Below are positions 1 to 64,000 of a DNA stretch of 64,000 bases, in pieces; the first letter of the stretch is position 1, and each line of letters opens with the position of its first letter. The notes under the pieces are model-generated. The model was not told the origin of the DNA and did no database searches. It saw only the letters and a list, made by a program, of their open reading frames with translations. A program made the translations under genes and the position numbers. The stretch is from Nostoc favosum CHAB5714 (GTDB lineage Bacteria > Cyanobacteriota > Cyanobacteriia > Cyanobacteriales > Nostocaceae). Location of the stretch: the NCBI RefSeq assembly GCF_020829495.1, contig NZ_JAIVFQ010000001.1:62001-126000 (forward strand). The letters run 5' to 3'.

Positions 1-888
1 AAGGTGGTTGCTTTAGTAGATGCTGATACTATAGTGCATGTAAATTGGCTCAGAGAATTAGTCAGTCCTTTGGGGGATGCGAAAGTAGGGGCAACAACAG
101 GTAATCGTTGGTATGTACCGACAGGTAAGTATTGGGGATCTATAGTGCGCTACGTCGGCAATGTATCCACAGTCGTGCAAATGTTTCTCTTCCAGATTCC
201 TTGGGGTGGTACTTTAGCTGTGAAAACAGAAGTACTTCGCCAAACAGAACTGTTAGATAAGTGGGGACAAGCTTTAGGCGAAGATTTTATGATGCACGAC
301 ATCCTCAAAAAACAGGGGTTGCAGGTAAAGTTTGTGCCTTCACTGCTGATTGTAAATCGTGAAGAGACTAATTTATTCAACTTAATAGATTATCTCAAGC
401 GGCTCATCCTTTATTCTCGACTGTATCACCCACGTTGGTTAGCTTTAGTTAGTGAAGCTGTTTCTAGCATTTTGTTTCCTACTGCACTAATCATTTTAGT
501 TCTTGAGTCGTTGTTAGAGGCAAAATGGGAAGCTGCGACTCTCTTGTTAGGCTGCTATGGTGTCTATACTGTAGGGTTACTCTTAATAATGCTTGTGTTG
601 GAATTAGAGATACAGCGAGTGGTTCGCTCTAATGACCAGGCGATGCCTATCGGCAAGCCGTTCCACGTCTACGCAAAATTATCAGCTGCTACAATCATCA
701 AAATGTTAATTGCGATTCCCTTGACACAGTGGGTTTATGGGTTAGCGATGCTATCATCCCTCTGGGTTTCAACAGTCACTTGGCGCGGTGTTTCCTATCG
801 GGTTCAAGGGCCCTGGAATGTCCGCCTAGTCGAATATCGCCCTTATCAATGGTTAGATCAGCCTATTGATAGCAAGGTTTCTCTTTGA
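1..888 (+). CDS. Glycosyltransferase family 2 (C-terminal part, cut by window edge)
   Basis: This is the C-terminal part of a membrane-bound processive-type family 2 glycosyltransferase; the reading frame is open at base 1, so the true start lies outside the window. The visible part begins with the VDAD stretch, the metal/nucleotide-sugar binding DxD of GT-A enzymes. GEDF follows as the acceptor-binding ED motif, and then RLYHPRW, which resembles the Q/RxxRW motif. About three hydrophobic segments follow (near visible residues 150-205 and 225-260), as in cellulose-synthase/HAS-like enzymes that transfer sugar from a nucleotide donor at the membrane. The acceptor cannot be told. The next gene, a GT4 enzyme, lies 577 bp away behind a MITE, so an operon is unlikely. 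Confidence 0.8.
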   Translation, partial: KVVALVDADTIVHVNWLRELVSPLGDAKVGATTGNRWYVPTGKYWGSIVRYVGNVSTVVQMFLFQIPWGGTLAVKTEVLRQTELLDKWGQALGEDFMMHDILKKQGLQVKFVPSLLIVNREETNLFNLIDYLKRLILYSRLYHPRWLALVSEAVSSILFPTALIILVLESLLEAKWEAATLLLGCYGVYTVGLLLIMLVLELEIQRVVRSNDQAMPIGKPFHVYAKLSAATIIKMLIAIPLTQWVYGLAMLSSLWVSTVTWRGVSYRVQGPWNVRLVEYRPYQWLDQPIDSKVSL

Positions 889-1465
889 ACTAAATCGCTA
901 AATATGAACTAGGGCATGAAAGTTATTACACTAAACATTCCCTAGTCTTCAAATTATATAATCTTATATTTAGTAGAACTATATTAGTTATAACCCAATA
1001 CGCTTGGGTTAAGGCTAAAACCCTTTGTGAAATCAATTTTTTTAATGAACCTTATTAGGCGCAGAGAAGCCAGTGCGCCCTTGCGGTTAAGAGACTTGAA
1101 GCAACTGGCGCGACACAGAGAGAAGGAAAAAATGCTTAACTGAACTGTATTGAGTTATAACCTTTGTTAAAATACACGTTTTTGCTTGTTAATTACCTAA
1201 GTGTATTTGTATTCATGGCAAGGGTTTAGACAAATATATTAAGGGGAATTTTGACTTATTATTTTGGAGATTTTGATAGTTTCTAATCCAGGTTTAAAAA
1301 CATTATCTTAACAATCAATAACTTCGGCTATTTGAAAAGGCGTAAATCTTTAGTCTAACTATATTAGTGAGAATCTTTGAGCCAAATAATCAGGATGTTC
1401 ATGAAGCATTTCCTGCGTAAGTTCTAAATTCAAAACCAGCATTTTCGTGAAAGATTCCTTTTTTT
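889..1465. other. Intergenic region with a MITE
   Basis: This is an AT-rich gap without a credible gene. It holds a 157-bp miniature element at 996-1152 (listed separately). The rest, including the leader of the downstream glycosyltransferase, shows no recognisable promoter or terminator. Confidence 0.6.
996..1152. mobile_element. MITE, copy 1 of the CAATAC...GTATTG type
   Basis: The 157-bp element has imperfect terminal inverted repeats (CAATACGCTTGGGTTAAG against CAATACAGTTCAGTTAAG read inward). It is flanked by exact 10-bp direct repeats AGTTATAACC at 986-995 and 1153-1162. It has no coding capacity. A second copy lies at 8221-8405 with its own 10-bp direct repeats. The internal 55 bp at 1058-1112 recur identically inside a different element at 44870-45034. 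Confidence 0.8.
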
Positions 1466-2740
1466 ATGACTAAGAAACCACTTCGGATTGCACTGTTTAC
1501 AGGATTGTACGCTCCTTTCTTAACTGGAGTTTCCGTCGCAGTCCACCAACGGGTTCGTTGGTTGCTAGAGCAGGGACATGAGGTTTTTCTAATCCATCCG
1601 CAAATCAACGATCGCTATCCCAAAAATGTTGGCGATCGCCCCATGCCAGGTTTAAATGAAATTCAGTCTTTTCCCAACTTCTCTGCTTACGCATTCCCCA
1701 CCCAACCACTGCTATTTTACAAGTCTCTGCCTCAACCATTGAACTATCGCCATTGGAGCGATACCAAGTTGCTGGAGAAATTCCAGCCGGATATTATCAT
1801 AGTTGAAGAAGCCGCGCAAATGAGAGGTTTATACTCATTTTTCTTGCAAGGTTATGGTCGCCCAATCGGCACCGAATACGCAAGACGAACAGGCACGCCA
1901 ACAATATCACTCTTCCATACAGATATTGTTGCATATATCAAATATTACTTTGGGGATAAATTCTTTAACTTTGTTCGGCCGATCATTCCCGCTTTAGTCA
2001 AGCAATTTAGTGAGTCTTATGACTACAATTACTTTTCTTCTAAAGAACAACTCACTAAATACGAAGAACTGAAATGCCAACGTGCCGAATACGTTCCTTA
2101 TCAAGGCATCGATTGCGAAAAATTTCACCCGCGAAACATTTGTTACAACCCTATTCCTAACGACAACCGACCAACTCTCTTGTTTGTCGGACGCATCACC
2201 CCGGAAAAGAATGTCAACCAACTGCTTGATATCTTTCCACTCATCGCTGCCAAAATCCCTGATGTTCATCTGGTGATTGTTGGTAGTGGCCCACTAGATG
2301 AGGAAATTCGTCAGCGTGCCGAAAAATTTGGATCGGGTATTACTGTATGGGGCGAGTCTCACGGTACAGAACTTTTAGGTTGGTTTGCCAGAGCCGATGT
2401 CTTTGTCAATCCCTCCATTACGGAAAACTTCTGCACTACAAATAACGAAGCGCTAGCGTCTGGAACCCCTCTGGTTGCAGTTATTGCACCCTCAACCTCA
2501 GAACAGGTATCTCCTGGACGTAACGGCTTTCTTGCCCAACCCAACAACCCCACAGACTTTGCCCAAAGGGTGATTGCGATTTTAGAAAATCCCGAATTGA
2601 AAGCAGATATGACTCGGAACGCTCGCCCCTCCATACTTGACTTTGATTGGTCAGCATGTATGCAAAAATTTGAAGAGAAACTTTACCAAATCGTTGAAGG
2701 ATCACAGAAGGTAGTAGGTACAGGCAGTATCAGACGATAA
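1466..2740 (+). CDS. Glycosyltransferase family 4 (SqdX/PimB-like)
   Basis: This is a 424-residue GT-B fold retaining glycosyltransferase. The N-terminal domain begins RIALFTGLYAPFLTGVSVAV, the usual glycine-rich opening of GT4 enzymes. The C-terminal nucleotide-sugar domain starts near residue 235 (LLFVGRITPEKN) and carries the E-x7-E motif (ENFCTTNNE) near residue 318, which binds the donor sugar. Overall appearance is that of lipid or polysaccharide glycosyltransferases such as the sulfoquinovosyl/mannosyl transferases, but acceptor and donor cannot be assigned from sequence alone. It is a single-gene unit with a rho-independent terminator about 200 bp downstream. Confidence 0.85.
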   Translation: MTKKPLRIALFTGLYAPFLTGVSVAVHQRVRWLLEQGHEVFLIHPQINDRYPKNVGDRPMPGLNEIQSFPNFSAYAFPTQPLLFYKSLPQPLNYRHWSDTKLLEKFQPDIIIVEEAAQMRGLYSFFLQGYGRPIGTEYARRTGTPTISLFHTDIVAYIKYYFGDKFFNFVRPIIPALVKQFSESYDYNYFSSKEQLTKYEELKCQRAEYVPYQGIDCEKFHPRNICYNPIPNDNRPTLLFVGRITPEKNVNQLLDIFPLIAAKIPDVHLVIVGSGPLDEEIRQRAEKFGSGITVWGESHGTELLGWFARADVFVNPSITENFCTTNNEALASGTPLVAVIAPSTSEQVSPGRNGFLAQPNNPTDFAQRVIAILENPELKADMTRNARPSILDFDWSACMQKFEEKLYQIVEGSQKVVGTGSIRR

Positions 2741-2845
2741 CGTTGAAGGAGGCAGGGAGAGGTTCATCGAACTCACATTAATTAGCGATCGCTTGAGTTT
2801 GACAAAGCCTTTTAGTTCAAGGGTGCGATCGTAGACTCGCACTGG

Positions 2846-2944
2846 CTCCCCTTAATCCCCTCCTCGCTTGCGGGGAGGGGAGATAAAGCATAGCTTTGGC
2901 GGGGTGGGGTTCTTCCGGTTTAATAAGCAATCAAGCCGACATCA
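2846..2944. repeat. GC-rich dispersed repeat, degenerate MITE copy
   Basis: A G/C-rich core (CCCCTCC...GGAGGGG, GGCGGGGTGGGGTTCTTC) is followed by a TTTAATAAGCAATCAAG tail. The same core and tail form one half of the element at 40356-40545 and, inverted, of 16614-16757. Here the right end has decayed to CCGACATCA and no left inverted repeat is seen, so it is an old or truncated copy. Confidence 0.65.
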
Positions 2945-2946
2945 AA

Positions 2947-2974
2947 CAAAGCCTGCTTATGCAGGCTTTGTTTT
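2947..2974 (+). terminator. Rho-independent terminator
   Basis: A perfect 10-bp stem, CAAAGCCTGC (2947-2956) and GCAGGCTTTG (2961-2970), closes a TTAT loop and is followed by TTTT. It probably ends the upstream glycosyltransferase transcript. The T-run is on the plus-strand side; the minus-strand gene ending at 3040 might use it weakly. Confidence 0.75.
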
Positions 2975-3039
2975 AGATAACCCCAGACTAAAGCTCTGTG
3001 GGCGCTTTCATATTTTTGCAGGAGATTGAAGAACTAATT

Positions 3040-3564
3040 TTAATCAACTGCTCTCTTCACTGCATTGCCTGCATCTTCGGCTGCATTCTGGGTATTTCCC
3101 TTAAGATTTTCAATTCCTCGTTGAGTCCCCTTAACAACACCTTTCCGAACTTCTTCAACTGAACTGCCGATATCTTCACCCAGATTTTTCCCTCTTTGAC
3201 CCAAGGGTGTACCTTCCTTGAAATTGCGGACATATTCCCCTGGACTTTCAACCCCTTTCTCATCAATCCTCTTTTCAGCATTTCTTGCCAGCGCATCAGC
3301 TTTGTCATTCGCTGCCTTTTCATCTGTCGCTCTAGGATCTACATCACTAAAGTTATTTATCCCACCAGCAGGAGAAGAGAGTGGATAATCTTTTGTGGGA
3401 TCGTATCGTTTGGTATAACCTGATTGCTGCTCAGGCTGTGGTGGTTGTGTTGCTACTCCTGGATCGCCACAAGCTTGTGTCAGAAATAAGAATATTCCTG
3501 CAAAAAAAACAGTTAAAACTTTCAAGGGACGAATGCTTTTGAGCCAATTCATTGCTTTTTTCAT
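3040..3564 (-). CDS. Small lipoprotein, paralogue of the next gene
   Basis: This 174-residue predicted lipoprotein has a lysine-rich N-terminus, a hydrophobic segment (residues about 15-30) and the lipobox LTQAC, with Cys about residue 32 as the lipidation site. The mature part is low-complexity, rich in Asn, Lys, Glu and Asp. It has an amphipathic tail (EEVRKGVVKGTQRGIENLKG) reminiscent of LEA-like or stress-induced helical proteins. It lies 98 bp downstream of a paralogue (3663-4229) that shares the MxxxxxFLxxI-R signal segment and lipobox. The family resembles small cyanobacterial lipoproteins sometimes called low-temperature-induced (possibly DUF6658), but I cannot assign a function. Confidence 0.75.
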   Translation of the reverse strand: MKKAMNWLKSIRPLKVLTVFFAGIFLFLTQACGDPGVATQPPQPEQQSGYTKRYDPTKDYPLSSPAGGINNFSDVDPRATDEKAANDKADALARNAEKRIDEKGVESPGEYVRNFKEGTPLGQRGKNLGEDIGSSVEEVRKGVVKGTQRGIENLKGNTQNAAEDAGNAVKRAVD

Positions 3565-3662
3565 ACTTCTACTCCGTGCATTTTTGTGACTAAGTTAAAC
3601 TTCAACCAAGATGGCATTTGGAATTAATTTTGCATTCCAAGCATTCAGACAAAATAAGAGTT

Positions 3663-4229
3663 CTATCTGCCTACTGCTGGATTTGGCTGTAATTCAGGTC
3701 TAGCAGCAGCTTCATCTCCCTTATCTTGCAAAAAGCCCGAAGCTTTTTCAACATTCTCTTTTACAGTCTCAATCCGGTCTTGAATCCGATCTCCTACGTT
3801 TGGTTCATTCTGAATCAAACCACCTGGTTCAGGTTGTTGGAAGTCCTTATCTGTGATGATTGGCAGTTCTGCTTCTTTCTGGACTCGACCTGCTGGTGTT
3901 TCGGCACCAGGATAAAGTATCTCGGATTCTCTATTTGTAGCAATCAACAATTCCGAACCTGGTTGTAAGCTAGCTTGGTCGTGTCCCCGATTGGCTTTTG
4001 GGTTTGCTATTTTCGGATCGGTAGACAATCTGTTGTTGGTATAGTTGTCTCCACCATTCTTATAAGGATTGTTTGCTCCACCAGCTTGTACAGCAGGATT
4101 TTGTGGATTTGCACCTTGAGCATTTGCCCCACTACAAGCAGTGCTAACTATCAACAATAGTCCAGCTAAAAAGATAGTTACTATCTGGCGCAATCTTATT
4201 TTTTTCAAGAATAGTCTCACAGTGTTCAC
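3663..4229 (-). CDS. Small lipoprotein, paralogue of the downstream gene
   Basis: This 188-residue predicted lipoprotein has the basic start MNTVRLFLKKIRLRQ, a hydrophobic segment and the lipobox VSTAC. The mature region is Asn/Gly/Pro-rich, then turns charged and probably helical near the C-terminus (RIQDRIETVKENVEKASGFL). Signal segment and tail resemble the protein at 3040-3564, so the two are likely tandem duplicates in one operon. A GGAGGACTAC-like stretch just upstream of the ATG serves as ribosome binding site. Function is unknown; an envelope or stress role is an inference from the lipobox and amphipathic tail only. Confidence 0.75.
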   Translation of the reverse strand: MNTVRLFLKKIRLRQIVTIFLAGLLLIVSTACSGANAQGANPQNPAVQAGGANNPYKNGGDNYTNNRLSTDPKIANPKANRGHDQASLQPGSELLIATNRESEILYPGAETPAGRVQKEAELPIITDKDFQQPEPGGLIQNEPNVGDRIQDRIETVKENVEKASGFLQDKGDEAAARPELQPNPAVGR

Positions 4230-4569
4230 GTAGTCCTCCTTACCAAAATATTAATAAGTTAAGAGTTTGCTGAATCTTTGGAGTGGTCAGCAAGTTATTG
4301 TGCTTGTCTTGGTTCGCTCATTCGATAACCTTTTTTAAGGATATGAATAATAAAATGCACTTGACCTCTAGCGCAGGCTACATTTTAAGTACTACAAAAA
4401 TAATATTTTTATCTAACTCTAGAGAGATATAAAATAAAGTAATATAGGTTTCGTAAAAAGAACTGCATCAACCTGTTTGATACTTCAAAAGCTTTGAATA
4501 GGTAGCTGATGTACTGTAATAGTTGAGGCATTGGCCCCTTGTTGCTCTAACCGTTAAATTACTAAATTG
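4230..4569. promoter_or_regulatory. Divergent intergenic region
   Basis: This 340-bp AT-rich gap separates the minus-strand lipoprotein pair from a plus-strand membrane protein and must carry both promoters. No clear -10/-35 pair, operator or repeat could be singled out. Confidence 0.4.
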
Positions 4570-5490
4570 ATGAAGCAATTTTCACGTTGGATAATTTTGG
4601 GCGCAACGCTGTTTTTTTTAGCGAAAGCTCTGAAGGATAACTGGATTGGAGTGACTGCCATCCGCATTGATGGGGTAGGATGGGCAATTATAGCGATCGC
4701 TACAGGCGTAACTTTACTAGCGCATACTTGGGCAGGCTGGATCTGGACTTGGATTCTGCAAGACTTAAATCAACCTGTATCGCCTCCCCAGTTCATCCAA
4801 GTTTACCTAAAAACGAACATAGCAAAGTATTTACCAGGTAATATCTGGCATTACTACGGGCGAATTGTAGCCGCCAAAAATGCCAATGTTTCTGCTGGTG
4901 CAGCCACCTTAAGCGTTTTGCTAGAACCCCTACTCATGCTAGCGGCTGCTTTAATCATCATTGTCTTATGCAGTAGCCAATTTGCAGCAGCTAATAGTAC
5001 TTTTGTTCTGCAAATACTACAATTGCTGAGTTTAGCGGTAGTTCTTTGTGCGATTCATCCTTGGTTTTTAAACCCAGTTATTCGCTTTTTGTACAAATTG
5101 AAAGCAAAAAAGTCTGCTGTCACGACTGAACCAACTGTTCCCTTCAGTCTTAAAAGCTATCCCTTACGGCCTTTGTTAGGAGAATTGGGCTTTATGGGAC
5201 TACGCGCCACTGGGTTTATATTAACTATGTTCGCCTTGGGTTCGTTTAATGTGAATCAAGTTCCTTTGTTATTAGGGGCTTTTAGCTGCGCTTGGTTGTT
5301 GGGGCTTGTGATTCCGGGTGCGCCTGGTGGGTTAGGTGTTTTTGAAGCGACTGCGTATGAACTTTTACGACACCACTTTCCATCTGCCCTAGTATTTAGT
5401 GCGATCGCTCTATATCGCCTCATTAGTATTCTAGCTGAAACTGCGGGTGCTGCTTTGGCTTGGTTAGACGAACGCCTTGCTAAATCATGA
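4570..5490 (+). CDS. UPF0104 / lysylphosphatidylglycerol synthase-like flippase domain protein
   Basis: This 306-residue integral membrane protein has about eight hydrophobic segments. The pattern KTNIAKYLPGNIWHYYGR near residue 80 and the C-terminal LVIPGAPGGLGVFEA motif are hallmarks of the UPF0104/YbhN/AglD group. That group is homologous to the N-terminal membrane (flippase-like) domain of MprF lysylphosphatidylglycerol synthases. The catalytic aminoacyl-transferase domain of MprF is absent. The ATG at 4570 is taken as the start; a TTG one codon upstream is also open. Related proteins often sit near lipid or polysaccharide glycosyltransferases, as here. The substrate is unknown. Confidence 0.8.
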   Translation: MKQFSRWIILGATLFFLAKALKDNWIGVTAIRIDGVGWAIIAIATGVTLLAHTWAGWIWTWILQDLNQPVSPPQFIQVYLKTNIAKYLPGNIWHYYGRIVAAKNANVSAGAATLSVLLEPLLMLAAALIIIVLCSSQFAAANSTFVLQILQLLSLAVVLCAIHPWFLNPVIRFLYKLKAKKSAVTTEPTVPFSLKSYPLRPLLGELGFMGLRATGFILTMFALGSFNVNQVPLLLGAFSCAWLLGLVIPGAPGGLGVFEATAYELLRHHFPSALVFSAIALYRLISILAETAGAALAWLDERLAKS

Positions 5491-5502
5491 ATCAGACGAC
5501 AC

Positions 5503-6822
5503 TCATTTTTGTCTATCCACCTTCATCTGTGAAAACACCCGATAAGCATCCAGATTTAACTGCGGATTACTACTTTGGTCTTCTTCGATCTTAATTAAGT
5601 TGTATTCTACATTTTCTGCGTAAATTGCAAACGTTATATTAAAAATTTCCATAAAATTGATTACCCACTTACACTCATCTTCAGGATATTTTTCGTAATA
5701 GCGAATCAGATGAGCAATTTTAATCTCTAAATGCCTACGGGAATTTCTACAAATCAAAATAGTCTTTAACAGGATAATAACTAATGTTAAAGAGTGACCT
5801 TGGGTAAGCAATAGTATAAATAATAACGAAGGTTCTTTACCATTTTCTGTTGTAAAACAATCAATAACTCGATTACAGGTTCTCAAAAATAATTCCTTAG
5901 TGAGAATTTCTTGATTATAATCTTTCTTCCATAAAGATAAATTTTCTGCAAACTGCTGCCGCAAAGTCTTAACTAATTCTTGATTATCTACAGAAAAAAA
6001 TAGATATTTTTCTATACTTATTTTAAATTGTTCAAGGGTTTGCCCTTGAGTTTGCTTAATAAATATATTGGCAATATTCTCATGGCTAAATACACCCTTT
6101 TTTAAAACAATCGCTTTTATTAAACGCAGAACATTATCTCCCAAGACACTGGGATTTTTGTAGCGTGTTGTGCTTGAGACGGCAGATTGAGAACGAGCTA
6201 TATACATTGCCAGTTCAAACTTATATTTATCTTTAATCTGTCTAGAAAGCTTTCTGGCAGCCTCTTGTTGCTCTCTTGGATTATTCTCATTAACAGATTG
6301 AGCAACTAAGAAATAGGAAGTGTAGCGATTAGCCCAATGACCTTTATATAATTCGTCATGTTTAGCAGCAAATAGTTTTATTTCTTGATAGTCTTTGCTA
6401 TTTATAAAATTCTCTAGCCAGCTTTTACAGATATTTATTGCTGGAAAATAATTAGCTTTTAATTCTAGGTTTTTAATAGCAAATAAATTAATTAATTCTT
6501 GGATATACTTATCTTTTCTGTTAGTTTTCCAAGTATTAATTATTATATATATGCACCGCTTAAGTGTATTACGAAAATCATCTTCTTTATCATCTAAAAA
6601 AATCTTGTATATTCCAGGTATAGAATAACAATATTCTGAATCGAGTCCGTCTATAAATAAAGCTTTGAATTTGCGTAAAACTTCATCTGGCGACATTGTG
6701 TTGACAGCTTCTATGAAGAAAGTATAAACCTCTTCTTGTGCAATTTGCACATTTACCTGTCTAGAGTGAGACGTAATACAATGGGGATATTCCTGACTAA
6801 TTGATAAACTATTAGCGGTCAT
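5503..6822 (-). CDS. Hypothetical protein, 439 aa, helical
   Basis: I do not recognise this protein. It has 439 residues and is Ile/Leu/Asn/Lys-rich with no signal peptide and no convincing transmembrane segment. It looks mostly alpha-helical, with short hydrophobic helices such as LLFILLLTQGHSLTLVIILL near residue 335. No catalytic motif was found. The codon use is more AT-rich than that of its neighbours, which may mean recent acquisition or relaxed selection. It converges on the UPF0104 gene, whose stop is 12 bp away. A start further downstream is possible; the ATG given is the first in frame. Confidence 0.65.
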   Translation of the reverse strand: MTANSLSISQEYPHCITSHSRQVNVQIAQEEVYTFFIEAVNTMSPDEVLRKFKALFIDGLDSEYCYSIPGIYKIFLDDKEDDFRNTLKRCIYIIINTWKTNRKDKYIQELINLFAIKNLELKANYFPAINICKSWLENFINSKDYQEIKLFAAKHDELYKGHWANRYTSYFLVAQSVNENNPREQQEAARKLSRQIKDKYKFELAMYIARSQSAVSSTTRYKNPSVLGDNVLRLIKAIVLKKGVFSHENIANIFIKQTQGQTLEQFKISIEKYLFFSVDNQELVKTLRQQFAENLSLWKKDYNQEILTKELFLRTCNRVIDCFTTENGKEPSLLFILLLTQGHSLTLVIILLKTILICRNSRRHLEIKIAHLIRYYEKYPEDECKWVINFMEIFNITFAIYAENVEYNLIKIEEDQSSNPQLNLDAYRVFSQMKVDRQK

Positions 6823-7512
6823 TTCAGTTATCAGGATAAAAAGGTTTCATGTTCATATTATTACCAGCTTAACCTTGGTGAACAGTAGCATCAATCTATT
6901 CTTGAGAAATTCAGTAATCTTTTTACACAAATTTGATAAACTCCGGCTATAGATAAAGTATTAAAGATAAATTGTTTAATCCTTTATCAAATACTCCAGT
7001 GGAACTGCTTACTCTTATAGCGATTCTCATTTGCATAAGCTACATGGGTAGGGACACGGCATTACCCATAGGTGTCAACTTAAGCGCTTAACTGAAGGCT
7101 TGACTCACCCGCCTGGAACTAAAGTTCAAGGCTACAAGCTTTAGTCTACTTCAGTAGACTAAAGATTCTTGAGTATATTTATTTAGTCATCTGAAGATGA
7201 CTTTTGCTATTAGCAAGGAACTTCAGTTTCTTGCGGGACATGACTTTTACGTTAAGTTCACACCAATGGGCATTACCGTGTTCTTATTCGTGTTCATCTG
7301 TAGTTAATTCTTTTTTCTGTACCTTATACCAATTCACGAAAACCTTGATACATATAAATTTATCGCAGGGGCATGGCAAAGACAAGCCCTTACTAGCGTA
7401 TTTGTATCATTCATTATTAAAGTGAAATGGTATTACCCATGCGGGAACCCCTATAACCATCACAGCAAGTAAATAACTGTACAGGCGAGTTCATCTATTC
7501 ATTATGTATGCG
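6823..7512. other. Long intergenic region with small hairpin repeats
   Basis: No credible gene is present. The stretch 7100-7200 holds a repeat of the type also seen at 61890-62060: GGAACTAAAGTTC, then a hairpin CTTTAGTCTAC...GTAGACTAAAG (7139-7165) and a second small hairpin AGTCATCTGAAGATGACT (about 7185-7202). These look like the structured ends left by IS200/IS605-like elements. Short open frames here lack ribosome binding sites and family resemblance. Confidence 0.5.
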
Positions 7513-7545
7513 AAAAGACTCCTATACAAAATATGGGAGTCTTTT
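7513..7545 (-). terminator. Rho-independent terminator of the tRNA-Leu gene
   Basis: A 10-bp stem, AAAAGACTCC (7513-7522) and GGAGTCTTTT (7536-7545), lies 12 bp past the 3' end of the minus-strand tRNA gene. Read on the minus strand it ends in TCTTTT, giving the U-tract. Confidence 0.75.
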
Positions 7546-7556
7546 CATATGTCAGA

Positions 7557-7926
7557 TGGGGGTGGAGGGACTTGAACCCACACGACCTATTACGGTCAAC
7601 GGATTTTCATTCTCCCGCAGTTTTCACTGCTACCTGATGGCTTTAGCAAAGTCAGGATTTTGAGAATTGGACTCTCCCTTTACCCTCGGCTTAACGTTAG
7701 GGTAGCTCCCGTCGGGTCTCTGCACCTTCCCTTAATTTTGGATTTTGGATTGTCGACTAATCGCAAATCTAAAATCGCAAATCTAAAATTTTTGGGCTTG
7801 GCTCAGGATTGCCATGTCTGTCACCAGATTTAGGTTTCCCTGAGTTTGAGAGCTTTCACTTGAGGGATTTCTCCTTCAAGGCTCAGTTATCTAAGTCCGT
7901 AGCGTCTACCATTCCGCCACACCCCC
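7557..7926 (-). tRNA. trnL-UAA: tRNA-Leu(UAA), interrupted by a group I intron
   Basis: On the minus strand the 5' exon (7926-7893) reads from GGGGGTGTGGCGGAATGG to ACGGACTT. The 3' exon (7607-7557) reads from AAAATCCG through the T-arm GGGTTCAAGTCCC to the acceptor CCACCCCC plus A. Joined, the exons form a complete tRNA with a long variable arm and anticodon UAA; CCA is not encoded. The split falls between the first and second anticodon bases, the classical position in cyanobacteria and chloroplasts. A terminator follows at 7513-7545. Confidence 0.95.
7608..7892 (-). ncRNA. Group I intron of tRNA-Leu(UAA)
   Basis: This 285-nt intron starts AGATAACTGAGCC directly after the U of the anticodon loop and ends in G directly before AAAATCC, as expected for the 5' U and terminal omega-G of group I introns. 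Internal segments match the conserved core of the cyanobacterial tRNA-Leu intron (GACTCTCCC-type P7/P3 region around 7660-7700). The P6b region (about 7735-7790) is built of heptamers (TAGATTT, GCGATTT and AATCCAA variants), typical of Nostoc strains. No homing endonuclease gene is inside. Confidence 0.92.
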
Positions 7927-8633
7927 GCAGGTGTTTGGCAACTAGTATAACTAGTTATTTTTTGGAGGCAGCAAATACCTCCTCATCTATTCCACCATCA
8001 ATTGTGTCTTTTGTCCAACTAGATTGAAAATATTTTTTCCAGATTGGGCGATTGTTTTCTAGAGTTACAAGTTTTCCTTGTTTCCTCGTAATCAATCTGG
8101 ATGAGTTTTCCATCTTGTCTTGCTAGAGCATTTTTTATGGCAGATTTAGTATCTTAGCATAATACTACCTTTTGTCAATCAATCTGGACATAAACGAGGA
8201 ATTCTGGGGTAGTTATGTTGCAATACGCTTGGGTTAAGGCTAAAACTCTTTATCAAAGTCATTTTTTTTAACGACGAACCACAGAGGCGCAGAGAAGCCA
8301 GTGCGCCCTTGCGGTTCCCCGACTTGTTCGCGCAGCGTCTCCCCTTGGGAGAAGCAACTGGCGCGACACAGAGAGAAGAAAAAAATGCTTAACTGAACTG
8401 TATTGAGTTATGTTGACCAAGAGGCAAGGGAGCAGGGAGCAAGGGGAAGAAGACAAAGGCACAAGGAGAATTGGGGACAAGGGGAAAGACTTATTGCAAG
8501 TTCTCACTTCTTGTCCCCTTGTCTCCCCTGCCCCCTGCCCCCTGCCTCTTCTTTGAAAGCGTCATAACTATACTTTCCTCAGTTTCGCTCTTCAGCCTAT
8601 GATGGAAAACAGATGCTTAAGACTTGAAAGTTT
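7927..8633. other. Intergenic region with MITE and low-complexity tract
   Basis: Apart from the MITE at 8221-8405, the region holds a purine-rich run (8412-8480, AGGGAGCAGGGAGCAAGGGG-like) and a pyrimidine-rich run (8505-8555). The two can pair as an imperfect long inverted repeat. The promoter of ndhL should lie in the last 100 bp. Confidence 0.5.
8221..8405. mobile_element. MITE, copy 2 of the CAATAC...GTATTG type
   Basis: This 185-bp copy of the element at 996-1152 has the same termini. Exact 10-bp direct repeats AGTTATGTTG flank it at 8211-8220 and 8406-8415. It carries about 28 extra bases (around 8322-8352) containing the dispersed motif GCGTCTCCCCTTGGGAGAAG, which also occurs at about 28487. 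It is non-coding. Confidence 0.8.
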
Positions 8634-8846
8634 ATGATTGTCGCCCTGCTGTATCTGATTTTGGCTGGAGCTTACCTTCTGGTAATCCCAATTGCTATTT
8701 TGCTGTACCTGAAGCAGCGTTGGTATGTAGCTACCTCCATCGAGCGTACCTTTATGTACTTTTTGGTGTTCTTCTTCTTTCCGGGTTTATTGGTTCTATC
8801 GCCGTTTCTAAATTTTCGACCCCAACGGCGACAAATTGAAGTTTAA
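8634..8846 (+). CDS. ndhL: NAD(P)H-quinone oxidoreductase subunit L
   Basis: This 70-residue subunit belongs to the cyanobacterial NDH-1 complex of the thylakoid membrane, required for cyclic electron flow, respiration and CO2 uptake. It has two hydrophobic helices (residues 2-24 and 40-58) around the conserved [20 protein letters not shown] segment, and the usual short basic tail with FRPQRR. Length matches the family. It is followed 24 bp later by a DUF3007 gene and then trpA, an order I recall as common in cyanobacteria. Confidence 0.93.
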
Positions 8847-8870
8847 CTAAATTGGTAGGTCATAACTCTC

Positions 8871-9182
8871 ATGCGACGGATTGACGCTATTGGAATTGGC
8901 TTGGGCGTTTTTATTGCTGGCGGCTTGGCTTATGTAGGATTGCAGCTAGTCGGTTTGGATAATCAGCAAGCTGGTATATGGAGCCAAGTCTTACTAGTCA
9001 GTGGGTTAGTTGGCTGGTTAGCCACCTATTTTTTCCGTGCGGTGGGACAAAAAATGACCTACCACCAACAACGGGAACAGTATGAGCAAGACTTCCTGCA
9101 AAAGCGGTTAGATGAGCTTACTCCCGAAGAACTAGCACGAATTCAAGCCCAAATAGAACAAGAAGAGCAATCTCAGGTGTAA
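8871..9182 (+). CDS. DUF3007 family membrane protein
   Basis: This 103-residue protein has two N-terminal hydrophobic segments (about residues 8-28 and 38-56) and a charged, Gln/Glu-rich helical tail (TPEELARIQAQIEQEEQ). It matches the cyanobacterial/plastid DUF3007 family as I remember it. It sits 24 bp downstream of ndhL, probably in the same transcript, so a role near NDH-1 or the thylakoid is suggested by context only. Confidence 0.8.
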   Translation: MRRIDAIGIGLGVFIAGGLAYVGLQLVGLDNQQAGIWSQVLLVSGLVGWLATYFFRAVGQKMTYHQQREQYEQDFLQKRLDELTPEELARIQAQIEQEEQSQV

Positions 9183-9379
9183 AGTTATCATTGGTCAGTT
9201 GTCGTTTGTCTTTTGTTGAGTTACAAATGACCAACGACTAATGACCAATGACTAGTACCGCAAGGCGGAAGTCAAAAGTTAACACTGAGCGAAGTCGAAG
9301 TGTCACGCATAATTCTATTACAAGCTTTTGCACCATTTGAAATGGTATGTTTATTTACGCCGTGCTGTACTAGTGACTA

Positions 9380-10207
9380 ATGACTGCGATTTCTGATTGC
9401 TTTGAAACCCTTGGGCAAAATGGTGAGTGCGCTTTAATTCCGTTTATTACTGCTGGCGATCCAGATTTAGAAACAACAGCAAAAGCGTTGCAGGTTCTAG
9501 ATCGTGGTGGAGCCGACATTATAGAACTGGGTATACCCTATTCCGATCCTCTAGCTGATGGGCCAGTAATTCAAGCTGCTGCTACTCGCGCCTTGCAAAG
9601 GGGTACGAAATTAGAGCAGGTGCTAGAAATGTTGCAAGGGATTACTCCCAAATTGCGATCGCCTATTATCCTATTTACCTACTACAACCCAATTCTGCAC
9701 CGTGGAATTGAAAAATTCCTCTCTTCAGTTGCTGCTGCTGGAGTCGCAGGATTGGTAATACCTGACTTACCCTTAGAAGAAGCAGCAGGCTTGCTCCAAC
9801 CAGCTAGTGAGATGGGAATTGATGTAATCTTGTTGGTAGCTCCCACCAGTTCTGCCCAACGGATAGAAGCGATCGCTCATTCTTCTCAAGGTTTTATTTA
9901 TTTAGTCAGCGTCACAGGGGTAACAGGGGTGCGATCGCAACTGGAAATCCGGGTGTCCGATTTACTCAAACAAATTCGTGGTGTTACTGATAAACCCATC
10001 GCTGTAGGCTTTGGGATCTCCGAAGCTGCACAAGCCTATCAGGTAAGGGAATGGGGCGCAGATGGAGTGATCGTAGGCAGCGCTTTTGTGAAACTGTTAG
10101 CCCAAGGCACACCAGAGCAGGGACTTTCGGCGATCGCCCAATTTTGCCAAAGTCTCAAGGCTGCCATCAAGACCACCAGCACCAGCACAAATACTCCTGT
10201 TGATTAG
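9380..10207 (+). CDS. trpA: Tryptophan synthase alpha chain
   Basis: This 275-residue TIM-barrel protein cleaves indole-3-glycerol phosphate to indole and glyceraldehyde-3-phosphate in the TrpA2B2 complex, the last step of tryptophan synthesis. [14 protein letters not shown] (near residue 49) carries the catalytic Glu and Asp. LPLEEA and the phosphate-binding GFGISE and [11 protein letters not shown] motifs follow near residues 212-235. Length is normal. The Thr/Ser-rich tail ([10 protein letters not shown]) after residue 262 is an unstructured extension. It lies 197 bp after the DUF3007 gene; the gap contains an imperfect ACAAATGACCAACGACTAAT-type dispersed repeat. Confidence 0.96.
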
Positions 10208-10443
10208 ACCAATAAAGTAGATTAAAAAAGTATAACAGCGCAGTTTTTCTATGCTTGTTTGGTAGACAATTTGACCGTTATGGTTTTGAATATTAACATC
10301 AGATATCATCATGTAAAAAAACTAGCTGATCCGGTCGCTTATAGTTTGAGTATTATGTGAAGTCAAGTAGGCATAATTTATGAGTGTGAGAGTGAGTCAA
10401 TCACAAATGGTTATAATTAGGTCGCAATTGAGGAGCAAAGGCG

Positions 10444-11106
10444 ATGAGTGAGAGTATGGCGTTTATCGGTGGGGTTGCTGTAGCTGGGCTGGCGGCTCTC
10501 GTATTGCTCAAAGGAACAAATACCCCCCTACAGCCTAACTTTGCTGTTGCTCCGCAAATGCCAGGGACTGTAGTAGCGCCGGGAATGCAGCCACAATTGT
10601 ATCCTTATGGGCCTTATGGACAACCAATGTATCCCGGTCAGGTTCAGCCACCGACTGCTCCCAATACTGACCAGCGTCTGGAGATGGAGAAGCTGAACAC
10701 GCAAATGCAGCTGGAGCGTTTAAAAAACGACAATGAACAGCTGAAGTTGCAAAATCAACAGCTCCAAGGTCAAGTTCAAAATTTCAATACTCAGCAGCAG
10801 TGGCAACAAGCCCAGCAGTATAACCAACAAAAATCAACAGCACTCCAGCCGCAAAATTCTTGGTGGTCTTCACCTGTGCTTTGGGCTGTGGGAGGCGCAA
10901 CTCTCACTATTGGTGGTGGTGTTGTCGTCGCTGGGGTATTGGCTTTATTCTCACCACGGCAGCGTCCAGCCCGTACTGTACAAGTGATTCACCCCTACCA
11001 AGGAAATACGCCGCCCTTGGTTCCAGTCCGTCGCGCTGAGTTTCTGCCTGCTTCGCGGATGGAAGCAAGAGGAGTTGAAGCCCCAGAATACGACGAAATG
11101 CACTAG
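10444..11106 (+). CDS. Membrane-anchored coiled-coil protein of unknown function
   Basis: I do not recognise this 220-residue protein. Visible parts, in order, are an N-terminal hydrophobic segment (residues 7-22) and a Pro/Tyr/Gly/Gln-rich linker with PYGPYGQPMYPG (residues 25-75). A charged Gln-rich coiled coil (about 78-115, LKNDNEQLKLQNQQLQGQVQ) and a second hydrophobic segment (about 143-170) follow, then a basic/acidic cytoplasmic-looking tail. GAGGAGCAAAGGCGATG supplies a good ribosome binding site. It stands alone, with a hairpin terminator downstream. The layout suggests a structural or scaffold membrane protein; that is inference. Confidence 0.7.
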   Translation: MSESMAFIGGVAVAGLAALVLLKGTNTPLQPNFAVAPQMPGTVVAPGMQPQLYPYGPYGQPMYPGQVQPPTAPNTDQRLEMEKLNTQMQLERLKNDNEQLKLQNQQLQGQVQNFNTQQQWQQAQQYNQQKSTALQPQNSWWSSPVLWAVGGATLTIGGGVVVAGVLALFSPRQRPARTVQVIHPYQGNTPPLVPVRRAEFLPASRMEARGVEAPEYDEMH

Positions 11107-11427
11107 TGGGAAATATTTGTTACTAGAAATAGCAATTACTACAATTGTGAGTAAGTGTAAGTAAAAAATGTTGGACAAAAGCATTTAGGTGAAAAGTATA
11201 CAGGTTAGCACTGTTAAATTCTCACCTAGATGCTTTGCTTTTACATAAATTATTAATCATTCAAAAACAGCCGTTTGAAGTTCAGAGGGATTAAAAAAAT
11301 TGTCAATCTTGAAGCTGGGATGAATTTTTTGGAAAATTTTTATGCTTTGCATGAAGAATAGATATAAATGTTGCAAAAGTTACTAATATATCATGGAAAT
11401 CTACGTTGGTAACAACACTTAGTTTGT
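11107..11427. other. Intergenic region with hairpin
   Basis: The only feature seen is the hairpin at 11178-11236. The remainder is AT-rich leader of the PEP-CTERM gene, with no recognised operator. Confidence 0.45.
11178..11236 (+). terminator. Imperfect hairpin, possible terminator
   Basis: AAAGCATTTAGGTGA (11178-11192) pairs with TCACCTAGATGCTTT (11222-11236) at 14 of 15 positions around a 29-nt loop. TGCTTTTACAT follows. It probably ends the upstream membrane-protein transcript, although the loop is long for a classic terminator. Confidence 0.45.
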
Positions 11428-12135
11428 ATGAAAAGGATACATCTAGCTTTTGCCACAGCATCAATTCTTGCTTTGTTAAGCCTTGACACGCAACAGGCAA
11501 AGGCTATTACAATTTTCACTTCACGTACTGATTGGAACACCTCTGTCTCAGGAAGTGACACATTCGTTGAAGATTTTGAAAGTTTTACTTCTGATACAGA
11601 ATTCAGAACCACCCCTATTGACGTTGGAGAGTTCACACTCCTTCAAGTCGGCGATAATCGTGCATTCCGCAACTTGATTGAGGTGCCCCTTTTCCAGTAC
11701 GACGACAATAATGGTACAAACCATGCCTCAGTATTCACTGATTTTGGGGCTACCAAAGTAGACTTAACTTTAAATACTCCAGTTTTTGGATGGGGAGCAG
11801 ATTTCTTTGATGCAAATGATGGAGAAGGACTGAATTTAGACCTTGTATTGGATATAGGTGGAGTTTTGGACACCATTCCGGTAACAGTCAACGATGGCTT
11901 CTTTGGGTTTGTTACTAATCCTGTAGAAGACATTCGTAAAGTGACTTTCATATCACGAACTGACAATTTGGAAGGAGGAGAAGGTTTCGGATTGGACAAC
12001 GTGACTGGGGCTATATCTAAGGGACGAACCATACCTGAACCTGCTTCTGGATTAGGTTTATTAGCGTTTGGCGCTTTAGGTGTTGGTTCACTACTGAAGC
12101 GCAAACAGCAGTACAAAGTCAGAGCGAAAGTGTAA
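11428..12135 (+). CDS. PEP-CTERM sorting domain protein
   Basis: This 235-residue secreted protein has a signal peptide at residues 1-26 (cut likely after AKA). The beta-rich middle region is of the type found in extracellular adhesion-like proteins (DFESFTSDTEF, then GWGADFFDANDGEGLNLDL). The C-terminus has the PEP-CTERM signature: IPEPASG, a hydrophobic helix GLLAFGALGVGSLL and the basic end KRKQQ. PEP-CTERM proteins are thought to be processed by an exosortase and often accompany exopolysaccharide production. No exosortase is in the window, but exopolysaccharide genes are at 40.6-48.7 kb. Confidence 0.88.
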   Translation: MKRIHLAFATASILALLSLDTQQAKAITIFTSRTDWNTSVSGSDTFVEDFESFTSDTEFRTTPIDVGEFTLLQVGDNRAFRNLIEVPLFQYDDNNGTNHASVFTDFGATKVDLTLNTPVFGWGADFFDANDGEGLNLDLVLDIGGVLDTIPVTVNDGFFGFVTNPVEDIRKVTFISRTDNLEGGEGFGLDNVTGAISKGRTIPEPASGLGLLAFGALGVGSLLKRKQQYKVRAKV

Positions 12136-12265
12136 ACTAACAACGTTAGTATAGCTTCCACAGTTTCCTTATCTTCGTGTCTATTGGTAATAAATAAAGG
12201 TAATAAAATTATCTATTATTCATTATCAATAGATGTTTAAACAGGATGGTTAATCAACTTTGATA

Positions 12266-14200
12266 TTACAAACCGTCTTTCGGAGCTTCTGTAGCATTAT
12301 GACTCTCTTTAGTGGCAGGTTGGTTACTATCGGGAAGTTTCTGTTGGGTATTCTTTTGATTACCTTGATTTTTTAGCTCAGTAAGTGCCTGTTTTGCCAG
12401 ATTTTCGGCTGCTTGTTTAAATAATGGTTCTATTCTATTTCGCCAATATTGAGTATTAGGCAACTTTTCTGGATGGTTTCTATAATCTAAAACTTTATCC
12501 CATTTACCATCATCTATTGCTTTGTTGATCTCATCAGATAATGCCTCTGCCTTAGCCCAATCTTCTTGCCACTGGGCAATTATTTTGCCCGTCTCTTGGA
12601 TACCAGAAGCAGCATTTGCTGGAATCGATCTTAAAAGTGCGATCGCTCTAACTATATCTCCTGATTCATACTTCTGTCTTGCTTGTTCTATAATATTAAC
12701 ACTGTTATCACTAGGCTGCGATCGCTCTGTTTTCCCAGCATCGTCAGTTGACCCTTTCGGCTTTTCGGGTAATGCAGTTACTACATCCCTAGATTTTGGG
12801 TTTGCCTTGGGAGCCGGTCGAGTTGCAATCAACCTACTATCATCTACAATCGTAGTTGCAATGCCTTTTTCGCGCAGGCAAGAAGCCCATTCTTGATTAT
12901 TGGTTATCACATTCGAGCGTGCCCAAGCCAATTGACCAGATTTAAGTTTAACTTCTATCCAACCTCGTTTTGTCCGTTTGCCAGTCACCTCGAAACTGGT
13001 GTTATCGGCAACTGTTTGCACAATATTATCAGAATTTATCGAACTAGGTTCAGAACGAATATTAGAATTTCTGACGACAACAGCCGAGCATTTGTTTGCT
13101 AAGGCAGTATCGTTACCTGTAAAATTAAAAACTGAATTTTTCACATTTGGATATACATTTGCTACCAAAGCAGCCGCACCACCTACCAATAATATGCCAA
13201 TTAATATCGGCCATGGGTCGGATTTGTCAGAGTCTTTACGCGCAGGTTTAGCGGGGACAGGATTTGCTGGTGCAACTGCAACAGTTTGCAGCCGAGATAC
13301 TTGAGGCTGGGATTTAGCTGCTTGGTAACTGGAATTTTTGGCGGATTCTTGAGGTGTGGAAAGTGCTGGTACTGGATTAATCGCCTCTTTACATGCTTGC
13401 AGTGCTTGCGTGGCGTTTAGGTAGCGGTCTTTGAAGTGATAACGCACCATCTTGGTCAACACTGCCGCCAGCCGATGGTTCACGGTTACTGAATGACGCC
13501 AGATGATTTCCCCCGTTTCTGGGTCTTCTTGCAATTCTGTTGGTGATAATCCTGTTAGTGCTTGAATGGCGATAATGCCGAGGGAATAGATATCACTGTT
13601 GGGGCGGGGTTTACCTTGCCCTTGTTCTGTGGGCATATAGCCAGGAGTGCCAATAACTACTGTAGCAGAGGGTTGTCCGCCCACTGTTACCAGTTGTGTA
13701 CGCAGTTGTTTCACTGCCCCAAAGTCCACTAAAACTAACTTATTATCTGAGGCGCGACGGATGATATTATCCGGTTTGATGTCGCGGTGAATCACGCCTT
13801 GGCGATGGACAAATTCGAGAATTTCCAGAACTTCTTGCAATAGTTGAATTACTTGGCTTTCACTCCAGCGCTTACCAGATATAAGTTCCTCAGCTAGGGT
13901 ATGTCCTTCAATATATTCTTGTACTAAATAAAATTCTTGGTTTTCGTCAAAGTACGCCAGCAGCCTGGGTATTTGGTCATGATTGCCCAGTTTTTCTAAA
14001 GTTTCAGCTTCGCTGTTGAACAGACGTTTAGCAGTATTAAAAACTCTAGGGTCAGTTCCGGGTTTGAGGTGCTTGACAACGCAGAGGGGATTGCCTGGCC
14101 GCCTAGTATCTTGGGCAATGTAGGTTTGACCAAATCCTCCCATTGCGAGGACTCGAATTACTTGGTAACGATGGTCTAGTAGCTTGCCTATCATGTTCAC
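12266..14200 (-). CDS. Serine/threonine protein kinase with SH3-like C-terminal domain
   Basis: This is a 644-residue Hanks-type kinase. The catalytic domain (about residues 1-275) has the glycine loop AMGGFGQTY and the VVKHL lysine. It also has the catalytic loop VIHRDIKPDNI, the DFG motif VDFGAVKQL and GTPGYMPTEQ in the activation segment. A Pro/Ala/Ser linker leads to one membrane helix (PILIGILLVGGAAALVANVYP, about 335-355). An extracytoplasmic SH3b-like domain (RNSNIRSEPSS to VKLKSGQLAWARSN, about 375-435) and a charged tail with helical repeats follow. The layout fits a receptor kinase sensing an envelope signal; the ligand is unknown. It converges on the PEP-CTERM gene. Confidence 0.9.
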   Translation of the reverse strand: MNMIGKLLDHRYQVIRVLAMGGFGQTYIAQDTRRPGNPLCVVKHLKPGTDPRVFNTAKRLFNSEAETLEKLGNHDQIPRLLAYFDENQEFYLVQEYIEGHTLAEELISGKRWSESQVIQLLQEVLEILEFVHRQGVIHRDIKPDNIIRRASDNKLVLVDFGAVKQLRTQLVTVGGQPSATVVIGTPGYMPTEQGQGKPRPNSDIYSLGIIAIQALTGLSPTELQEDPETGEIIWRHSVTVNHRLAAVLTKMVRYHFKDRYLNATQALQACKEAINPVPALSTPQESAKNSSYQAAKSQPQVSRLQTVAVAPANPVPAKPARKDSDKSDPWPILIGILLVGGAAALVANVYPNVKNSVFNFTGNDTALANKCSAVVVRNSNIRSEPSSINSDNIVQTVADNTSFEVTGKRTKRGWIEVKLKSGQLAWARSNVITNNQEWASCLREKGIATTIVDDSRLIATRPAPKANPKSRDVVTALPEKPKGSTDDAGKTERSQPSDNSVNIIEQARQKYESGDIVRAIALLRSIPANAASGIQETGKIIAQWQEDWAKAEALSDEINKAIDDGKWDKVLDYRNHPEKLPNTQYWRNRIEPLFKQAAENLAKQALTELKNQGNQKNTQQKLPDSNQPATKESHNATEAPKDGL

Positions 14201-14357
14201 TCCCCAGAGTTATTACCTAATTTTCCAGCTGGTAATAAATATCTCCAAATTTTCTTCAATGAAATCCGCTATCTTGAGAAAAGATTTAGATTAAAAACGC
14301 AGCTTTTTAATAAACGCAGACTGTTTATTTTTCTTTTAGTGCCCCTGTTTACTACCA

Positions 14358-14846
14358 ATGCCACCTAAAATAACAAACTCAGTTGCATGGCAGCAGGCTG
14401 AAATCCTCATGCAGCCTGCTTTCATTCGCGTTATCGACAATATCCGCAAGTCCCTTGATGAATCTTCCTGGACGGGAACTTACCACGATGTCTTGATTTG
14501 GCCGCCTAGCACCACTGATGAAATCAAAGCATTGGTGACTGAGTTGTTGCAAGAAATGGAAACTGCAACACCCCAAGAAGCAGATGAAATCAGAGAGACT
14601 CTGGCTCGTCTGCCGATGCCCCATCCAGGATATCATCTACGTTTGCAGCGTCAACAGCAAGAAGCGAGTATCGATTTGTGGGAACTGTGTTACGAAGTGT
14701 GTTTTCTTGAATACACCCCAGAGAAGGAAGTTGCTGTTATTGATACTAGTTTAATTGATGAACTGGGTGAAGTCGATTGGCTGCGTTTGGATGGTAAGGC
14801 CAAGGAGTTAGTTGAGGAGGCGTTTGCTAAATTGCCAGAGAGTTGA
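14358..14846 (+). CDS. Conserved hypothetical protein, 162 aa
   Basis: This soluble acidic protein of 162 residues has no signal or membrane segment and several conserved-looking aromatic motifs (SSWTGTYHDVLIWPP, LWELCYEVCFLEY). I believe it is a cyanobacterial conserved hypothetical but cannot name a family. It is transcribed divergently from the kinase gene across a 157-bp gap, so the two may share regulation. Confidence 0.65.
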   Translation: MPPKITNSVAWQQAEILMQPAFIRVIDNIRKSLDESSWTGTYHDVLIWPPSTTDEIKALVTELLQEMETATPQEADEIRETLARLPMPHPGYHLRLQRQQQEASIDLWELCYEVCFLEYTPEKEVAVIDTSLIDELGEVDWLRLDGKAKELVEEAFAKLPES

Positions 14847-14943
14847 AGCCCTCAAAATAGAATACACGAACAAAGCCCAACTGCGTGGGCTTATGAACTA
14901 AGGTGAGGCTTTTTCAGACTGTTTTAGCCACCTATCTAACAGT

Positions 14944-15752
14944 TTATACTGGCTTCCAAGTATTTAAAGATGCTTGAATAGGAGGAAATTCGCTCAAATA
15001 TTTATTAAGCTTTGCTTTCTGAGCTTCAACGGTTGCAAGAATTTGCTCTTTTTCGGTTTCTCTAGTTTCCCGTTCTCTCAACACACAGTCAAACTGCTCT
15101 TTAAACCTATTCATATAGGCATTAATTTGCTGTTCTGCATCTTTGAAGTCTTTTGCTACCTGTTTATCAATAACTCGCTCTAGTAGGTGTTGGTTTCTCG
15201 AAACTTGTTCATCTATCTTTTGCTGAATTAATCTTGCTGTTTCTTTTAAGTCAATGTCATAAACATCTCCTCGAATCGGCACATCAACATAATAATCAGG
15301 TTGACAGCAACTACCACTTCTCTTTTCTGGTGTTTTTCCAATAATGACATCTTGTTGATGTTGAATTACTGCGTCAATACCTTAATAACAACAGGTTCTC
15401 TTTGCCCCTGTCGATACTCTAGCAATCTTGGTGTAGCTATAGTGTAAATTGGTCGGATATCAGTACGGCAGATTGTACACGCTTCTGCTTCACTTGCCAA
15501 AACATCAGCACCAATCACAGCATTCAAAAAAGTACTCTTGCCAGCTTTCATTGCTGCAATCACAGCTACCTGATACTTCTGATCTTTCAATGCCTGTAAA
15601 GCTTTGTTGATATTATTCTCGACACTCTGCAAACCTTTGGTATCGTCTCCTTCGCTGAGGCGACCTTGGCGAATTTCCTGAAGGTACTGTAAAAGACGTG
15701 TGCCAGTGTTGTATATGCTGTCGTGCGCTGCTTGGAACTGTTCAGAGGACAT
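14944..15752 (-). pseudogene. Decayed dynamin-like GTPase gene (internal deletion and frameshift)
   Basis: Two coding remnants lie in order on the minus strand. The N-terminal remnant (15752-15366) encodes about 128 residues with the P-loop AAMKAGKSTFLNAVIG near residue 68 and a following TICRTDIRPIY stretch like dynamin switch I; it then runs into a stop. The C-terminal remnant, readable in another frame from about 15385 to 14944, encodes about 145 residues of charged coiled coil (QINAYMNRFKEQFDCVLRER), like the end of a dynamin stalk. The G3/G4 motifs and most of the stalk, some 400 residues by comparison with usual dynamin lengths, are missing. The junction lies near 15375. The product cannot be a working GTPase. 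Confidence 0.8.
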
Positions 15753-15967
15753 AATTTATGTGAGGGAAAGTTTAGCTAAAGCACGTACAGCTTCAATTAC
15801 TAATGAAAATATTTGCCTCAGTGATTACACTGTCATACTAAAGGCGATCGCAAGTTGTTAACAAAATTGCGATGTTGGTAACGGCAGCTTCTCCATTCAT
15901 CTGCATATATAGAAAATGAAATAGGAAGCGTGCTAGTATCAGGCAAAACGGAGCCAGTAAAGGATAT

Positions 15968-16177
15968 ATGCCAGAAATCAACTTAGATGAAATTAAACTT
16001 AAAGAACTGTTGAAAACAGTAATTGTTGAGGTACTTCAAGAGCAGAAAGAAGTACTTTATGATTTATTCGCAGAAATTATGGAAGATATAGCCTTAGAAA
16101 GGGCTATTAAAGAAGGTGAAAATACTGAAACTGTCAGCCGCGAAGCTATTTTCAAAATTTTGGATAGTAAAGGATGA
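15968..16177 (+). CDS. Antitoxin of a RelE/ParE-type pair
   Basis: This 69-residue acidic helical protein (MPEINLDEIKLKELLKTVIV...) is followed by a toxin gene with a 4-bp overlap (ATGA), the usual translational coupling of type II toxin-antitoxin pairs. The C-terminal part (SREAIFKILDSKG) is the likely toxin-binding tail. There is no obvious ribbon-helix-helix motif, so it may belong to the short antitoxins seen mainly in cyanobacteria. A HIP1-like GGCGATCGC sits about 120 bp upstream. Confidence 0.75.
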   Translation: MPEINLDEIKLKELLKTVIVEVLQEQKEVLYDLFAEIMEDIALERAIKEGENTETVSREAIFKILDSKG

Positions 16178-16440
16178 ATATAGAGTTCAGAAAAAGCTTT
16201 GAAAAAGATTTAAATAATATTCGGGATGAAGCCTTACTTAAAAAGATTAAGGCGGTTATTGAAGAAGTAGAAAACGCCGAAAATCTATCAAATATAAGTA
16301 ATATTAAAAAACTCCAAGCTGATGGTAACTATTATCGCATCAGAATTGGAGACTACAGAGTTGGAATTGCAGTATCAGAGAGTGTAGTGCTTTTTTTAAG
16401 GGTATTACACAGGAAAGATGTTTACAGGTACTTTCCGTAG
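16174..16440 (+). CDS. RelE/ParE superfamily toxin
   Basis: This 88-residue toxin of the RelE/ParE fold shows the family pattern: FRKSFEKDLNNI at the N-terminus, KLQADGNYYRIRIGDYRVGIAV in the central sheet and FLRVLHRKDVYRYFP at the end. The Arg, Tyr and His/Arg positions used by mRNA-cleaving RelE toxins are present. It probably cleaves ribosome-bound mRNA when freed from its antitoxin (family knowledge). Its start overlaps the antitoxin stop by 4 bp. Confidence 0.87.
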   Translation: MNIEFRKSFEKDLNNIRDEALLKKIKAVIEEVENAENLSNISNIKKLQADGNYYRIRIGDYRVGIAVSESVVLFLRVLHRKDVYRYFP

Positions 16441-16474
16441 TGTAAACCTAACCCCTTTCACCCCTACGCCGCCC

Positions 16475-16843
16475 TTACAAAACCTCAAACTCTTCTACAG
16501 TTATCCCAGCTTGTCGTAAAATACTGCCCAGCGTACCGATAGTAATTTCTCGATGACGAGGCATAATCGCAGTACGGGTTCCTTCATCGGTAGATTTGGC
16601 AAACTTTACGTGATATCATGTCCGCTTGATTGCTTATTAAACCCGAAGAACCCCACCCCGCCAAAGCGTAGCTTTGTCTCCCCTCCCCGCAAGCAGGAGG
16701 GGCTGGGGGTGGGGTGTAATGGCTGTGGTTAGCATAACTATTTATGCGGACATGATATGACTACTCTTTTGGCTAACTTCCCCAAAGCCTGCTGCTTCTA
16801 ATCTACGCTTAACCTCACGATAAGGTAATGGTTTAAGCGGCAC
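16475..16843 (-). pseudogene. hicA: hicA toxin gene split by a MITE
   Basis: The minus-strand frame from GTG at 16843 reads PLKPLPYREVKRRLEAAGF, then GEVSQKSSH, the HicA dsRBD-like start. It then enters the MITE at 16757 and stops. Past the element the frame resumes as HVKFAKSTDEGTRTAIMPRH with the tail REITIGTLGSILRQAGI, which ends at 16475. Removing 16614-16757 plus one TGA copy restores an unbroken reading frame of about 73 codons, including the catalytic His in GSH-like context (here SSHVKF). The toxin is therefore inactivated. It overlaps the end of hicB by 11 bp, as a coupled pair. Confidence 0.88.
16614..16757. mobile_element. MITE inserted in hicA
   Basis: The 144-bp element has perfect 12-bp terminal inverted repeats, TATCATGTCCGC (16614-16625) and GCGGACATGATA (16746-16757). 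TGA direct repeats flank it at 16611-16613 and 16758-16760. The GC-rich core (CCCCACCCCGCCAAAGCG) is shared with repeats at 2846, 40356 and 41832. The copy at 40356-40545 is in opposite orientation with TATCATGTTCGC ends and again a TCA/TGA-type 3-bp duplication. It has no coding capacity, so it needs a transposase in trans. Confidence 0.88.
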
Positions 16844-17039
16844 CTATTTCTACCTGAAGTGTCTTAATTTGAGGAAGAACAGTAGCTACTGGTGGTTCAA
16901 AATGCAGTGACAAAGCTTCTTCAAGATTAGCCAATGCCTCAGTTTCAGTCTCGCCCTGACTAGCAATATCAATCTCTAAGCATTGTGCCACAAACCAGTT
17001 ACCTTCCTGCCATACACTTGCAGTAAAAGTTCGTTTCAT
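16833..17039 (-). CDS. hicB: HicB family antitoxin
   Basis: This 68-residue HicB-type antitoxin has a partial RNase H-like fold with the family pattern TASVWQEGNWFVAQCLEIDIASQ, then GETETEALANLEEAL. It has no C-terminal DNA-binding extension, so it is the short form. It normally binds and blocks HicA, an mRNA-cleaving toxin. Here hicA, directly downstream and overlapping by 11 bp, is interrupted by a MITE, leaving this antitoxin orphaned. Confidence 0.88.
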   Translation of the reverse strand: MKRTFTASVWQEGNWFVAQCLEIDIASQGETETEALANLEEALSLHFEPPVATVLPQIKTLQVEIGAA

Positions 17040-17175
17040 AAGTTTTTATTGTTCGGCACTTTCTTTTGATTTGATTATACGCTACAAGAAAACCGGAGAT
17101 GCATTGAAGCCGCAAACGCTTATTTGCTAAGATTTCCAGTGCGACAACATTGAAACAGGGCAACTTCTCATCACC

Positions 17176-18171
17176 ATGCCAACATCTACAATTGACGATA
17201 AAGACGCAGCAGCTATCCAAGCCGCCAGAGTTGGGGTTGCAATATGCGATCGCACCGCCTGGGGACGCATCAAAGTGTCTGGCGACGATCGCCTCAATTT
17301 CTTACACAACCAAAGTACTAACAATTTCCAAATACTCAAGCCTGGACAAGGTTGTGATACTGTTTTCGTCACTTCCACAGCCAGAACAATTGATTTAGCA
17401 ACCGCCTACGTTAGAGAAGATGCAGTAATCCTGCTAGTTTCACCCAACCGCCGCCAATATCTCATGGAATGGCTGGATAAATATATTTTCTATGCCGATA
17501 AGGTGGAATTATCTGATATTACAGAATACACCAACACCTTCAGCCTCATTGGCCCAGGAAGCGACGCTGTTTTAGAAAAGTTGGGTATTGGCGAACTCAT
17601 CGGGCAACCTTACGGTAGTCACAAAGTATACACCATTGCTTCGGCTGAAGGAGTGCGGATTGCTGTGGGTAGTGGGTTAGCCGCTCCCGGATACACCTTC
17701 ACTTTCCCCTATACTGATAAATCTTCGGTGTGGAACAAATTGTTAGAAGCCGGGGCGGTAGAGATGAGCGATCGCGCCTGGGATGCTTTGCGAATATTAC
17801 AAGGCCGCCCCGCCCCAGATGCAGAACTCACAGATGATTACAATCCTCTGGAAGTTGGTTTGTGGCAAACAATTTCTTTTACTAAAGGTTGCTATATTGG
17901 GCAAGAAACTATCGCCCGATTAAATACATATAAAGGTGTAAAACAACACCTTTTGGGTATACGACTCAGTGCCCCTGCGGAAGTTGGAAGTGCGATCGCA
18001 GTTGGAGATGAAAAGGTCGGCAAACTTACCAGTTACACAGAAACCACTGATGGTTACTTTGGACTAGGTTACATTCGCACTAAAGCTGGTGGCGTGGGGT
18101 TGAAAGTCAAAGTGGGAGAAACAGAAGGTGAAGTTATAGAAATCCCGTTTGTTTCTCATGATTACCCATAA
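17176..18171 (+). CDS. ygfZ: YgfZ/GcvT-like folate-binding protein
   Basis: This 331-residue protein of the aminomethyltransferase-fold family acts, in studied members, with tetrahydrofolate in Fe-S cluster repair and maturation (YgfZ/IBA57). The diagnostic KGCYIGQETIARL motif with its conserved Cys lies near residue 238, and the N-terminal DDRLNFLHNQSTNN pattern is also present. Length is typical of the cyanobacterial form. It converges with the next gene with only 5 bp between stops. A [2Fe-2S] protein and cysteine synthase lie nearby, loosely fitting an Fe-S theme. Confidence 0.88.
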   Translation: MPTSTIDDKDAAAIQAARVGVAICDRTAWGRIKVSGDDRLNFLHNQSTNNFQILKPGQGCDTVFVTSTARTIDLATAYVREDAVILLVSPNRRQYLMEWLDKYIFYADKVELSDITEYTNTFSLIGPGSDAVLEKLGIGELIGQPYGSHKVYTIASAEGVRIAVGSGLAAPGYTFTFPYTDKSSVWNKLLEAGAVEMSDRAWDALRILQGRPAPDAELTDDYNPLEVGLWQTISFTKGCYIGQETIARLNTYKGVKQHLLGIRLSAPAEVGSAIAVGDEKVGKLTSYTETTDGYFGLGYIRTKAGGVGLKVKVGETEGEVIEIPFVSHDYP

Positions 18172-18176
18172 GTAAT

Positions 18177-19103
18177 TCAAGTCAAAATATCTTCTTTATT
18201 CCTAACGCCGTAACAAAATTCATCTACCCAAGAAGCTATACTACGGGCATTTGTGGTTGGTAGATTCACTTTGCTCTTAACATCTTGTGGTTGAATATTC
18301 GGATGTTTGCCGTTGCTTTTAACCTCAGTAGTAGTTGCTAGCGATCGCACTGGTTTACCATTACTAGAAATCTCAGTGGTAATTGCCAATGATGCGCCCA
18401 CAGGGATTCGGCTAGATGGCGCGTTGCTCTTAACTTCGGTAGCTAATGCCATAGATGGCATAATTTTAGCTTTGCTGTTAACCTCACTGGTCATTGTCGC
18501 CGATGCTCCTGAAGGTAACTGACCAGAGTGCCAGCGTACTGGTTGATATTTCCTTAGCAAACCGGAGGATGGCGTTTTTGCCGGAGTATCTGGAGCAATT
18601 TTAGTTGCATTTGCTACTATCAACTCAGGTTTGCGTGTGCGAACTACCTCAGTAGTAGCTGTAAATGATCGCACAACTTGATCGGCGCGTGGCAAGTTGG
18701 AATCTAGAGTATTGGCAAGAGAATGAGAGGCAATCTTGCTGGCAGTTACAACCGATGACAGATATTTATCCTCAGAATGCTTCTCTGGCGACTCGCTTTC
18801 AACTTGGGTTATAGCCATAGAATGGTCTGATTTTATTAAACGTAACTCTTCATCAGGACTGAAGTTAAGACCTAAAGCGGCGACTATTTTATCTGGATCG
18901 TTATTCAGATCCAGCATAAAAGCAAGTATTTCATCAAACTGGGGTTCTAAAACAGACAGTGTTGCCAAAATAAAACCGGACAAAGGACGGCGCAGACCAT
19001 CGTAAGTGCCCCAAATTCGCATTTTGACCAGCCAGGAAATATTTTGCTCGTAGTAACTTAGCCACTTTTGTTTTAAGGATTGACGCAGCTGTTGGATATT
19101 CAT
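18177..19103 (-). CDS. DUF5331-like protein with low-complexity repeats
   Basis: This 308-residue protein has an N-terminal conserved domain (MNIQQLRQSLKQKWLSYYEQ to about residue 90, with LVKMRIWGTYDGLRRPLSGF) that I recall as the cyanobacterial DUF5331. The rest is a Ser/Thr/Ala/Lys-rich low-complexity region with a loose repeat (TEVKSNGK, TEISSNGK, TSEVNSKAK) from about 110 to 285. The short C-terminal motif ASWVDEFCYGV ends the protein. The ATG at 19103 is chosen over an upstream ATG (19127) because GTGAGG lies 7-8 bases before it. Function is unknown. Confidence 0.7.
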   Translation of the reverse strand: MNIQQLRQSLKQKWLSYYEQNISWLVKMRIWGTYDGLRRPLSGFILATLSVLEPQFDEILAFMLDLNNDPDKIVAALGLNFSPDEELRLIKSDHSMAITQVESESPEKHSEDKYLSSVVTASKIASHSLANTLDSNLPRADQVVRSFTATTEVVRTRKPELIVANATKIAPDTPAKTPSSGLLRKYQPVRWHSGQLPSGASATMTSEVNSKAKIMPSMALATEVKSNAPSSRIPVGASLAITTEISSNGKPVRSLATTTEVKSNGKHPNIQPQDVKSKVNLPTTNARSIASWVDEFCYGVRNKEDILT

Positions 19104-19151
19104 TGGATGCCTCACTTCAGTCAACAAGATTGCAGAGATTGATATTATTAA

Positions 19152-19490
19152 TTAGTTTGATTTCTGGGGATGAAACCGATAATAGAGCATCTGTTGGACT
19201 CTTTGACCACCTAGCAAATGATTTTCTATCAGTAGAGATACTTCATCGGGTTGAACGCCGCTATACCAGACCATATCGGGTAATACCAGCACCATCGGCC
19301 CATTGCCACATTGTCCCAAACAGCTGCTAGCCGTTACTGTTACACCAGGGATTGGCAAGGCTGCAAAAGCTGCTAAAACCTTAACTGCACCTTGCTTTTT
19401 GCAAGTGCGATTTTGACAAACCCGCACACATTTAGGAGAAGAGGGTTGGTCTGTTGTAGGGAAGTTTGATGGTTGAGCTATGTTTGACAT
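19152..19490 (-). CDS. Thioredoxin-like [2Fe-2S] ferredoxin domain protein
   Basis: This 112-residue protein carries the four-cysteine pattern of the thioredoxin-like [2Fe-2S] ferredoxin family: CQNRTCKKQG near residues 25-34 and SSCLGQCGNGP near 57-67. The same fold occurs in the NuoE/HoxE subunits. It probably works as an electron-transfer or cluster-binding protein. It lies between a DUF5331-like gene and cysK on the same strand, separated from cysK by a 9-bp tandem repeat. Confidence 0.85.
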   Translation of the reverse strand: MSNIAQPSNFPTTDQPSSPKCVRVCQNRTCKKQGAVKVLAAFAALPIPGVTVTASSCLGQCGNGPMVLVLPDMVWYSGVQPDEVSLLIENHLLGGQRVQQMLYYRFHPQKSN

Positions 19491-19519
19491 TTTTTAACGA
19501 ACCACAGAGGCGCAGAGGA

Positions 19520-19617
19520 GAGGGAGATGAGGGAGATGAGGGAGATGAGGGAGATGAGGGAGATGAGGGAGATGAGGGAGATGAGGGAGATGAGGGAGAT
19601 GAGGGAGATGAGGGAGA
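19520..19617. repeat. 9-bp tandem repeat (GAGGGAGAT)n
   Basis: About ten uninterrupted copies of GAGGGAGAT lie between cysK and the ferredoxin-like gene. They are preceded by ACCACAGAGGCGCAGAGG, a fragment of the dispersed repeat also seen in the MITEs. Such purine-strand repeats vary in copy number between strains. Confidence 0.85.
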
Positions 19618-19660
19618 ATAAATAACCCATGCCCCATGCCCAATGCCCAATTCCCCATAA

Positions 19661-20635
19661 CTAATCTATTGAAAGTCCTTTTGAGGCTAGCCATTCAGCG
19701 TTAAATATCCGCGACTGATAGCGGGAACCACTATCACATAAGATGGTGACAATGGTATGTCCTGGCCCCAACTGTTTCGCTAGGGCAACAGCTGCGCCAA
19801 CATTAATACCTGTTGAACCGCCCATTAATAGCCCATCTTTCCTCAGCAGTTGGTAAACTACCCGTAAAGCTTCTTGGTCATCGATTTGAATCGCATCATC
19901 AGCAGGTGCGCCTTCCATATTGGCTGTGACACGACCATTGCCGATGCCTTCGGTGATGGAATTTCCTTCTATATTGATTTCGCCGGTTTTGACATAGCTA
20001 TAAAGTCCACTACCCAATGGATCGGCAACAACGCATTTAATCGCCGGATTTTGTTCTTTCAAGTACAACGCCACACCAGCATAAGTACCACCAGTACCAG
20101 TTGCAGCTGTCCATGCATCTATTTTACCATCTGTCTGTGTCCAAATTTCTGGCCCTGTGGTTTCGTAGTGGGCGCGACGGTTGGCTAAGTTATCAAACTG
20201 ATTCGCCCAAATAGCGTTTTCCAACTCAGCAGCGACTCTGCCAGATAGTTTGACGTAATTGTTTGGGTCTTTGTAGGGTACAGCAGGAACGGGACGAACT
20301 TCTGCGCCTAGTGCTGTCAGTGCGTCTATTTTTTCTTGTGACTGAGTATCGGGAATAATAATTAGGCATTTGTAGCCTTTGGCGTTGCAAATATGCGCCA
20401 GCCCAATGCCAGTATTACCAGCAGTTCCTTCTACAACTGTGCCACCGGGTTTGAGTAAACCTTTCTCTTCTGCATCTTCGATGATATAAAGTGCGGCGCG
20501 GTCTTTGACGGAACCGCCAGGATTGAGAAATTCAGCTTTAGCGAGGATTTCACATCCTGTTTCTTCACTGAAACTGTTTAAGCGAATCAGAGGTGTGTTG
20601 CCAACAGCACCGACGAAGCCATTCTTAATATCCAT
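19661..20635 (-). CDS. cysK: Cysteine synthase (O-acetylserine sulfhydrylase)
   Basis: This 324-residue PLP enzyme makes cysteine from O-acetylserine and sulfide. GNTPLIRL, then NPGGSVKDRAA with the Schiff-base lysine near residue 44, the substrate loop EGTAGNTGIGLA, and the PLP-phosphate loop TGTGGTYAG are all present. GGSTGINVGAA and CDSGSRYQSR near the C-terminus complete the family pattern. Length is normal. Confidence 0.94.
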   Translation of the reverse strand: MDIKNGFVGAVGNTPLIRLNSFSEETGCEILAKAEFLNPGGSVKDRAALYIIEDAEEKGLLKPGGTVVEGTAGNTGIGLAHICNAKGYKCLIIIPDTQSQEKIDALTALGAEVRPVPAVPYKDPNNYVKLSGRVAAELENAIWANQFDNLANRRAHYETTGPEIWTQTDGKIDAWTAATGTGGTYAGVALYLKEQNPAIKCVVADPLGSGLYSYVKTGEINIEGNSITEGIGNGRVTANMEGAPADDAIQIDDQEALRVVYQLLRKDGLLMGGSTGINVGAAVALAKQLGPGHTIVTILCDSGSRYQSRIFNAEWLASKGLSID

Positions 20636-20729
20636 TTTGACTGTACCTGTGTGAGTATCTATAAAAATTTTGGCTTATAGCGGTGGCATAATTTACAACT
20701 GATTTGCCTAAAATCAAATGATGCGTACA

Positions 20730-21341
20730 CTACCAAACTTTACTCATATTCAGAACAAACCCAGGCAATACTGATTCACCGCTAACAGTCGCGGGATTTT
20801 CCAAACATTCCTCTGGTACACCAGGACGATAAATATAGACTCGGCGATGCTTGCGGTCAATTAGCAAGCCTAGCTGTACTCCTGGCTCCCTCATATATTC
20901 CTCCATTTTTTCCTTCAACGGTTGGAGGTTATCAGAAGCCGACCTTAGTTCAAGTACAAAATCTGGACAGATGGGGGCAAATCTTTGCTGTTTTTCTGGG
21001 GAGATAGCATTCCACCGTTCCAGTTTAATCCAGGAAGCATCAGGCGTAGACACGGAGTGGCTTGTCGTCAGACATCGCTCTGCACCCGTTGAGAGCTTAA
21101 ATCCTGTGCTGGAATCAAAACAAATACCTGTCCCGTCTTTTTCTGCCCAAACTCCTAGCTGTAAGGCAACGTTGAAGTTACGATTACCCGTCTCTGAACC
21201 AGTGGGGGACATAATTGATATTTCTCCAAATTGATTCCGCTCAATGCGTAATTCACGATTAACCTGACAAAGGTCAAAAAACTGCTCGTCTGTCATTTGC
21301 ATTGAGGGAGGAATTTGCACAACTAAAGGGGATGAAAACAT
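20730..21341 (-). CDS. Uma2 family (DUF820) putative nuclease, tandem copy A
   Basis: This 203-residue member of the Uma2/DUF820 family (PD-(D/E)XK nuclease fold), greatly expanded in filamentous cyanobacteria, has unknown biological role. Visible family motifs are PPTGSETGNRN-like (MSPTGSETGNRN), TPDASWIKLERW, and PDFVLELRS with the catalytic-type Asp-(x)-Glu. DNLQPLKEKMEEYMREPGVQLGLLID follows in shorter conserved blocks. The ATG at 21341 is chosen because GAGGAAATC precedes it; longer in-frame starts lack this. It is nearly identical to the neighbouring copy. A short dispersed repeat (about 21045-21077) inserts CLTTSHSVS into the frame compared with the paralogue at 37700. Confidence 0.82.
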   Translation of the reverse strand: MFSSPLVVQIPPSMQMTDEQFFDLCQVNRELRIERNQFGEISIMSPTGSETGNRNFNVALQLGVWAEKDGTGICFDSSTGFKLSTGAERCLTTSHSVSTPDASWIKLERWNAISPEKQQRFAPICPDFVLELRSASDNLQPLKEKMEEYMREPGVQLGLLIDRKHRRVYIYRPGVPEECLENPATVSGESVLPGFVLNMSKVW

Positions 21342-21480
21342 GATGATTTCCTCTAGGTTTTGCTGTCTACCCGACTGGCTTGTATTTCTTATTCTCTCCC
21401 AAACCATTGTTACTGTTGAATTCAGCAAGCATTAACTGGGGATTCTACTAATGATTTAAGACTTAGGTATTCATTTGCTC

Positions 21481-22092
21481 CTACCACACTTTATTCAAAT
21501 TCAGAACAAACCCAGGTAATACCGATTCATCGCTAACAGTCGCGGGATTTTCCAAACATTCCTCTGGTACACCAGGACGATAAATATAGACTCGGCGATG
21601 CTTGCGGTCAATTAGCAAGCCTAGCTGTACTCCTGGCTCCCTCATATATTCCTCCATTTTCTCCTTCAACGGTTGGAGGTTATCAGAAAGCGACCTCAGT
21701 TCAAGGACAAAATCTGGACAGATGGGGGCAAATCTTTGCTGTTTTTCTTGGGAGAGAGCATTCCACCGTTCCAGTTTAATCCAGGAAGCATCAGGCGTAG
21801 ACACGGAGTGGCTTGTCGTCAGACATCGCTCTGCACCCGTTGAGAGCTTAAATCCTGTGCTGGAATCAAAACAAATACCTGTCCCGTCTTTTTCTGCCCA
21901 AACATATAATTGACCAGCGATGCTGAAGTTACGATTACCTGTCTCTGAACCAGTGGGGGGCATAATTGATATTTCTCCAAATTGATTCCGCTCAATGCGT
22001 AATTCACGATTAACCTGACAAAAGTCAAAAAACTGCTCGTCTGTCATTTGCATTGAAGGAGGAATTTGCACAACTAAAGGGGATGAAAACAT
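21481..22092 (-). CDS. Uma2 family (DUF820) putative nuclease, tandem copy B
   Basis: This 203-residue near-identical tandem duplicate of 20730-21341 differs at only a few positions (for example IAGQLYVWAEKD against VALQLGVWAEKD). It has the same GAGGAAATC ribosome binding site before ATG 22092. The in-frame dispersed-repeat insertion CLTTSHSVS is present here too (about 21796-21828), so it predates the duplication. Conserved PDFVLELRS and the DASWIKLERW segment indicate an intact nuclease fold; function is unknown. Confidence 0.82.
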   Translation of the reverse strand: MFSSPLVVQIPPSMQMTDEQFFDFCQVNRELRIERNQFGEISIMPPTGSETGNRNFSIAGQLYVWAEKDGTGICFDSSTGFKLSTGAERCLTTSHSVSTPDASWIKLERWNALSQEKQQRFAPICPDFVLELRSLSDNLQPLKEKMEEYMREPGVQLGLLIDRKHRRVYIYRPGVPEECLENPATVSDESVLPGFVLNLNKVW

Positions 22093-22371
22093 AATGATTT
22101 CCTCTAGGTTTTCCTGTCTACCCGACTGGCTTGTATTTCTTATTCTTACGCAAGTCATTCTTTTGGTGAGACGGTAATATTCGTTTTCGCCACAATTTTC
22201 TGGAAAGCAGGTGTATTTTGTGGTATTTAACTCCAACTTAAGTTTAGCAGGCAATGAAAATTAAAATAGTAATTTTACTGGGGTTGTTAAATATTTACGT
22301 GAGTTACGATACAGCATGAATAACGAGCGAATACTAACATCTTTTCTTTGTCTTAGACGGGGTGGATACTG

Positions 22372-22698
22372 ATGACATCTGAAAGCGAGCGTGAAAAAGA
22401 ACTTGAACACCGAGAACGTATATTACGAGAACGAGAAGTTGAATTGCGGCTCCGGGAAATGGAAAGTAACATCTATGCTACCGATGCGGTTTTTCATCAA
22501 ACTGTCAAGCATCAACCAGAAAATTCCCAGAAACCTTGGATGAAAAAAGTGATTCTGGGTGGGAAGCTGTTTGTTCTTGGTGTGGTAGCGCTGGTTGCAG
22601 TGAGGTTAGCCTCAGTGCTGGCTGGGTTTATCATTGTTGGTGCGCTGGGGTGGATGTCTTACAAATTATTTTTGGAATCTAAAAAAACCAATCTTTAA
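22372..22698 (+). CDS. Small coiled-coil membrane protein upstream of BDLP1
   Basis: This 108-residue protein has a highly charged N-terminal coiled coil (residues 3-35, EREKELEHRERILREREVEL), a short linker and a C-terminal hydrophobic stretch (about 62-100) that can form one or two membrane helices. Its stop lies 15 bp before the BDLP1 ATG, so the two are almost certainly co-transcribed. That suggests it is an anchor or partner for the dynamin. No family was recognised. Confidence 0.75.
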   Translation: MTSESEREKELEHRERILREREVELRLREMESNIYATDAVFHQTVKHQPENSQKPWMKKVILGGKLFVLGVVALVAVRLASVLAGFIIVGALGWMSYKLFLESKKTNL

Positions 22699-22713
22699 TT
22701 AAGGTGTATTGTT

Positions 22714-24795
22714 ATGACTGATCAAGTAGCAAATGACAGATTTATCCAAGATTTAGAGCGAGTTGCTCAAGTGCGATCGGAGATTTCTGTGTGTTTAAGT
22801 AAATTAGCCCAAACAATTAATCAAGCTGAGTTGGCTGGAGACTCTTCATCAGGTAAACTCAGTTTAGAGCGAGATATTGAAGATATTACAATAGCTAGTA
22901 AAAACCTCCGGCAAGGTGTATTTCGCCTTTTGGTATTGGGCGATATGAAACGCGGGAAAAGTACGTTTCTCAATGCCTTAATTGGGGAAAACTTATTACC
23001 AAGTGATGTTAACCCTTGTACCGCAGTGTTAACAGTTTTACGCTATGGGCCAGAAAAGAAAGTTACCATTCATTTTAATGATGGGAAAAGTCCGCAACAG
23101 CTAGATTTTCAAAACTTTAAATATAAATATACCATTGATTCGGCTGAAGCTAAAAAACTAGAGCAGGAGAAAAAACAAGCATTTCCAGATGTTGATTATG
23201 CAGTAGTTGAGTATCCCTTAACGCTACTAGAAAAGGGAATTGAAATTGTCGATAGTCCAGGATTGAATGATACAGAAGCGCGAAATGAATTATCTTTGGG
23301 TTATGTAAATAACTGCCATGCAATTTTGTTTGTGATGAGAGCTTCTCAACCTTGTACCTTGGGTGAGCGTCGCTACCTAGAAAATTATATCAAAGGTCGA
23401 GGATTGACAGTTTTCTTCTTAGTTAACGCTTGGGATCAGGTGCGGGAATCATTGATTGATCCTGATGATGTGGAAGAATTAAAAGCATCTGAGAATAGAT
23501 TGCGGCAAGTATTTAACGCGAATTTAGCAGAATATTGTACTGTAGAAGGTCAGAATATTTATGACGAACGAGTGTTTGAGCTTTCGTCAATTCAAGCACT
23601 CAGACGACGGTTAAAAAATCCCCAAGCTGATTTAGAGGGGACTGGCTTTCCGAAGTTTATGGAAGCGCTTAATACTTTTCTTACCAGAGAACGTGCGATC
23701 GCAGAACTCCGTCAAGTGAGAACCTTGGCAAGACTTGCCTGCAATCATACCCGCGAAGCAGTTGCAAGGCGCATACCATTACTCGATCAAGATGTAAATG
23801 AATTAAAAAAACGGATTGATTCAGTGGAACCTGAGTTTAACAAACTCACAGGTATTCGAGATGAATTCCAAAAAGAAATTATCAATACAAGAGACACTCA
23901 AGCAAGAACAATTTCCGAATCTTTTCGCGGCTACGTTTTAAATTTAGGTAATACTTTTGAAACCGATTTCTTGCGCTATCAGCCGGAATTAAATCTGTTT
24001 GATTTTCTCAGTAGTGGTAAACGAGAAGCATTTAACACCGCACTGCAAAAAGCCTTTGAGCAATATATCACTGACAAATCTGCTGCTTGGACATTAACTG
24101 CTGAAAAAGATATCAATGCCGCTTTTAAAGAACTTTCTCGGAGTGCTTCACAATATGGCGCGTCTTACAGTCAAGTCACAGATCAAATCACAGAAAAACT
24201 CACCGGACAAAACGTCAAAGTAAATGCCACTACTACAGCTGAAGAAGATAACTCTCCCAGCTGGGCAAAATGGGCAATGGGATTGTTATCACTGTCTAAG
24301 GGAAATCTTGCTGGTTTCGCACTAGCAGGAGCCGGATTTGATTGGAAAAATATCTTGTTAAACTACTTTACTGTAATTGGCATTGGCGGGATAATTACAG
24401 CAGTGACAGGTATTTTTCTTGGCCCCATCGGGTTTGCACTGCTAGGTTTAGGAGTAGGATTTTTGCAAGCAGATCAAGCGCGTAAAGAATTAGTTAAAAC
24501 GGCGAAGAAAGAGTTAGTTAAACATCTCCCCCAAGTCGCACATGAGCAATCTCAGGTTGTATACAATGCCGTTAAAGAGTGTTTTGACTCTTACGAAAGA
24601 GAAGTGAGTAAGCGGATTAACGATGATATTGTATCTCGGAAATCTGAATTAGATAATCTAGTCAAGCAGAAACAAACCCGCGAAATAAATCGTGAGGGTG
24701 AGTTCAATCGTTTAAAAAATTTACAAGAAGATGTAATAGCTCAGTTGCAAAAAATCGAGGCGGCGTATAGCAATTTATTAGCTTATTATAGTTGA
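22714..24795 (+). CDS. Bacterial dynamin-like protein, BDLP1 orthologue
   Basis: This 693-residue GTPase matches, from memory, the N. punctiforme BDLP1 used for crystal and cryo-EM structures, at the same length. The GTPase domain has the P-loop LGDMKRGKST with Lys82, the G3 motif VDSPGLND and the G4 motif NAWD. Helical neck and trunk bundles follow, then a hydrophobic paddle (about residues 546-585, TVIGIGGIITAVTGIFLGPI) that inserts in membranes, and a return helix to the C-terminus. BDLP1 binds lipid and forms helical coats that tubulate membranes (established for the orthologue). It is co-directional with 22372-22698 and followed, 586 bp later, by a second dynamin. Confidence 0.95.
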   Translation: MTDQVANDRFIQDLERVAQVRSEISVCLSKLAQTINQAELAGDSSSGKLSLERDIEDITIASKNLRQGVFRLLVLGDMKRGKSTFLNALIGENLLPSDVNPCTAVLTVLRYGPEKKVTIHFNDGKSPQQLDFQNFKYKYTIDSAEAKKLEQEKKQAFPDVDYAVVEYPLTLLEKGIEIVDSPGLNDTEARNELSLGYVNNCHAILFVMRASQPCTLGERRYLENYIKGRGLTVFFLVNAWDQVRESLIDPDDVEELKASENRLRQVFNANLAEYCTVEGQNIYDERVFELSSIQALRRRLKNPQADLEGTGFPKFMEALNTFLTRERAIAELRQVRTLARLACNHTREAVARRIPLLDQDVNELKKRIDSVEPEFNKLTGIRDEFQKEIINTRDTQARTISESFRGYVLNLGNTFETDFLRYQPELNLFDFLSSGKREAFNTALQKAFEQYITDKSAAWTLTAEKDINAAFKELSRSASQYGASYSQVTDQITEKLTGQNVKVNATTTAEEDNSPSWAKWAMGLLSLSKGNLAGFALAGAGFDWKNILLNYFTVIGIGGIITAVTGIFLGPIGFALLGLGVGFLQADQARKELVKTAKKELVKHLPQVAHEQSQVVYNAVKECFDSYEREVSKRINDDIVSRKSELDNLVKQKQTREINREGEFNRLKNLQEDVIAQLQKIEAAYSNLLAYYS

Positions 24796-25381
24796 TAATA
24801 GTTTATTACTCTCATTCCCAGATAGAAGCTAAAAATGCTTATAGGGAAGCTCTGAACTATGCCTCCCCTAACTATAAGTCAATACGATTCAGTTAACTAT
24901 TTCTTTCTTCCCTTCGCGTTCTTTGCGTCCTTTGCGGTTCGTTAAAATAATTGACTTTGGCAATTAGCAACGAACCGCGAAGAGCGCAAAGGACACAAAG
25001 AAATAAAGAAAGGAACTTTGGCGCAACCTAAGAGGCTGTTTGAAAAGTAATTGGTTATGATTTTAAGTACTTCTAGATCCCCCCTAGCCCCCCTTAAAAA
25101 GGGGGGAACCGGAATCAAAGCCCCCCTTTTTAAGGAGAAGAATCAAAGTCTCCCAATTTATCGGGGGATTTAGGGGTATCTAAAACGTTTTGCTACCGAC
25201 AAGAGGACTTTTCAAACATCCTCTAACAAAAAATAATGGTGTCAGAAGCTTAGTCTTAATAAGCTTTCCTATAAACGATAAATTGCTCAGTCCGAACTAA
25301 AATTTTATTATATGTTTAATTATGCCTAGCATAAACATAAAACGATATGCATGACTAGCTAGAAGCTGAGAACGAGGAACT
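24796..25381. other. Intergenic region between the two dynamin genes
   Basis: It contains an imperfect long hairpin (24911-24942 with 24969-25001; arms of the TTTGCGTCCTTTGCGGTTCG type) and a 192-bp MITE at 25032-25223. The last 150 bp are AT-rich and presumably hold the promoter of the second dynamin gene. Confidence 0.55.
25032..25223. mobile_element. MITE with GAGGCTGTTTGAAAAGT ends
   Basis: The terminal inverted repeats GAGGCTGTTTGAAAAGT (25032-25048) and ACTTTTCAAACATCCTC (25207-25223) match at 16 of 17 positions. TAA direct repeats flank the element at 25029-25031 and 25224-25226. The core holds CCCCCCTTAAAAAGGGGGG-type palindromes. It is non-coding and resembles ends of IS families that duplicate short TA-rich targets. 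Confidence 0.75.
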
Positions 25382-27622
25382 ATGCAACAACAGTATGAAG
25401 GTTATAAGGATTTAGCAGATTCTCTCAAATCTGCATCTGCATTACTGAATTTAGAACGCAAATCGCAACTGCATCAAGATATAATTACCATCTGCAATCA
25501 TCTCGTTAATCCTAGCTTTCGGATTGCGGTATTTGGCCCCTTTAATCATGGCAAATCTACCTTACTTAATGCCATGCTAGGGAATCGCACCTTACCAATT
25601 GATTTAATTCCCACTACAGGCGCAGCGATTACTGTCAAGTATGGTTCTGATGTACGAACTCGCATCATGTTGGTAGATGGTACAGAAATATATCGCAGTG
25701 GCACAGAAATTTTACAGCAATTTGCTATTCTTGATGGCAATAGGCAGATGCGAAAAGATGTAGCATCTGTAGAACTTTTTTGTCCGCATCCCTTTTTAGA
25801 AACAGGTGTAGAATTTCTCGATTTACCAGGAACCAATGATAGAGATGAACAAGATAATTTGGTCAGAGAACAACTTTTAAGTGCAGATTTAGTTATACAA
25901 TTATTAGATGCACGTAAGTTAATGACTTTAGGTGAGCGGGAGAACTTACGAGATTGGTTATTAGATCGCGGTATTAAAACAGTTATTTTTGTCGCTAATT
26001 TTCTTAACTTACTCGAACCCGACGAGCAAAAACAGGTTCAAAATCGCTTGCTGTTTGTTGCAGAAAGCTTTAGAGCCGAATTACCTCCAGGTTTTAGTAA
26101 TTTATATCGCGTTGATGCTTTACCTGCTTTAAGAGCCAGGTTAAAAGGCGATGTTGCGGCTGCCAATAGTAGCGGGTTAGCGGCTTTTGAAACAGCTTTA
26201 CAAAATATTGTGGGGATTTTGCAACCAGATCGTGGTAGTGTGCGTTTGCCAAGAGTGCAAGCGATCGCTTCTGAAATCCAATACTCATTAAAAGCTAAAA
26301 TTGACCCGATTGCTCTTGAAATAAAATCCTTTGATGATAAAGAAAATACTAAAATTGAAATTAAACGAAAAGCCGCTAATTTAATCTATAAAGGTTTTTT
26401 TACTAGCGTGGGAGAGTTACGCGATTGGCTAGCATTACCCAATCTACTCACAAAATATCAATCTAATGCGGCAGTTGCATTGGCAGAAAGTAACTTTAAA
26501 TATTGGCAAACAAATACTCTTAAAAAAGACCTGACACAATTACAATTTGCTGCGGTGAAATGGCTTTATCAAGCTTACGAATTTTTCCAAGAAGAGCGAC
26601 CGCAAGATTTAATAATTCCCTTTCCTAGCGAACCACAAGTAATATTACCATCAAAGCCAAGTAATACTGATGATTTGAGCGAACCTGGTTCTATTGCTGT
26701 TGGTGGTGGTATTGGTTGGTTGTTAGGCGGCCCAGTTGGTGCTGCTGTCGTCGGGAGTATTTCTTATTTGCTAAATAAAAATATCCAAAAACAAGACGAT
26801 CAATTAGCAAAGGAATCTTATCATCAGGAAGTTGCTAAACTTTGTATAACTGCAATTGAAGATTATTTATCTGGCTTCAGTACTCAAGGATTATCTATTT
26901 TGGCTGAATATGAACAGAAAGCCGAAAAAGTAATTTGTTTTGAAGTTAGTCAAGAACCACTAGAAATTACTAATAAACGTGAAAGTTTGCAGCAATTGCA
27001 AAACGGTTTTAATCAGTTGCTGCAAGAGTTAGAGAAAGTAAAAATATCCTCAAATCATCAACCTTATAAAGAAATACCTAAATACAGTAATACCAATAGA
27101 AAATATTCACCACAGCCAGAGAAAGTTCAAGGTTCTCCTAAAAAAGATACTGGTGTTAAGCAACAACAGGAAAATACTGCTAAGAATACTCAGACAAGGG
27201 TAAAATCTGTTTCTCCACCGCCAAAAGCTTCTCCCTCTCCACGTCCAGAAGAAGTGGAGACGAAATTTCGTGAGTGGGAACTCAATGAGGAAATAGCGCG
27301 GATGAAAGCAGAGATGCGTAGCCCTAAGGCTTGTCGTCAGACATCACCTGGTTCCCAAACTAGCAAACAGCAAAATACAACTCAAAGCAACAAAGCACCC
27401 AATCAACCAAAAACCCAGACGGAAAAATATAAGATTACTCGCGCCTATAGTATTTTAGGATTGCAAACAAATGCTTCTCAGGCTGAGGTAAAGCAGGCTT
27501 ATCGAACTTTAGTAAAAAAATGGCATCCAGATTTGTTTGTTAATCAGCCACAACTGCTAAAACAAGCACAAGAGAAAATGCACTTAGTTAATGAAGCTTA
27601 CACAACTTTGAGTGATAAATGA
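25382..27622 (+). CDS. Dynamin-like GTPase fused to a C-terminal J-domain
   Basis: This 746-residue protein has a GTPase domain with P-loop FGPFNHGKST (Lys58), LDLPGTND as G3, and a VANFLN stretch at the G4 position in place of a textbook N/TKxD. A helical stalk contains a glycine-rich hydrophobic segment (about 435-465, GGGIGWLLGGPVGAAVVG) likely to be the membrane paddle. A disordered Pro/Ser/Gln-rich linker runs from about 560 to 670. A complete J-domain occupies the last 67 residues, with EVKQAYRTLVKKW and the HPD tripeptide at 715-717. J-domains stimulate Hsp70 ATPase, so DnaK recruitment to the dynamin coat is inferred. A dispersed repeat inserts about 12 residues (RSPKACRQTSP) in the linker. 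Confidence 0.9.
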   Translation: MQQQYEGYKDLADSLKSASALLNLERKSQLHQDIITICNHLVNPSFRIAVFGPFNHGKSTLLNAMLGNRTLPIDLIPTTGAAITVKYGSDVRTRIMLVDGTEIYRSGTEILQQFAILDGNRQMRKDVASVELFCPHPFLETGVEFLDLPGTNDRDEQDNLVREQLLSADLVIQLLDARKLMTLGERENLRDWLLDRGIKTVIFVANFLNLLEPDEQKQVQNRLLFVAESFRAELPPGFSNLYRVDALPALRARLKGDVAAANSSGLAAFETALQNIVGILQPDRGSVRLPRVQAIASEIQYSLKAKIDPIALEIKSFDDKENTKIEIKRKAANLIYKGFFTSVGELRDWLALPNLLTKYQSNAAVALAESNFKYWQTNTLKKDLTQLQFAAVKWLYQAYEFFQEERPQDLIIPFPSEPQVILPSKPSNTDDLSEPGSIAVGGGIGWLLGGPVGAAVVGSISYLLNKNIQKQDDQLAKESYHQEVAKLCITAIEDYLSGFSTQGLSILAEYEQKAEKVICFEVSQEPLEITNKRESLQQLQNGFNQLLQELEKVKISSNHQPYKEIPKYSNTNRKYSPQPEKVQGSPKKDTGVKQQQENTAKNTQTRVKSVSPPPKASPSPRPEEVETKFREWELNEEIARMKAEMRSPKACRQTSPGSQTSKQQNTTQSNKAPNQPKTQTEKYKITRAYSILGLQTNASQAEVKQAYRTLVKKWHPDLFVNQPQLLKQAQEKMHLVNEAYTTLSDK

Positions 27623-27627
27623 ACAAC

Positions 27628-27665
27628 AAGAACCCCTATTTATCAAGGAAGTTGGGGTTCTTTAG
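27628..27665 (+). terminator. Rho-independent terminator
   Basis: AAGAACCCC (27628-27636) and GGGGTTCTT (27654-27662) form a 9-bp stem just after the dynamin-J-domain stop codon, followed by TAG. The T-tract is short (CTTT), so strength is uncertain. Confidence 0.65.
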
Positions 27666-27685
27666 ATTTCATCCTAATTTCATTT
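27666..27685 (+). promoter_or_regulatory. TTCAT direct-repeat box 1 (DUF305 gene promoter)
   Basis: ATTTCATCCTAATTTCATTT is a direct repeat of ATTTCAT with an 11-bp period, one helical turn, as bound by OmpR-type response regulators. It lies 55 bp upstream of the double-DUF305 gene. The same 20-mer is at 28830-28849 and a near copy is at 34511-34530. Confidence 0.75.
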
Positions 27686-27740
27686 CTGGCTGCAAAGCTA
27701 AGAAGTAAATATAGAATTAGGAAACTGTTAGGTGAGATTT

Positions 27741-28436
27741 ATGCAACTGCTATCTTTGAGGAATGGGTTTTTGGCGTTAACCTTGACTGCGATCGCTTCA
27801 GGCGGTGGGTTAATCACAGGCTGTACCAATACTGCTTCCCAGAACCAAAGCCAAGCCCTAAAGGAAACTGTCACTAATGCTAATGACAAGCAGATGATGA
27901 ATCACGGTGGTGGCATGAATCACAGCATGGGAATGGATTTAGGCCCAGCCGATGCTAATTTTGATTTACGATTTATCGATGCTATGATACCGCACCATCA
28001 AGGGGCTGTGGAAATGGCGAATGTTGCACAGCAGAAATCAAAACGTCCTGAAATCAAAAAATTAGCAGACAATATTATCAAATCGCAAAACCAAGAAATC
28101 ACTCAGATGAAGCAGTGGCGACAAGCTTGGTATCCCAAGGCGGGAGATAAACCAATGGCTTACAACAGTCAAATGGGCCACATGATGGAAATGTCGTCTG
28201 ACCAAATGAAAACTATGATGATGAGTCAAGACTTAGGTGCAGCCGATACCGAATTTGATCTGCGCTTTATCAATGCGATGATTCCTCACCACGAAGGGGC
28301 TGTAACAATGGCAAAAAATGCCTTAAGTAAGTCTAAACGCCCTGAAATCAAGAAATTAGCTCAAGAAATTGTTAAAGCCCAAGATATAGAGATTAAACAA
28401 ATGCAACAGTGGCGAAAAGCTTGGTACAACAAGTAA
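27741..28436 (+). CDS. Tandem DUF305 periplasmic metal-binding lipoprotein (CopM-like)
   Basis: This 231-residue exported protein has the signal ALTLTAIASGGGLITGC with a lipobox-like Cys near residue 28. It has two DUF305 domains in tandem (about 62-135 and 150-231), each with the core DLRFIDAMIPHHQGAV / DLRFINAMIPHHEGAV and a QMKQWRQAWY end. Met/His-rich linkers (MMNHGGGMNHSMGMD, GHMMEMSS) look like copper ligands. In Synechocystis the DUF305 protein CopM binds copper beside the CopRS regulator. ATG 27741 is preferred over GTG 27732 because AGGTGAG lies before it. The stop codon TAA is the first triplet of a TAATTCG heptamer array. Confidence 0.88.
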   Translation: MQLLSLRNGFLALTLTAIASGGGLITGCTNTASQNQSQALKETVTNANDKQMMNHGGGMNHSMGMDLGPADANFDLRFIDAMIPHHQGAVEMANVAQQKSKRPEIKKLADNIIKSQNQEITQMKQWRQAWYPKAGDKPMAYNSQMGHMMEMSSDQMKTMMMSQDLGAADTEFDLRFINAMIPHHEGAVTMAKNALSKSKRPEIKKLAQEIVKAQDIEIKQMQQWRKAWYNK

Positions 28437-28465
28437 TTCGTAATTCGTAATTCGTAATTCGTAAT
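28434..28465. repeat. Heptanucleotide array (TAATTCG)4
   Basis: Four perfect TAATTCG units plus TAAT begin at the stop codon of the DUF305 gene. The complementary orientation (ATTACGA)n sits at 30521-30553, in the leader of the RND gene. These are the short tandemly repeated repetitive sequences typical of Nostoc genomes. Confidence 0.85.
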
Positions 28466-28651
28466 GACGCTCGTTCGCCTTTGGCGTCTCCCCTTGGGAG
28501 AAGACTCGCTAACGCTGCGCTAACGTAATTCGTAATATGGTTTTTGCGGAAGTTTTATAAGTATCTGTGTAAATCGGCAAGTAACCAATATGCATTTGCG
28601 GTTGGGAATTTCAGGTAAGTGTTTGGTTATTTCAGGAGCGATGTCTACAAT

Positions 28652-28799
28652 CTGACTTTTCACGGTATCTGGAAAACCTCACTTCTATTTCTCTCTTCCT
28701 TTAAGGAGAGAGACTTTGAATTTTCCCCCTTCCCGCCACGGGTTGGGGGTTAGGGGGTTAGGTTTTTGGTGGACTTTTCCACATAACGTGAAAAGTCAG
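28652..28799. mobile_element. MITE with CTGACTTTTCACG ends
   Basis: Perfect 13-bp inverted repeats CTGACTTTTCACG (28652-28664) and CGTGAAAAGTCAG (28787-28799) bound the element. Its 100-bp core is the reverse complement of the core of 38318-38463, although the outer ends differ beyond CTGAC. Flanks are GTCTACAAT and GTCTACGAC, a possible degenerate target duplication. It ends 30 bp before the promoter box. Confidence 0.75.
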
Positions 28800-28829
28800 G
28801 TCTACGACGGGCTACGCCTACACAGCCCA

Positions 28830-28849
28830 ATTTCATCCTAATTTCATTT
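28830..28849 (+). promoter_or_regulatory. TTCAT direct-repeat box 2 (RND efflux operon promoter)
   Basis: This is the same 20-mer as box 1, 76 bp before the ATG of the membrane fusion protein gene. Two ATTTCAT half-sites sit 11 bp apart. It is the likely operator for the response regulator at 35205. Confidence 0.75.
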
Positions 28850-28924
28850 CTTAATGAAAGACTGGGTAGTGAGACCGAACCACTGTATTTTCTCTGCCTC
28901 TGTATCCAAAGACTTTTGATAGCG

Positions 28925-30493
28925 ATGCCTAACTCCTATTCCCAACCACTTACAGTTATTCGCTGTGTTTCTGGGACACTTTTCAATATTTTGTTACTTG
29001 CTAGTCCCGCAGTTGTTTTAGCTCACGCTGGACACGGAAATGAATTTCAAGGAGGAAGTGAAACAACTGGTGCTATTGGTTCTATTCAAGTTGATGCCCA
29101 AACAGCCAAACGGCTAGGAATTAAAGTTGAACCTGTCAAACGCCAGCAGCTAGCTGTTGGTATTAAAACTATTGGACAGATTGAAACTCTACCCAGCCAA
29201 AAAGTGGAAGTAAATACACCAATTTCTCAAGCGAAAGTGGTTGAGTTATTGGTAGAACCTGGTGTCATGGTGAAAAAAGGTCAACCAGTTGCCGTTATAT
29301 CCAGCCCTGAACTGGTGGAACTGCGGGTTAACTCCCAGGAAAAACTTGCCCAAGGTCAGGCTGATTTACAGCAAGCGCAGGCTGATTTAAGGCTAGCTCA
29401 ACAAAACCGCGATCGCTATCAACAAATAGCCGCAGCTGAAATAGCTCAAGCACAGAGCCAAGTGGCTTTTGCTCAAGAAAAGTTTAACCAAGATCAACGG
29501 TTAGTTAATGCTGGCGCTTTACCACGTCGTAACGCTCTTGAATCGGAAACTCAGTTAGCTCAAGCCAAAGCCGACCTTGCTAAAGCTGCCAGTCGTCGGG
29601 ACGTTATTGAGGCAGAAAATCAGCTAAAACGCGCTGATTCAGCCGTTCAGGTAGCAAAGTCTCGTATCCAACTAAGTAATAGTATTTATCAAACTCGGCT
29701 TTCTCAATTAGGAAACCGCGCCAATGCTCAAGGACTTGTTACCGTGACATCTCCAATTTCTGGCAAAGTTGCCGATCGGGAAGTTACCCTCGGTCAATCA
29801 TTTGAAGATGCGGGTGGGAAGTTGATGACAATTATCAATGACAGTCGCGTTTTTGCCACCGCGAATATTTATGAAAAAGATTTGAATCAGGTAAGAAGTG
29901 GTCAACAGGTAAGCGTTAAAGTTGCTTCTATGCCTAACCGTACCTTCGTCGGACGAATTACCCGAATTGGTTCTGTGGTGGAAGGAGAAACGCGAGTCGT
30001 ACCAGTGCAAGCTGAACTGGAGAATTCTGGTGGAGTGCTAAAACCAGGAATGTTTGCAGAACTAGAAGTTGTTACAAACCAAACATCACCAGCCAGATTA
30101 GCAATTAAGAGCGCGGCTGTAGTTGAAGCCAATGGCAAACAACAGGTTTATGTACAAAATGGCAACGCCTATCAGCCTGTTGAAGTTACTTTAGGTCAAA
30201 CCTCTGGGGATATGGTTGAGGTCAAAACTGGCTTATTCGAGGAGGATTTGATCGTGACTGTGCGATCGCCTCAGCTTTATGCTCAGTCTTTGCGTGGTGA
30301 TACTAAGCCAAAAGTAGACGAACACACGGAAACTCCTAGACAGAGTACAACAGAGGCAGCACCACTGTGGCTGCTGGGAGCAGGAGGAGCAGCATTAGCC
30401 ACAGTAGCTTTTATGGGAGGTGCTTTTTGGTCTAGTCGTCGCACCAATCAACTTCAACTAGCACAGCACAACATAAATAAACCACCCATTTGA
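28925..30493 (+). CDS. RND efflux membrane fusion protein (CusB/CopB-like)
   Basis: This 522-residue periplasmic adaptor of a heavy-metal RND pump has a signal segment (NILLLASPAVVLA) followed by the His-rich HAGHGNEF. The barrel-sandwich halves (VVELLVEPGVMVKKGQPVA, then TVTSPISGKVADREVTLGQ) flank a long Gln/Ala-rich alpha-hairpin (about 140-255). A beta-barrel and membrane-proximal domain and a C-terminal hydrophobic helix (LWLLGAGGAALATVAFMGGA) followed by RRTNQ complete it. The extra C-terminal helix is unlike E. coli CusB. ATG 28925 is used; an upstream TTG (28916) is open. It is in an operon with the pump gene 65 bp downstream. Confidence 0.9.
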   Translation: MPNSYSQPLTVIRCVSGTLFNILLLASPAVVLAHAGHGNEFQGGSETTGAIGSIQVDAQTAKRLGIKVEPVKRQQLAVGIKTIGQIETLPSQKVEVNTPISQAKVVELLVEPGVMVKKGQPVAVISSPELVELRVNSQEKLAQGQADLQQAQADLRLAQQNRDRYQQIAAAEIAQAQSQVAFAQEKFNQDQRLVNAGALPRRNALESETQLAQAKADLAKAASRRDVIEAENQLKRADSAVQVAKSRIQLSNSIYQTRLSQLGNRANAQGLVTVTSPISGKVADREVTLGQSFEDAGGKLMTIINDSRVFATANIYEKDLNQVRSGQQVSVKVASMPNRTFVGRITRIGSVVEGETRVVPVQAELENSGGVLKPGMFAELEVVTNQTSPARLAIKSAAVVEANGKQQVYVQNGNAYQPVEVTLGQTSGDMVEVKTGLFEEDLIVTVRSPQLYAQSLRGDTKPKVDEHTETPRQSTTEAAPLWLLGAGGAALATVAFMGGAFWSSRRTNQLQLAQHNINKPPI

Positions 30494-30520
30494 AATGTCT
30501 AAAAACCTTACACCATCTTA

Positions 30521-30553
30521 ATTACGAATTACGAATTACGAATTACGAATTAC
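30521..30553. repeat. Heptanucleotide array (ATTACGA)n in the RND gene leader
   Basis: About 4.7 units of ATTACGA fill the space between the adaptor stop and the pump ATG (30559). This leaves no Shine-Dalgarno sequence in front of the pump gene. It is the same repeat as at 28434, in opposite orientation. Confidence 0.85.
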
Positions 30554-30558
30554 AAATA

Positions 30559-33500
30559 ATGCTGAGTGCGATTATTAAATGGGCGATCGCTCGCCGTTGG
30601 TTAGTTATTCTGGGTGCAATTGTCCTAACACTTTGGATATTTCGGACAATTATCCAAATGCCGTTGGATGTTTTCCCCAGCTTTGCACCACCCCAAGTTG
30701 AAATTCAAACTGAAGCACCAGGACTAGCACCAGAAGAAGTTGAATCTTTAGTAACTTTACCAATTGAAAGTGCAATTAACGGTACTCCAGGAATTACAGC
30801 AGTACGTTCTTCTAGTGCGTCCGGAGTTTCCGTTGTCAAAGTAATTTTTAACTGGGGAAGTAATATTTATCAAGCTCGCCAATTAGTAACAGAGCGATTG
30901 CAACAGAGTTCTAGTAAGCTTCCTGAAGGAGTGGAAACGCCACAAATTTCCCCCACCAGTTCCCCCATTGGTACTGTACTGCAATACGCTTTCACTTCTG
31001 AAAATACTCCTTTGATGGAAGTGCGGCGCATTGTCGATTGGCAAGTAACAAATCGCCTTTTGGCTGTTCCAGGTGTTAGTCAGGTTATAGCGTATGGCGG
31101 CGATACTCGCCAATATCAAGTATTAATTGACCCAGAGAAGTTACAAGCATTTAATGTCACTTTAGAAGATGTGCAGGAAGCTGTATCTGCTGCCAATGTT
31201 AATGCACCGGGTGGCTATTTGATTACCCCCGATCGAGAAAAATTAATTCGAGGCATTGGACGGATTGAATCTATTGAAGAATTACAGCAGTCAGCAATTA
31301 CTGCCCGCAACGGTACACCTGTGAAAATATCCGATGTAGCTGATGTCCAAATTGGTGCAGCTATCAAACGGGGTGATGGCAGTTTTAACGGTCGAAAGGC
31401 AATTATTGTGATGATTAATAAACAGCCTCAAGCCGATACTCCTACTGTTACCCGTGCCATAGAAGAGGCGATGTCAGAAGTAAAAACTGGCTTACCACAA
31501 GATATTAATATCACCCCTACCTTCCGACAAGAAAACTATATTGATTCTTCAATTGCCAATGTTAGAGAAGCTTTAATTGAAGGCAGTCTTATTGTTGCAA
31601 TTATCCTCATTCCATTTTTGATGAATTGGCGTAATCTAGCTATTTGTCTAACTGCCTTACCTTTATCTTTACTAATAGGAGTATTGTTACTAAATTGGCT
31701 AGGACAAGGGTTAAATACTATGACTTTGGGAGGATTAGCAGTTGCAATTGGTTCAGCAGTTGATGATGCAATTGTCGATGCCGAAAACGTCTATCGTAAC
31801 TTACGAGAAAACAAATACTCTTCTAATCCGCGCCCAGTTTTAGATGTGGTATTTGACGGTTGTCAAGAGGTACGCGATTCGGTATTTGGAGCCACCATAA
31901 TTACCATAGTTGTCTTCTCTCCAGTTTTTGCTTTGGCTGGTGTAGAAGGTAGTATTTTTATCCCAATGGGATTAGGCTATATGGCGGCAGTTATTGCTTC
32001 TAGTATCACAGCATTAACGGTGACTCCGGCATTATGTGCCATCTTATTGCCTTACGGTAACTTGCCAGAAACCGAGCCTTGGATAGCAAGATTTTTTAAG
32101 AAGCTTTATCATCCCCTGTTAACATTTTCTCTGCGGCATTCTGGAATTATTTTAACCCTAGCTGCGGCCAGTTTAGTAGCATCTGCTGTGATTGCTCTCT
32201 CCTTTGGAAGAGTGTTTTTACCAGAATTTCAAGAGCAAACTTTGGTAAATACCCTGACTCTCTATCCTGGTGTATCTTTGGAAACTACCAATGCAGCTGG
32301 AGAAGCACTTCAAGATGCGCTGAAGGGAGACTCTAGATTTCCTTACGTGCAGTTGCGTTCTGGACGTGCGCCTGGTGATGCAGATGCAGCAGGGGTGAAT
32401 TTGGGACATTTAGATATTGAGTTGAGTAAAGCGGGGATGGAAGATAGGGAGGCGAGTATTAAAAAGCTGCGGGAAGAGTTTGCTAAATTACCAGGGGTAG
32501 CGCCGAATATTGGAGGTTTTATCTCTCATCGGATGGATGAGGTTTTGTCTGGTGTGAGAAGTGCGATCGCTATCAAAATTTTTGGTTCGGAATTAGAAGA
32601 ACTCCGCATCATTGGGAGCCAAGTAAATGAAGTAATGAAAAGTGTTAATGGGATTGTTGATTTACAACTTGAGCCTCAAGTACCAGTGGAACAAATACAA
32701 ATTAAGTTCAATCGCCAAGCCGCTTCTCGATATGGTTTAACGGTAGGAAAACTTTCCGAAATTATTGAAACTGCCCTCAATGGAAAAGTAGTTTCCCAAG
32801 TTTTGGAAAAACAACAAACTTTTGACTTAGTTGTGTGGTTAAAACCAGATGCACGTCAAACTTTGGATACCATTGGCAATTTATTAGTTGATACTCCTGA
32901 TGGTCAAAAGATTCCTTTAGCACAAGTTGCCATAATTAACAATGGCTCAGGGCCTAACACTATCAATAGAGAAAATGTTTCCCGCTTGATTGTTGTTTCT
33001 GCTAACGCTAGCGGTAGAGATTTGCGCTCTATTGTCAATGAAATTCGAGATAAAGTTAACCAACAAGTGCATCCTCCCTCTGGTTACTATATTCAATATG
33101 CAGGGCAATTTGAGGCGCAAGAACGAGCCACTCAGAATATCTTAATTTCCAGTGCGATCGCCTTTGTCGTCATTACAGTAATTATGTATCTTTCAGTCAA
33201 ATCTATTCCTTCTACCATCATGATTATGATTAACTTACCTTTGGCATTGGTGGGAGGAGTATTTTCAGTAGCTTTGACAGATGGTGTGATTTCTATTGCT
33301 TCCTTAGTTGGCTTTATCACTCTATTTGGAGTTGCTACTCGTAATGGTTTGCTACTGGTAGATAATTACAATACCAAATTTGCTGTTCGCAAAGCGTCCC
33401 GTAGGGAAGGAGTGCCTCTTAAAGAAGTGCTTATTCAAGGTTCAATGGAAAGGCTAAACGCCATTTTGATGACAGCTTTTACCTCAGCTTTAGGATTAGC

Positions 33501-33699
33501 ACCATTAGTAGTTGAGAGTGGCCCTGGTAAAGAAATTTTGCAACCCCTTTCGATAGTAGTGTTAGGTGGCTTGTTTACCTCTACAGCATTAACACTGTTA
33601 GTTATTCCAGCTTTGTATTCTCAGTTTAGGAAGTTTTTGGTTCCTAAAGATACTATATCAGTACAAAAAATTTATGTAGCTAAAACCCCAGTATCATAA
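30559..33699 (+). CDS. Heavy-metal efflux RND transporter (CusA/CopA-like)
   Basis: This inner-membrane RND pump of 1046 residues exports metal ions by proton antiport together with the adaptor just upstream. The N-terminal helix is followed by DVFPSFAPPQVEIQTEAPG, and the TM4 relay GSAVDDAIVDAENVYRN carries the Asp-Asp...Asp/Glu pattern of the HME subfamily. Twelve membrane helices with two large periplasmic loops are visible. The ATG at 30559 (MLSAIIKWAIARRW) fits the family start; the 23 upstream in-frame codons are translated heptamer repeat. Cu/Ag is preferred as substrate because of the DUF305 neighbour, but Ni/Co/Zn pumps of the NrsA type look similar. A dispersed repeat may encode KASRREGV near residue 948. 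Confidence 0.92.
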   Translation: MLSAIIKWAIARRWLVILGAIVLTLWIFRTIIQMPLDVFPSFAPPQVEIQTEAPGLAPEEVESLVTLPIESAINGTPGITAVRSSSASGVSVVKVIFNWGSNIYQARQLVTERLQQSSSKLPEGVETPQISPTSSPIGTVLQYAFTSENTPLMEVRRIVDWQVTNRLLAVPGVSQVIAYGGDTRQYQVLIDPEKLQAFNVTLEDVQEAVSAANVNAPGGYLITPDREKLIRGIGRIESIEELQQSAITARNGTPVKISDVADVQIGAAIKRGDGSFNGRKAIIVMINKQPQADTPTVTRAIEEAMSEVKTGLPQDINITPTFRQENYIDSSIANVREALIEGSLIVAIILIPFLMNWRNLAICLTALPLSLLIGVLLLNWLGQGLNTMTLGGLAVAIGSAVDDAIVDAENVYRNLRENKYSSNPRPVLDVVFDGCQEVRDSVFGATIITIVVFSPVFALAGVEGSIFIPMGLGYMAAVIASSITALTVTPALCAILLPYGNLPETEPWIARFFKKLYHPLLTFSLRHSGIILTLAAASLVASAVIALSFGRVFLPEFQEQTLVNTLTLYPGVSLETTNAAGEALQDALKGDSRFPYVQLRSGRAPGDADAAGVNLGHLDIELSKAGMEDREASIKKLREEFAKLPGVAPNIGGFISHRMDEVLSGVRSAIAIKIFGSELEELRIIGSQVNEVMKSVNGIVDLQLEPQVPVEQIQIKFNRQAASRYGLTVGKLSEIIETALNGKVVSQVLEKQQTFDLVVWLKPDARQTLDTIGNLLVDTPDGQKIPLAQVAIINNGSGPNTINRENVSRLIVVSANASGRDLRSIVNEIRDKVNQQVHPPSGYYIQYAGQFEAQERATQNILISSAIAFVVITVIMYLSVKSIPSTIMIMINLPLALVGGVFSVALTDGVISIASLVGFITLFGVATRNGLLLVDNYNTKFAVRKASRREGVPLKEVLIQGSMERLNAILMTAFTSALGLAPLVVESGPGKEILQPLSIVVLGGLFTSTALTLLVIPALYSQFRKFLVPKDTISVQKIYVAKTPVS

Positions 33700-33744
33700 A
33701 TGGGTTTTTATATTTGTTTATTATTTGTGACCCGGAGGAAATTA

Positions 33745-34221
33745 ATGATTTCACTAAAATCAAGCTTGATTGTTATAGGAAGTGTAGGGCTGCTTTTTTT
33801 TGGAGCTTGTAGTAACAGTAATCAAGTAGCTACTACCGAAAAAAGTCCAGCTATTTCTACCTCAAATCCAGCTTCGCCTGCTGGCAAAACATCTAGCCAG
33901 CATGGTGAATCTAAAGGAGGTCAAGTTGTGGAAACAGGAGCCTATCATTTAGAGTTTGTAGCTGAGAAAGAAGCTAATGGAACTCACATGGATTTTTACT
34001 TACAAAAAGGCGACAATCACGAAGCAATATCTAATGCCAAAGTTAAAGCTCAAGTTCAGACACCTGATGGAAGCCAGAAAACTTTAAACCTTACTTATGA
34101 CCAAGAAGGTAAACACTATACTGTTTTGCTACCAGAAAAATCTTCTGGTCAATATCAAGTGAAGATGCTTGTGGATGTTGACGGCAAAAAAGTAGACGGT
34201 CGTTTTAGTTTTAATAAGTAA
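33745..34221 (+). CDS. Small lipoprotein of the metal efflux operon
   Basis: This 158-residue predicted lipoprotein has the signal SSLIVIGSVGLLFFGAC and a Ser/Thr/Pro linker. A beta-sandwich-like domain with HLEFVAEKEANGTHMDFYL and QVKMLVDVDGKKVDGRFSF follows, including several His and Met residues that could bind metal. The ATG at 33745 has a strong GGAGGAAATT site in front; an earlier in-frame ATG at 33700 starts right after the pump stop and lacks one. Synechocystis copBAC also has a small third gene (copC); orthology was not tested. It ends the operon. Confidence 0.78.
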   Translation: MISLKSSLIVIGSVGLLFFGACSNSNQVATTEKSPAISTSNPASPAGKTSSQHGESKGGQVVETGAYHLEFVAEKEANGTHMDFYLQKGDNHEAISNAKVKAQVQTPDGSQKTLNLTYDQEGKHYTVLLPEKSSGQYQVKMLVDVDGKKVDGRFSFNK

Positions 34222-34621
34222 ATCTGCAAGCAATTCTCAGAGGATGTCTTAAAAGTATTGGGCGAATATAATTCAATATGGGTTAAGGATAATCTTAGGT
34301 TGGGTTGAGGAACGAAACTAAACCTACCTAGCTTAAGCTTTTTAGAACTAACTAAACCGTATTAGAATATAATTCGCTACTACACAAGTAAAATCTACCT
34401 GCGTGGAATAACGAAAAAATTAAATTTTTTAAACCTGCATAAGTAGGTTTTCTTAGTGTAGCCGTCATTTCCAATCGTCAGCTATTTTTTTAAAAGTGGG
34501 ACGCACCTAAATTTCATCTTGATTTCATCTATCTCTATCAAGCTAGTTAATAGCAGATTTATTTAAAAATAATGAGTCTGATACTAGATTAACAAGATTG
34601 GTTTATTGGAGATTTGAAATC
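34222..34621. other. Intergenic region with small hairpin and promoter box
   Basis: A weak hairpin (AAACCT...AGGTTTT, 34431-34450) may terminate the efflux operon. The TTCAT box 3 at 34511-34530 follows. The rest is AT-rich and without a gene. Confidence 0.5.
34511..34530 (+). promoter_or_regulatory. TTCAT direct-repeat box 3 (DUF2808/regulator promoter)
   Basis: ATTTCATCTTGATTTCATCT differs from boxes 1 and 2 at a few positions outside the half-sites but keeps the 11-bp period. It lies 92 bp before the GTG start of the DUF2808 gene and thus upstream of the response regulator, suggesting autoregulation. Confidence 0.7.
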
Positions 34622-35095
34622 GTGAAAAAATTCATTTTTACAACGGCGATTAGTTTGACACTTACAGCTTCATTCTCTGCTGTCTATGCAAGTCAGATAC
34701 CAGCTAATAAGAGTTTTCCTCATATTCTTAGCACAGTGCAATTTCCCCAAATTAAATGGGGAACTGTTCGACATACTTTCAAATTGGAAATTCCTCAAAA
34801 TAGCAGTGCTATTACCCAGATAAATATCGATGTTCCACCTGGTTTAAGTGTAAAAAATAATTTCAGTATTTCTGATCAATCTGGTCGAAAAATTCAGGCA
34901 AATACCACTGTTAACGATCGCAAGATTACGATCGCTTTCGCCCAACTTGTCGCCCCTGCGAATATACTCAATATTGATATGAATAGAGTAAACCGGACGG
35001 GAACTTCAAATGCTTGGCTCTACCGAGTTTCTGCTAAATTTGTTGGTAGTGATGCAGAAATTCCCGTAGGTGTAGCCCAGTTTCGGATCTACTAA
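34622..35095 (+). CDS. DUF2808 family exported protein
   Basis: This 157-residue secreted protein has the signal peptide VKKFIFTTAISLTLTASFSAVYA and a single beta-rich domain. The DUF2808 pattern is visible: WGTVRHTFKLEIPQNSSAITQINI, FSISDQSGRKI, ending VGVAQFRIY. GTG at 34622 is chosen because TTGGAGATTTGAAATC supplies a ribosome site and the signal peptide starts there. It is preceded by a TTCAT box and followed 109 bp later by the response regulator gene. A periplasmic role in metal response is an inference from context. Confidence 0.8.
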   Translation: MKKFIFTTAISLTLTASFSAVYASQIPANKSFPHILSTVQFPQIKWGTVRHTFKLEIPQNSSAITQINIDVPPGLSVKNNFSISDQSGRKIQANTTVNDRKITIAFAQLVAPANILNIDMNRVNRTGTSNAWLYRVSAKFVGSDAEIPVGVAQFRIY

Positions 35096-35204
35096 TCTAC
35101 AGTTTTTGATGGTAAATCATAGATTTTTAAACTTTGAGGAGGTGAAGGTGGTTCTTATGATATCAATCTAGGAGATACAAATTAATCGTTGGCTGGTAAA
35201 TTAT

Positions 35205-35915
35205 ATGAGAGTTCTGCTAGTCGAAGATGAGCCAGATTTGGGTTCGGCAATTAAGCGTACATTGAACCTGGAAAAGTATGTAGTTGACTGGGTTTTAGAT
35301 GGTAATGAGGCATGGGATTATCTAGAAAACCAGTGGACGCAGTACACTCTAGCTATTATCGATTGGATGTTGCCAGGATTGTCTGGGTTAGAACTGTGTA
35401 CTCGGCTACGAACACGACGTAATCCTCTGCCGGTTTTGATGCTGACAGCCAAAGATCGGATGGAAGATAAAGTTGCTGGACTAGATGCAGGTGCTGATGA
35501 TTATCTGGTGAAGCCCTTTGGTATGGCGGAATTGTTGGCGCGGTTGCGTGCTTTGCAGAGGCGATCACCTCAATTTCAATCCAAGGAGTTAACTGTTGGC
35601 AATCTGACTCTCGATTACGGTAACAGTACGGTTGTCACTCAGAACCATCAGGGGGATAAACAGGTAATTCCTTTAACTAATAAAGAATTCCAGCTACTAG
35701 AGTATTTGATGAAGCACCCGCACCAAATTGTCACAACTGAACAGATTCGCAATCAGCTTTGGGAGGTGAGTGCAGAACCCGTTAGTAATGTGGTGGCGGC
35801 TCAAATACGTTTGCTGCGCCGCAGATTAGCTAATAGTGGTTGTGGAAACCCCATTGAAACTATGCATGGTGTGGGATATCGTCTCAATCTCACCGATGAA
35901 AGTCCCCGTTTTTAA
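35205..35915 (+). CDS. OmpR-family response regulator (RppA/NrsR/CopR-like)
   Basis: This 236-residue regulator has a receiver domain with the acidic pocket VEDEPD, phospho-acceptor Asp53 in IIDWMLPG, and the LVKPFG lysine. A winged-helix OmpR/PhoB DNA-binding domain (about 125-230, LTNKEFQLLEYLM, GVGYRLNL) follows. It resembles the metal-responsive regulators of cyanobacteria. The three TTCAT direct-repeat boxes are the obvious candidate targets. The kinase partner follows at 36304, separated by an antitoxin-like gene on the other strand. Confidence 0.9.
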   Translation: MRVLLVEDEPDLGSAIKRTLNLEKYVVDWVLDGNEAWDYLENQWTQYTLAIIDWMLPGLSGLELCTRLRTRRNPLPVLMLTAKDRMEDKVAGLDAGADDYLVKPFGMAELLARLRALQRRSPQFQSKELTVGNLTLDYGNSTVVTQNHQGDKQVIPLTNKEFQLLEYLMKHPHQIVTTEQIRNQLWEVSAEPVSNVVAAQIRLLRRRLANSGCGNPIETMHGVGYRLNLTDESPRF

Positions 35916-36150
35916 GAGTGAAATAATCGTCATAGATACTCATTTTTGCGCTATCCCAATCATCTGCAAAGGTTGCTAGATGCGATCGCAAAATCTTAGC
36001 CTGCGATTTGTTAATTCCCTGAGAAGCTAGGTCAATCTGATTCGACCTCATAAAAGTCACAATTACTCGCGTTCCTTCATCTATATCAGTGGATTGTTCA
36101 GTGAGTTCCACTCGACTATTACGATATATGCCTTCAATATTATTCAGCAT
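35890..36150 (-). CDS. Antitoxin-like small protein, orphan
   Basis: This 86-residue protein begins MLNNIEGIYRNSRVELTEQ with the TDIDEGTRVIVTF pattern, the AF2212/DUF104-like antitoxin type common in cyanobacteria. It ends with LATFADDWDSAKMSIYDDY, normally the toxin-binding tail. A toxin (PIN or MazF) usually follows immediately; here the next gene on this strand is absent. The 3' end overlaps the response regulator end by 26 bp in antisense. An alternative ATG lies at 36162. Confidence 0.68.
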   Translation of the reverse strand: MLNNIEGIYRNSRVELTEQSTDIDEGTRVIVTFMRSNQIDLASQGINKSQAKILRSHLATFADDWDSAKMSIYDDYFTLKNGDFHR

Positions 36151-36303
36151 TTTTAACCTCATTGCTACAATATAATGCGGTTTATGGCAACATTTTTCTT
36201 CTGATTAAAGATATTTAGTCATGTTTCTATGATATCGTTATTTGCTTTTCTGATTTGTTGCATTTGTGCTATAGGTTCAAGCGGCTGCCAATGATGTTTT
36301 GTT

Positions 36304-37692
36304 ATGAATCAAAATAAACTTTTTAACCTAACGCGAGTACGTTTGGCTTTGTGGTATACACTCGTCATGGCTGTGATTTTAAGCCTATGCGGATTCGGCG
36401 TATACAAAGCCGTATCCCATGCTCATTGGGTAGCATTAGACCGAGAACTGGAATCTGTCGCGGGAACGATACACGACGCGATCGAACTGAAACTAAAGCA
36501 ACCCGGACGCGTTGAACCAGTTGTACAGCAGCTTTTACCAAATATTTGTGTAATTGGGGAAAGCTGCATTCAACAGCAGTCAAGTTCTAAAAGGCATATT
36601 CTCAGCGCAATTCATCAAGGCTACTACTATGTACGTTTTTTTGATAATTCAGGACGCTTGATTGCGATCGCAGGTTCTCATCCAGATGAACTTTCTCTAG
36701 TCTTTAACAAAAAACTTTGGCAAACTCTCAAAGATAGCAAAGGTAAGCCATATCACCAAATTTCATTTGGACTGCACACTCAAGACAATCGTGATTGGGG
36801 ATACATCCAAGTGGGGCGAAGTCTGGAAGATTTCAATAGTTATCTGGATGCTGTAAAATTAATTTTAGCCGTGGGATTACCTACAACTATGGTTGTAGTT
36901 AGTGTTGCTAGTTGGTGGTTAGCAGGATTAGCGATGCAACCTATTTATCAATCCTATAGACAAATCCAACAATTTACAGCCGATGTAGCACATGAGTTGC
37001 GAACACCTTTAGCTGCAACACAAGCAACAGTGGAATCAGCGTTGTTGATGCCGAAACTGGATGAAATCGAAGCCCAGGACATTTTGCGAACTATACAGCG
37101 TCAGAATCATCGACTTACTTCTTTAGTTGTAGATTTGCTCCTCTTGGCTCGCCTAGATCGGCAACCTCTGCCATTACGACATGAATGTTGCTTAAATGAT
37201 ATTGTCAGCGACTTAATAGAGGAATTTGCAGCGATCGCCTTTTCTGCCAAAGTAACACTAACATCTGCAATGCGAGTCGAGCAACCTCTAAATATCGTAG
37301 GTGATTCTGAGCAACTTTATCGTCTGGTTTCTAATTTAATTATCAATGCAATTCAATACACGCCACAATCTGGAAAGGTAACTGTTGTCTTAGATCGTAG
37401 TGAAAATTATGCTGTGATTCAGGTTCAAGATACAGGTATTGGTATCCCCCACCAGGAACTAACTCGGATTTTTGATCGCTTTTACCGAGTGAATAGCGAT
37501 CGCTCTCGTAAAACTGGTGGTTCTGGATTAGGATTAGCGATCGCTCAGGCAATTATTCATGCACACCAAGGTAGGTTAAACGTACAGAGTCAATTAGGTA
37601 AAGGTAGCACTTTTACCATTCAATTACCCTTAGATGTCACGCCAATTTACCAATTTCAATTGCTGTATCGTCGCCAGCCTAAATTTAAATAA
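36304..37692 (+). CDS. Sensor histidine kinase of the metal-response system (RppB/NrsS/CopS-like)
   Basis: This 462-residue kinase has two membrane helices (about 13-36 and 187-210) flanking a 150-residue periplasmic sensor with two Cys (ANICVIGESCIQQQ region: NICVIGESC). The H-box FTADVAHELRTPLAA, N-box NLIINAIQYTP, G1 DTGIGIP and G2 GGSGLGLAIA motifs are all intact. It probably phosphorylates the regulator at 35205. The Cys pair in the sensor is a plausible metal site (inference). It converges with a Uma2 gene 7 bp away. Confidence 0.9.
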   Translation: MNQNKLFNLTRVRLALWYTLVMAVILSLCGFGVYKAVSHAHWVALDRELESVAGTIHDAIELKLKQPGRVEPVVQQLLPNICVIGESCIQQQSSSKRHILSAIHQGYYYVRFFDNSGRLIAIAGSHPDELSLVFNKKLWQTLKDSKGKPYHQISFGLHTQDNRDWGYIQVGRSLEDFNSYLDAVKLILAVGLPTTMVVVSVASWWLAGLAMQPIYQSYRQIQQFTADVAHELRTPLAATQATVESALLMPKLDEIEAQDILRTIQRQNHRLTSLVVDLLLLARLDRQPLPLRHECCLNDIVSDLIEEFAAIAFSAKVTLTSAMRVEQPLNIVGDSEQLYRLVSNLIINAIQYTPQSGKVTVVLDRSENYAVIQVQDTGIGIPHQELTRIFDRFYRVNSDRSRKTGGSGLGLAIAQAIIHAHQGRLNVQSQLGKGSTFTIQLPLDVTPIYQFQLLYRRQPKFK

Positions 37693-37699
37693 AACTTTT

Positions 37700-38284
37700 T
37701 TACCAAACTTTACTTATATTCAAAATAAACCCAGGTAATACCAACTCGCCGCTAACGGTAGCAGGATTATCCAAACATTCCTCTGACAATCCAGGACGAT
37801 AAATATAAACTTTACGCTGCTTACGGTCAATCAACCAGCCTAACTGTATTCCTGGCTCATTCATATATTCCTCCATTTTTTCCTTCAAAGTCTGGAGGTT
37901 GTCGCTGGGAGATTTGAGTTCGACTACAAAATCTGGACAAATGGGTGCAAACTTTCGCTGTTGTTCTGGAGATAGAGCATTCCACCGTTCTAGTTTAATC
38001 CAGGAGGCATCTGGAGAGCGTTCTGCACCTGTTGATAACTTAAATCCTGTACTAGAGCTAAAAGTTATACCTGTACCATCTTGTTCTGACCACACCCATA
38101 GCTGTCCTGAGATATTAACTTCTCGGTTTCCTGTCTCTGAACCAGTAGGAGGCATAATTACCAATTCTCCAAATTTATTTCGCTCAATGCGTAAATCACG
38201 ATTCACTTGACAGAACTCAAAAAATTGTTCGTCTGTCATTTGCATTGATGACGGAATTTGCAAAACCAAAGGGGATGAAAACAT
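37700..38284 (-). CDS. Uma2 family (DUF820) putative nuclease
   Basis: This 194-residue Uma2 protein is about 80% identical by eye to the tandem pair at 20730-22092. It lacks the CLTTSHSVS insertion, so it shows the ancestral form of this segment (GAERSPDASW). The PPTGSETGNRE, PDFVVELKS and DNLQTLKEKMEEYM blocks are intact. GGAGGAAATC precedes the ATG. Function is unknown. Confidence 0.84.
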   Translation of the reverse strand: MFSSPLVLQIPSSMQMTDEQFFEFCQVNRDLRIERNKFGELVIMPPTGSETGNREVNISGQLWVWSEQDGTGITFSSSTGFKLSTGAERSPDASWIKLERWNALSPEQQRKFAPICPDFVVELKSPSDNLQTLKEKMEEYMNEPGIQLGWLIDRKQRKVYIYRPGLSEECLDNPATVSGELVLPGFILNISKVW

Positions 38285-38317
38285 CGGGATTTCCTCCAGG
38301 TTATGATGCCTAGCCCA

Positions 38318-38463
38318 CTGACAATTCAGGTCATGTGCAAAAGCCCACGAAAACCTAACCCCCTAACCCCCTTCCCGTGGCGGGAAGGGGAAAATTCAAA
38401 GTCTTTCTCCTTAAAGGAAGAGAGAAATAGAAGTGAGGTTTTCCAGATGACCTGAATTGTCAG
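38318..38463. mobile_element. MITE with CTGACAATTCAGGTCAT ends
   Basis: Perfect 17-bp inverted repeats CTGACAATTCAGGTCAT (38318-38334) and ATGACCTGAATTGTCAG (38447-38463) bound the element. It is flanked by exact 8-bp direct repeats CTAGCCCA at 38310-38317 and 38464-38471. The core is shared, inverted, with 28652-28799. It lies 33 bp upstream of the Uma2 start and may affect its promoter. Confidence 0.85.
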
Positions 38464-38503
38464 CTAGCCCACTGACTATATTCTCACCCAAATAAACAAA
38501 GAA

Positions 38504-38536
38504 GCAAAGATATAACTTTGCGTCTTTGCTTTTTTA
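38504..38536 (-). terminator. Possible terminator of the peroxiredoxin gene
   Basis: Read on the minus strand, GCAAAG...CTTTGC (38521-38504, loop TTATAT) lies about 35 bp past the peroxiredoxin stop and is followed by TTCTTTGTTT. The stem is only 6 bp, so this is tentative. Confidence 0.4.
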
Positions 38537-38555
38537 TCCGAAATCATTTTCAGAT

Positions 38556-39194
38556 TTACTTGTTAGGCTGAGGAGTCATCCGCAGATAGGGTTTGATTTC
38601 CTCGTAACCTTTGGGGAATTTTTCTTTGAGTACTTCTGGATCTTTCAGTGAGGGGACAATTACAACATCCTCTCCATCTTTCCAGTCAGCTGGTGTCGCC
38701 ACGCTGTAGTTATCAGTCAATTGCAGAGAATCAATTACCCGCAAAAGTTCATCAAAGTTACGTCCCGTGCTGGGAGGATAGGTGAAACTTAGGCGGAGTT
38801 TCTTATTAGGATCAATTACGAAAACCGATCGCACTGTCACAGCCGCATTAGCATTCGGGTGGATCATGTCGTAAAGCTCAGAAACCTTGCGATCAGCATC
38901 CGCCAAAATTGGGTAGTTGAGGGTGGTGCTTTGAGTTTCTTCAATGTCTCCCACCCAGCCTTTGTGAGATTCTACGTCATCAACGCTGAGTGCGATCGCT
39001 TTGACATTGCGCTTGTCAAATTCTGGTTTTAGCTTGGCAACTGTTCCGAGTTCTGTTGTGCAAACAGGTGTAAAATCAGCAGGGTGAGAGAACAGCACAA
39101 CCCAGCTGTCACCTGCCCATTGGTAAAAATCGATGTCGCCGTGTGTTGAGGCTTGCGTAAAGTTGGGTACTGTGTCACCTAGACGGAGAGCCAT
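38556..39194 (-). CDS. 1-Cys peroxiredoxin
   Basis: This 212-residue Prx6-type peroxiredoxin reduces peroxides with a single peroxidatic cysteine in FTPVCTTELG (near residue 45). The HPADFTPVCTTE block, the conserved Arg in the AVTVRSVFVIDP stretch and the C-terminal dimer arm (PADWKDGEDVVIVPSL) are intact. Length is typical. The N-terminus MALRLGDTVPNF is that of the cyanobacterial family. Confidence 0.93.
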   Translation of the reverse strand: MALRLGDTVPNFTQASTHGDIDFYQWAGDSWVVLFSHPADFTPVCTTELGTVAKLKPEFDKRNVKAIALSVDDVESHKGWVGDIEETQSTTLNYPILADADRKVSELYDMIHPNANAAVTVRSVFVIDPNKKLRLSFTYPPSTGRNFDELLRVIDSLQLTDNYSVATPADWKDGEDVVIVPSLKDPEVLKEKFPKGYEEIKPYLRMTPQPNK

Positions 39195-39630
39195 GTGAGA
39201 TTCCCTGTAGTTAAAAGATCATACGTGTTCTACTTTGCCATCATGACATAAAACCCCTATTCCCCAATCGGAGTTTAGCGGTTTGAAACAAAATTTTAGG
39301 TTGTCAGCACTCTCGGATAAGGGACGAGAGGATGGTAAAATTTATTGACTAAAGTACACATATATGCTCTAAATTAATATGTTTTGGTTACAGGTTTTTC
39401 TTTACTAGAAGACTGCAAGTATCAGGGCGATATCTGACTATAAACTATTGCATGTCTAGGCTCATTTAGTTGCAACATTTCCACATTATTGCAGCATTAC
39501 GAGAAAATTTCTTCGCATAGATACAATATTGTCATAAGTTTCTAACCTGTTAAAAATTGAATTTTTATAAAGCAAATAGTCAGAATAAAGACTACAAATA
39601 TGTTTATTATTTTTGGATTTTGAATTACTT
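39195..39630. other. Divergent AT-rich intergenic region
   Basis: This 436-bp gap is between the peroxiredoxin gene and a plus-strand membrane protein gene. It contains a GC-balanced leader next to the peroxiredoxin ATG and a very AT-rich half. No repeat, hairpin or operator was recognised. Confidence 0.4.
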
Positions 39631-40344
39631 ATGATGATATTAATTTTTTTGGTTATTGGTGTTATCTTCAGCACAACTGCGAGTTTTGTTTTTGGAGTTC
39701 CGTGGTTGATGCCGATTTTAGGTGCTGCTGTCCCCTATCCCATTTTCTTTTTACAAGTGCGTCGTCAACAATATAAAAGTGCTTTTTGGTGGATGTTACT
39801 GTGGGGAGTTTTGCAGAGTATTGCTGTAATTGTAGCAACAGCGAACGCACCAGAAACAGCAGCAAAAGTCATCCTCCGTGGACAGTCATACACTACAGAA
39901 ATGTTGCACTGGATTCGCACGGGAGAAGGTATGGAAGGTTCACTCAATTTATTTTTACCAGACCATTTATTGCACTACGGGATTTTTTGTATTCTCTGTA
40001 TTGTCACTTTAAGTAGCATGGCATTGATATTCGGCACTTGGATGCTGAACTACATGAATTTTTATGTTGCAGAATTAGTGAAAATTAGTGCTAAACCTTG
40101 GTTAGCAGCTATTTTAGGGTGGTATCCGTGGTCAATTTTGCGGATAATTGGGTTTATCGCCACTGGTGTAGCTTTAGCTGCATTAGGATTAAATTTAGTA
40201 ACTCGCATCAGAGGCGAAATTCCGAAATCTCCCTTTCCGAAAACTTATATGTTAATTGGGATTGGTTTTGTGATTGCGGATATTGTTGTCAAAGCAGTTC
40301 TAGCGCCTATTTGGCAAAAACTGCTGTTGTCTGCGTTGGGTTAA
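39631..40344 (+). CDS. Integral membrane protein of unknown function
   Basis: This protein of about 237 residues has six predicted membrane helices and no recognised catalytic motif. Notable pieces are VPWLMPILGAAVPYPIFFLQ, a lumen/periplasm loop with WIRTGEGMEGSLNLFLPDH, and WYPWSILRIIGF. The start is uncertain: ATG 39631 and 39634 and TTG 39613 are all open. A MITE is inserted 11 bp after the stop. I do not recognise the family. Confidence 0.65.
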   Translation: MMILIFLVIGVIFSTTASFVFGVPWLMPILGAAVPYPIFFLQVRRQQYKSAFWWMLLWGVLQSIAVIVATANAPETAAKVILRGQSYTTEMLHWIRTGEGMEGSLNLFLPDHLLHYGIFCILCIVTLSSMALIFGTWMLNYMNFYVAELVKISAKPWLAAILGWYPWSILRIIGFIATGVALAALGLNLVTRIRGEIPKSPFPKTYMLIGIGFVIADIVVKAVLAPIWQKLLLSALG

Positions 40345-40355
40345 AAGAGAAGTCA

Positions 40356-40545
40356 TATCATGTTCGCATAATTAGTTATGATTTCCACAGTCATTGCACC
40401 CCACACGCCAGATGCTCCACTTGGGGAGACCCCAAGACCGCACTGGCTCCCCTTAATCCCCTCCCCGCAAGCAGGAGGGGAGACGAAGCGACGATTGTCG
40501 GGGTGGGGTTCTTCGGGTTTAATAAGTAATCAAGCGAACATGATA
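40356..40545. mobile_element. MITE with TATCATGTTCGC ends
   Basis: Perfect 12-bp inverted repeats TATCATGTTCGC (40356-40367) and GCGAACATGATA (40534-40545) bound the element. TCA direct repeats flank it at 40353-40355 and 40546-40548. It is the same family as the element in hicA (16614-16757), in opposite orientation and 46 bp longer. Confidence 0.87.
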
Positions 40546-40616
40546 TCACAAGTCAGAATTCAGAATTCTGAAATTCAATTCTGAATCCTGGCTCCTAACT
40601 CCTGAATTCTTTCTTG

Positions 40617-41795
40617 TTAAATTAATTTGTTTGCCAGAATTTTCTGGTAGGCTTGGATTGTTTGCCTAGCGATCGCATCCCAGCTAAAATTTTCCAATGC
40701 ATATTTTTGGGCGTTTAATCCCCGGCGTTGGCGTTCTGCGGGATTTTGCAAAGCTTCTTGTAGTAACTCTACCAGTGGTTGGATATCTGTTGCACCCACC
40801 CAACCCGACTCGCTATCACGTATCTGTTGACAAATATGTACTTGGTCAGAAATGACTACGGGTATACCTGCTACCATTGCTTCAGCTACAGCAATCCCAA
40901 AATTTTCGTAGTAGGAAGGCAAGACAAATAAATCAGCAGCTTGTAGTAAACTAACTTTTAGCTCACCAGTGACAAAGCCAGTAATTGTAGTGTGCGATCG
41001 CAGTGGTGAATTTTGAATTTGGGATATTATCTTTTTTTCGTAATCTGGATCTTGGGGATTTGTACCAGCTAAGACAAAATGAAACTTATAACCAACCGCT
41101 AACAGCTTCTCTAGCGCCGGAATCAGCAAATTTAACCCCTTTTTCGGGTCAATTCGTGACATAAACAATACTAAAGGCACATCCTCTGGTATTTTTAACT
41201 GACTATATACATTTTTAACGGGCGATTGAGGGGGAATCACACCCAAGGGAATCACCAAATCTGGCGTAGATACTCCAAATCTTTCTGATATTTTAGCTTC
41301 TTGCTCGCTGGTAAAATGAATTGCTGCTGCACCAGCTAAATTTTGACGTTCTATGATTGCGACATAAAGCTGTTTTAATTGTTTTTTCTTTTGTAAATCA
41401 GCCGGATCGAGAGTACCTAAAGGACGGAAAATATAAGGTAGCTTTTGCTGACGACACACAATAGCAGCAGCACTACTTATGGGAGAGAATAGAGCATGAA
41501 TATGTGCTATATCAAACTCGTGAGCATGACCTTTTAGCCAGTTTAATAAATCTAGGGAAAATTTGTAGCGACGAAATGGGGCGCAACGAAAGTAAATTAT
41601 TTCATAACCATCTTGTTTAATTGGGTGATTTAAAGGAACATCCAGAGGTATTTGACCATTATCACCATTACTATCAGTTGTGAGAATTGTAACTTCCACT
41701 CCCTCTTTTACCAAAGCTGGAGCTAATCCTAGTACCATTTGACTGGGGCCGCCATAAATCAGAGAAATTGAGGGAACAATTTGTAATATTTTCAT
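40617..41795 (-). CDS. Glycosyltransferase family 4
   Basis: This 392-residue GT-B glycosyltransferase begins KILQIVPSISLIYGGPSQMV, with the donor domain from about residue 190 (VLFMSRIDPKKGLNLL). The E-x7-E motif lies in PSYYENFGIAVAEAMVAGIP. It probably transfers a hexose onto a lipid-linked or growing polysaccharide chain. It is the downstream-most gene of the minus-strand exopolysaccharide block; a 118-bp repeat element separates it from the next GT. Confidence 0.88.
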   Translation of the reverse strand: MKILQIVPSISLIYGGPSQMVLGLAPALVKEGVEVTILTTDSNGDNGQIPLDVPLNHPIKQDGYEIIYFRCAPFRRYKFSLDLLNWLKGHAHEFDIAHIHALFSPISSAAAIVCRQQKLPYIFRPLGTLDPADLQKKKQLKQLYVAIIERQNLAGAAAIHFTSEQEAKISERFGVSTPDLVIPLGVIPPQSPVKNVYSQLKIPEDVPLVLFMSRIDPKKGLNLLIPALEKLLAVGYKFHFVLAGTNPQDPDYEKKIISQIQNSPLRSHTTITGFVTGELKVSLLQAADLFVLPSYYENFGIAVAEAMVAGIPVVISDQVHICQQIRDSESGWVGATDIQPLVELLQEALQNPAERQRRGLNAQKYALENFSWDAIARQTIQAYQKILANKLI

Positions 41796-41831
41796 TTTTT
41801 TGTCATTTGTTATTTGTCATTTTTTATTCAC

Positions 41832-41949
41832 TAGATATCTTGCAAAAGTCCACCCCACCCCTTAATCCCCTCCCCGCCTGCGGGGAGGGGAGACAAAGCG
41901 TAGCTTTGGCGGGGTGGGGTTCTTATTTGTGATTTATGCAAGAAGTCTA
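41832..41949. mobile_element. Miniature element with TAGATATCTTGCA ends
   Basis: TAGATATCTTGCA (41832-41844) and TGCAAGAAGTCTA (41937-41949) are imperfect inverted repeats, 11 of 13 matching. They enclose the same GC-rich core (CCCCTCCCCGC...GGCGGGGTGGGGTTCTT) found in the 16614 and 40356 elements. No target duplication is evident. Confidence 0.55.
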
Positions 41950-43125
41950 CTAATGACTAATCACTAAATCTTGATAAAACTCTAATTGCTGTTTAGCCAA
42001 GGCTTTATTTGTATATTTAATCATTGCTTTTTGATAGCCGATTTCACCCAGAGTATGAGCAAAATCTGGTTTATCCATTAATTGAACTAAGCAATTAGCA
42101 AGGGCTTGAGCATCACCTTCAGGAAATACTAAACCAGCATCACCAATTACATAGGGAATTTCACCAGAATCAGAACCAATCACAGGTACTTGGCAAGCCA
42201 TCGCTTCAATTAGCACATGACCAAATTGTTCTTTCCAGCCAACAGAAGTTAAGGTTTTAAACTTGTAAGTTGTTTCTGAAGGCAGTACTAAAGTACTCAT
42301 TAAATTAATATAGTTTGCAACTTCGTTATGGGGAACACTTTCTACCAAAATTAATCGTTCTTCAATATTATTTTCTGCCGCGATTTTGATTAATTGACTC
42401 TGCAACTCTCCTCGTCCCAGTAGAAGTAATTTCCAAGGTTTATCTTTCAAAGTGATTAAGGCTTGCAAAAGCGTTAACAAACCCTTCTCTTGCACAAATC
42501 GTCCAACAAAACCTACAATAAAATCTTCTTTTTTAATATCCAACTTAGCTGCTAACTCGGGTTGAGCTTTGTGAGTAAATAAACTTTCATCTACACCCAG
42601 TTGCGGCATAACTTTAATTGCCCCTTTATATCCCCGTTGCCTTAAAACTTCTGCTCCATCTTGATTGCCAGAAATAATGCCGTGACTGTGATTGAGGTTA
42701 TATTTTTCTAATAAAGCAACTGGTAATTTCAGATGATATGGTAAATTCCACCAGGTAAAAAATACATTTTTTGCCTTGAGTCCTAATAGCTGATTTAAAG
42801 CAATCATCTGAGTATAAGCTAACCCCCTAGACCCTTGTTCAACTTGGATAATTTGGGGACGAAATTCTTTTAACAAAGAGATCAAATCAGCACCAAAGGT
42901 AAGGAGTCCCTGATGATTTTGACTGAAATTAGAAACGGGAACTATTTTAAATGTGCCTTCATCGCGGTATTCAGTTTCAATAATTCTATTTTGTACGCCA
43001 CCTGGTTTCCAGCGCTTTGGGACTACAACTGTTACTTCAATTTCCGGTTCTAGTTGAGATAAAGCACGTAGTTTTTCACAGTTGAGGTCTACGATATAAG
43101 TGTGACTAGCAACTAAGATTTTCAT
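41950..43125 (-). CDS. Glycosyltransferase family 4
   Basis: This 391-residue GT-B enzyme has the N-terminus KILVASHTYIVDLNCEKLRA and the donor domain from about residue 200 (VGFVGRFVQEKGLLTLLQAL). The expected E-x7-E region is replaced by QFGHVLIEAMACQVPVIGSD, where the first Glu is a Gln-containing variant and the second Glu (IEAMA) is kept. This is a common variant. It is co-directional with its neighbours in the polysaccharide block. Confidence 0.87.
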   Translation of the reverse strand: MKILVASHTYIVDLNCEKLRALSQLEPEIEVTVVVPKRWKPGGVQNRIIETEYRDEGTFKIVPVSNFSQNHQGLLTFGADLISLLKEFRPQIIQVEQGSRGLAYTQMIALNQLLGLKAKNVFFTWWNLPYHLKLPVALLEKYNLNHSHGIISGNQDGAEVLRQRGYKGAIKVMPQLGVDESLFTHKAQPELAAKLDIKKEDFIVGFVGRFVQEKGLLTLLQALITLKDKPWKLLLLGRGELQSQLIKIAAENNIEERLILVESVPHNEVANYINLMSTLVLPSETTYKFKTLTSVGWKEQFGHVLIEAMACQVPVIGSDSGEIPYVIGDAGLVFPEGDAQALANCLVQLMDKPDFAHTLGEIGYQKAMIKYTNKALAKQQLEFYQDLVISH

Positions 43126-43176
43126 TGATATTTATTAATTGATATTTATTCTTTGTCAGCTATTCTTTGTTATTCA

Positions 43177-43238
43177 CTAACTCCTAACTCCTAACTCATA
43201 ACTCCTAACTTCTAACTCCTAACTCCTAACTCCTAACT
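43177..43238. repeat. Heptanucleotide array (CTAACTC)n
   Basis: About eight units of CTAACTC with a few variants (CATAACTC, CTAACTT) lie directly after the stop codon of the GT2 gene that ends at 43237. A similar array is at 54347-54389. Confidence 0.8.
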
Positions 43239-44217
43239 AAACTTGTTCATCCAATCGGCTGTAAATTTGACCATCGTTCCATAGTGATTCAATGACAGTA
43301 CCCAAGGCTTTGAAAAAACCCAAAGTGTAGAAAATAGTGCGAGTGGCAATTTTGATGGGGGAACCGCTTTTGTGACAAGGTGGGCGTCCCAGTACATGAC
43401 AGTCAAATAAACGGGCGTATAAGCGTAAAGCTTGAGTAGCAGTAAGGTTTTTCAGCCCTAGTAGGAAATGGTTGTGATAAAAGGTGAGTTGATATTTGAG
43501 CGATCGCATACTAATATCATGACAACCCCCTGTTTCTTCGCCTAAATGCACCAAATGGGCTTCTGGGTCGTACCAAATTTTATACCCCGTCTGTCGCACC
43601 CGCAAACAAAAATCTGACTCTTCGCGTACTGCACTACCACGAAACCTCTCATCAAACCTTAGCCCATACTTAGTAAAGATTTCGCGGCGAAATGACATAT
43701 TGCAACCCCTCGCTGTCAGTACTTGCTGAGGTTTGATGGTATGTACTAAATCAATATGATACCAAGCAATTCCTGGGTCCATAGCTTGGGGAGGCAGATA
43801 TTCAATCTGTAAATCTCCTCCAGAATCACCCAATTTCATTCTGTCAAATACGCGGCCGGCTACAGCCCCCACTTCTGGATTTTGCAAATAATTTTTTGCA
43901 TGGGCTGCTAACAATTCTGGGGTTAGCTGAACATCATCATCAATAAATAATATTATTTCACCAGATGACCGCCGCACTGCATAATTCCGCGCCCCTGGCA
44001 AACTTGCCCAATCTAAGCGCAACCACTTAATTTTACCTGCCCCCGCCATCTCTTCTAGGTAGGCTTGAATTTCTGGCTGGTGTTTTGGGGTTTGGTCTAC
44101 TACTAAAACTTCAAAATTTGGATAGTCTTGTTTCAAAACATCTACAATGCTATCCCGTAGGGCTTCCTCTCGACCATAGGTCGGGATAACCACAGTAATT
44201 AATGGCCAATTATCCAT
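43237..44217 (-). CDS. Glycosyltransferase family 2
   Basis: This 326-residue GT-A enzyme has the nucleotide-binding start TVVIPTYGREEALRDSI and the DxD motif in ILFIDDDVQL near residue 93. The acceptor-side motif FRGSAVREESDFCLRV follows, with Glu-Glu-Ser-Asp as the ED motif. There are no strong membrane helices, so it is a cytoplasmic or peripheral transferase. It is part of the exopolysaccharide block. Confidence 0.88.
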   Translation of the reverse strand: MDNWPLITVVIPTYGREEALRDSIVDVLKQDYPNFEVLVVDQTPKHQPEIQAYLEEMAGAGKIKWLRLDWASLPGARNYAVRRSSGEIILFIDDDVQLTPELLAAHAKNYLQNPEVGAVAGRVFDRMKLGDSGGDLQIEYLPPQAMDPGIAWYHIDLVHTIKPQQVLTARGCNMSFRREIFTKYGLRFDERFRGSAVREESDFCLRVRQTGYKIWYDPEAHLVHLGEETGGCHDISMRSLKYQLTFYHNHFLLGLKNLTATQALRLYARLFDCHVLGRPPCHKSGSPIKIATRTIFYTLGFFKALGTVIESLWNDGQIYSRLDEQV

Positions 44218-44395
44218 GATTTTTATTAAGTGATTTTTCTACTTTGATAATAACCTTATCGAAACAGAATACATGCGTCAGTCGTCATAATTCAGTTGGG
44301 TATTCTGTATGACTGGCGGATGAATAAGCGGCGTTTTTGTACCCCCACTAAATATGCAGATTTAAGTAGAGCGGCGTAAATAATTAAAGGTTCGT

Positions 44396-44437
44396 AGTGA
44401 GGACTTTAGTCCTCAAATAAGCACTAAAGTCCTCACT
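44396..44437. repeat. Perfect 15-bp inverted repeat
   Basis: AGTGAGGACTTTAGT (44396-44410) and ACTAAAGTCCTCACT (44423-44437) enclose a 12-nt loop. It resembles the GGACTTTAGT hairpins of the 62-kb repeat region and may be an IS200/IS605-type remnant. Confidence 0.6.
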
Positions 44438-44540
44438 AAGAAGTAATTTCAATATTTTTTACATTACTTAACTTTCTTTAATTTATTCTCGCCTACTTAC
44501 TTAGCGCTCTTCAATCAGTGGTGAGTCTGAATCCCCAACT

Positions 44541-44704
44541 GATAGCGTAGCGTTAGCGTTAGCGATAGCGTAGCGTTAGCGATAGCGTAGCGTTAGCGAT
44601 AGCGTAGCGTTAGCGATAGCGTAGCGTTAGCGATAGCGATAGCGTAGCGTTAGCGATAGCGTAGCGTTAGCGATAGCGTAGCGTTAGCGATAGCGTAGCG
44701 TTAG
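44541..44704. repeat. 17-bp tandem array (GATAGCGTAGCGTTAGC)n
   Basis: Eight to nine units with two imperfect joints (an extra GTTAGC near 44555 and an extra GATAGC near 44632) run straight into the 12-bp array that follows. All units are rich in TAGCG, so the array probably grew from a smaller TAGCG-type repeat. Confidence 0.85.
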
Positions 44705-44706
44705 CG

Positions 44707-44840
44707 AGGAACGAGCGTCGGAACGAGCGTCGGAACGAGCGTCGGAACGAGCGTCGGAACGAGCGTCGGAACGAGCGTCGGAACGAGCGTCGGAACGAGC
44801 GTCGGAACGAGCGTCGGAACGAGCGTCGGAACGAGCGTCT
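44707..44840. repeat. 12-bp tandem array (GAACGAGCGTCG)n
   Basis: Eleven nearly perfect copies of the 12-mer adjoin the 17-bp array. The period is a multiple of three, so one frame is open and would encode repeats of LVPT on the minus strand. No start site or conservation supports translation. Confidence 0.88.
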
Positions 44841-44869
44841 TGATTCTGGCTCCTGAATTCTGACTTCTG

Positions 44870-45034
44870 TAGGACTTACGCACGGGTAACGGAAAACGTA
44901 GACGCTGCATCGGCTTGCCGCAGGCTACCACAGAGGGCGCAGAGAAGCCAGTGCGCCCTTGCGGTTAAGAGACTTGAAGCAACTGGCGCGTCACGGAGGA
45001 ATGAGAGTTTGAGAGGGTTTTTGCGTAAGTCCTA
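44870..45034. mobile_element. MITE with TAGGACTTACGCA ends
   Basis: Perfect 13-bp inverted repeats TAGGACTTACGCA (44870-44882) and TGCGTAAGTCCTA (45022-45034) bound the element. TTCTG direct repeats flank it at 44865-44869 and 45035-45039. The inner 55 bp (44936-44990) are identical to 1058-1112 of a MITE with quite different ends. A lone TAGGACTTACGCA end also occurs at about 61849. Confidence 0.8.
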
Positions 45035-45048
45035 TTCTGAATTCTTGT

Positions 45049-46203
45049 TCAAACTCCTGCTGCTGCATAAAGATCATCAAATAACTCATTTTGCTTTTCA
45101 GAGTTATGCACAATTTGCGCTTGAGCTAACGCTCCTGCACTTAAAAATTCGTAATGTTCTCGCTTATCACTTCTATCAAGAAATTGAATTATTTGTTGCA
45201 ATGCTTGCTCTGCCAAATAATCATAAGTGCTATTTAAAATTTCCCAATATTCATTAGTTTTAGTTTTTTCTCCATGTAGCCAATTACTCCAGTGCCTAAT
45301 TTCATTAATTGGTAACTGTAAAATATAGCCATTTTCGCCATGACGAATAAACTCTGGTAAAGCGCATACATTTGTTGTAATCGCAGGAGTTGCAACTGAA
45401 AAACCTTCTATGATGCTATAGCCGTAAGTATCATGCAATGTTGCCATTAATTGAAAATGACTTTGCGATAATAATTCAATAACCTTCTCATTAGGAATAT
45501 TTTTATGAAAGACAACGTTATTTAAATTCAATAACTTTAAATCCTCTACATATTTGGTGCGATCGGGGAAATCCGTCGGCACTCCTGAACCATGTCCCAG
45601 TTCTGAAATTATATGTAAAGTAATAGGTAAACCTAATTTCTCAGCTTTTTTAGCGAGTCTTAAACCAACAACTCCGCCTTTGCGGGCAATGTGATTTCCT
45701 ATAAATACAAGCTGGAGATTTTGCTGTTGCTGATAAAGCTTTGATTGGTTAACCCTAACTGGAAAATTTGGATGAATAACATCTAATTTTTTACTTACTT
45801 TTTGTTCTATTTTCCAACCTTGTATCCGGTTAATTAATCTCAACTTGGCATAATCAGAAATAGCGATAATTTTTTGGCAATTATCTAGCGCTAAACGATT
45901 ATTTAATAACTCATAAATTACAGCTTCGCCTTGATTTTGAGGATTTCTATATAAAACACGATGATCCTCAAAGGTGAGAAACCAAGGTTTGTTTGTATAT
46001 AAAATTTTGTTGAAAGAATGAATAGCCTGGTATCTTCCCCATACAGGTTGCCAGGCCATAAAGCTGCCTAAAGGATACCAAATTTTATCTATAGGATATC
46101 TGCCTGCGGGGAAAGGCTTGGGGCGGATAAGTGTATGCCGAGAATTTCGAGGTAGGTTTGGAATGCTGAGGTGTTTTTGACCTCCTATGATAACTTTTGC
46201 CAT
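45049..46203 (-). CDS. Glycosyltransferase family 4-like protein
   Basis: This 384-residue GT-B-like protein has an N-terminal domain that lacks the usual glycine-rich loop but keeps FLTFEDHRVLYRNP. The C-terminal domain begins near residue 165 (LQLVFIGNHIARKGGVVGLRLA) and has DTYGYSIIEGFSVATPAI in the E-x7-E position. It is therefore a divergent GT4 with the second Glu kept and the first changed. The start overlaps no gene; it lies 11 bp downstream of the polymerase stop, in one operon. Confidence 0.8.
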   Translation of the reverse strand: MAKVIIGGQKHLSIPNLPRNSRHTLIRPKPFPAGRYPIDKIWYPLGSFMAWQPVWGRYQAIHSFNKILYTNKPWFLTFEDHRVLYRNPQNQGEAVIYELLNNRLALDNCQKIIAISDYAKLRLINRIQGWKIEQKVSKKLDVIHPNFPVRVNQSKLYQQQQNLQLVFIGNHIARKGGVVGLRLAKKAEKLGLPITLHIISELGHGSGVPTDFPDRTKYVEDLKLLNLNNVVFHKNIPNEKVIELLSQSHFQLMATLHDTYGYSIIEGFSVATPAITTNVCALPEFIRHGENGYILQLPINEIRHWSNWLHGEKTKTNEYWEILNSTYDYLAEQALQQIIQFLDRSDKREHYEFLSAGALAQAQIVHNSEKQNELFDDLYAAAGV

Positions 46204-46214
46204 TTTTATTTCAT

Positions 46215-47861
46215 TTAAATTGTTTTTAGACGTTTTTTCTGGTTTTTTTGCTGAGGGTTGGCATCTTCTATATCTTGTTTCTCCAGTTCTGGCAATTTAA
46301 AAAGAACTCCCGCAAAAAACCAATAATAGACAGCAACCGGATCAACATCCAGAGGATAGTAGTAGGTGTTGTAGCTAATAAACAATATAAACACCCACAA
46401 AGCTGCTCCGTAACTGCGGAAATTACGGTTCTTTATGGAGCGATAGGTTTTAAAGCCAATAATTGTTAAACTTGTTACCAAAGCCAGAAAAGCTAGCACT
46501 CCAAAAATTCCAACTTCAAAAAGTACTTTGGGGTAGTAGGTTTCCACCAGCTTAGTTTTACCCATTACGCGGGCAGAGTTAGTTGCTCGTCCTAAACCAC
46601 TTCCCAGTGGGCCGTCTACGTTTTTCCAATTCTCTTCAAATTGCTGGACGATAAAATCTTGAGGTGGTGAAGCTTCCCATCGACCTGTAAAACTCTCGGT
46701 TCTCTGTTGCACTACATCAGGGTTAGTCACCATTGCTATTCCCAGAACTAGGGCAAGTCCTATCCCTATGGGGATAAATCGTTTAAGGTTGCCAAGTTGA
46801 CCAGTGAGCAATAGCAAAATCCCGAAGCAGATTGGTACTAAAGCTAAGGCGATTCTTTGTCCAGAGATTACAGCATTAATAAAGACTGTTACTAAAGTAC
46901 CTAAACCGATCAGTCGCCATATTGGGGAGGGGTCGGTGAAGCCGGTGGCAAAGGTAAAAAAGGTGCTGGAAATTAAGAACCATGCCCACTGCCAAGGAGC
47001 TACAAATGTCCCTGGTAGGCGAATGACTCCTTCTTCGGGACTATATAAGAGCGCTCCACCAAAATAACACCGGGCTTCTAGTGATGTGACAAATAGGGCA
47101 TTTCCTTCAAGACCTCTAGTGCCTTGACATACACCAGTTAGTAGTAACAGGTATTGAATAAATCCCAACACACAGCAAATCAGTATTAGGACAATCTGGA
47201 GGCGCGATAAAAATAGAAAATCCCGCTTATCTCGAATTAGATAGTAGGCACAACCAAGTAGGGGGACATAGCCTAAAAATACTTTCAGTCCCAGAATGCC
47301 CATGCCTAATGGTATTTCTTGGGGTGCTTTTTCCAATAGTCCTACACTAGGCGGGTTAAACTGCTGTCCACCATTGATAAACAACAGCGTTAGCAGACTA
47401 CAACCCAAGACAATATAAAGTGGGGTTTTAATGCCTTGGGGAATAATTAGGGGTAGCCCCTGTTTACGACAAGTCTGCCAAAGTCCAATTAGGGCTGGAA
47501 CATAAAAGGCATCTTTAGCTAATTGGAGTATGGGACTATTGCCCAAGTAGTAGGTGATAGTACCCCCAATAGGTACGTAAATGATGAAGGCATATAGCGC
47601 TTGACGCGGGTATTTGTAGGAAAGGGATATGATGAATATCCCTAAGACGCCAGGGACTGCCACTTTTATTCCACCTACGAAAAAAAGTAGAATGCCAACT
47701 AAGACACTGGCAAAGGTGGCGGTGGTGACTAAGCTAGTGAGTTCTTTACGTGCTTGGGCTGCTTTGCGCTTTTGGGCTAACTGTTCTTTGAGGCTAAGAC
47801 TAGAAGCTTCTTTTTCACCCTGTTTTTTTGATTTTTGATTTTTTGACTTTGATTTCGGCAT
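46215..47861 (-). CDS. O-antigen ligase/polymerase-like membrane protein
   Basis: This 548-residue protein has about 12 membrane helices and a large extracytoplasmic loop containing GSGLGRATNSARVMG, followed by ETYYPKVLFEVGIFGVLAFL, typical of the WaaL/Wzy O-antigen ligase family. Lys/Gln-rich cytoplasmic ends (MPKSKSKNQKSKKQGEKEA and QQKNQKKRLK) are long for the family. It probably polymerises or transfers repeat units of an exopolysaccharide. It is flanked on both sides by glycosyltransferases on the same strand. Confidence 0.85.
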   Translation of the reverse strand: MPKSKSKNQKSKKQGEKEASSLSLKEQLAQKRKAAQARKELTSLVTTATFASVLVGILLFFVGGIKVAVPGVLGIFIISLSYKYPRQALYAFIIYVPIGGTITYYLGNSPILQLAKDAFYVPALIGLWQTCRKQGLPLIIPQGIKTPLYIVLGCSLLTLLFINGGQQFNPPSVGLLEKAPQEIPLGMGILGLKVFLGYVPLLGCAYYLIRDKRDFLFLSRLQIVLILICCVLGFIQYLLLLTGVCQGTRGLEGNALFVTSLEARCYFGGALLYSPEEGVIRLPGTFVAPWQWAWFLISSTFFTFATGFTDPSPIWRLIGLGTLVTVFINAVISGQRIALALVPICFGILLLLTGQLGNLKRFIPIGIGLALVLGIAMVTNPDVVQQRTESFTGRWEASPPQDFIVQQFEENWKNVDGPLGSGLGRATNSARVMGKTKLVETYYPKVLFEVGIFGVLAFLALVTSLTIIGFKTYRSIKNRNFRSYGAALWVFILFISYNTYYYPLDVDPVAVYYWFFAGVLFKLPELEKQDIEDANPQQKNQKKRLKTI

Positions 47862-47927
47862 AGTGGCGCTGTAGCCTATCAGCCTTAAAAAATAATCTAT
47901 AGCTTACATACAAATGGATTGCAATGG

Positions 47928-48668
47928 CTATAGCGTGTACAAGCCGAATTCATCCTTAACTGATTGAGTTAGGGATTTTCGATCAAAAATATTGAAGTTT
48001 AACTTCATTGAACCATAAAAAAGATTTTCTCCTGTTTCTACAATGTAAACTGCTCCGGGAAATGGTAATGGTTCAATAGGTTTAGCTTTGCCTTCTAATA
48101 CGCCTCTGACTTTACCGTGGTCTATATAATATTTGTAGTATCCATAACCGCGATTATATTCGGCATTTTCTGGTAAAAAATTTAAGTCATATCGGATAAT
48201 ATTGGATGTGCCGCACATTGAATAGAAATTTTTTCTTTTAATATATATATATTTACTACCTTCTTTATATTTATAACCTTTATTGATAAACCATCCATTA
48301 GAGTTAGGATGTTGCTTAATAAATGCGGCTAATTTGTTACTGATGCAATCATCTGCATCAACTGCCATAGTGTGAGTTGGAGAAAATTGATGAGCATACA
48401 TTAATCCCTTCAAGATTTTTCGCCCTTTATCTGTGTCTCCTCTAGCTATAGGGTTTGTCTCGTTGGGAGGAGGAAAATTAACTGTAATGTACGTAATTTG
48501 GGGATGATTAAAATCTATTTTTGGCTGTTCATGGCAAACGACAATAGCGTGAAAATCAGAACAGGTTTGATTGCAAATTGATTTGATGCATCTTTCAAAT
48601 GATTGGGTGACACGCTCCCAGGAGTTGGAAACTTTAGCACTTTTAAGTGGGATAATAAAAACAAGCAT
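47928..48668 (-). CDS. Glycosyltransferase family 2-like (GT-A)
   Basis: This 246-residue protein has a GT-A start (MLVFIIPLKSAKVSNSWERV, then SICNQTCSDFHAIVVCHEQP) and the DxD motif in MAVDADDCISNKL near residue 103. The C-terminal half lacks the typical ED motif but has the conserved aromatic segment EYNRGYGYYKYYIDHGKVRG. It is the first gene of the exopolysaccharide block, 66 bp upstream of the polymerase. Likely a sugar transferase; donor and acceptor unknown. Confidence 0.75.
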   Translation of the reverse strand: MLVFIIPLKSAKVSNSWERVTQSFERCIKSICNQTCSDFHAIVVCHEQPKIDFNHPQITYITVNFPPPNETNPIARGDTDKGRKILKGLMYAHQFSPTHTMAVDADDCISNKLAAFIKQHPNSNGWFINKGYKYKEGSKYIYIKRKNFYSMCGTSNIIRYDLNFLPENAEYNRGYGYYKYYIDHGKVRGVLEGKAKPIEPLPFPGAVYIVETGENLFYGSMKLNFNIFDRKSLTQSVKDEFGLYTL

Positions 48669-48899
48669 TATATTATCTTAAAACAAATAGCTAAGAGAAT
48701 CTTGAAGTAAATAATAACACGTTAAACTAATGTCAGTACTGATTATGCGGATGCAGTGAGTTTTGTTGACAATTAATTGGGCGGGCATGATCTAACAATA
48801 CAAATATAAATGCCACAGCTTCTACAGATAACCAAGGGTAGTTAATTTGTAGAAGCTGTAAGGTATTGACGTTTGTTAAAAGCTGAGATAATAGCTAAT

Positions 48900-50372
48900 T
48901 TAGTCCATCAGATGCTGTTGGACTTTTGAAACTAATTCATTTGTCCAGTAGTTGGTAAGTTCGGCATTGGCAGCTTCCACCATAACCCTGATTACTGGTT
49001 CTGTACCAGAGGCGCGAACCAAAATTCTGCCGGAATCACCCATTGCAGCTTCAGCAAGAGCGATCGCTTGTTGCACAGGTTGGCAATCTTGCCATCCTAA
49101 ACGGCGATCGCGATCAACAACTCGCACGTTCCGCAATAATTGTGGATAGGTCTGGAAGCTTTGATCTACTAATTCGCTAAGGGGAACACCCGCCTTTCTC
49201 ACCAAAGCTGCTATATGTAATGCTGTTAACAAGCCATCTCCAGTAACAGCATAATGACGGCAAAGAATATGACCTGATTGTTCGCCGCCTAGCATTCCCC
49301 CAGTTCGCTGCATTTCGGCTTGCACATATTGGTCGCCGACTGCGGTACGAATTAAGTTACCCCCAATTTTTTGCCAAGCTTTCTCAAAGCCTAAGTTGGC
49401 CATGACTGTAGATACAATCAGGTTGTCTGGCAGTTGGTGATTTTGTTGTAAGTGGCGTCCCCATAGGTAGAGAATGTAATCGCCGTTAACTTGCCTGCCA
49501 GTATTGTCTACCGCTAAGACGCGATCGGCATCGCCATCAAAGGCAAAACCGATGTCGGCGTTGTGTTCTTGTACTGTGGCTGCAAGAATATCTAGGTGGG
49601 TGGAACCGCAGTTAACATTAATGCGATCGCCATCTGCTTCGTTATGTAAGCAGATCACCTCTGCCCCCATTTCTCTAAATACTGATGGTGCTAATCCTAC
49701 TGCTGCTCCCCACGCCAAATCTAAAACAATCTTCATTCCCTGAAGATTTAGGGCACCATTCAAGGGTTTTTTCAACGCCTCGCCATAATGTCCCACTAAC
49801 TCAAAACGTGAGTAATGCCGTCCACAATTACTAACTCTAGCGATCGGTGATATCTTGCCACGCAGTCCGGCTTCAATTTCTGCTTGCAATATTTGCGGTA
49901 ACTTTCCACCATTCGCACTAAAAATCTTAATCCCATTGTCTTCTGGGGGATTGTGGCTGGCAGAAATCATCACTCCGCCGATGGCATCACTGATGCTGGT
50001 GAGATAGGCAATGCAAGGAGTGGGACATAATCCCAAATACCAGACCTCTAATCCTGCTGCTGTTAACCCTGCACTCAAAGCCATTGCCAGCATATCGCTA
50101 GAGTTTCTAGAGTCCTGTCCAAGAATGACTGGCCCTACTTGAGTTGCATGGTTACGTAAAACAATCCCCGTCCAAAAACCAACTTGTAATGCTAGGGGCG
50201 CACTTAGTAATTCTCCGACTCGTCCGCGAATCCCATCTGTACCAAATAAGGGATTTGCTGGTAATGGGATTAAATTCAGTGCAAAACTGCTCTCAATGCC
50301 TTTGCCCAATGCATCAACTTCGGAAGCAGAACCCCCAGAAATGCCCGGTGTCCGAGTTATAGATGAAACCAT
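48900..50372 (-). CDS. glmM: Phosphoglucosamine mutase
   Basis: This 490-residue enzyme converts glucosamine-6-P to glucosamine-1-P for UDP-GlcNAc, the precursor of peptidoglycan and lipopolysaccharide. [12 protein letters not shown], the phosphoserine loop [16 protein letters not shown], the metal loop [14 protein letters not shown], and the sugar loop GGEQSGHI are all intact, with [12 protein letters not shown] as the phosphate site near the C-terminus. The ATG at 50372 fits the family and has GGAG upstream; a longer form from 50393 would swallow that site. The cyanobacterial N-terminal extension (about 50 residues) is present. Confidence 0.93.
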
Positions 50373-50944
50373 ATTTTTAAACACTCCACACAATCACACT
50401 GAAAAATAGCACCTAAGACTTTATTCAGCAATTTCGACATGCTTTTTTTCTTTAGAAATTCATTCTAAATCAAGCTCCTATTACGTAATAATACGTAATT
50501 TATGCCCTTTTATTGTAAAGTTTTCATGAAGCCAGTATTGATTTTTACATTATCAGTAAAGTCTTCACATCTTAGCTAATTATTCCTTTTATGCCCTCAA
50601 CCTAGTTTTGATTTTTATCTGTATTAGTTTACACTTTGCAATGCTACCAGCCGAGAGTCAGTTGTAACAAATATAATCCGTGTTTAATCACAAGTGTTTT
50701 TCTGTAAAGCTGAGAATGAAAGCGAAATTTAGCTAATACCAACAAAAATATCAAAACGCTAGAATGTAAAATTATATTCACTGAGTCTATTTATCGTGTA
50801 AAAAAATACAATATTATTTGAACTTAAAAAATTTTAATATAAATTCTCATCAAATAGTTTTAAGGTAACGTTTTAATGGCTTTTTTAGCCGTTAGTGAAT
50901 TAAAACTTCGGCAGTTAACTTTATTAAAAGTTGAGAAATTTAGC
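50373..50944. promoter_or_regulatory. Divergent AT-rich region upstream of glmM and ho1
   Basis: The stretch of 570 bp is strongly AT-rich and must carry promoters for glmM (minus) and heme oxygenase (plus). A small palindrome TTACGTAATAATACGTAA lies near 50484-50501. No known riboswitch or regulator box was recognised. Confidence 0.4.
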
Positions 50945-51661
50945 ATGAGCAGCAATTTAGCAACCAAATTACGTGTAGGCACTAAGAAAGCCCACACAAT
51001 GGCAGAAAATGTAGGTTTTGTCAAGTGCTTTTTAAGAGGAGTAGTCGAGAAAAACTCTTACCGGAAACTTGTTGCTAATTTCTACTTCGTCTACTCAGCG
51101 ATGGAAGAGGAAATGGAAAAGCATCGCCAGCACCCAATTCTCTCTAAAATTAACTTTCCTCAGCTAAACCGCAAGTATACCTTAGAGCAAGACCTGAGTT
51201 ATTACTTTGGTGCTAACTGGAGAGAGCAAATCAAGCTATCTCCCGCAGGTGAAGCTTATGTAAAGCGCATTCGAGAAATATCTGCCACAGAACCGGAACT
51301 GTTAATCGCTCATTCATATACTCGTTACTTGGGTGACTTATCCGGGGGACAAATTCTCAAAAATATTGCTGTAACGGCGATGAATTTGTCTGATGGGCAA
51401 GGAACAGCCTTTTATGAGTTTCCAGAGATTCCTGATGAGAAGGCATTCAAAGCCAAATATCGTCAAACTTTGGATGAATTACCCCTCGACGAGGCGACAA
51501 CCGATCGCATAGTTGATGAAGCTAACGCCGCCTTTGGCACGAACATGATGATGTTCCAAGAATTGGAAGGCAATTTGATCAAGGCGATCGGGGTAATGCT
51601 TTACAACAGCCTCACACGGCGACGGACACGCGGCAGCACTGAACTCGTCACTGCTGAGTAA
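50945..51661 (+). CDS. ho1: Heme oxygenase
   Basis: This 238-residue soluble heme oxygenase uses reduced ferredoxin to open heme to biliverdin IX-alpha, CO and iron, the first step of phycobilin synthesis. The proximal His is in TKKAHTMAENVGF (near residue 17), and the distal helix carries YLGDLSGGQILKN. Length matches the cyanobacterial Ho1 when ATG 50945 (MSSNLATKLRVGT) is used; an in-frame ATG 69 bp upstream would add a non-family extension. A terminator-like structure follows at 51772-51832. Confidence 0.94.
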   Translation: MSSNLATKLRVGTKKAHTMAENVGFVKCFLRGVVEKNSYRKLVANFYFVYSAMEEEMEKHRQHPILSKINFPQLNRKYTLEQDLSYYFGANWREQIKLSPAGEAYVKRIREISATEPELLIAHSYTRYLGDLSGGQILKNIAVTAMNLSDGQGTAFYEFPEIPDEKAFKAKYRQTLDELPLDEATTDRIVDEANAAFGTNMMMFQELEGNLIKAIGVMLYNSLTRRRTRGSTELVTAE

Positions 51662-52238
51662 CTGTGTTGAGATTGCGGAGTATGGTGTGTGGAGTCATAA
51701 GTTCAGATAGCCTGATGAAGGATAATTCATAAGTGTTTCTGGGGAAAGAGCAATCAACGCTCAAAATATTTAGGGGCAATAGCCTTGTGACTGCTTTCTA
51801 TTGGTGAAAGCAAACATGGGGAGATTGCCCCTCAATTATTTTTAATCTGGTTTTCAGGTTTGTATCTGTTATCTGTGTATCCGCTCAATAAATCGGGGCG
51901 AACTACAAGTTGAGGAATGATTTTACGCCATTTGAGCCTTGTCACTGAGTGATTTACCCCGGATTATTGAGCGGTTACGTATCTGTGACATTCTTTTTTA
52001 AAATTGGTATGATTCCATCGACGCTGGCTTGACGGCATTGGGGATTGGGGATTGGGGGATTGGGGCGATCGCCCTTAGAGTAAATGGGTGAAAAGTAACT
52101 TATGTCTACTGTTGACTATTAGTACCAAAAAAGGTACAAGAGTAATGTGATGTCAAATTTATCTAATTAAACATAGCTCTGTAAAGCTACAATATCTGCT
52201 TTTGCAGGTTTATGTATTTTTAGAGAAATTTGATATAA
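51662..52238. other. Intergenic region with terminator and GGGGATT repeats
   Basis: Besides the structured element at 51772-51832, a short TTGGGGA heptamer array lies at about 52035-52068, ending in GGCGATCGCC. No gene is seen. Confidence 0.5.
51772..51842 (+). terminator. Branched hairpin, probable terminator of ho1
   Basis: The outer stem AGGGGCAAT (51772-51780) / ATTGCCCCT (51824-51832) encloses an inner stem TGCTTTC (51792-51798) / GAAAGCA (51806-51812). CAATTATTTTTAAT follows. It lies 110 bp after the ho1 stop. Confidence 0.6.
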
Positions 52239-52589
52239 ATGGAAGAAAAACGAATTCCTGCACAGTTCTATAAAAACGAAAATGGTACAGAACCGGTTCG
52301 TGATTGGTTAAAGGACTTAGACAAAGAAGATCGAAAATTAATTGGTGCTGATATTAAAACAGTAGAGATTGGATGGCCAATTGGGATGCCAACTTGCCGT
52401 CCAATGGGTAAAGGGCTATTTGAGGTACGTACAAATTTACCTCAAGGTCGAAAAGCTGGTGTGTTGTTTTGCATTTATGACGAAAAAATGATTCTTCTCA
52501 ATGGGTTTATCAAAAAAACTCAGAAAACTCCACAAAAAGAATTGGAGTTAGCCTTAGAACGCAAGCAAAAACCGGAGGCGCAAAGATGA
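52239..52589 (+). CDS. Gp49/HigB-like toxin
   Basis: This 116-residue RelE-superfamily toxin of the phage Gp49-like type has PVRDWLKDLDKEDRKLIG at the N-terminus and MGKGLFEVRTNLPQGRKAGVLFC in the core sheet. MILLNGFIKKTQKTPQKELE near the end carries the Lys-Lys-T pattern of HigB toxins. The toxin gene comes first and its stop overlaps the antitoxin start by 4 bp, the usual higBA order. Confidence 0.87.
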   Translation: MEEKRIPAQFYKNENGTEPVRDWLKDLDKEDRKLIGADIKTVEIGWPIGMPTCRPMGKGLFEVRTNLPQGRKAGVLFCIYDEKMILLNGFIKKTQKTPQKELELALERKQKPEAQR

Positions 52590-52879
52590 ACAAAAATCCA
52601 CATGTTGGTTCGTCTCTTGATGACCTTCTTGAAGAGGAAGGGACACTTGAAGAAATTAACCTAATTGCTGCTAAACGTGTTATTGCATGGCAGATTAGCA
52701 AAGCAATGGAAGAAAAAAAGTTGAATAAGGCAGCAATGGCAAAAGAGATGAAAACTAGCAGATCATCTCTTGATCGGCTGTTAGACCCCAATAACTCATC
52801 TGTATCCTTAGACACCATTGAGCGTGCTGCCAGAGTGGTTGGTAAACGGATACGTTTTGAATTGGTGGATGCAATCTAG
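52586..52879 (+). CDS. XRE-family antitoxin (HigA-like)
   Basis: This 97-residue protein contains a helix-turn-helix (about residues 40-90, MEEKKLNKAAMAKEMKTSRS, then SLDRLLDPNNSSVSLDTIER). An acidic N-terminal arm precedes it and probably wraps the toxin. It likely neutralises the upstream toxin and represses the operon. A clear terminator follows at 52906. Confidence 0.88.
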   Translation: MNKNPHVGSSLDDLLEEEGTLEEINLIAAKRVIAWQISKAMEEKKLNKAAMAKEMKTSRSSLDRLLDPNNSSVSLDTIERAARVVGKRIRFELVDAI

Positions 52880-52905
52880 GCATAATTCAACATCACCTAT
52901 CTTCC

Positions 52906-52938
52906 TAACCCATCTGATCAAAGATGGGTTAAATTTTG
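52906..52938 (+). terminator. Rho-independent terminator of the HigBA-like operon
   Basis: TAACCCATCT (52906-52915) pairs perfectly with AGATGGGTTA (52922-52931) around GATCAA, followed by AATTTT. Confidence 0.78.
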
Positions 52939-53081
52939 CCCTTGCTGTGCCCCTAAATAGCGAGTTAATTTACCTGAAAATAGCTGTAAAATAACTAAGT
53001 CAATCTTCAAACCAAGCTTAATCTCAGTATTTAAGTTTGTAACCTCTAAAACTTACCATACTGAGTAAATCAGGCAAAAAT

Positions 53082-54122
53082 ATGGCTACGAAAATTCCTG
53101 TCACAGTGATCACAGGCTTCTTAGGTAGTGGAAAAACCAGTCTAATTCGCCACCTGCTACAAAACAATCAAGGACGCCGCATTGCCGTTTTAGTCAATGA
53201 ATTTGGCGAACTCGGTATTGATGGCGAATTGTTAAAATCCTGTCAAGTTTGCCCGGAAGATGGTGAGGGCGACACTAATATCTTTGAATTAACCAATGGC
53301 TGCTTATGCTGCACCGTGCAGGAAGAGTTTTACCCGACGATGCAAGAGTTAATCAAGCGGCGGGATAGCATCGACTGCATTTTGATTGAAACCTCTGGTT
53401 TAGCCTTGCCAAAACCACTGGTGAAGGCTTTTCGCTGGCAAGAAATTCGCAACGCCGCCACTGTGGATGCTGTGATTACCGTGGTAGATTGTGCGGCGGT
53501 AGCAGCAGGGACATTTGCTAGCGATCCAGAGGCGATCGCAGCCCAGCGCCAAGCAGATGATAGTCTAGAACATGAAACACCCTTGCAAGAACTGTTTGAA
53601 GACCAACTTGCTTGTGCAGACTTAGTGGTGTTAAATAAAATTGATTTGGTAGATGCAAAGACAAAAGCCAGAGTTGAGGAATTGATTAAGCAAGAATTGC
53701 CCAGAGTGGTGAAGATTGTCGAGAGCAATCGTTCTCAACTCGATGCATCTATATTATTAGGATTCCAAGCCGCAGTGGAAGACAATTTAGATTCTCGTCC
53801 CAGTCATCACGATACAGAAGAAGACCACAACCACGACGAAGAAATTACCTCAGCTAATTTAATTTTGGATCGTACATTTGATCCAGAAAAGTTGCAACAG
53901 CAGTTAGAGAAATTAGCACAAGAACAAGAAATTTACCGAATTAAAGGCTTTGTGGCAGTGCCAAATAAATCCATGCGCCTAGTGATGCAAGGCGTAGGAA
54001 CTCGATTTGATAAATTTTACGATCGCCCCTGGAAACCCGAAGAGGCCAGGCAAACCCGCTTAGTTTTGATCGGTCGTGATTTGAAGTCTTCAGAAATAGA
54101 ATCACGACTTGTAGCTTTATGA
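53082..54122 (+). CDS. CobW/COG0523 family GTPase (metal chaperone)
   Basis: This 346-residue G3E GTPase has the P-loop GFLGSGKTSLIRHL, the hallmark metal site GCLCCTVQ (CxCC, near residue 74), the Walker B-like ETSGLALP and the NKIDLVD G4 motif. A His/Asp/Glu-rich loop (SHHDTEEDHNHDEE, near residue 245) precedes the CobW C-terminal domain. Family members insert Zn, Co or other metals into client proteins. A His-rich loop favours Zn or Ni. It stands alone; no cobalamin genes or Zur-type box were recognised nearby. Confidence 0.9.
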   Translation: MATKIPVTVITGFLGSGKTSLIRHLLQNNQGRRIAVLVNEFGELGIDGELLKSCQVCPEDGEGDTNIFELTNGCLCCTVQEEFYPTMQELIKRRDSIDCILIETSGLALPKPLVKAFRWQEIRNAATVDAVITVVDCAAVAAGTFASDPEAIAAQRQADDSLEHETPLQELFEDQLACADLVVLNKIDLVDAKTKARVEELIKQELPRVVKIVESNRSQLDASILLGFQAAVEDNLDSRPSHHDTEEDHNHDEEITSANLILDRTFDPEKLQQQLEKLAQEQEIYRIKGFVAVPNKSMRLVMQGVGTRFDKFYDRPWKPEEARQTRLVLIGRDLKSSEIESRLVAL

Positions 54123-54133
54123 GTTAGGAGTAG

Positions 54134-54153
54134 AGACGCGATTAATCGCGTCT
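54134..54153. repeat. Perfect 20-bp palindrome
   Basis: AGACGCGATTAATCGCGTCT lies 12 bp after the CobW-family stop codon. The identical palindrome occurs at 59038-59057 after another gene boundary. It may act as a transcript end structure or as a dispersed repeat. Confidence 0.7.
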
Positions 54154-54346
54154 GTAGAGGAGTTAGGAATAACTAGTACACTGTGGCGGAAGTTTGCCTA
54201 CCTTTAACAAGGGGATTTTGCCCCTTGCCTATTGATTATTACGCGGCTTGGAGCAACTTAGAATGGTAAATTTATTCCGCTATTCTGTATTAGTTAATTA
54301 AAAATAAAAAACAATACTAATAACTAAAAGTTCCTAATTTTTCACT

Positions 54347-54389
54347 TTTAACTCCTAACTCCTAACTCCTAACTTTTAACTCCTAACTT
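54347..54389. repeat. Heptanucleotide array (ACTCCTA)n
   Basis: About six units of ACTCCTA with TTTTAACT variants lie just upstream of the ABA4-like gene. It is the same family as 43177-43238. Confidence 0.75.
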
Positions 54390-54417
54390 AAACCCTCACT
54401 CTTCATTTTACAAAAGT

Positions 54418-54888
54418 ATGACTATCTCTCAACTATTTAACGTTGCCAATCTTTTCGTATTGCCTTTTTGGGCGTTGATGATTTTATTGCCAAATTGGAA
54501 AGTTACACGGCAGATTATGTCATCATATTTGCCCTTTGTGATTTTAGCTGGAGCGTATGTGTATTTGTTTATCAACAGCATTACGCCAGAAAATGCCCAA
54601 GCTTTATCGAATCCCCAATTAGCCGATATTGCGCGATTTTTTACAGATGAAACGGCTGCTGCAACGGGTTGGATTCATTTTTTAGTGATGGATTTATTCG
54701 TCGGTCGCTGGATTTATTGGGAAGGGCAAAAAACAGGTATTTGGACAATTCACTCCCTTGCACTGTGTTTGTTTGCTGGCCCTATGGGATTACTGTCTCA
54801 CATCTTAACTGACTGGATTACTAAGACATTTTTCCCTAAATTTCAGGAGAATGAAACAGTGACGGTAGAAGAAAAAGCTGCGTTATAA
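54418..54888 (+). CDS. ABA4-like (DUF4281) membrane protein
   Basis: This 156-residue protein has four membrane helices and the family signatures MILLPNWKVTR, WIHFLVMDLFVGRWIYWEG and FAGPMGLLSHIL. It is homologous to plant ABA DEFICIENT 4, which is required for neoxanthin formation. In cyanobacteria the role is unclear, possibly carotenoid-related. A 15-bp perfect palindrome after the stop serves as terminator. Confidence 0.85.
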   Translation: MTISQLFNVANLFVLPFWALMILLPNWKVTRQIMSSYLPFVILAGAYVYLFINSITPENAQALSNPQLADIARFFTDETAAATGWIHFLVMDLFVGRWIYWEGQKTGIWTIHSLALCLFAGPMGLLSHILTDWITKTFFPKFQENETVTVEEKAAL

Positions 54889-54897
54889 TCCGGCACA

Positions 54898-54929
54898 TAG
54901 TAGGGTAGCACAGATGTGCTACCCTACTA
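54898..54929. terminator. Bidirectional terminator palindrome
   Basis: TAGTAGGGTAGCACA (54898-54912) and TGTGCTACCCTACTA (54915-54929) form a perfect 15-bp stem between two convergent genes (stops at 54888 and 54956). T-rich runs follow weakly on both sides, so it can end both transcripts. Confidence 0.75.
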
Positions 54930-54955
54930 TTACAAATTATCTGATTTTAAAATCA

Positions 54956-55240
54956 TTAAGCGTTGTCGTGTCTATAGTCAGCATCTAACCAACAGCGTGG
55001 TAAAACTTCACCTGAAGGAAAAACGAGATTTTCTTTTTTAAAAGTTTCAGCTTGCTGTTCTTCTTGACCTTCTTGGTCTTTTGCGTGAACAACATCATTA
55101 TTCGGGTCAATTAATTCCTGAATTTCAACAATCTTTACCAATTCGCCACTATCTTTGACTTGTAAAAGCATAGAAATTGCCTCAATGAGTTTGCATGGAA
55201 GTTCAAAGCGAGTCTCAATATAAACTCGCTCAAATCTCAA
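54956..55240 (-). CDS. Hypothetical protein, 94 aa
   Basis: This small acidic soluble protein (RFERVYIETRFELPCKLIEA at the N-terminus, VKIVEIQELIDPN in the middle) has a Gln/Glu-rich stretch DQEGQEEQQAETF and the C-terminal motif PSGEVLPRCWLDADYR. I do not recognise the family. No neighbour points to a role. Confidence 0.55.
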   Translation of the reverse strand: MRFERVYIETRFELPCKLIEAISMLLQVKDSGELVKIVEIQELIDPNNDVVHAKDQEGQEEQQAETFKKENLVFPSGEVLPRCWLDADYRHDNA

Positions 55241-55451
55241 CGGATTTTGAACGCGGAAATTCCTTAATTGTTAAAGGAAATTTTTATTAGATATCCACAC
55301 ATAAATTACACAAGATTTATCTCTGTGTATCTGTGGAGTTCGTTTTTATAAAATAGACACAGCAAATATCTACTTAATCCCGAAGCTAAAATCGAATCAG
55401 GGAATGCTGATTAATAAAATTGTCCAACTAAGATAATCTTGGTTTTAGCGA

Positions 55452-55760
55452 TTAGAAATCACGTTGATATTTTTCCAAAATATCTACTAAATTCACCTGG
55501 CATTGCAGGGGTAGTAAATCGATTAAAGGAACTTCACGTTTCCCGCCGCCAATTTTTACTGGAATCGATCCCAAGACTTGTAAAACTCGGTCTTCATTGA
55601 CAGCGTTGGAAGTAATTAAGGGATACAGTTGCTCGGCAACAACTGTATGCAGTTTGGCATTAGATAAATAAAGATGCCATTTGGCAACGTCTATGTAGAC
55701 GCTTTCGCCAATTTCAGCTGCTAGGGCTTCTAGTAGTTCTGTGGTGTTAGTCTTAGCCAT
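55452..55760 (-). CDS. DUF3181 family protein
   Basis: This 102-residue cytoplasmic protein matches my memory of the cyanobacterial DUF3181 family: LLEALAAEIGESVYIDVAKW, YLSNAKLHTVVAEQLYPL and GGGKREVPLIDLLPL. Function is unknown. It is followed downstream by the 54956 gene at 211 bp, so probably a separate transcript. Confidence 0.78.
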   Translation of the reverse strand: MAKTNTTELLEALAAEIGESVYIDVAKWHLYLSNAKLHTVVAEQLYPLITSNAVNEDRVLQVLGSIPVKIGGGKREVPLIDLLPLQCQVNLVDILEKYQRDF

Positions 55761-55879
55761 AAAAATAACCCTACATTAAGAAAAAGTGCGAAATCTCAGG
55801 CTTTTTTACATTATGGCTCAATTAACAGCCTAATCCTACTACCAGAGGTTACAATCGCCCCAGCATGAGTAATCCATCT

Positions 55880-56137
55880 TCAGGTGGATTTTGGTGGAGT
55901 TTCGGTGTAGTTAGCGATCGCACTAATATAAATCAGATGCACCAACACTATTCCTGTCCAACTTAAAGTCACCCAAGGCAGCCACTCCCAAGTAGTGTCT
56001 TTCAATATGTGGAAAAACCACAAGCCAGAATTGATAGTAGCAGCGATCGCTACATGCACAGCAAAATTCATCCGGTCATCGATCTTGCGGTAATCAGGGT
56101 CTTTGCGATCGGGTTTGCGAGGCCAACGAGGAGGCAT
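55880..56137 (-). CDS. 2TM domain protein
   Basis: This 85-residue protein has a basic, Pro/Asp-rich N-terminus (MPPRWPRKPDRKDPDYRK) and two hydrophobic helices (about 26-48 and 54-75) separated by the short loop KDTTWEWLP, the 2TM domain pattern. A thin membrane protein of unknown role; no operon partner. Confidence 0.72.
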   Translation of the reverse strand: MPPRWPRKPDRKDPDYRKIDDRMNFAVHVAIAATINSGLWFFHILKDTTWEWLPWVTLSWTGIVLVHLIYISAIANYTETPPKST

Positions 56138-56261
56138 AAATATTTGTTACAGATTTAAATTCACCCTATTTATTCTAAGGTTTTTGTGGCAGTGGTTGCT
56201 ATTAGACCCTTACAACCAGTCATAATCGAATTGAAAGTCAAGAGCCGATGGGTTAAATTCT

Positions 56262-56954
56262 ATGACGATCTTTGAGCAAATAGACCCCGATCTCCTCTAT
56301 CCAGATAGCGACGGCAAACCAATGGCAGACAACACAGAGCAATATCGTTGGATTGTCCTGATTAAGGAGAATTTAGAGATTCTGTTTGCTAATAATGATC
56401 ATGTTTTGATTGCGGGAGATTTGCTTTGGTATCCTGTCCGTTCTCGGCTGATTACACCCACTGCACCTGATGTGATGGTTGTCTTCGGTAGACCAAAGGG
56501 AAAACGTCGTTCTTATCGTCAGTGGCAAGAAGATAATATTCCACCACAAGTAGTCTTTGAGATTCTTTCTTATAGTAATGATACCAAGGAGATGGAGCGT
56601 AAGCTGGAGTTTTACGATACATACGGTGTTGAAGAATATTATTTATACGACCCTGAAAGTTTTCAGCTAGATGGCTGGTTACGGCAAAATAACCATTTGA
56701 ATAAGCTATGGCAAATGGATGGTTGGTTTAGTCCCCGTTTAGGAATTAGATTTCAAACAGGCCTTGGAGAGTTAGTAATTTACCGTCCAGATGGACAGAG
56801 GTTTTTGAATTCCCTGGAACTCAATCAACGGGCAGAACAGGCTGAGTTATTGCTAGAACAAGAACGTCAACGTGCTGAACAAGAACGTCAACGCGCTGAA
56901 CAGTTAGCAGCATATTTGCGTAATCTCGGCATTGATCCTGATAATCTTCCATAA
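56262..56954 (+). CDS. Uma2 family (DUF820) protein with coiled-coil tail
   Basis: This 230-residue Uma2 protein belongs to a different subgroup from the three others in the window. The nuclease-type core has PTAPDVMVVFGRPKGKRRSY and PPQVVFEILSYSNDTKEMERKL with the Asp/Glu/Lys residues of the PD-(D/E)XK fold. It ends in a repeated coiled coil with several QERQRAEQ units (about 195-220). Function is unknown. Confidence 0.83.
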   Translation: MTIFEQIDPDLLYPDSDGKPMADNTEQYRWIVLIKENLEILFANNDHVLIAGDLLWYPVRSRLITPTAPDVMVVFGRPKGKRRSYRQWQEDNIPPQVVFEILSYSNDTKEMERKLEFYDTYGVEEYYLYDPESFQLDGWLRQNNHLNKLWQMDGWFSPRLGIRFQTGLGELVIYRPDGQRFLNSLELNQRAEQAELLLEQERQRAEQERQRAEQLAAYLRNLGIDPDNLP

Positions 56955-57037
56955 CTGGGGAGTGGGGAGTGGGGGAAGAAGCAGGGGAGGCAGGGGAGGC
57001 AGGGGAGGCAGGGGGAGAAGAATTAATAACAAATACC

Positions 57038-57078
57038 CATGCCCAATGCCCAATGCCCAATGCCCAATCCCCAATGCC
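57038..57078. repeat. Heptanucleotide array (GCCCAAT)n
   Basis: About five GCCCAAT units are preceded by a GGAGGCAGG 9-mer array (56980-57011). They lie between a Uma2 gene and moaC. The same heptamer recurs at 59119-59155 and in part at 19627-19650. Confidence 0.75.
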
Positions 57079-57108
57079 CCAAAATAGAGTAGCTTATTGC
57101 TCTGGCTC

Positions 57109-57603
57109 TTAATAATCTCCTGATTTCCCGCCACTCTTACTGATTAAACGAATTGATTCAATTTGAATCGACTTTTCTAAAGCTTTTGCCATATCGTATA
57201 AAGTCAGGGCAGCCACAGAAACGGCAGTTAAGGCTTCCATCTCTACACCAGTTTCAGCTTTGGTTTTGACTGTGGCTTGAATTTGATAACCAGGTAGTTG
57301 GGGATCGGGTATAATTTCGATTGCGATTTTTTGCAAAGGCAACGGATGACAGAGAGGAATTAAAGTGGCTGTTTGCTTGGCTGCCATAATCCCAGCCAAT
57401 CTTGCAGTTGCCAATACATCCCCTTTTGGAACATTTCCGGCTTGAATGGCGGCGAAGGTTGCTGGCAGCATTCGCACATTGGCCGCAGCTACTGCTTGAC
57501 GGACGCTGGGTGCTTTATCAGACACATCTACCATCTGCGCCTGTCCGTGTTGATCTAGATGGGTTAAGTTGGCAAAATTAGATGAAAAATTATCTTGCGC
57601 CAT
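57109..57603 (-). CDS. moaC: Cyclic pyranopterin monophosphate synthase
   Basis: This 164-residue MoaC makes cyclic pyranopterin monophosphate in molybdenum cofactor synthesis, after Moa[45 protein letters not shown] and [20 protein letters not shown] with the conserved Glu/Met and the DMAKALEK lysine are all present. Length is normal. It is a single gene 34 bp from the tRNA-Arg start on the opposite strand. Confidence 0.95.
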
Positions 57604-57637
57604 TTAGTTAGAACGTGTTAATATAGATTGTCGGTGA

Positions 57638-57711
57638 GGGCGTGTAGCTCAGTGGACTAGAGCACGTGGCTACGGACCACGGTGTCGGGGGTTCGAATCC
57701 CTCCTCGCCCG
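57638..57711 (+). tRNA. trnR-ACG: tRNA-Arg(ACG)
   Basis: This 74-nt tRNA has D-arm GCTC...GAGC, anticodon stem CGTGG/CCACG with loop CTACGGA (anticodon ACG), and T-arm GGGGGTTCGAATCCCTC. The acceptor GGGCGTG/CTCGCCC has one mismatch at the sixth pair, and the discriminator is G. CCA is not encoded. The wobble A is expected to be edited to inosine by TadA. Confidence 0.93.
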
Positions 57712-57734
57712 TTTTTAAAAGTTAACAGTTGAAA

Positions 57735-57770
57735 GTTAGGAGTGAAGAGTTAAATTTCATCACTCCTAAC
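57735..57770. terminator. Hairpin between tRNA-Arg and the MFS gene
   Basis: GTTAGGAGTGA (57735-57745) and TCACTCCTAAC (57760-57770) form a perfect 11-bp stem followed by TTTTAAGTTTTT on the plus strand, a good terminator for the tRNA. It overlaps the last codons of the convergent MFS gene. Confidence 0.7.
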
Positions 57771-59003
57771 TTTTAAGTTTTTCAAGGCGTAGGCATCTGG
57801 AGCTAGACCTAGTGCAAAGCGCAGGGAGTTGGATAGGTTTTTGCTCGACAGGGTAAGGAAAAGAACAAGTGCAACAGAAGTGATCGCAGCACCGTAGCCA
57901 AACATATCGCGGTAGCCTACCTGTTCTGCGATGATACCCAGAAGAGGAGCAGCGATCGCAATTCCCAAGTCAAGTCCAGCTATACATATAGCAAAAATTT
58001 GACCCCGTTCTTGTGGCAGTGAGCGGTCTGCCATCATCGTGACCATCATGGAGATGAGTGTACCACCACCAGCACCTTCAGCGATTGCAGCCAGTAAGAA
58101 AAACATCGCGCTGTGAGCCTGCCACAGCAGTATTAAGGCTAAAACGTAGCAAAAAATACCAAAGGTGATAAATAAACCACGACCAAAGCGATCGCTTGCC
58201 TTACCAGCAAAGACTCTGATACTAAAACTAGAAATTGCCGCAACTGTAAAAAACAGTCCGCCATTGAAGTCTACATCAGTGGATTTGAGGAATAACGACA
58301 CAAAAGTATGTACAGCACCGAGGGACAAACCAACCAACAACATAACTATCGTTGGAACTCTCACTCCTGGACTGCCCAAAATTTGCCAAAAGTTGCGATC
58401 GTTTCCCTCAGTTTGCTGTTGTGTCTGTACTGGCGGATTCGTGACTTGTACAATCTCCAAGAGAGCGACAAAACCCAATTCGGCACAGAAGAGAAATAAT
58501 ATCCCGTAACTACTTGTAGCTTCCAAATACCCACCCAAGGCAGGGCCAATTGCTAAACCAAGGGGAGTTGCTAGGGTCATGTAACCAATGATTTCGCCAC
58601 GAGTTTCAGTGGGAGCTAAATCTGCGACTAAGGCACTGTAGCCAGTGGTAAAAGCGGCAACACTAATGCCGTGAAAAATCCGCACCAGGATTAATAACCC
58701 AAGAGATTGAGTTGCCAAGTAACCAAAGGGTGCGATCGCAGCTACTATCGTACCAATCAATAAGGTAATTTTTCGACCACGTTCATCGGCTAATCGTCCC
58801 AGCATCGGGCGAGATAGCAATAAACCAATGGCGAAACTGCCCATCACAATCCCAATTTCTTGCTTGCTTGCGCCCACATGATCGATGTAAAGCGGTAGGG
58901 TTGGTAAGAGCGAAGATATGCTCGACCAGAATAATAAACCTGCTGTAAATAAAATCAGCAGGTTGCGTCGCAGTTCGGTATCAAAGGTATTAAATGCTTT
59001 CAA
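57750..59003 (-). CDS. Major facilitator superfamily transporter
   Basis: This 417-residue MFS protein has 12 membrane helices. Motif A is GRLADERGRK between TM2 and TM3, and FGRGLF-type remnants follow TM8 (GKASDRFGRG). It resembles drug/metabolite efflux MFS members (DHA1/YfcJ-like) but no substrate can be named. GGLFFTVAAISSFSIRVFAG begins the second half. It is transcribed toward tRNA-Arg. Confidence 0.88.
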   Translation of the reverse strand: MKAFNTFDTELRRNLLILFTAGLLFWSSISSLLPTLPLYIDHVGASKQEIGIVMGSFAIGLLLSRPMLGRLADERGRKITLLIGTIVAAIAPFGYLATQSLGLLILVRIFHGISVAAFTTGYSALVADLAPTETRGEIIGYMTLATPLGLAIGPALGGYLEATSSYGILFLFCAELGFVALLEIVQVTNPPVQTQQQTEGNDRNFWQILGSPGVRVPTIVMLLVGLSLGAVHTFVSLFLKSTDVDFNGGLFFTVAAISSFSIRVFAGKASDRFGRGLFITFGIFCYVLALILLWQAHSAMFFLLAAIAEGAGGGTLISMMVTMMADRSLPQERGQIFAICIAGLDLGIAIAAPLLGIIAEQVGYRDMFGYGAAITSVALVLFLTLSSKNLSNSLRFALGLAPDAYALKNLKVRSDEI

Positions 59004-59037
59004 GGTAGATGCTATTTAATGAGGTTTTTGTCAAAAG

Positions 59038-59057
59038 AGACGCGATTAATCGCGTCT
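59038..59057. repeat. Perfect 20-bp palindrome, second copy
   Basis: AGACGCGATTAATCGCGTCT, identical to 54134-54153, lies 35 bp upstream of the MFS start. Confidence 0.7.
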
Positions 59058-59118
59058 GTACAAGAGTTTGGAGTTTGGAGTTTGGAGTAAACCAATATTT
59101 ACTCTTGACTGTTTACTC

Positions 59119-59155
59119 ATGCCCAATGCCCAATGCCCAATGCCCAATGCCCATT
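59119..59155. repeat. Heptanucleotide array (GCCCAAT)n
   Basis: About five perfect GCCCAAT units lie in front of the polyprenyl sugar transferase 3' end. Confidence 0.75.
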
Positions 59156-59161
59156 GTTACC

Positions 59162-60175
59162 TTACTTAACCTTTTTTGCTACCACCTCTCGCACGCGATA
59201 GATAGGCCGCCCTTGGGATTCATGGTATGTACGCATGAGTAATTCTGCCAAAAGACCGAAGCAAAATAACTGTACTCCAGTTACCAGCAAGAGAACTGCC
59301 AAAATCAGCAAAGGGCGATTGCCAATCATCTCACCCAAAGCCAATTTGACGAAAGTCAAGTAAATTCCGATCGCTGTCCCCGAAACCATTGAAATCAAGC
59401 CCAACAGCCCAAAAACGTGCATCGGGCGGGTGAGGAATCTTTTCATAAACAGAATGGTTAACAAATCCATCAACACCCGGAATGTCCGCCAAATCCCATA
59501 TTTACTGCGACCAAAGCGACGGGCATGATGACGCACTGGTACTTCAGTAATTCTAGCTCCTTCGATGTAAGCCAAAGCAGGTAAAAATCGGTGTAATTCT
59601 CCGTAGAGGTTCATATCTGCCAACAGTTCTGCACGATATGCTTTCAGCGAACAGCCATAGTCATGAATATTCACGCTAGTAGTATGACGAATTAGCCAAT
59701 TGGCTATTTTGGAAGGAAGTAACCGATTTACAGCACCATCTTGGCGTTTTTGCCGCCAACCACTCACCAAATCGTAACCCTCATCCAGCTTTGCTAATAA
59801 CATGGGGATATCAGCCGGGTCATTCTGGAGATCAGCATCTAAAGTGACGATCGCTTTACCGACTGCATAATAAAATCCAGCAGCCATCGCCGCAGTTTGT
59901 CCGTAGTTGCGACGCAAAATCACCGCCTTTAAATCTGTGCGGATTTGCGCCTCCTTCTTGAGGAATTCCCCAGAACCATCTGTAGAACCATCATCCACAC
60001 AGATGATTTCATAATTTATCTGACTAGAAGATAAAGTAGATGCGATCGCTTCTAGTAAAAGCGGCAAACTTTCCACCTCATCATGTATCGGCAGCACCAC
60101 CGAAACATCTGGGACAATAGCTGAAATCGCCCCATTTTCCTCACTCAACCCTTGATAAACCTTCCCACTCCTCAT
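59162..60175 (-). CDS. Polyprenyl-phosphate sugar transferase (GT2, GtrB/DPM1-like)
   Basis: This 337-residue protein has a GT-A domain (VSVVLPIHDEVESLPLLLEA, DxD in VTLDADLQNDPADIP near residue 115). The DPM-type acceptor motif is RRNYGQTAAMAAGF. Two C-terminal membrane helices (about 255-285 and 290-320) follow, as in GtrB. It transfers a hexose from a nucleotide sugar to undecaprenyl- or dolichyl-phosphate for use on the outer face of the membrane. A peptidoglycan endopeptidase gene precedes it by 14 bp, likely the same operon. Confidence 0.87.
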   Translation of the reverse strand: MRSGKVYQGLSEENGAISAIVPDVSVVLPIHDEVESLPLLLEAIASTLSSSQINYEIICVDDGSTDGSGEFLKKEAQIRTDLKAVILRRNYGQTAAMAAGFYYAVGKAIVTLDADLQNDPADIPMLLAKLDEGYDLVSGWRQKRQDGAVNRLLPSKIANWLIRHTTSVNIHDYGCSLKAYRAELLADMNLYGELHRFLPALAYIEGARITEVPVRHHARRFGRSKYGIWRTFRVLMDLLTILFMKRFLTRPMHVFGLLGLISMVSGTAIGIYLTFVKLALGEMIGNRPLLILAVLLLVTGVQLFCFGLLAELLMRTYHESQGRPIYRVREVVAKKVK

Positions 60176-60189
60176 AAGCCTCAGCGCCC

Positions 60190-60894
60190 TCAGCGTCTCT
60201 GTGGTTCGTAACTCTTGATAACTCTACCAGCACCTCGCAGCTGCTGATAGTACGACTGACTAACAGCATCTCCCTGTTCCGAGAGAATATCAATTCCAAT
60301 CCCATCCCGTCCCTGATCTTTCCCAGAACTATGGATGTAATAACCATCCGCCAAATAAAGCCCGACATGGGTTGCTTTTTGGCTAGTTCCAAAAAATACC
60401 AGATCCCCGGCGGTTAATTCTGCAATAGTAATTGGTTGAGTGAATCCTTCCTGCTGATAGGCATCTCTAGGTAGCCAAATACCCACCGAAGCAAACGCCG
60501 CCTGCATCAACCCAGAACAATCATAATTTGGCCCAACCGTACCACCCCAAAGGTAATAATTGGATTGTTGCATCGCTTTTTGGGTAAAGGCGATGACCTC
60601 CGCTAGCAGTTTTTTAATTTCAGATTCAGAAAATGTTGCAGCCTGATAATGTACAGTAGCAGATTGTAATGAATCAAAATCTGAAAGGGATACCCATCCC
60701 GGATAGTCATCCTCAGACAAATACACCTCAACCGCTAAATTTTGATGATTTGATGTTACCCATAAATGTCTCCCAGATGCAGCTTGAGTTGCTAAACGCG
60801 TACATTCAGGAGAATCATATAAATTCAGGTCAGCTAAACACTGATACTCCCCTGATTTTGGATTTTGGATTTTGGATTTTAGATTAAAGGACAT
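60190..60894 (-). CDS. NlpC/P60 cysteine peptidase (PCP-like)
   Basis: This 234-residue protein matches the N. punctiforme/A. variabilis NlpC/P60 enzymes of known structure, gamma-D-glutamyl-diamino acid endopeptidases of cell wall recycling. An SH3b domain (about 20-95) precedes the catalytic domain with Cys in NYDCSGLMQA, His in KATHVGLYLADGYY and the third residue in YIHSSGKD. ATG 60894 (MSFNLKSKIQ) is used. The segment LKSKIQNPKSGEYQ is encoded by a TTTTGGATT heptamer array (60856-60884), so the N-terminus has been altered by a repeat. It is cytoplasmic (no signal peptide). Confidence 0.92.
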   Translation of the reverse strand: MSFNLKSKIQNPKSGEYQCLADLNLYDSPECTRLATQAASGRHLWVTSNHQNLAVEVYLSEDDYPGWVSLSDFDSLQSATVHYQAATFSESEIKKLLAEVIAFTQKAMQQSNYYLWGGTVGPNYDCSGLMQAAFASVGIWLPRDAYQQEGFTQPITIAELTAGDLVFFGTSQKATHVGLYLADGYYIHSSGKDQGRDGIGIDILSEQGDAVSQSYYQQLRGAGRVIKSYEPQRR

Positions 60895-60903
60895 TATTAG
60901 AGA

Positions 60904-61836
60904 ATGATTTTTTTCAATAAAGACGAACAACTTGAAAATATTGGTAATGGCATTTTAGATGCAACTTGGGCAGCATTTCCAACTTTAGCCCGGAATCAAA
61001 TTGCCCTGACTTGGGTTGTTTATGATCCACCAGTGCTAGTAAATACTGGTGGTGCGCTGACTCCCAACGCTTTTTGGGATCATCCAGTTCGTGGTTTCAC
61101 TTATCGCGGTGTTGAACGGATTTATCCCGCTAGTATAGTCAAGCTATTTTACCTGGTGGCGGTAAATGAATGGCTAGAAAAAGGCATGACTCAAACTTCC
61201 AAAGAGTTGGAAAGAGCTTTGCGCGATATGATTGTAGATTCTAGTAATGATGCTACCAGCTTGGTTGTGGATATTCTGAGTGGTACCACATCAGGGCCAG
61301 AATTGCCAACTGGGCCCTTTGAAACGTGGAAATATCAGCGTAATATTGTTAACCGCTATTACCAATCTTTGGGTTGGGAAGAAATAGAGACAATTAACGT
61401 CTGTCAAAAAACTTGGGGTGATGGCCCTTATGGACGAGAACGGGCGTTTGTGGGAGAGTTACTGGAAAATCGCAATATGTTGACCACAAATGCGATCGCC
61501 AGGTTACTGCATAGTATTGTAGGTGGGGTGGCGGTTTCAAGTGTGCGATCGCAAGCTATGATGGCTTTACTCAAACGTCCTCTCAACGATTTACCCACTG
61601 ACACCGAGGAAAATCAGGTAACAGGTTTTTTAGGTAGTGGACTGACTGAAAATGCTCAAATTTGGTCAAAAGCAGGTTGGACAAGTCAAGTTCGCCATGA
61701 TGCCGCGTATATTGAGTTACCAGAACAGCGCCCTTACCTCTTAGTAGTATTTACTGAAGGGAAAGCGCAAGCTAAGAGTCAGGCAATTTTGCCCTTTGTT
61801 TCTAAGCTAGTTGCCGATGCGATCGCTAGTCTATGA
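60904..61836 (+). CDS. Class A beta-lactamase-like serine hydrolase
   Basis: This 310-residue protein has the SxxK catalytic motif SIVK (near residue 80), the SDN-like SSND (near 115) and a KTG-like SKAGWTS near the end. No signal peptide is seen, so it may be cytoplasmic, unlike secreted beta-lactamases. A role in peptide or ester hydrolysis is likely. It is divergent from the NlpC/P60 gene with only 9 bp between start codons, so the two promoters must lie inside the neighbouring coding regions. Confidence 0.86.
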   Translation: MIFFNKDEQLENIGNGILDATWAAFPTLARNQIALTWVVYDPPVLVNTGGALTPNAFWDHPVRGFTYRGVERIYPASIVKLFYLVAVNEWLEKGMTQTSKELERALRDMIVDSSNDATSLVVDILSGTTSGPELPTGPFETWKYQRNIVNRYYQSLGWEEIETINVCQKTWGDGPYGRERAFVGELLENRNMLTTNAIARLLHSIVGGVAVSSVRSQAMMALLKRPLNDLPTDTEENQVTGFLGSGLTENAQIWSKAGWTSQVRHDAAYIELPEQRPYLLVVFTEGKAQAKSQAILPFVSKLVADAIASL

Positions 61837-62601
61837 TCTTAGGACTTACGCAGAAGATATCCCCCCCTTTTTTTACAGTATCGCACTCACCCGACATCCC
61901 GCCCAGAACTGAAGTTCTAGGCTGATAGCTAAAGTCCACTAAGCGTGGACTAAAATTCTCCATTTTAGATATGATAGCCATCTACATGGCTGAAAATTTT
62001 GTATTTAGTCCTCTTGAGAGGACTTTAGCTATTAGCCTTGGAATTTATTCCGAGGCGGGAATGGCAACCAAGCCCAAGATTTAACAAATGATGGTAATCT
62101 CATGACAAGCCTTTTTAAGGGGGAGTGCGCGAAGCGCACGCTACGCGAACGAGGTTTCAGGTTTTCAATTATGATAGTCATCTACATGGCTGAAAATTTT
62201 GTATTTAGTCCTCTTGAGAGGAATGCAAGCTATAAGCAAGAGGAATTTATTCCGAGGCGGGAATAGTAACCAAGCCCAAGATTTAACAAATGATGGTAAT
62301 CTAATGACAAGCCTTTTTAAGGGGGGGAGTGCGCGAAGCGCACGCTACGCAAACGAGGTTTCAGGTTTTCAATTATGATAGTCATCTACATGGCTGAAAA
62401 TTTTGTATTTAGTCCTCTTGAGAGGAATGCAAGCTATAAGCAAGAGGAATTTATTCCGAGGCGGGAATAGTAACCAAGCCCAAGATTTAACAAATGAGAG
62501 TAATGTAATGACAAGCCTTTTTAAGGGGGAGTGCGCTTCGCGCACGCTACGCAAACGAGGTTTCAGGTTTTCAATGCGTAACCTAGATTTCTCTTATTAC
62601 A
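61837..62601. other. Repeat-rich intergenic region
   Basis: A lone TAGGACTTACGCA end (about 61849) and a hairpin repeat (61895-61965, TCCACTAAGCGTGGA) precede three tandem 200-bp units at 61971-62576. No gene is present; short open frames are inside the units. Confidence 0.7.
61971..62576. repeat. Three tandem units of about 200 bp
   Basis: Units begin ATGATAG(C/T)CATCTACATGG at 61971, 62171 and 62375 (periods 200 and 204) and end near TTTTCAATT. Each contains the hairpins AGCCATCTACATGGCT-like, GTCCTCTTGAGAGGAC-like, and the palindrome GTGCGCGAAGCGCAC. Unit 1 keeps GGACTTTAGCTATTAGCC; units 2 and 3 share changes (GGAATGCAAGCTATAAGC), so 2 and 3 arose from one another after unit 1. Hairpins of this kind are typical of IS200/IS605-derived miniature elements. 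Confidence 0.85.
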
Positions 62602-64000
62602 CTATTTCAACTTAAACTCATCAAACTTCAATACTTCCGAATCAGGCTTGCGAGTATCAAAACGATAACTACTTATCGTACCCGTCCCCGTATCAAAGAT
62701 ACTAAAAACCGTAATATCATTACTCGCAATATAAGGCATCGGCTTCCCATCTTCACCCAACAAAGGGGAAATTGTTGGCACTATCGGTTCTAACCCATTA
62801 GGATCACCAACTTTAACATAATCCTCTTGATATCCAATTGGCACTTCTCGCTTTCTGTCACCCCAAGCAGCGCCGTAAGTATTACCCACATTAGATGTTT
62901 CTAGAAAGTGCATTCCACTGGGACTAACAAAGCGGTTCCACAAATGGGAATGCCCATAGAATACCAATTGCACATCAGCCGTTTCTAGTAAAGGAACAAC
63001 ATCGCGGATAATATAATCTGCGTCTTTTGGGTACTCATAACGCACTGCTTTAATATTATTATCATCCCGTTCAATTATTTGAACTGGTTCTGTATAAGCA
63101 GGAACTATATTATCACCCAAAGTATGAGGCGGATGATGAAACATCACAACTTTGTATTTTGCTTGTTTAAACTCAGGGCTGTTGAGTTCTGCCTCTAGCC
63201 AATTGTACTGCTTGCTGCCTTTAGCAATTGGCTCATAAATCACCTGCCCATAACCCCAATTTTCAGGATTATTTAAATCCTTTTCGGCTTCCTGATATCT
63301 ACCCCTATGCTTTCCATTTAAACTGGGAGTTCGCCACATATTCGTAGCGTAAAGTACTACCAAACGCACATCGCCAAAGCTAACTGCATAATATCTTTTT
63401 CCACCCTCTTTACTTTTGGGTAAAGAGAAAATCTCTTCGTAGGTATTAGTATTAAAAGAATTATCTATTAAAGATTTGTCCCGATAGATTTTTTGAGCGA
63501 CGGCACGGGGAATTGTATCATCAAATTCATCATTTAAACTTTCCATCCTGGCAAATCGCCCCATCACCTCATGATTGCCAATGCAAGTAAACATGGGTGC
63601 ATGTTGAATAATTTGTCCACCAGTGTAGGTAGTCTTAACATCATAGTGCGTCATTTCATATTTAGCACGACCTTGTAAACCGGGAAATAACGCACCACCA
63701 CTATTATCATCAAACCATTCTGAGGCGCGATCGCTAACATTTACTAAATCACCAGCAAACCACACTCCATCAACCCGTCCAACTGTTTCTACCACCTTTT
63801 GCAGATTTGCAGATGTCATCGGCTTTAACTGATGGTCAGAGGTGAGTAAAATTTTTAGTGGTGTATCCGGTTTTGGAGTAGCTGCGAGGCTAAAAACATC
63901 ACTGCTAACAGTTTCGCCGTCTTCTCGCACACTCGTAATGCGATAATTTACCCACAAACCAGAAGTTAACCCAGTCACCTCAGCCTCATGTCGCCAAATA
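62602..64000 (-). CDS. Calcineurin-like metallophosphatase with N-terminal fibronectin-type domain (cut by window edge)
   Basis: This is a purple-acid-phosphatase-like metallophosphatase; the frame stays open to base 64000, so the start is outside. A FN3-like beta strand set (VTGLTSGLWVNYRITSV) leads to the phosphodiesterase domain, with metal-binding motifs LTSDHQ (Asp/His site), WFAGDLVN, the GNHE box and GHSH near the C-terminus (FYGHSHLWNRF). VMFHHPPHTLGD supplies the remaining His. It probably hydrolyses phosphoesters outside the cytoplasm; signal peptide not visible. Confidence 0.87.
   Translation of the reverse strand, partial: IWRHEAEVTGLTSGLWVNYRITSVREDGETVSSDVFSLAATPKPDTPLKILLTSDHQLKPMTSANLQKVVETVGRVDGVWFAGDLVNVSDRASEWFDDNSGGALFPGLQGRAKYEMTHYDVKTTYTGGQIIQHAPMFTCIGNHEVMGRFARMESLNDEFDDTIPRAVAQKIYRDKSLIDNSFNTNTYEEIFSLPKSKEGGKRYYAVSFGDVRLVVLYATNMWRTPSLNGKHRGRYQEAEKDLNNPENWGYGQVIYEPIAKGSKQYNWLEAELNSPEFKQAKYKVVMFHHPPHTLGDNIVPAYTEPVQIIERDDNNIKAVRYEYPKDADYIIRDVVPLLETADVQLVFYGHSHLWNRFVSPSGMHFLETSNVGNTYGAAWGDRKREVPIGYQEDYVKVGDPNGLEPIVPTISPLLGEDGKPMPYIASNDITVFSIFDTGTGTISSYRFDTRKPDSEVLKFDEFKLK

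Follow-up and report, generated by a model that had tools for sequence, protein, structure and literature searches.

A dynamin-like protein encoded next to BDLP1 in Nostoc favosum carries a C-terminal J-domain and a linker helix resembling the assembly helix of PspA/Vipp1-type proteins

The BDLP1 locus

The window, i.e. the whole stretch of 64,000 nucleotides analysed here, contains an ORF with an ATG start (25382..27622, + strand) that codes for a dynamin-like protein of 746 amino acids with a C-terminal J-domain, which we call DynJ. It lies 586 bp downstream of an ORF (22714..24795, + strand) that matches 2J68 along its whole length with 1483 bits in phmmer and PF21808 with an E-value of 5e-184. 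This ORF is a BDLP1 orthologue and the presumed heterotypic partner of DynJ. Ending 15 bp ahead of BDLP1, a third ORF (22372..22698, + strand) encodes a DUF3040-like protein of 108 amino acids (Pfam E 1e-7), in which hydropathy indicates one long hydrophobic stretch at about residues 57-99. No Hsp70 gene was found beside the dynamin in this genome, its Hsp70 matches being on contigs other than those of the dynamin matches.

The named loci of this study are the best 80 of 203 relatives. BDLP1 (> 400 bits) is present within the same locus in 77 of them, in line with the gene pairing pointed out in the first-pass annotation, but is not always adjacent, the distance being about 3.9 kb in L126 and about 1.9 kb in L127. 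Of the three remaining loci, L107 and L129 do not extend far enough upstream, and in L132 BDLP1 is absent from 5.7 kb. Relatives of the 108-amino acid protein occur near BDLP1 in most of these best 80 loci, and this protein is a possible membrane anchor of the gene group.

Domains, predicted fold and conservation of DynJ

The GTPase domain (Dynamin_N, residues 48-206, 25523..25999, + strand) was detected with an E-value of 2.6e-25, above the curated Pfam cut-off, and contains the motifs G1 (GPFNHGKST), G2 (PTT) and G3 (DLPG). A glycine-rich hydrophobic paddle-like segment, recognised by its conservation, spans about residues 434-468 (26681..26785, + strand). The J-domain occupies residues 686-746 (27437..27619, + strand) with its HPD motif at 715-717, the DnaJ match (residues 688-746, E 2.5e-15) being likewise above the curated cut-off. 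The 8.5-Mb genome yielded 13 rows of Dynamin_N and 14 rows of DnaJ matches, and DynJ is its sole ORF with both.

Two AlphaFold2 models were built, from a 13-row and then from a 36-row alignment (mean pLDDT 74). They show a G-domain and long helical bundles, a disordered stretch in which one helix (622-646) is modelled with low confidence, and the J-domain helices, whereas the paddle is modelled poorly, with pLDDT < 50 across most of residues 427-478 in both. Compared over residues 1-556, the 36-row model resembled Fzo1 (9kff, Z 23.1, rmsd 4.8, 314 aligned residues), Mfn1 (5yew, Z 22.4, rmsd 5.1, 334 aligned), IniA (6j72, Z 21.7, rmsd 9.3, 286 aligned), BDLP (2j69, Z 21.2, rmsd 39.3 over 447 aligned residues of a hinged structure) and Cj-DLP (5owv, Z 19.8, rmsd 8.6, 456 aligned). 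With Z-scores of 21-23 against Fzo1, Mfn, IniA and BDLP, and with a G-domain followed by long helical bundles, DynJ has a BDLP/mitofusin-like fold. It is not BDLP1 proper, as the PF21808 helical domain gave no match at E <= 1 and the two proteins are 29% identical over 306 aligned positions. DynJ is thus a dynamin of the BDLP/mitofusin type whose C-terminal J-domain is intact, and the P-loop GTPase, helical stalk, paddle-like segment and complete J-domain of the first-pass annotation were all recovered. To our knowledge, neither a J-domain nor an ESCRT-like helix is known in Fzo1/mitofusin, IniA, BDLP1 or Cj-DLP1/Cj-DLP2.

Selection was estimated by the Nei-Gojobori method as the median dN/dS of sequence pairs whose dS lay between 0.2 and 1.2 (1391-1909 of 2556 pairs, which are not independent). 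The paddle (0.06) and the G-domain (0.07) gave the lowest medians, followed by the J-domain (0.20) and the trunk (0.21), and the linker gave the highest (0.38). The HPD motif is intact in all 72 J-domains aligned (71 loci and the window), and the basic residues ahead of it are retained as K712 in 70/72 and K713 in 67/72. Because of the invariant HPD and the low dN/dS relative to the linker, the J-domain is well supported by conservation as an Hsp70 recruiter, as had been proposed, and we infer from this that DynJ would recruit DnaK.

The G4 position (25997..26008, + strand), identified by alignment of DynJ with BDLP1, is unusual. Here DynJ reads N206-F207-x-N209, within the VANFLN stretch (residues 204-209) already flagged as atypical, whereas BDLP1 has N-A-W-D (75/75). 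The N-F-x-N form is invariant in 81/81 aligned dynamins, none of which has the N/T-x-x-D type of G4; known BDLP/mitofusin-type dynamins have Asp where DynJ has Asn. As five dynamins without a fused J-domain share N-F-x-N, the change probably predates the fusion. In other GTPases, replacement of D by N at this position makes for weaker GTP and favours XTP. From this effect an altered or lost nucleotide specificity of DynJ may fairly be inferred, by analogy and no further.

Distribution of the fusion

A full-length fusion with HPD was present in 71 of the best 80 loci, from genera that we take to be heterocyst-forming, or Nostocales. Five loci (L126-L129 and L132), from Microseira, Phormidium and unplaced cyanobacteria, contain unfused genes of 557-560 amino acids, and four (L054, L078, L079 and L131) are broken in frame or ended by the contig. 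With 71 independent full-length loci among the best 80 of 203, an assembly or annotation artefact is unlikely. The J-domain is present in close orthologues, and it is the more distant ones that lack it.

Among 22 further genomes from the genus of the window, the fusion was found in 17, with helix (see below) and J-domain in one frame in 17/17, and was absent in 5 (G002, G003, G006, G011 and G021). Across the order, 150 of 388 genomes had a match with E <= 1e-60, and 41 of these 150 belong to the GTDB family of the window (f1). The best matches in this family lie in open frames of 713-791 amino acids in 40 of the 41 genomes, 30 of which were examined as loci by domain and 10 by length; dynamin, helix and J-domain with HPD were in one frame in all 30 examined by domain. 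The 41st genome, G354, matched only at E 1.4e-66. Outside the family, 109 genomes matched; when G155, G290 and G349 are left out, none of the 106 best matches listed has a frame of fused size, all being of 617 amino acids or less. Also left out were two second rows in f1, G324:C65 and G330:C2:5641584 (40-42% identical, 562-567 amino acids), which look like paralogues. Among the orthologues listed, the J-tail is therefore confined to one GTDB family.

Split genes beside unfused dynamins

In one genus (g84, family f9), an unfused dynamin gene is directly followed by a separate small gene in 7/7 genomes. These seven are all the g84 genomes with an orthologue, four having been chosen through a match in the helix search and three through their genus. 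The split ORF begins 19-64 bases past the dynamin frame and consists of the helix (E 1e-7 to 6e-4), a short proline-rich linker and a J-domain (E 1e-22 to 4e-29). Among 40 further unfused orthologues, a J gene was found downstream in three, namely L258 (family f21), L276 and L279 (both f18), and the J frames of the latter two overlap the end of the dynamin frame. The helix HMM gave no match at E 0.01 in the downstream J protein of L258, where a similar stretch was seen by eye. No downstream J gene was found in the other f9 genomes of this set (G059, G082, G118 and G215), and three of the 40 orthologues reach the contig end at 471, 522 and 1000 bases. An earlier impression from L041-L045, that unfused dynamins have no J gene beside them, was thus wrong for one f9 genus and for some f18 and f21 genomes. 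In total, 37 of 47 unfused dynamins were without an adjoining J gene, three of these 37 being cut short by a contig end, and the J function is therefore dispensable or supplied in trans there. Two helix-J proteins were encountered in other settings, one (L212) with no dynamin match within its 6.5 kb and one (L217) overlapping a C-terminal dynamin fragment.

The occurrence of split genes in three unfused families favours a separate J gene that was later fused. The simplest account is that neighbouring dynamin and helix-J genes became one in heterocyst formers, so that the tail of DynJ would be a formerly separate neighbouring J-protein, and the fusion would date from the base of the heterocyst-forming cyanobacteria. 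In a tree of J-domains, DynJ and the split genes group with the closest J-domains of the same genome (L016, L017 and L020) in one clade (98/97). This tree, with 63 columns and a bootstrap that had not settled, resolves neither the order of gain versus loss nor the precise donor within the genome.

A conserved helix in the linker

The linker had been described as disordered in the first-pass annotation. It is mostly so, with a length of 87-167 residues among the 72 fused proteins, but it is not featureless. Residues 619-646 (27236..27319, + strand) align without gaps in 72/72 proteins, between flanks that are both gappy, and F629, W632, E633, E637 and K642 are invariant (72/72). Both models place a helix at 622-646, with pLDDT mostly of 40-55, and the distance from the helix to the HPD is 62-97 residues. 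The genome has 13 other J-domain matches, all of them without such a helix.

NCBIfam model TIGR04376 matches the helix, up to the last position of the model, in all seven tails scanned out of the 72, with matches (E 1.6e-8 to 0.005) that fall far short of the family's own cut-off. An HMM of the TIGR04376 tail placed its best domain on the helix in every one of the 72 fused proteins, each time above the best of 1440 shuffles. A direct HMM of Vipp1 helix alpha5 had its best domain there in 64/72, with only 11/72 above the best shuffle and 0.8 bits for the DynJ of the window. The direct comparison is too weak to serve as proof alone, and the case therefore rests on TIGR04376, on profile-profile comparison and on the WD40-J proteins described below.

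In hhalign, the helix profile aligned with Vipp1 residues 189-217 (score 31.5, probability 81, with a 4-residue gap) in a 56-row profile in which Vipp1 is mixed with PspA paralogues, while 200 column-permuted controls scored 18.6 at most. Against TIGR04376 it scored 66.6 (probability 98), at the extreme C-terminus. The Vipp1 alignment places F629 on F197 and W632 on L200, in a numbering taken from another cyanobacterial Vipp1 and not from the published sequence. In the cryo-EM structure of Nostoc punctiforme Vipp1, alpha5 binds neighbouring subunits at their hairpin tips (Interfaces 1 and 3), and assembly is severely inhibited by F197K/L200K (PMC8281802). The DynJ helix thus resembles, at the sequence level, an alpha5 assembly helix of the PspA/Vipp1 type (ESCRT-III superfamily), closest to that of TIGR04376. 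The helix is the sole ESCRT-III part that we claim: DynJ is not a member of PspA/Vipp1, since the alpha1-alpha3 hairpin (PF04012) gave no match at E <= 1. Such a short amphipathic helix could also have another partner.

TIGR04376 and WD40-J proteins

A search with the helix gave a match at E <= 0.05 in 126 of 148 genomes, mostly in ORFs of about 190-220 amino acids, 26 of which were assigned to TIGR04376 by HMM. L185, which is encoded in the same genome as DynJ, matches TIGR04376 with E 4e-84 and the pspA model TIGR02977 with E 1.2e-4. In hhalign, TIGR04376 is collinear with Vipp1 (probability 96), its tail lying on helix alpha5. Three TIGR04376 proteins were compared with PF04012 (PspA_IM30); one scored 20.6 bits against a cut-off of 33.9 and two were unmatched. 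Most genomes of the order encode TIGR04376-like tails, whether or not they have DynJ, and co-occurrence with DynJ therefore gives no support to a connection.

A helix of this type also recurs in six proteins of ~597-632 amino acids with glycine-rich hydrophobic repeats and a C-terminal J-domain, four of which (L213-L216) were found through the helix search and two (L293 and L294) through a PF04012 search. We call them WD40-J proteins, WD40 repeats having been scanned in two and being apparent by eye in the others. At Z=1000, the Vipp1/PspA HMM recognised an alpha4-alpha5 segment in each of the six, with E-values between 6e-12 and 2e-8, whereas shuffled sequences reached 1.5 bits at best. Four of the six are matched at this place by the HMM of the DynJ helix as well (E < 0.01), L293 and L294 being the exceptions. 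The three WD40-J proteins placed in the J tree lie apart from DynJ. The combination of a PspA/Vipp1 assembly helix with a J-domain therefore probably arose more than once.

Discussion

The fusion of a dynamin with a J-domain, which the first-pass annotation singled out, is real and already in print. One sentence in the discussion of Liu et al. (2018, PMC6104087) mentions the DnaJ-like C-terminus of N. punctiforme B2IZD2, apparently the DynJ orthologue, beside BDLP1. Tandem arrangements of dynamins (Tandem clades) have likewise been described (Jilly et al. 2018, PMC5827413). The linker helix, the split-gene form, the taxonomic limit and the G4 change were not found in the open-access literature, nor was a link of the helix to J-domains in those parts of it that were available. 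The main text of a PSP comparative-genomics paper contains none of the terms 'J-domain', 'WD40' and 'TIGR04376'.

We propose that DynJ, as the second member of a BDLP1 dynamin pair, docks on ESCRT-III-like polymers and brings DnaK to them, a reading that we put, as a whole, at slightly less than even odds (about 0.45). BDLP1/DynJ would remodel a membrane, and the alpha5-like helix would dock in the hairpin-tip groove otherwise held by alpha5 in the polymer. DnaK would then receive this polymer, or else the neighbouring dynamin, from the J-domain and use ATP to remodel or release it. The likeliest dock is the TIGR04376 polymer, provided that the TIGR04376 protein polymerises, because W replaces the L of Vipp1 in the helix (FxxWE), as it does in TIGR04376. 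DynJ thus may bring an Hsp70 chaperone to membrane machines.

In auxilin, which acts with Hsc70 on clathrin, the J-domain lies behind a coat-binding disordered region, an arrangement that DynJ would share. The first-pass annotation suggested such a chaperone-driven disassembly of the membrane coat. In this reading, the J-domain would bring DnaK to a BDLP1/DynJ coat, and the helix would bind BDLP1 or form a coiled-coil contact unrelated to ESCRT-III. The fusion of a conserved J-domain to a dynamin with BDLP1 nearby is consistent with such a role, as is a separate cyanobacterial dynamin clade with DnaK encoded downstream (PMC5827413). We nevertheless regard it as rather unlikely, since the helix matches the TIGR04376 and Vipp1 assembly helices above controls and recurs in the WD40-J proteins, which have no dynamin domain and whose J-domain is another one. 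DynJ also differs from auxilin in its coat, in having the J-domain on the dynamin and in a binding element that resembles the coat's own helix. Given the helix in the linker and the helix-J proteins without a fused dynamin, the chaperone target may be the ESCRT-III-like polymer, even if the sequence itself supports no choice between polymer and dynamin coat.

By analogy with the assembly domain of Cj-DLP1, Liu et al. (2018, PMC6104087) proposed that the J-domain is an assembly domain. It would then couple DynJ to BDLP1, and Hsp70 recruitment would be secondary or absent. The pairing of the two genes agrees with this proposal, to which we give a small chance: mere assembly would need neither the invariant HPD (72/72) nor K712 (70/72) and K713 (67/72), and BDLP1 shares the locus with a J-less dynamin in 3/5 unfused loci (L126-L128). 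The ungapped, conserved helix 619-646 and its hhalign similarity to TIGR04376 and Vipp1 would also suit a tether that holds the dynamin at a joint site with ESCRT-III-like polymers, the J-domain serving only the quality control of DynJ. We consider this improbable, because in genomes with an unfused dynamin helix and J-domain can be found joined in a small protein of their own, which argues that the pair works as a unit.

The docking of DynJ on an ESCRT-III-like polymer with recruitment of DnaK, as we prefer it, has counterparts elsewhere. In Chlamydomonas, the J-protein CDJ2 steers HSP70B to the PspA/Vipp1-type polymer of VIPP1, as proposed for DynJ, but CDJ2 is not a dynamin. Eukaryotic Vps4 is likewise an ATPase machine recruited to an ESCRT-III polymer, with the difference that it is itself an AAA ATPase, whereas DynJ would act through Hsp70 by way of a J adaptor. 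Synechocystis Vipp1 binds DnaK2 and DnaK3 (PMC4297356), and a CDJ2 homologue was not found in Synechocystis in a study that concludes that there is none in cyanobacteria (PMC3720927). A 2026 review calls it not yet clear how polymerisation and disassembly are regulated and notes that direct homologues of other ESCRT proteins are absent.

It is conceivable, at odds of clearly less than one in two, that Cyanobacteria direct Hsp70 to ESCRT-III-like polymers through J-proteins that bear a copy of the assembly helix of the polymer itself. The adaptor would have become fused to a dynamin in heterocyst formers, so that dynamin, ESCRT-III and Hsp70 would be wired into one polypeptide, possibly with an altered nucleotide specificity of the dynamin. 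The helix-plus-J proteins are candidates, with named residues, for the missing Hsp70 adaptor of cyanobacterial Vipp1/PspA. If the proposal is true, they would be the bacterial counterpart of CDJ2/HSP70B on chloroplast VIPP1, or of Vps4 on eukaryotic ESCRT-III, and DynJ would be, as far as the open-access literature shows, the first physical link of a bacterial dynamin to ESCRT-III systems.

Genomic surroundings of the BDLP1/DynJ pair

The BDLP1 orthologue (22714-24795, +) and DynJ, the dynamin-like protein with a C-terminal J-domain (25382-27622, +), are separated by a spacer of 586 bp (24796-25381), whereas the corresponding spacer was computed as 34-301 bp in 59 of 74 relatives, although some of the larger values among the 74 are wrong, as the gene start there is not at base 6001. 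The spacer contains a MITE-like stretch with inverted ends, as judged by eye (TGTTTGAAAAG...CTTTTCAAACA), which may be the cause of its length. Upstream of BDLP1, a 108-amino-acid DUF3040/SCO2097-like protein with one long hydrophobic stretch (22372-22698) ends 15 bp ahead of the BDLP1 gene. Relatives of this protein are found near BDLP1 in most loci, and it is a possible membrane anchor for the pair.

Two adjoining, near-identical ORFs of 232 and 257 amino acids (20730-22254, -) are a recent tandem duplication, and resemble Uma2-type nuclease genes. A degraded Dynamin_N fragment with an internal stop (15354-15569, -; E 1.8e-7) is the remnant of an additional, decayed dynamin close to the pair. 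In some genomes, three dynamins, two BDLP1-like and one DynJ orthologue, lie consecutively or close to one another, as at G026:C88 and at the unfused loci L127 and L128.

Other J-proteins with Vipp1-like segments

In the split J-proteins of family f18 (L276 and L279), encoded separately from the dynamin, two copies of the Vipp1 alpha5-like helix of the DynJ linker seem to precede the J-domain. A second J-protein family comprises ORFs of 597-632 amino acids at L213, L214, L215 and L216 (helix search) and L293 and L294 (PF04012 search). All six combine Gly-rich hydrophobic repeats, a Vipp1 alpha4-alpha5 segment, WD40 repeats (scanned in two, by eye in the rest) and a C-terminal J-domain. Proteins of this WD40-J family may be attached to the membrane and bring Hsp70 to Vipp1.
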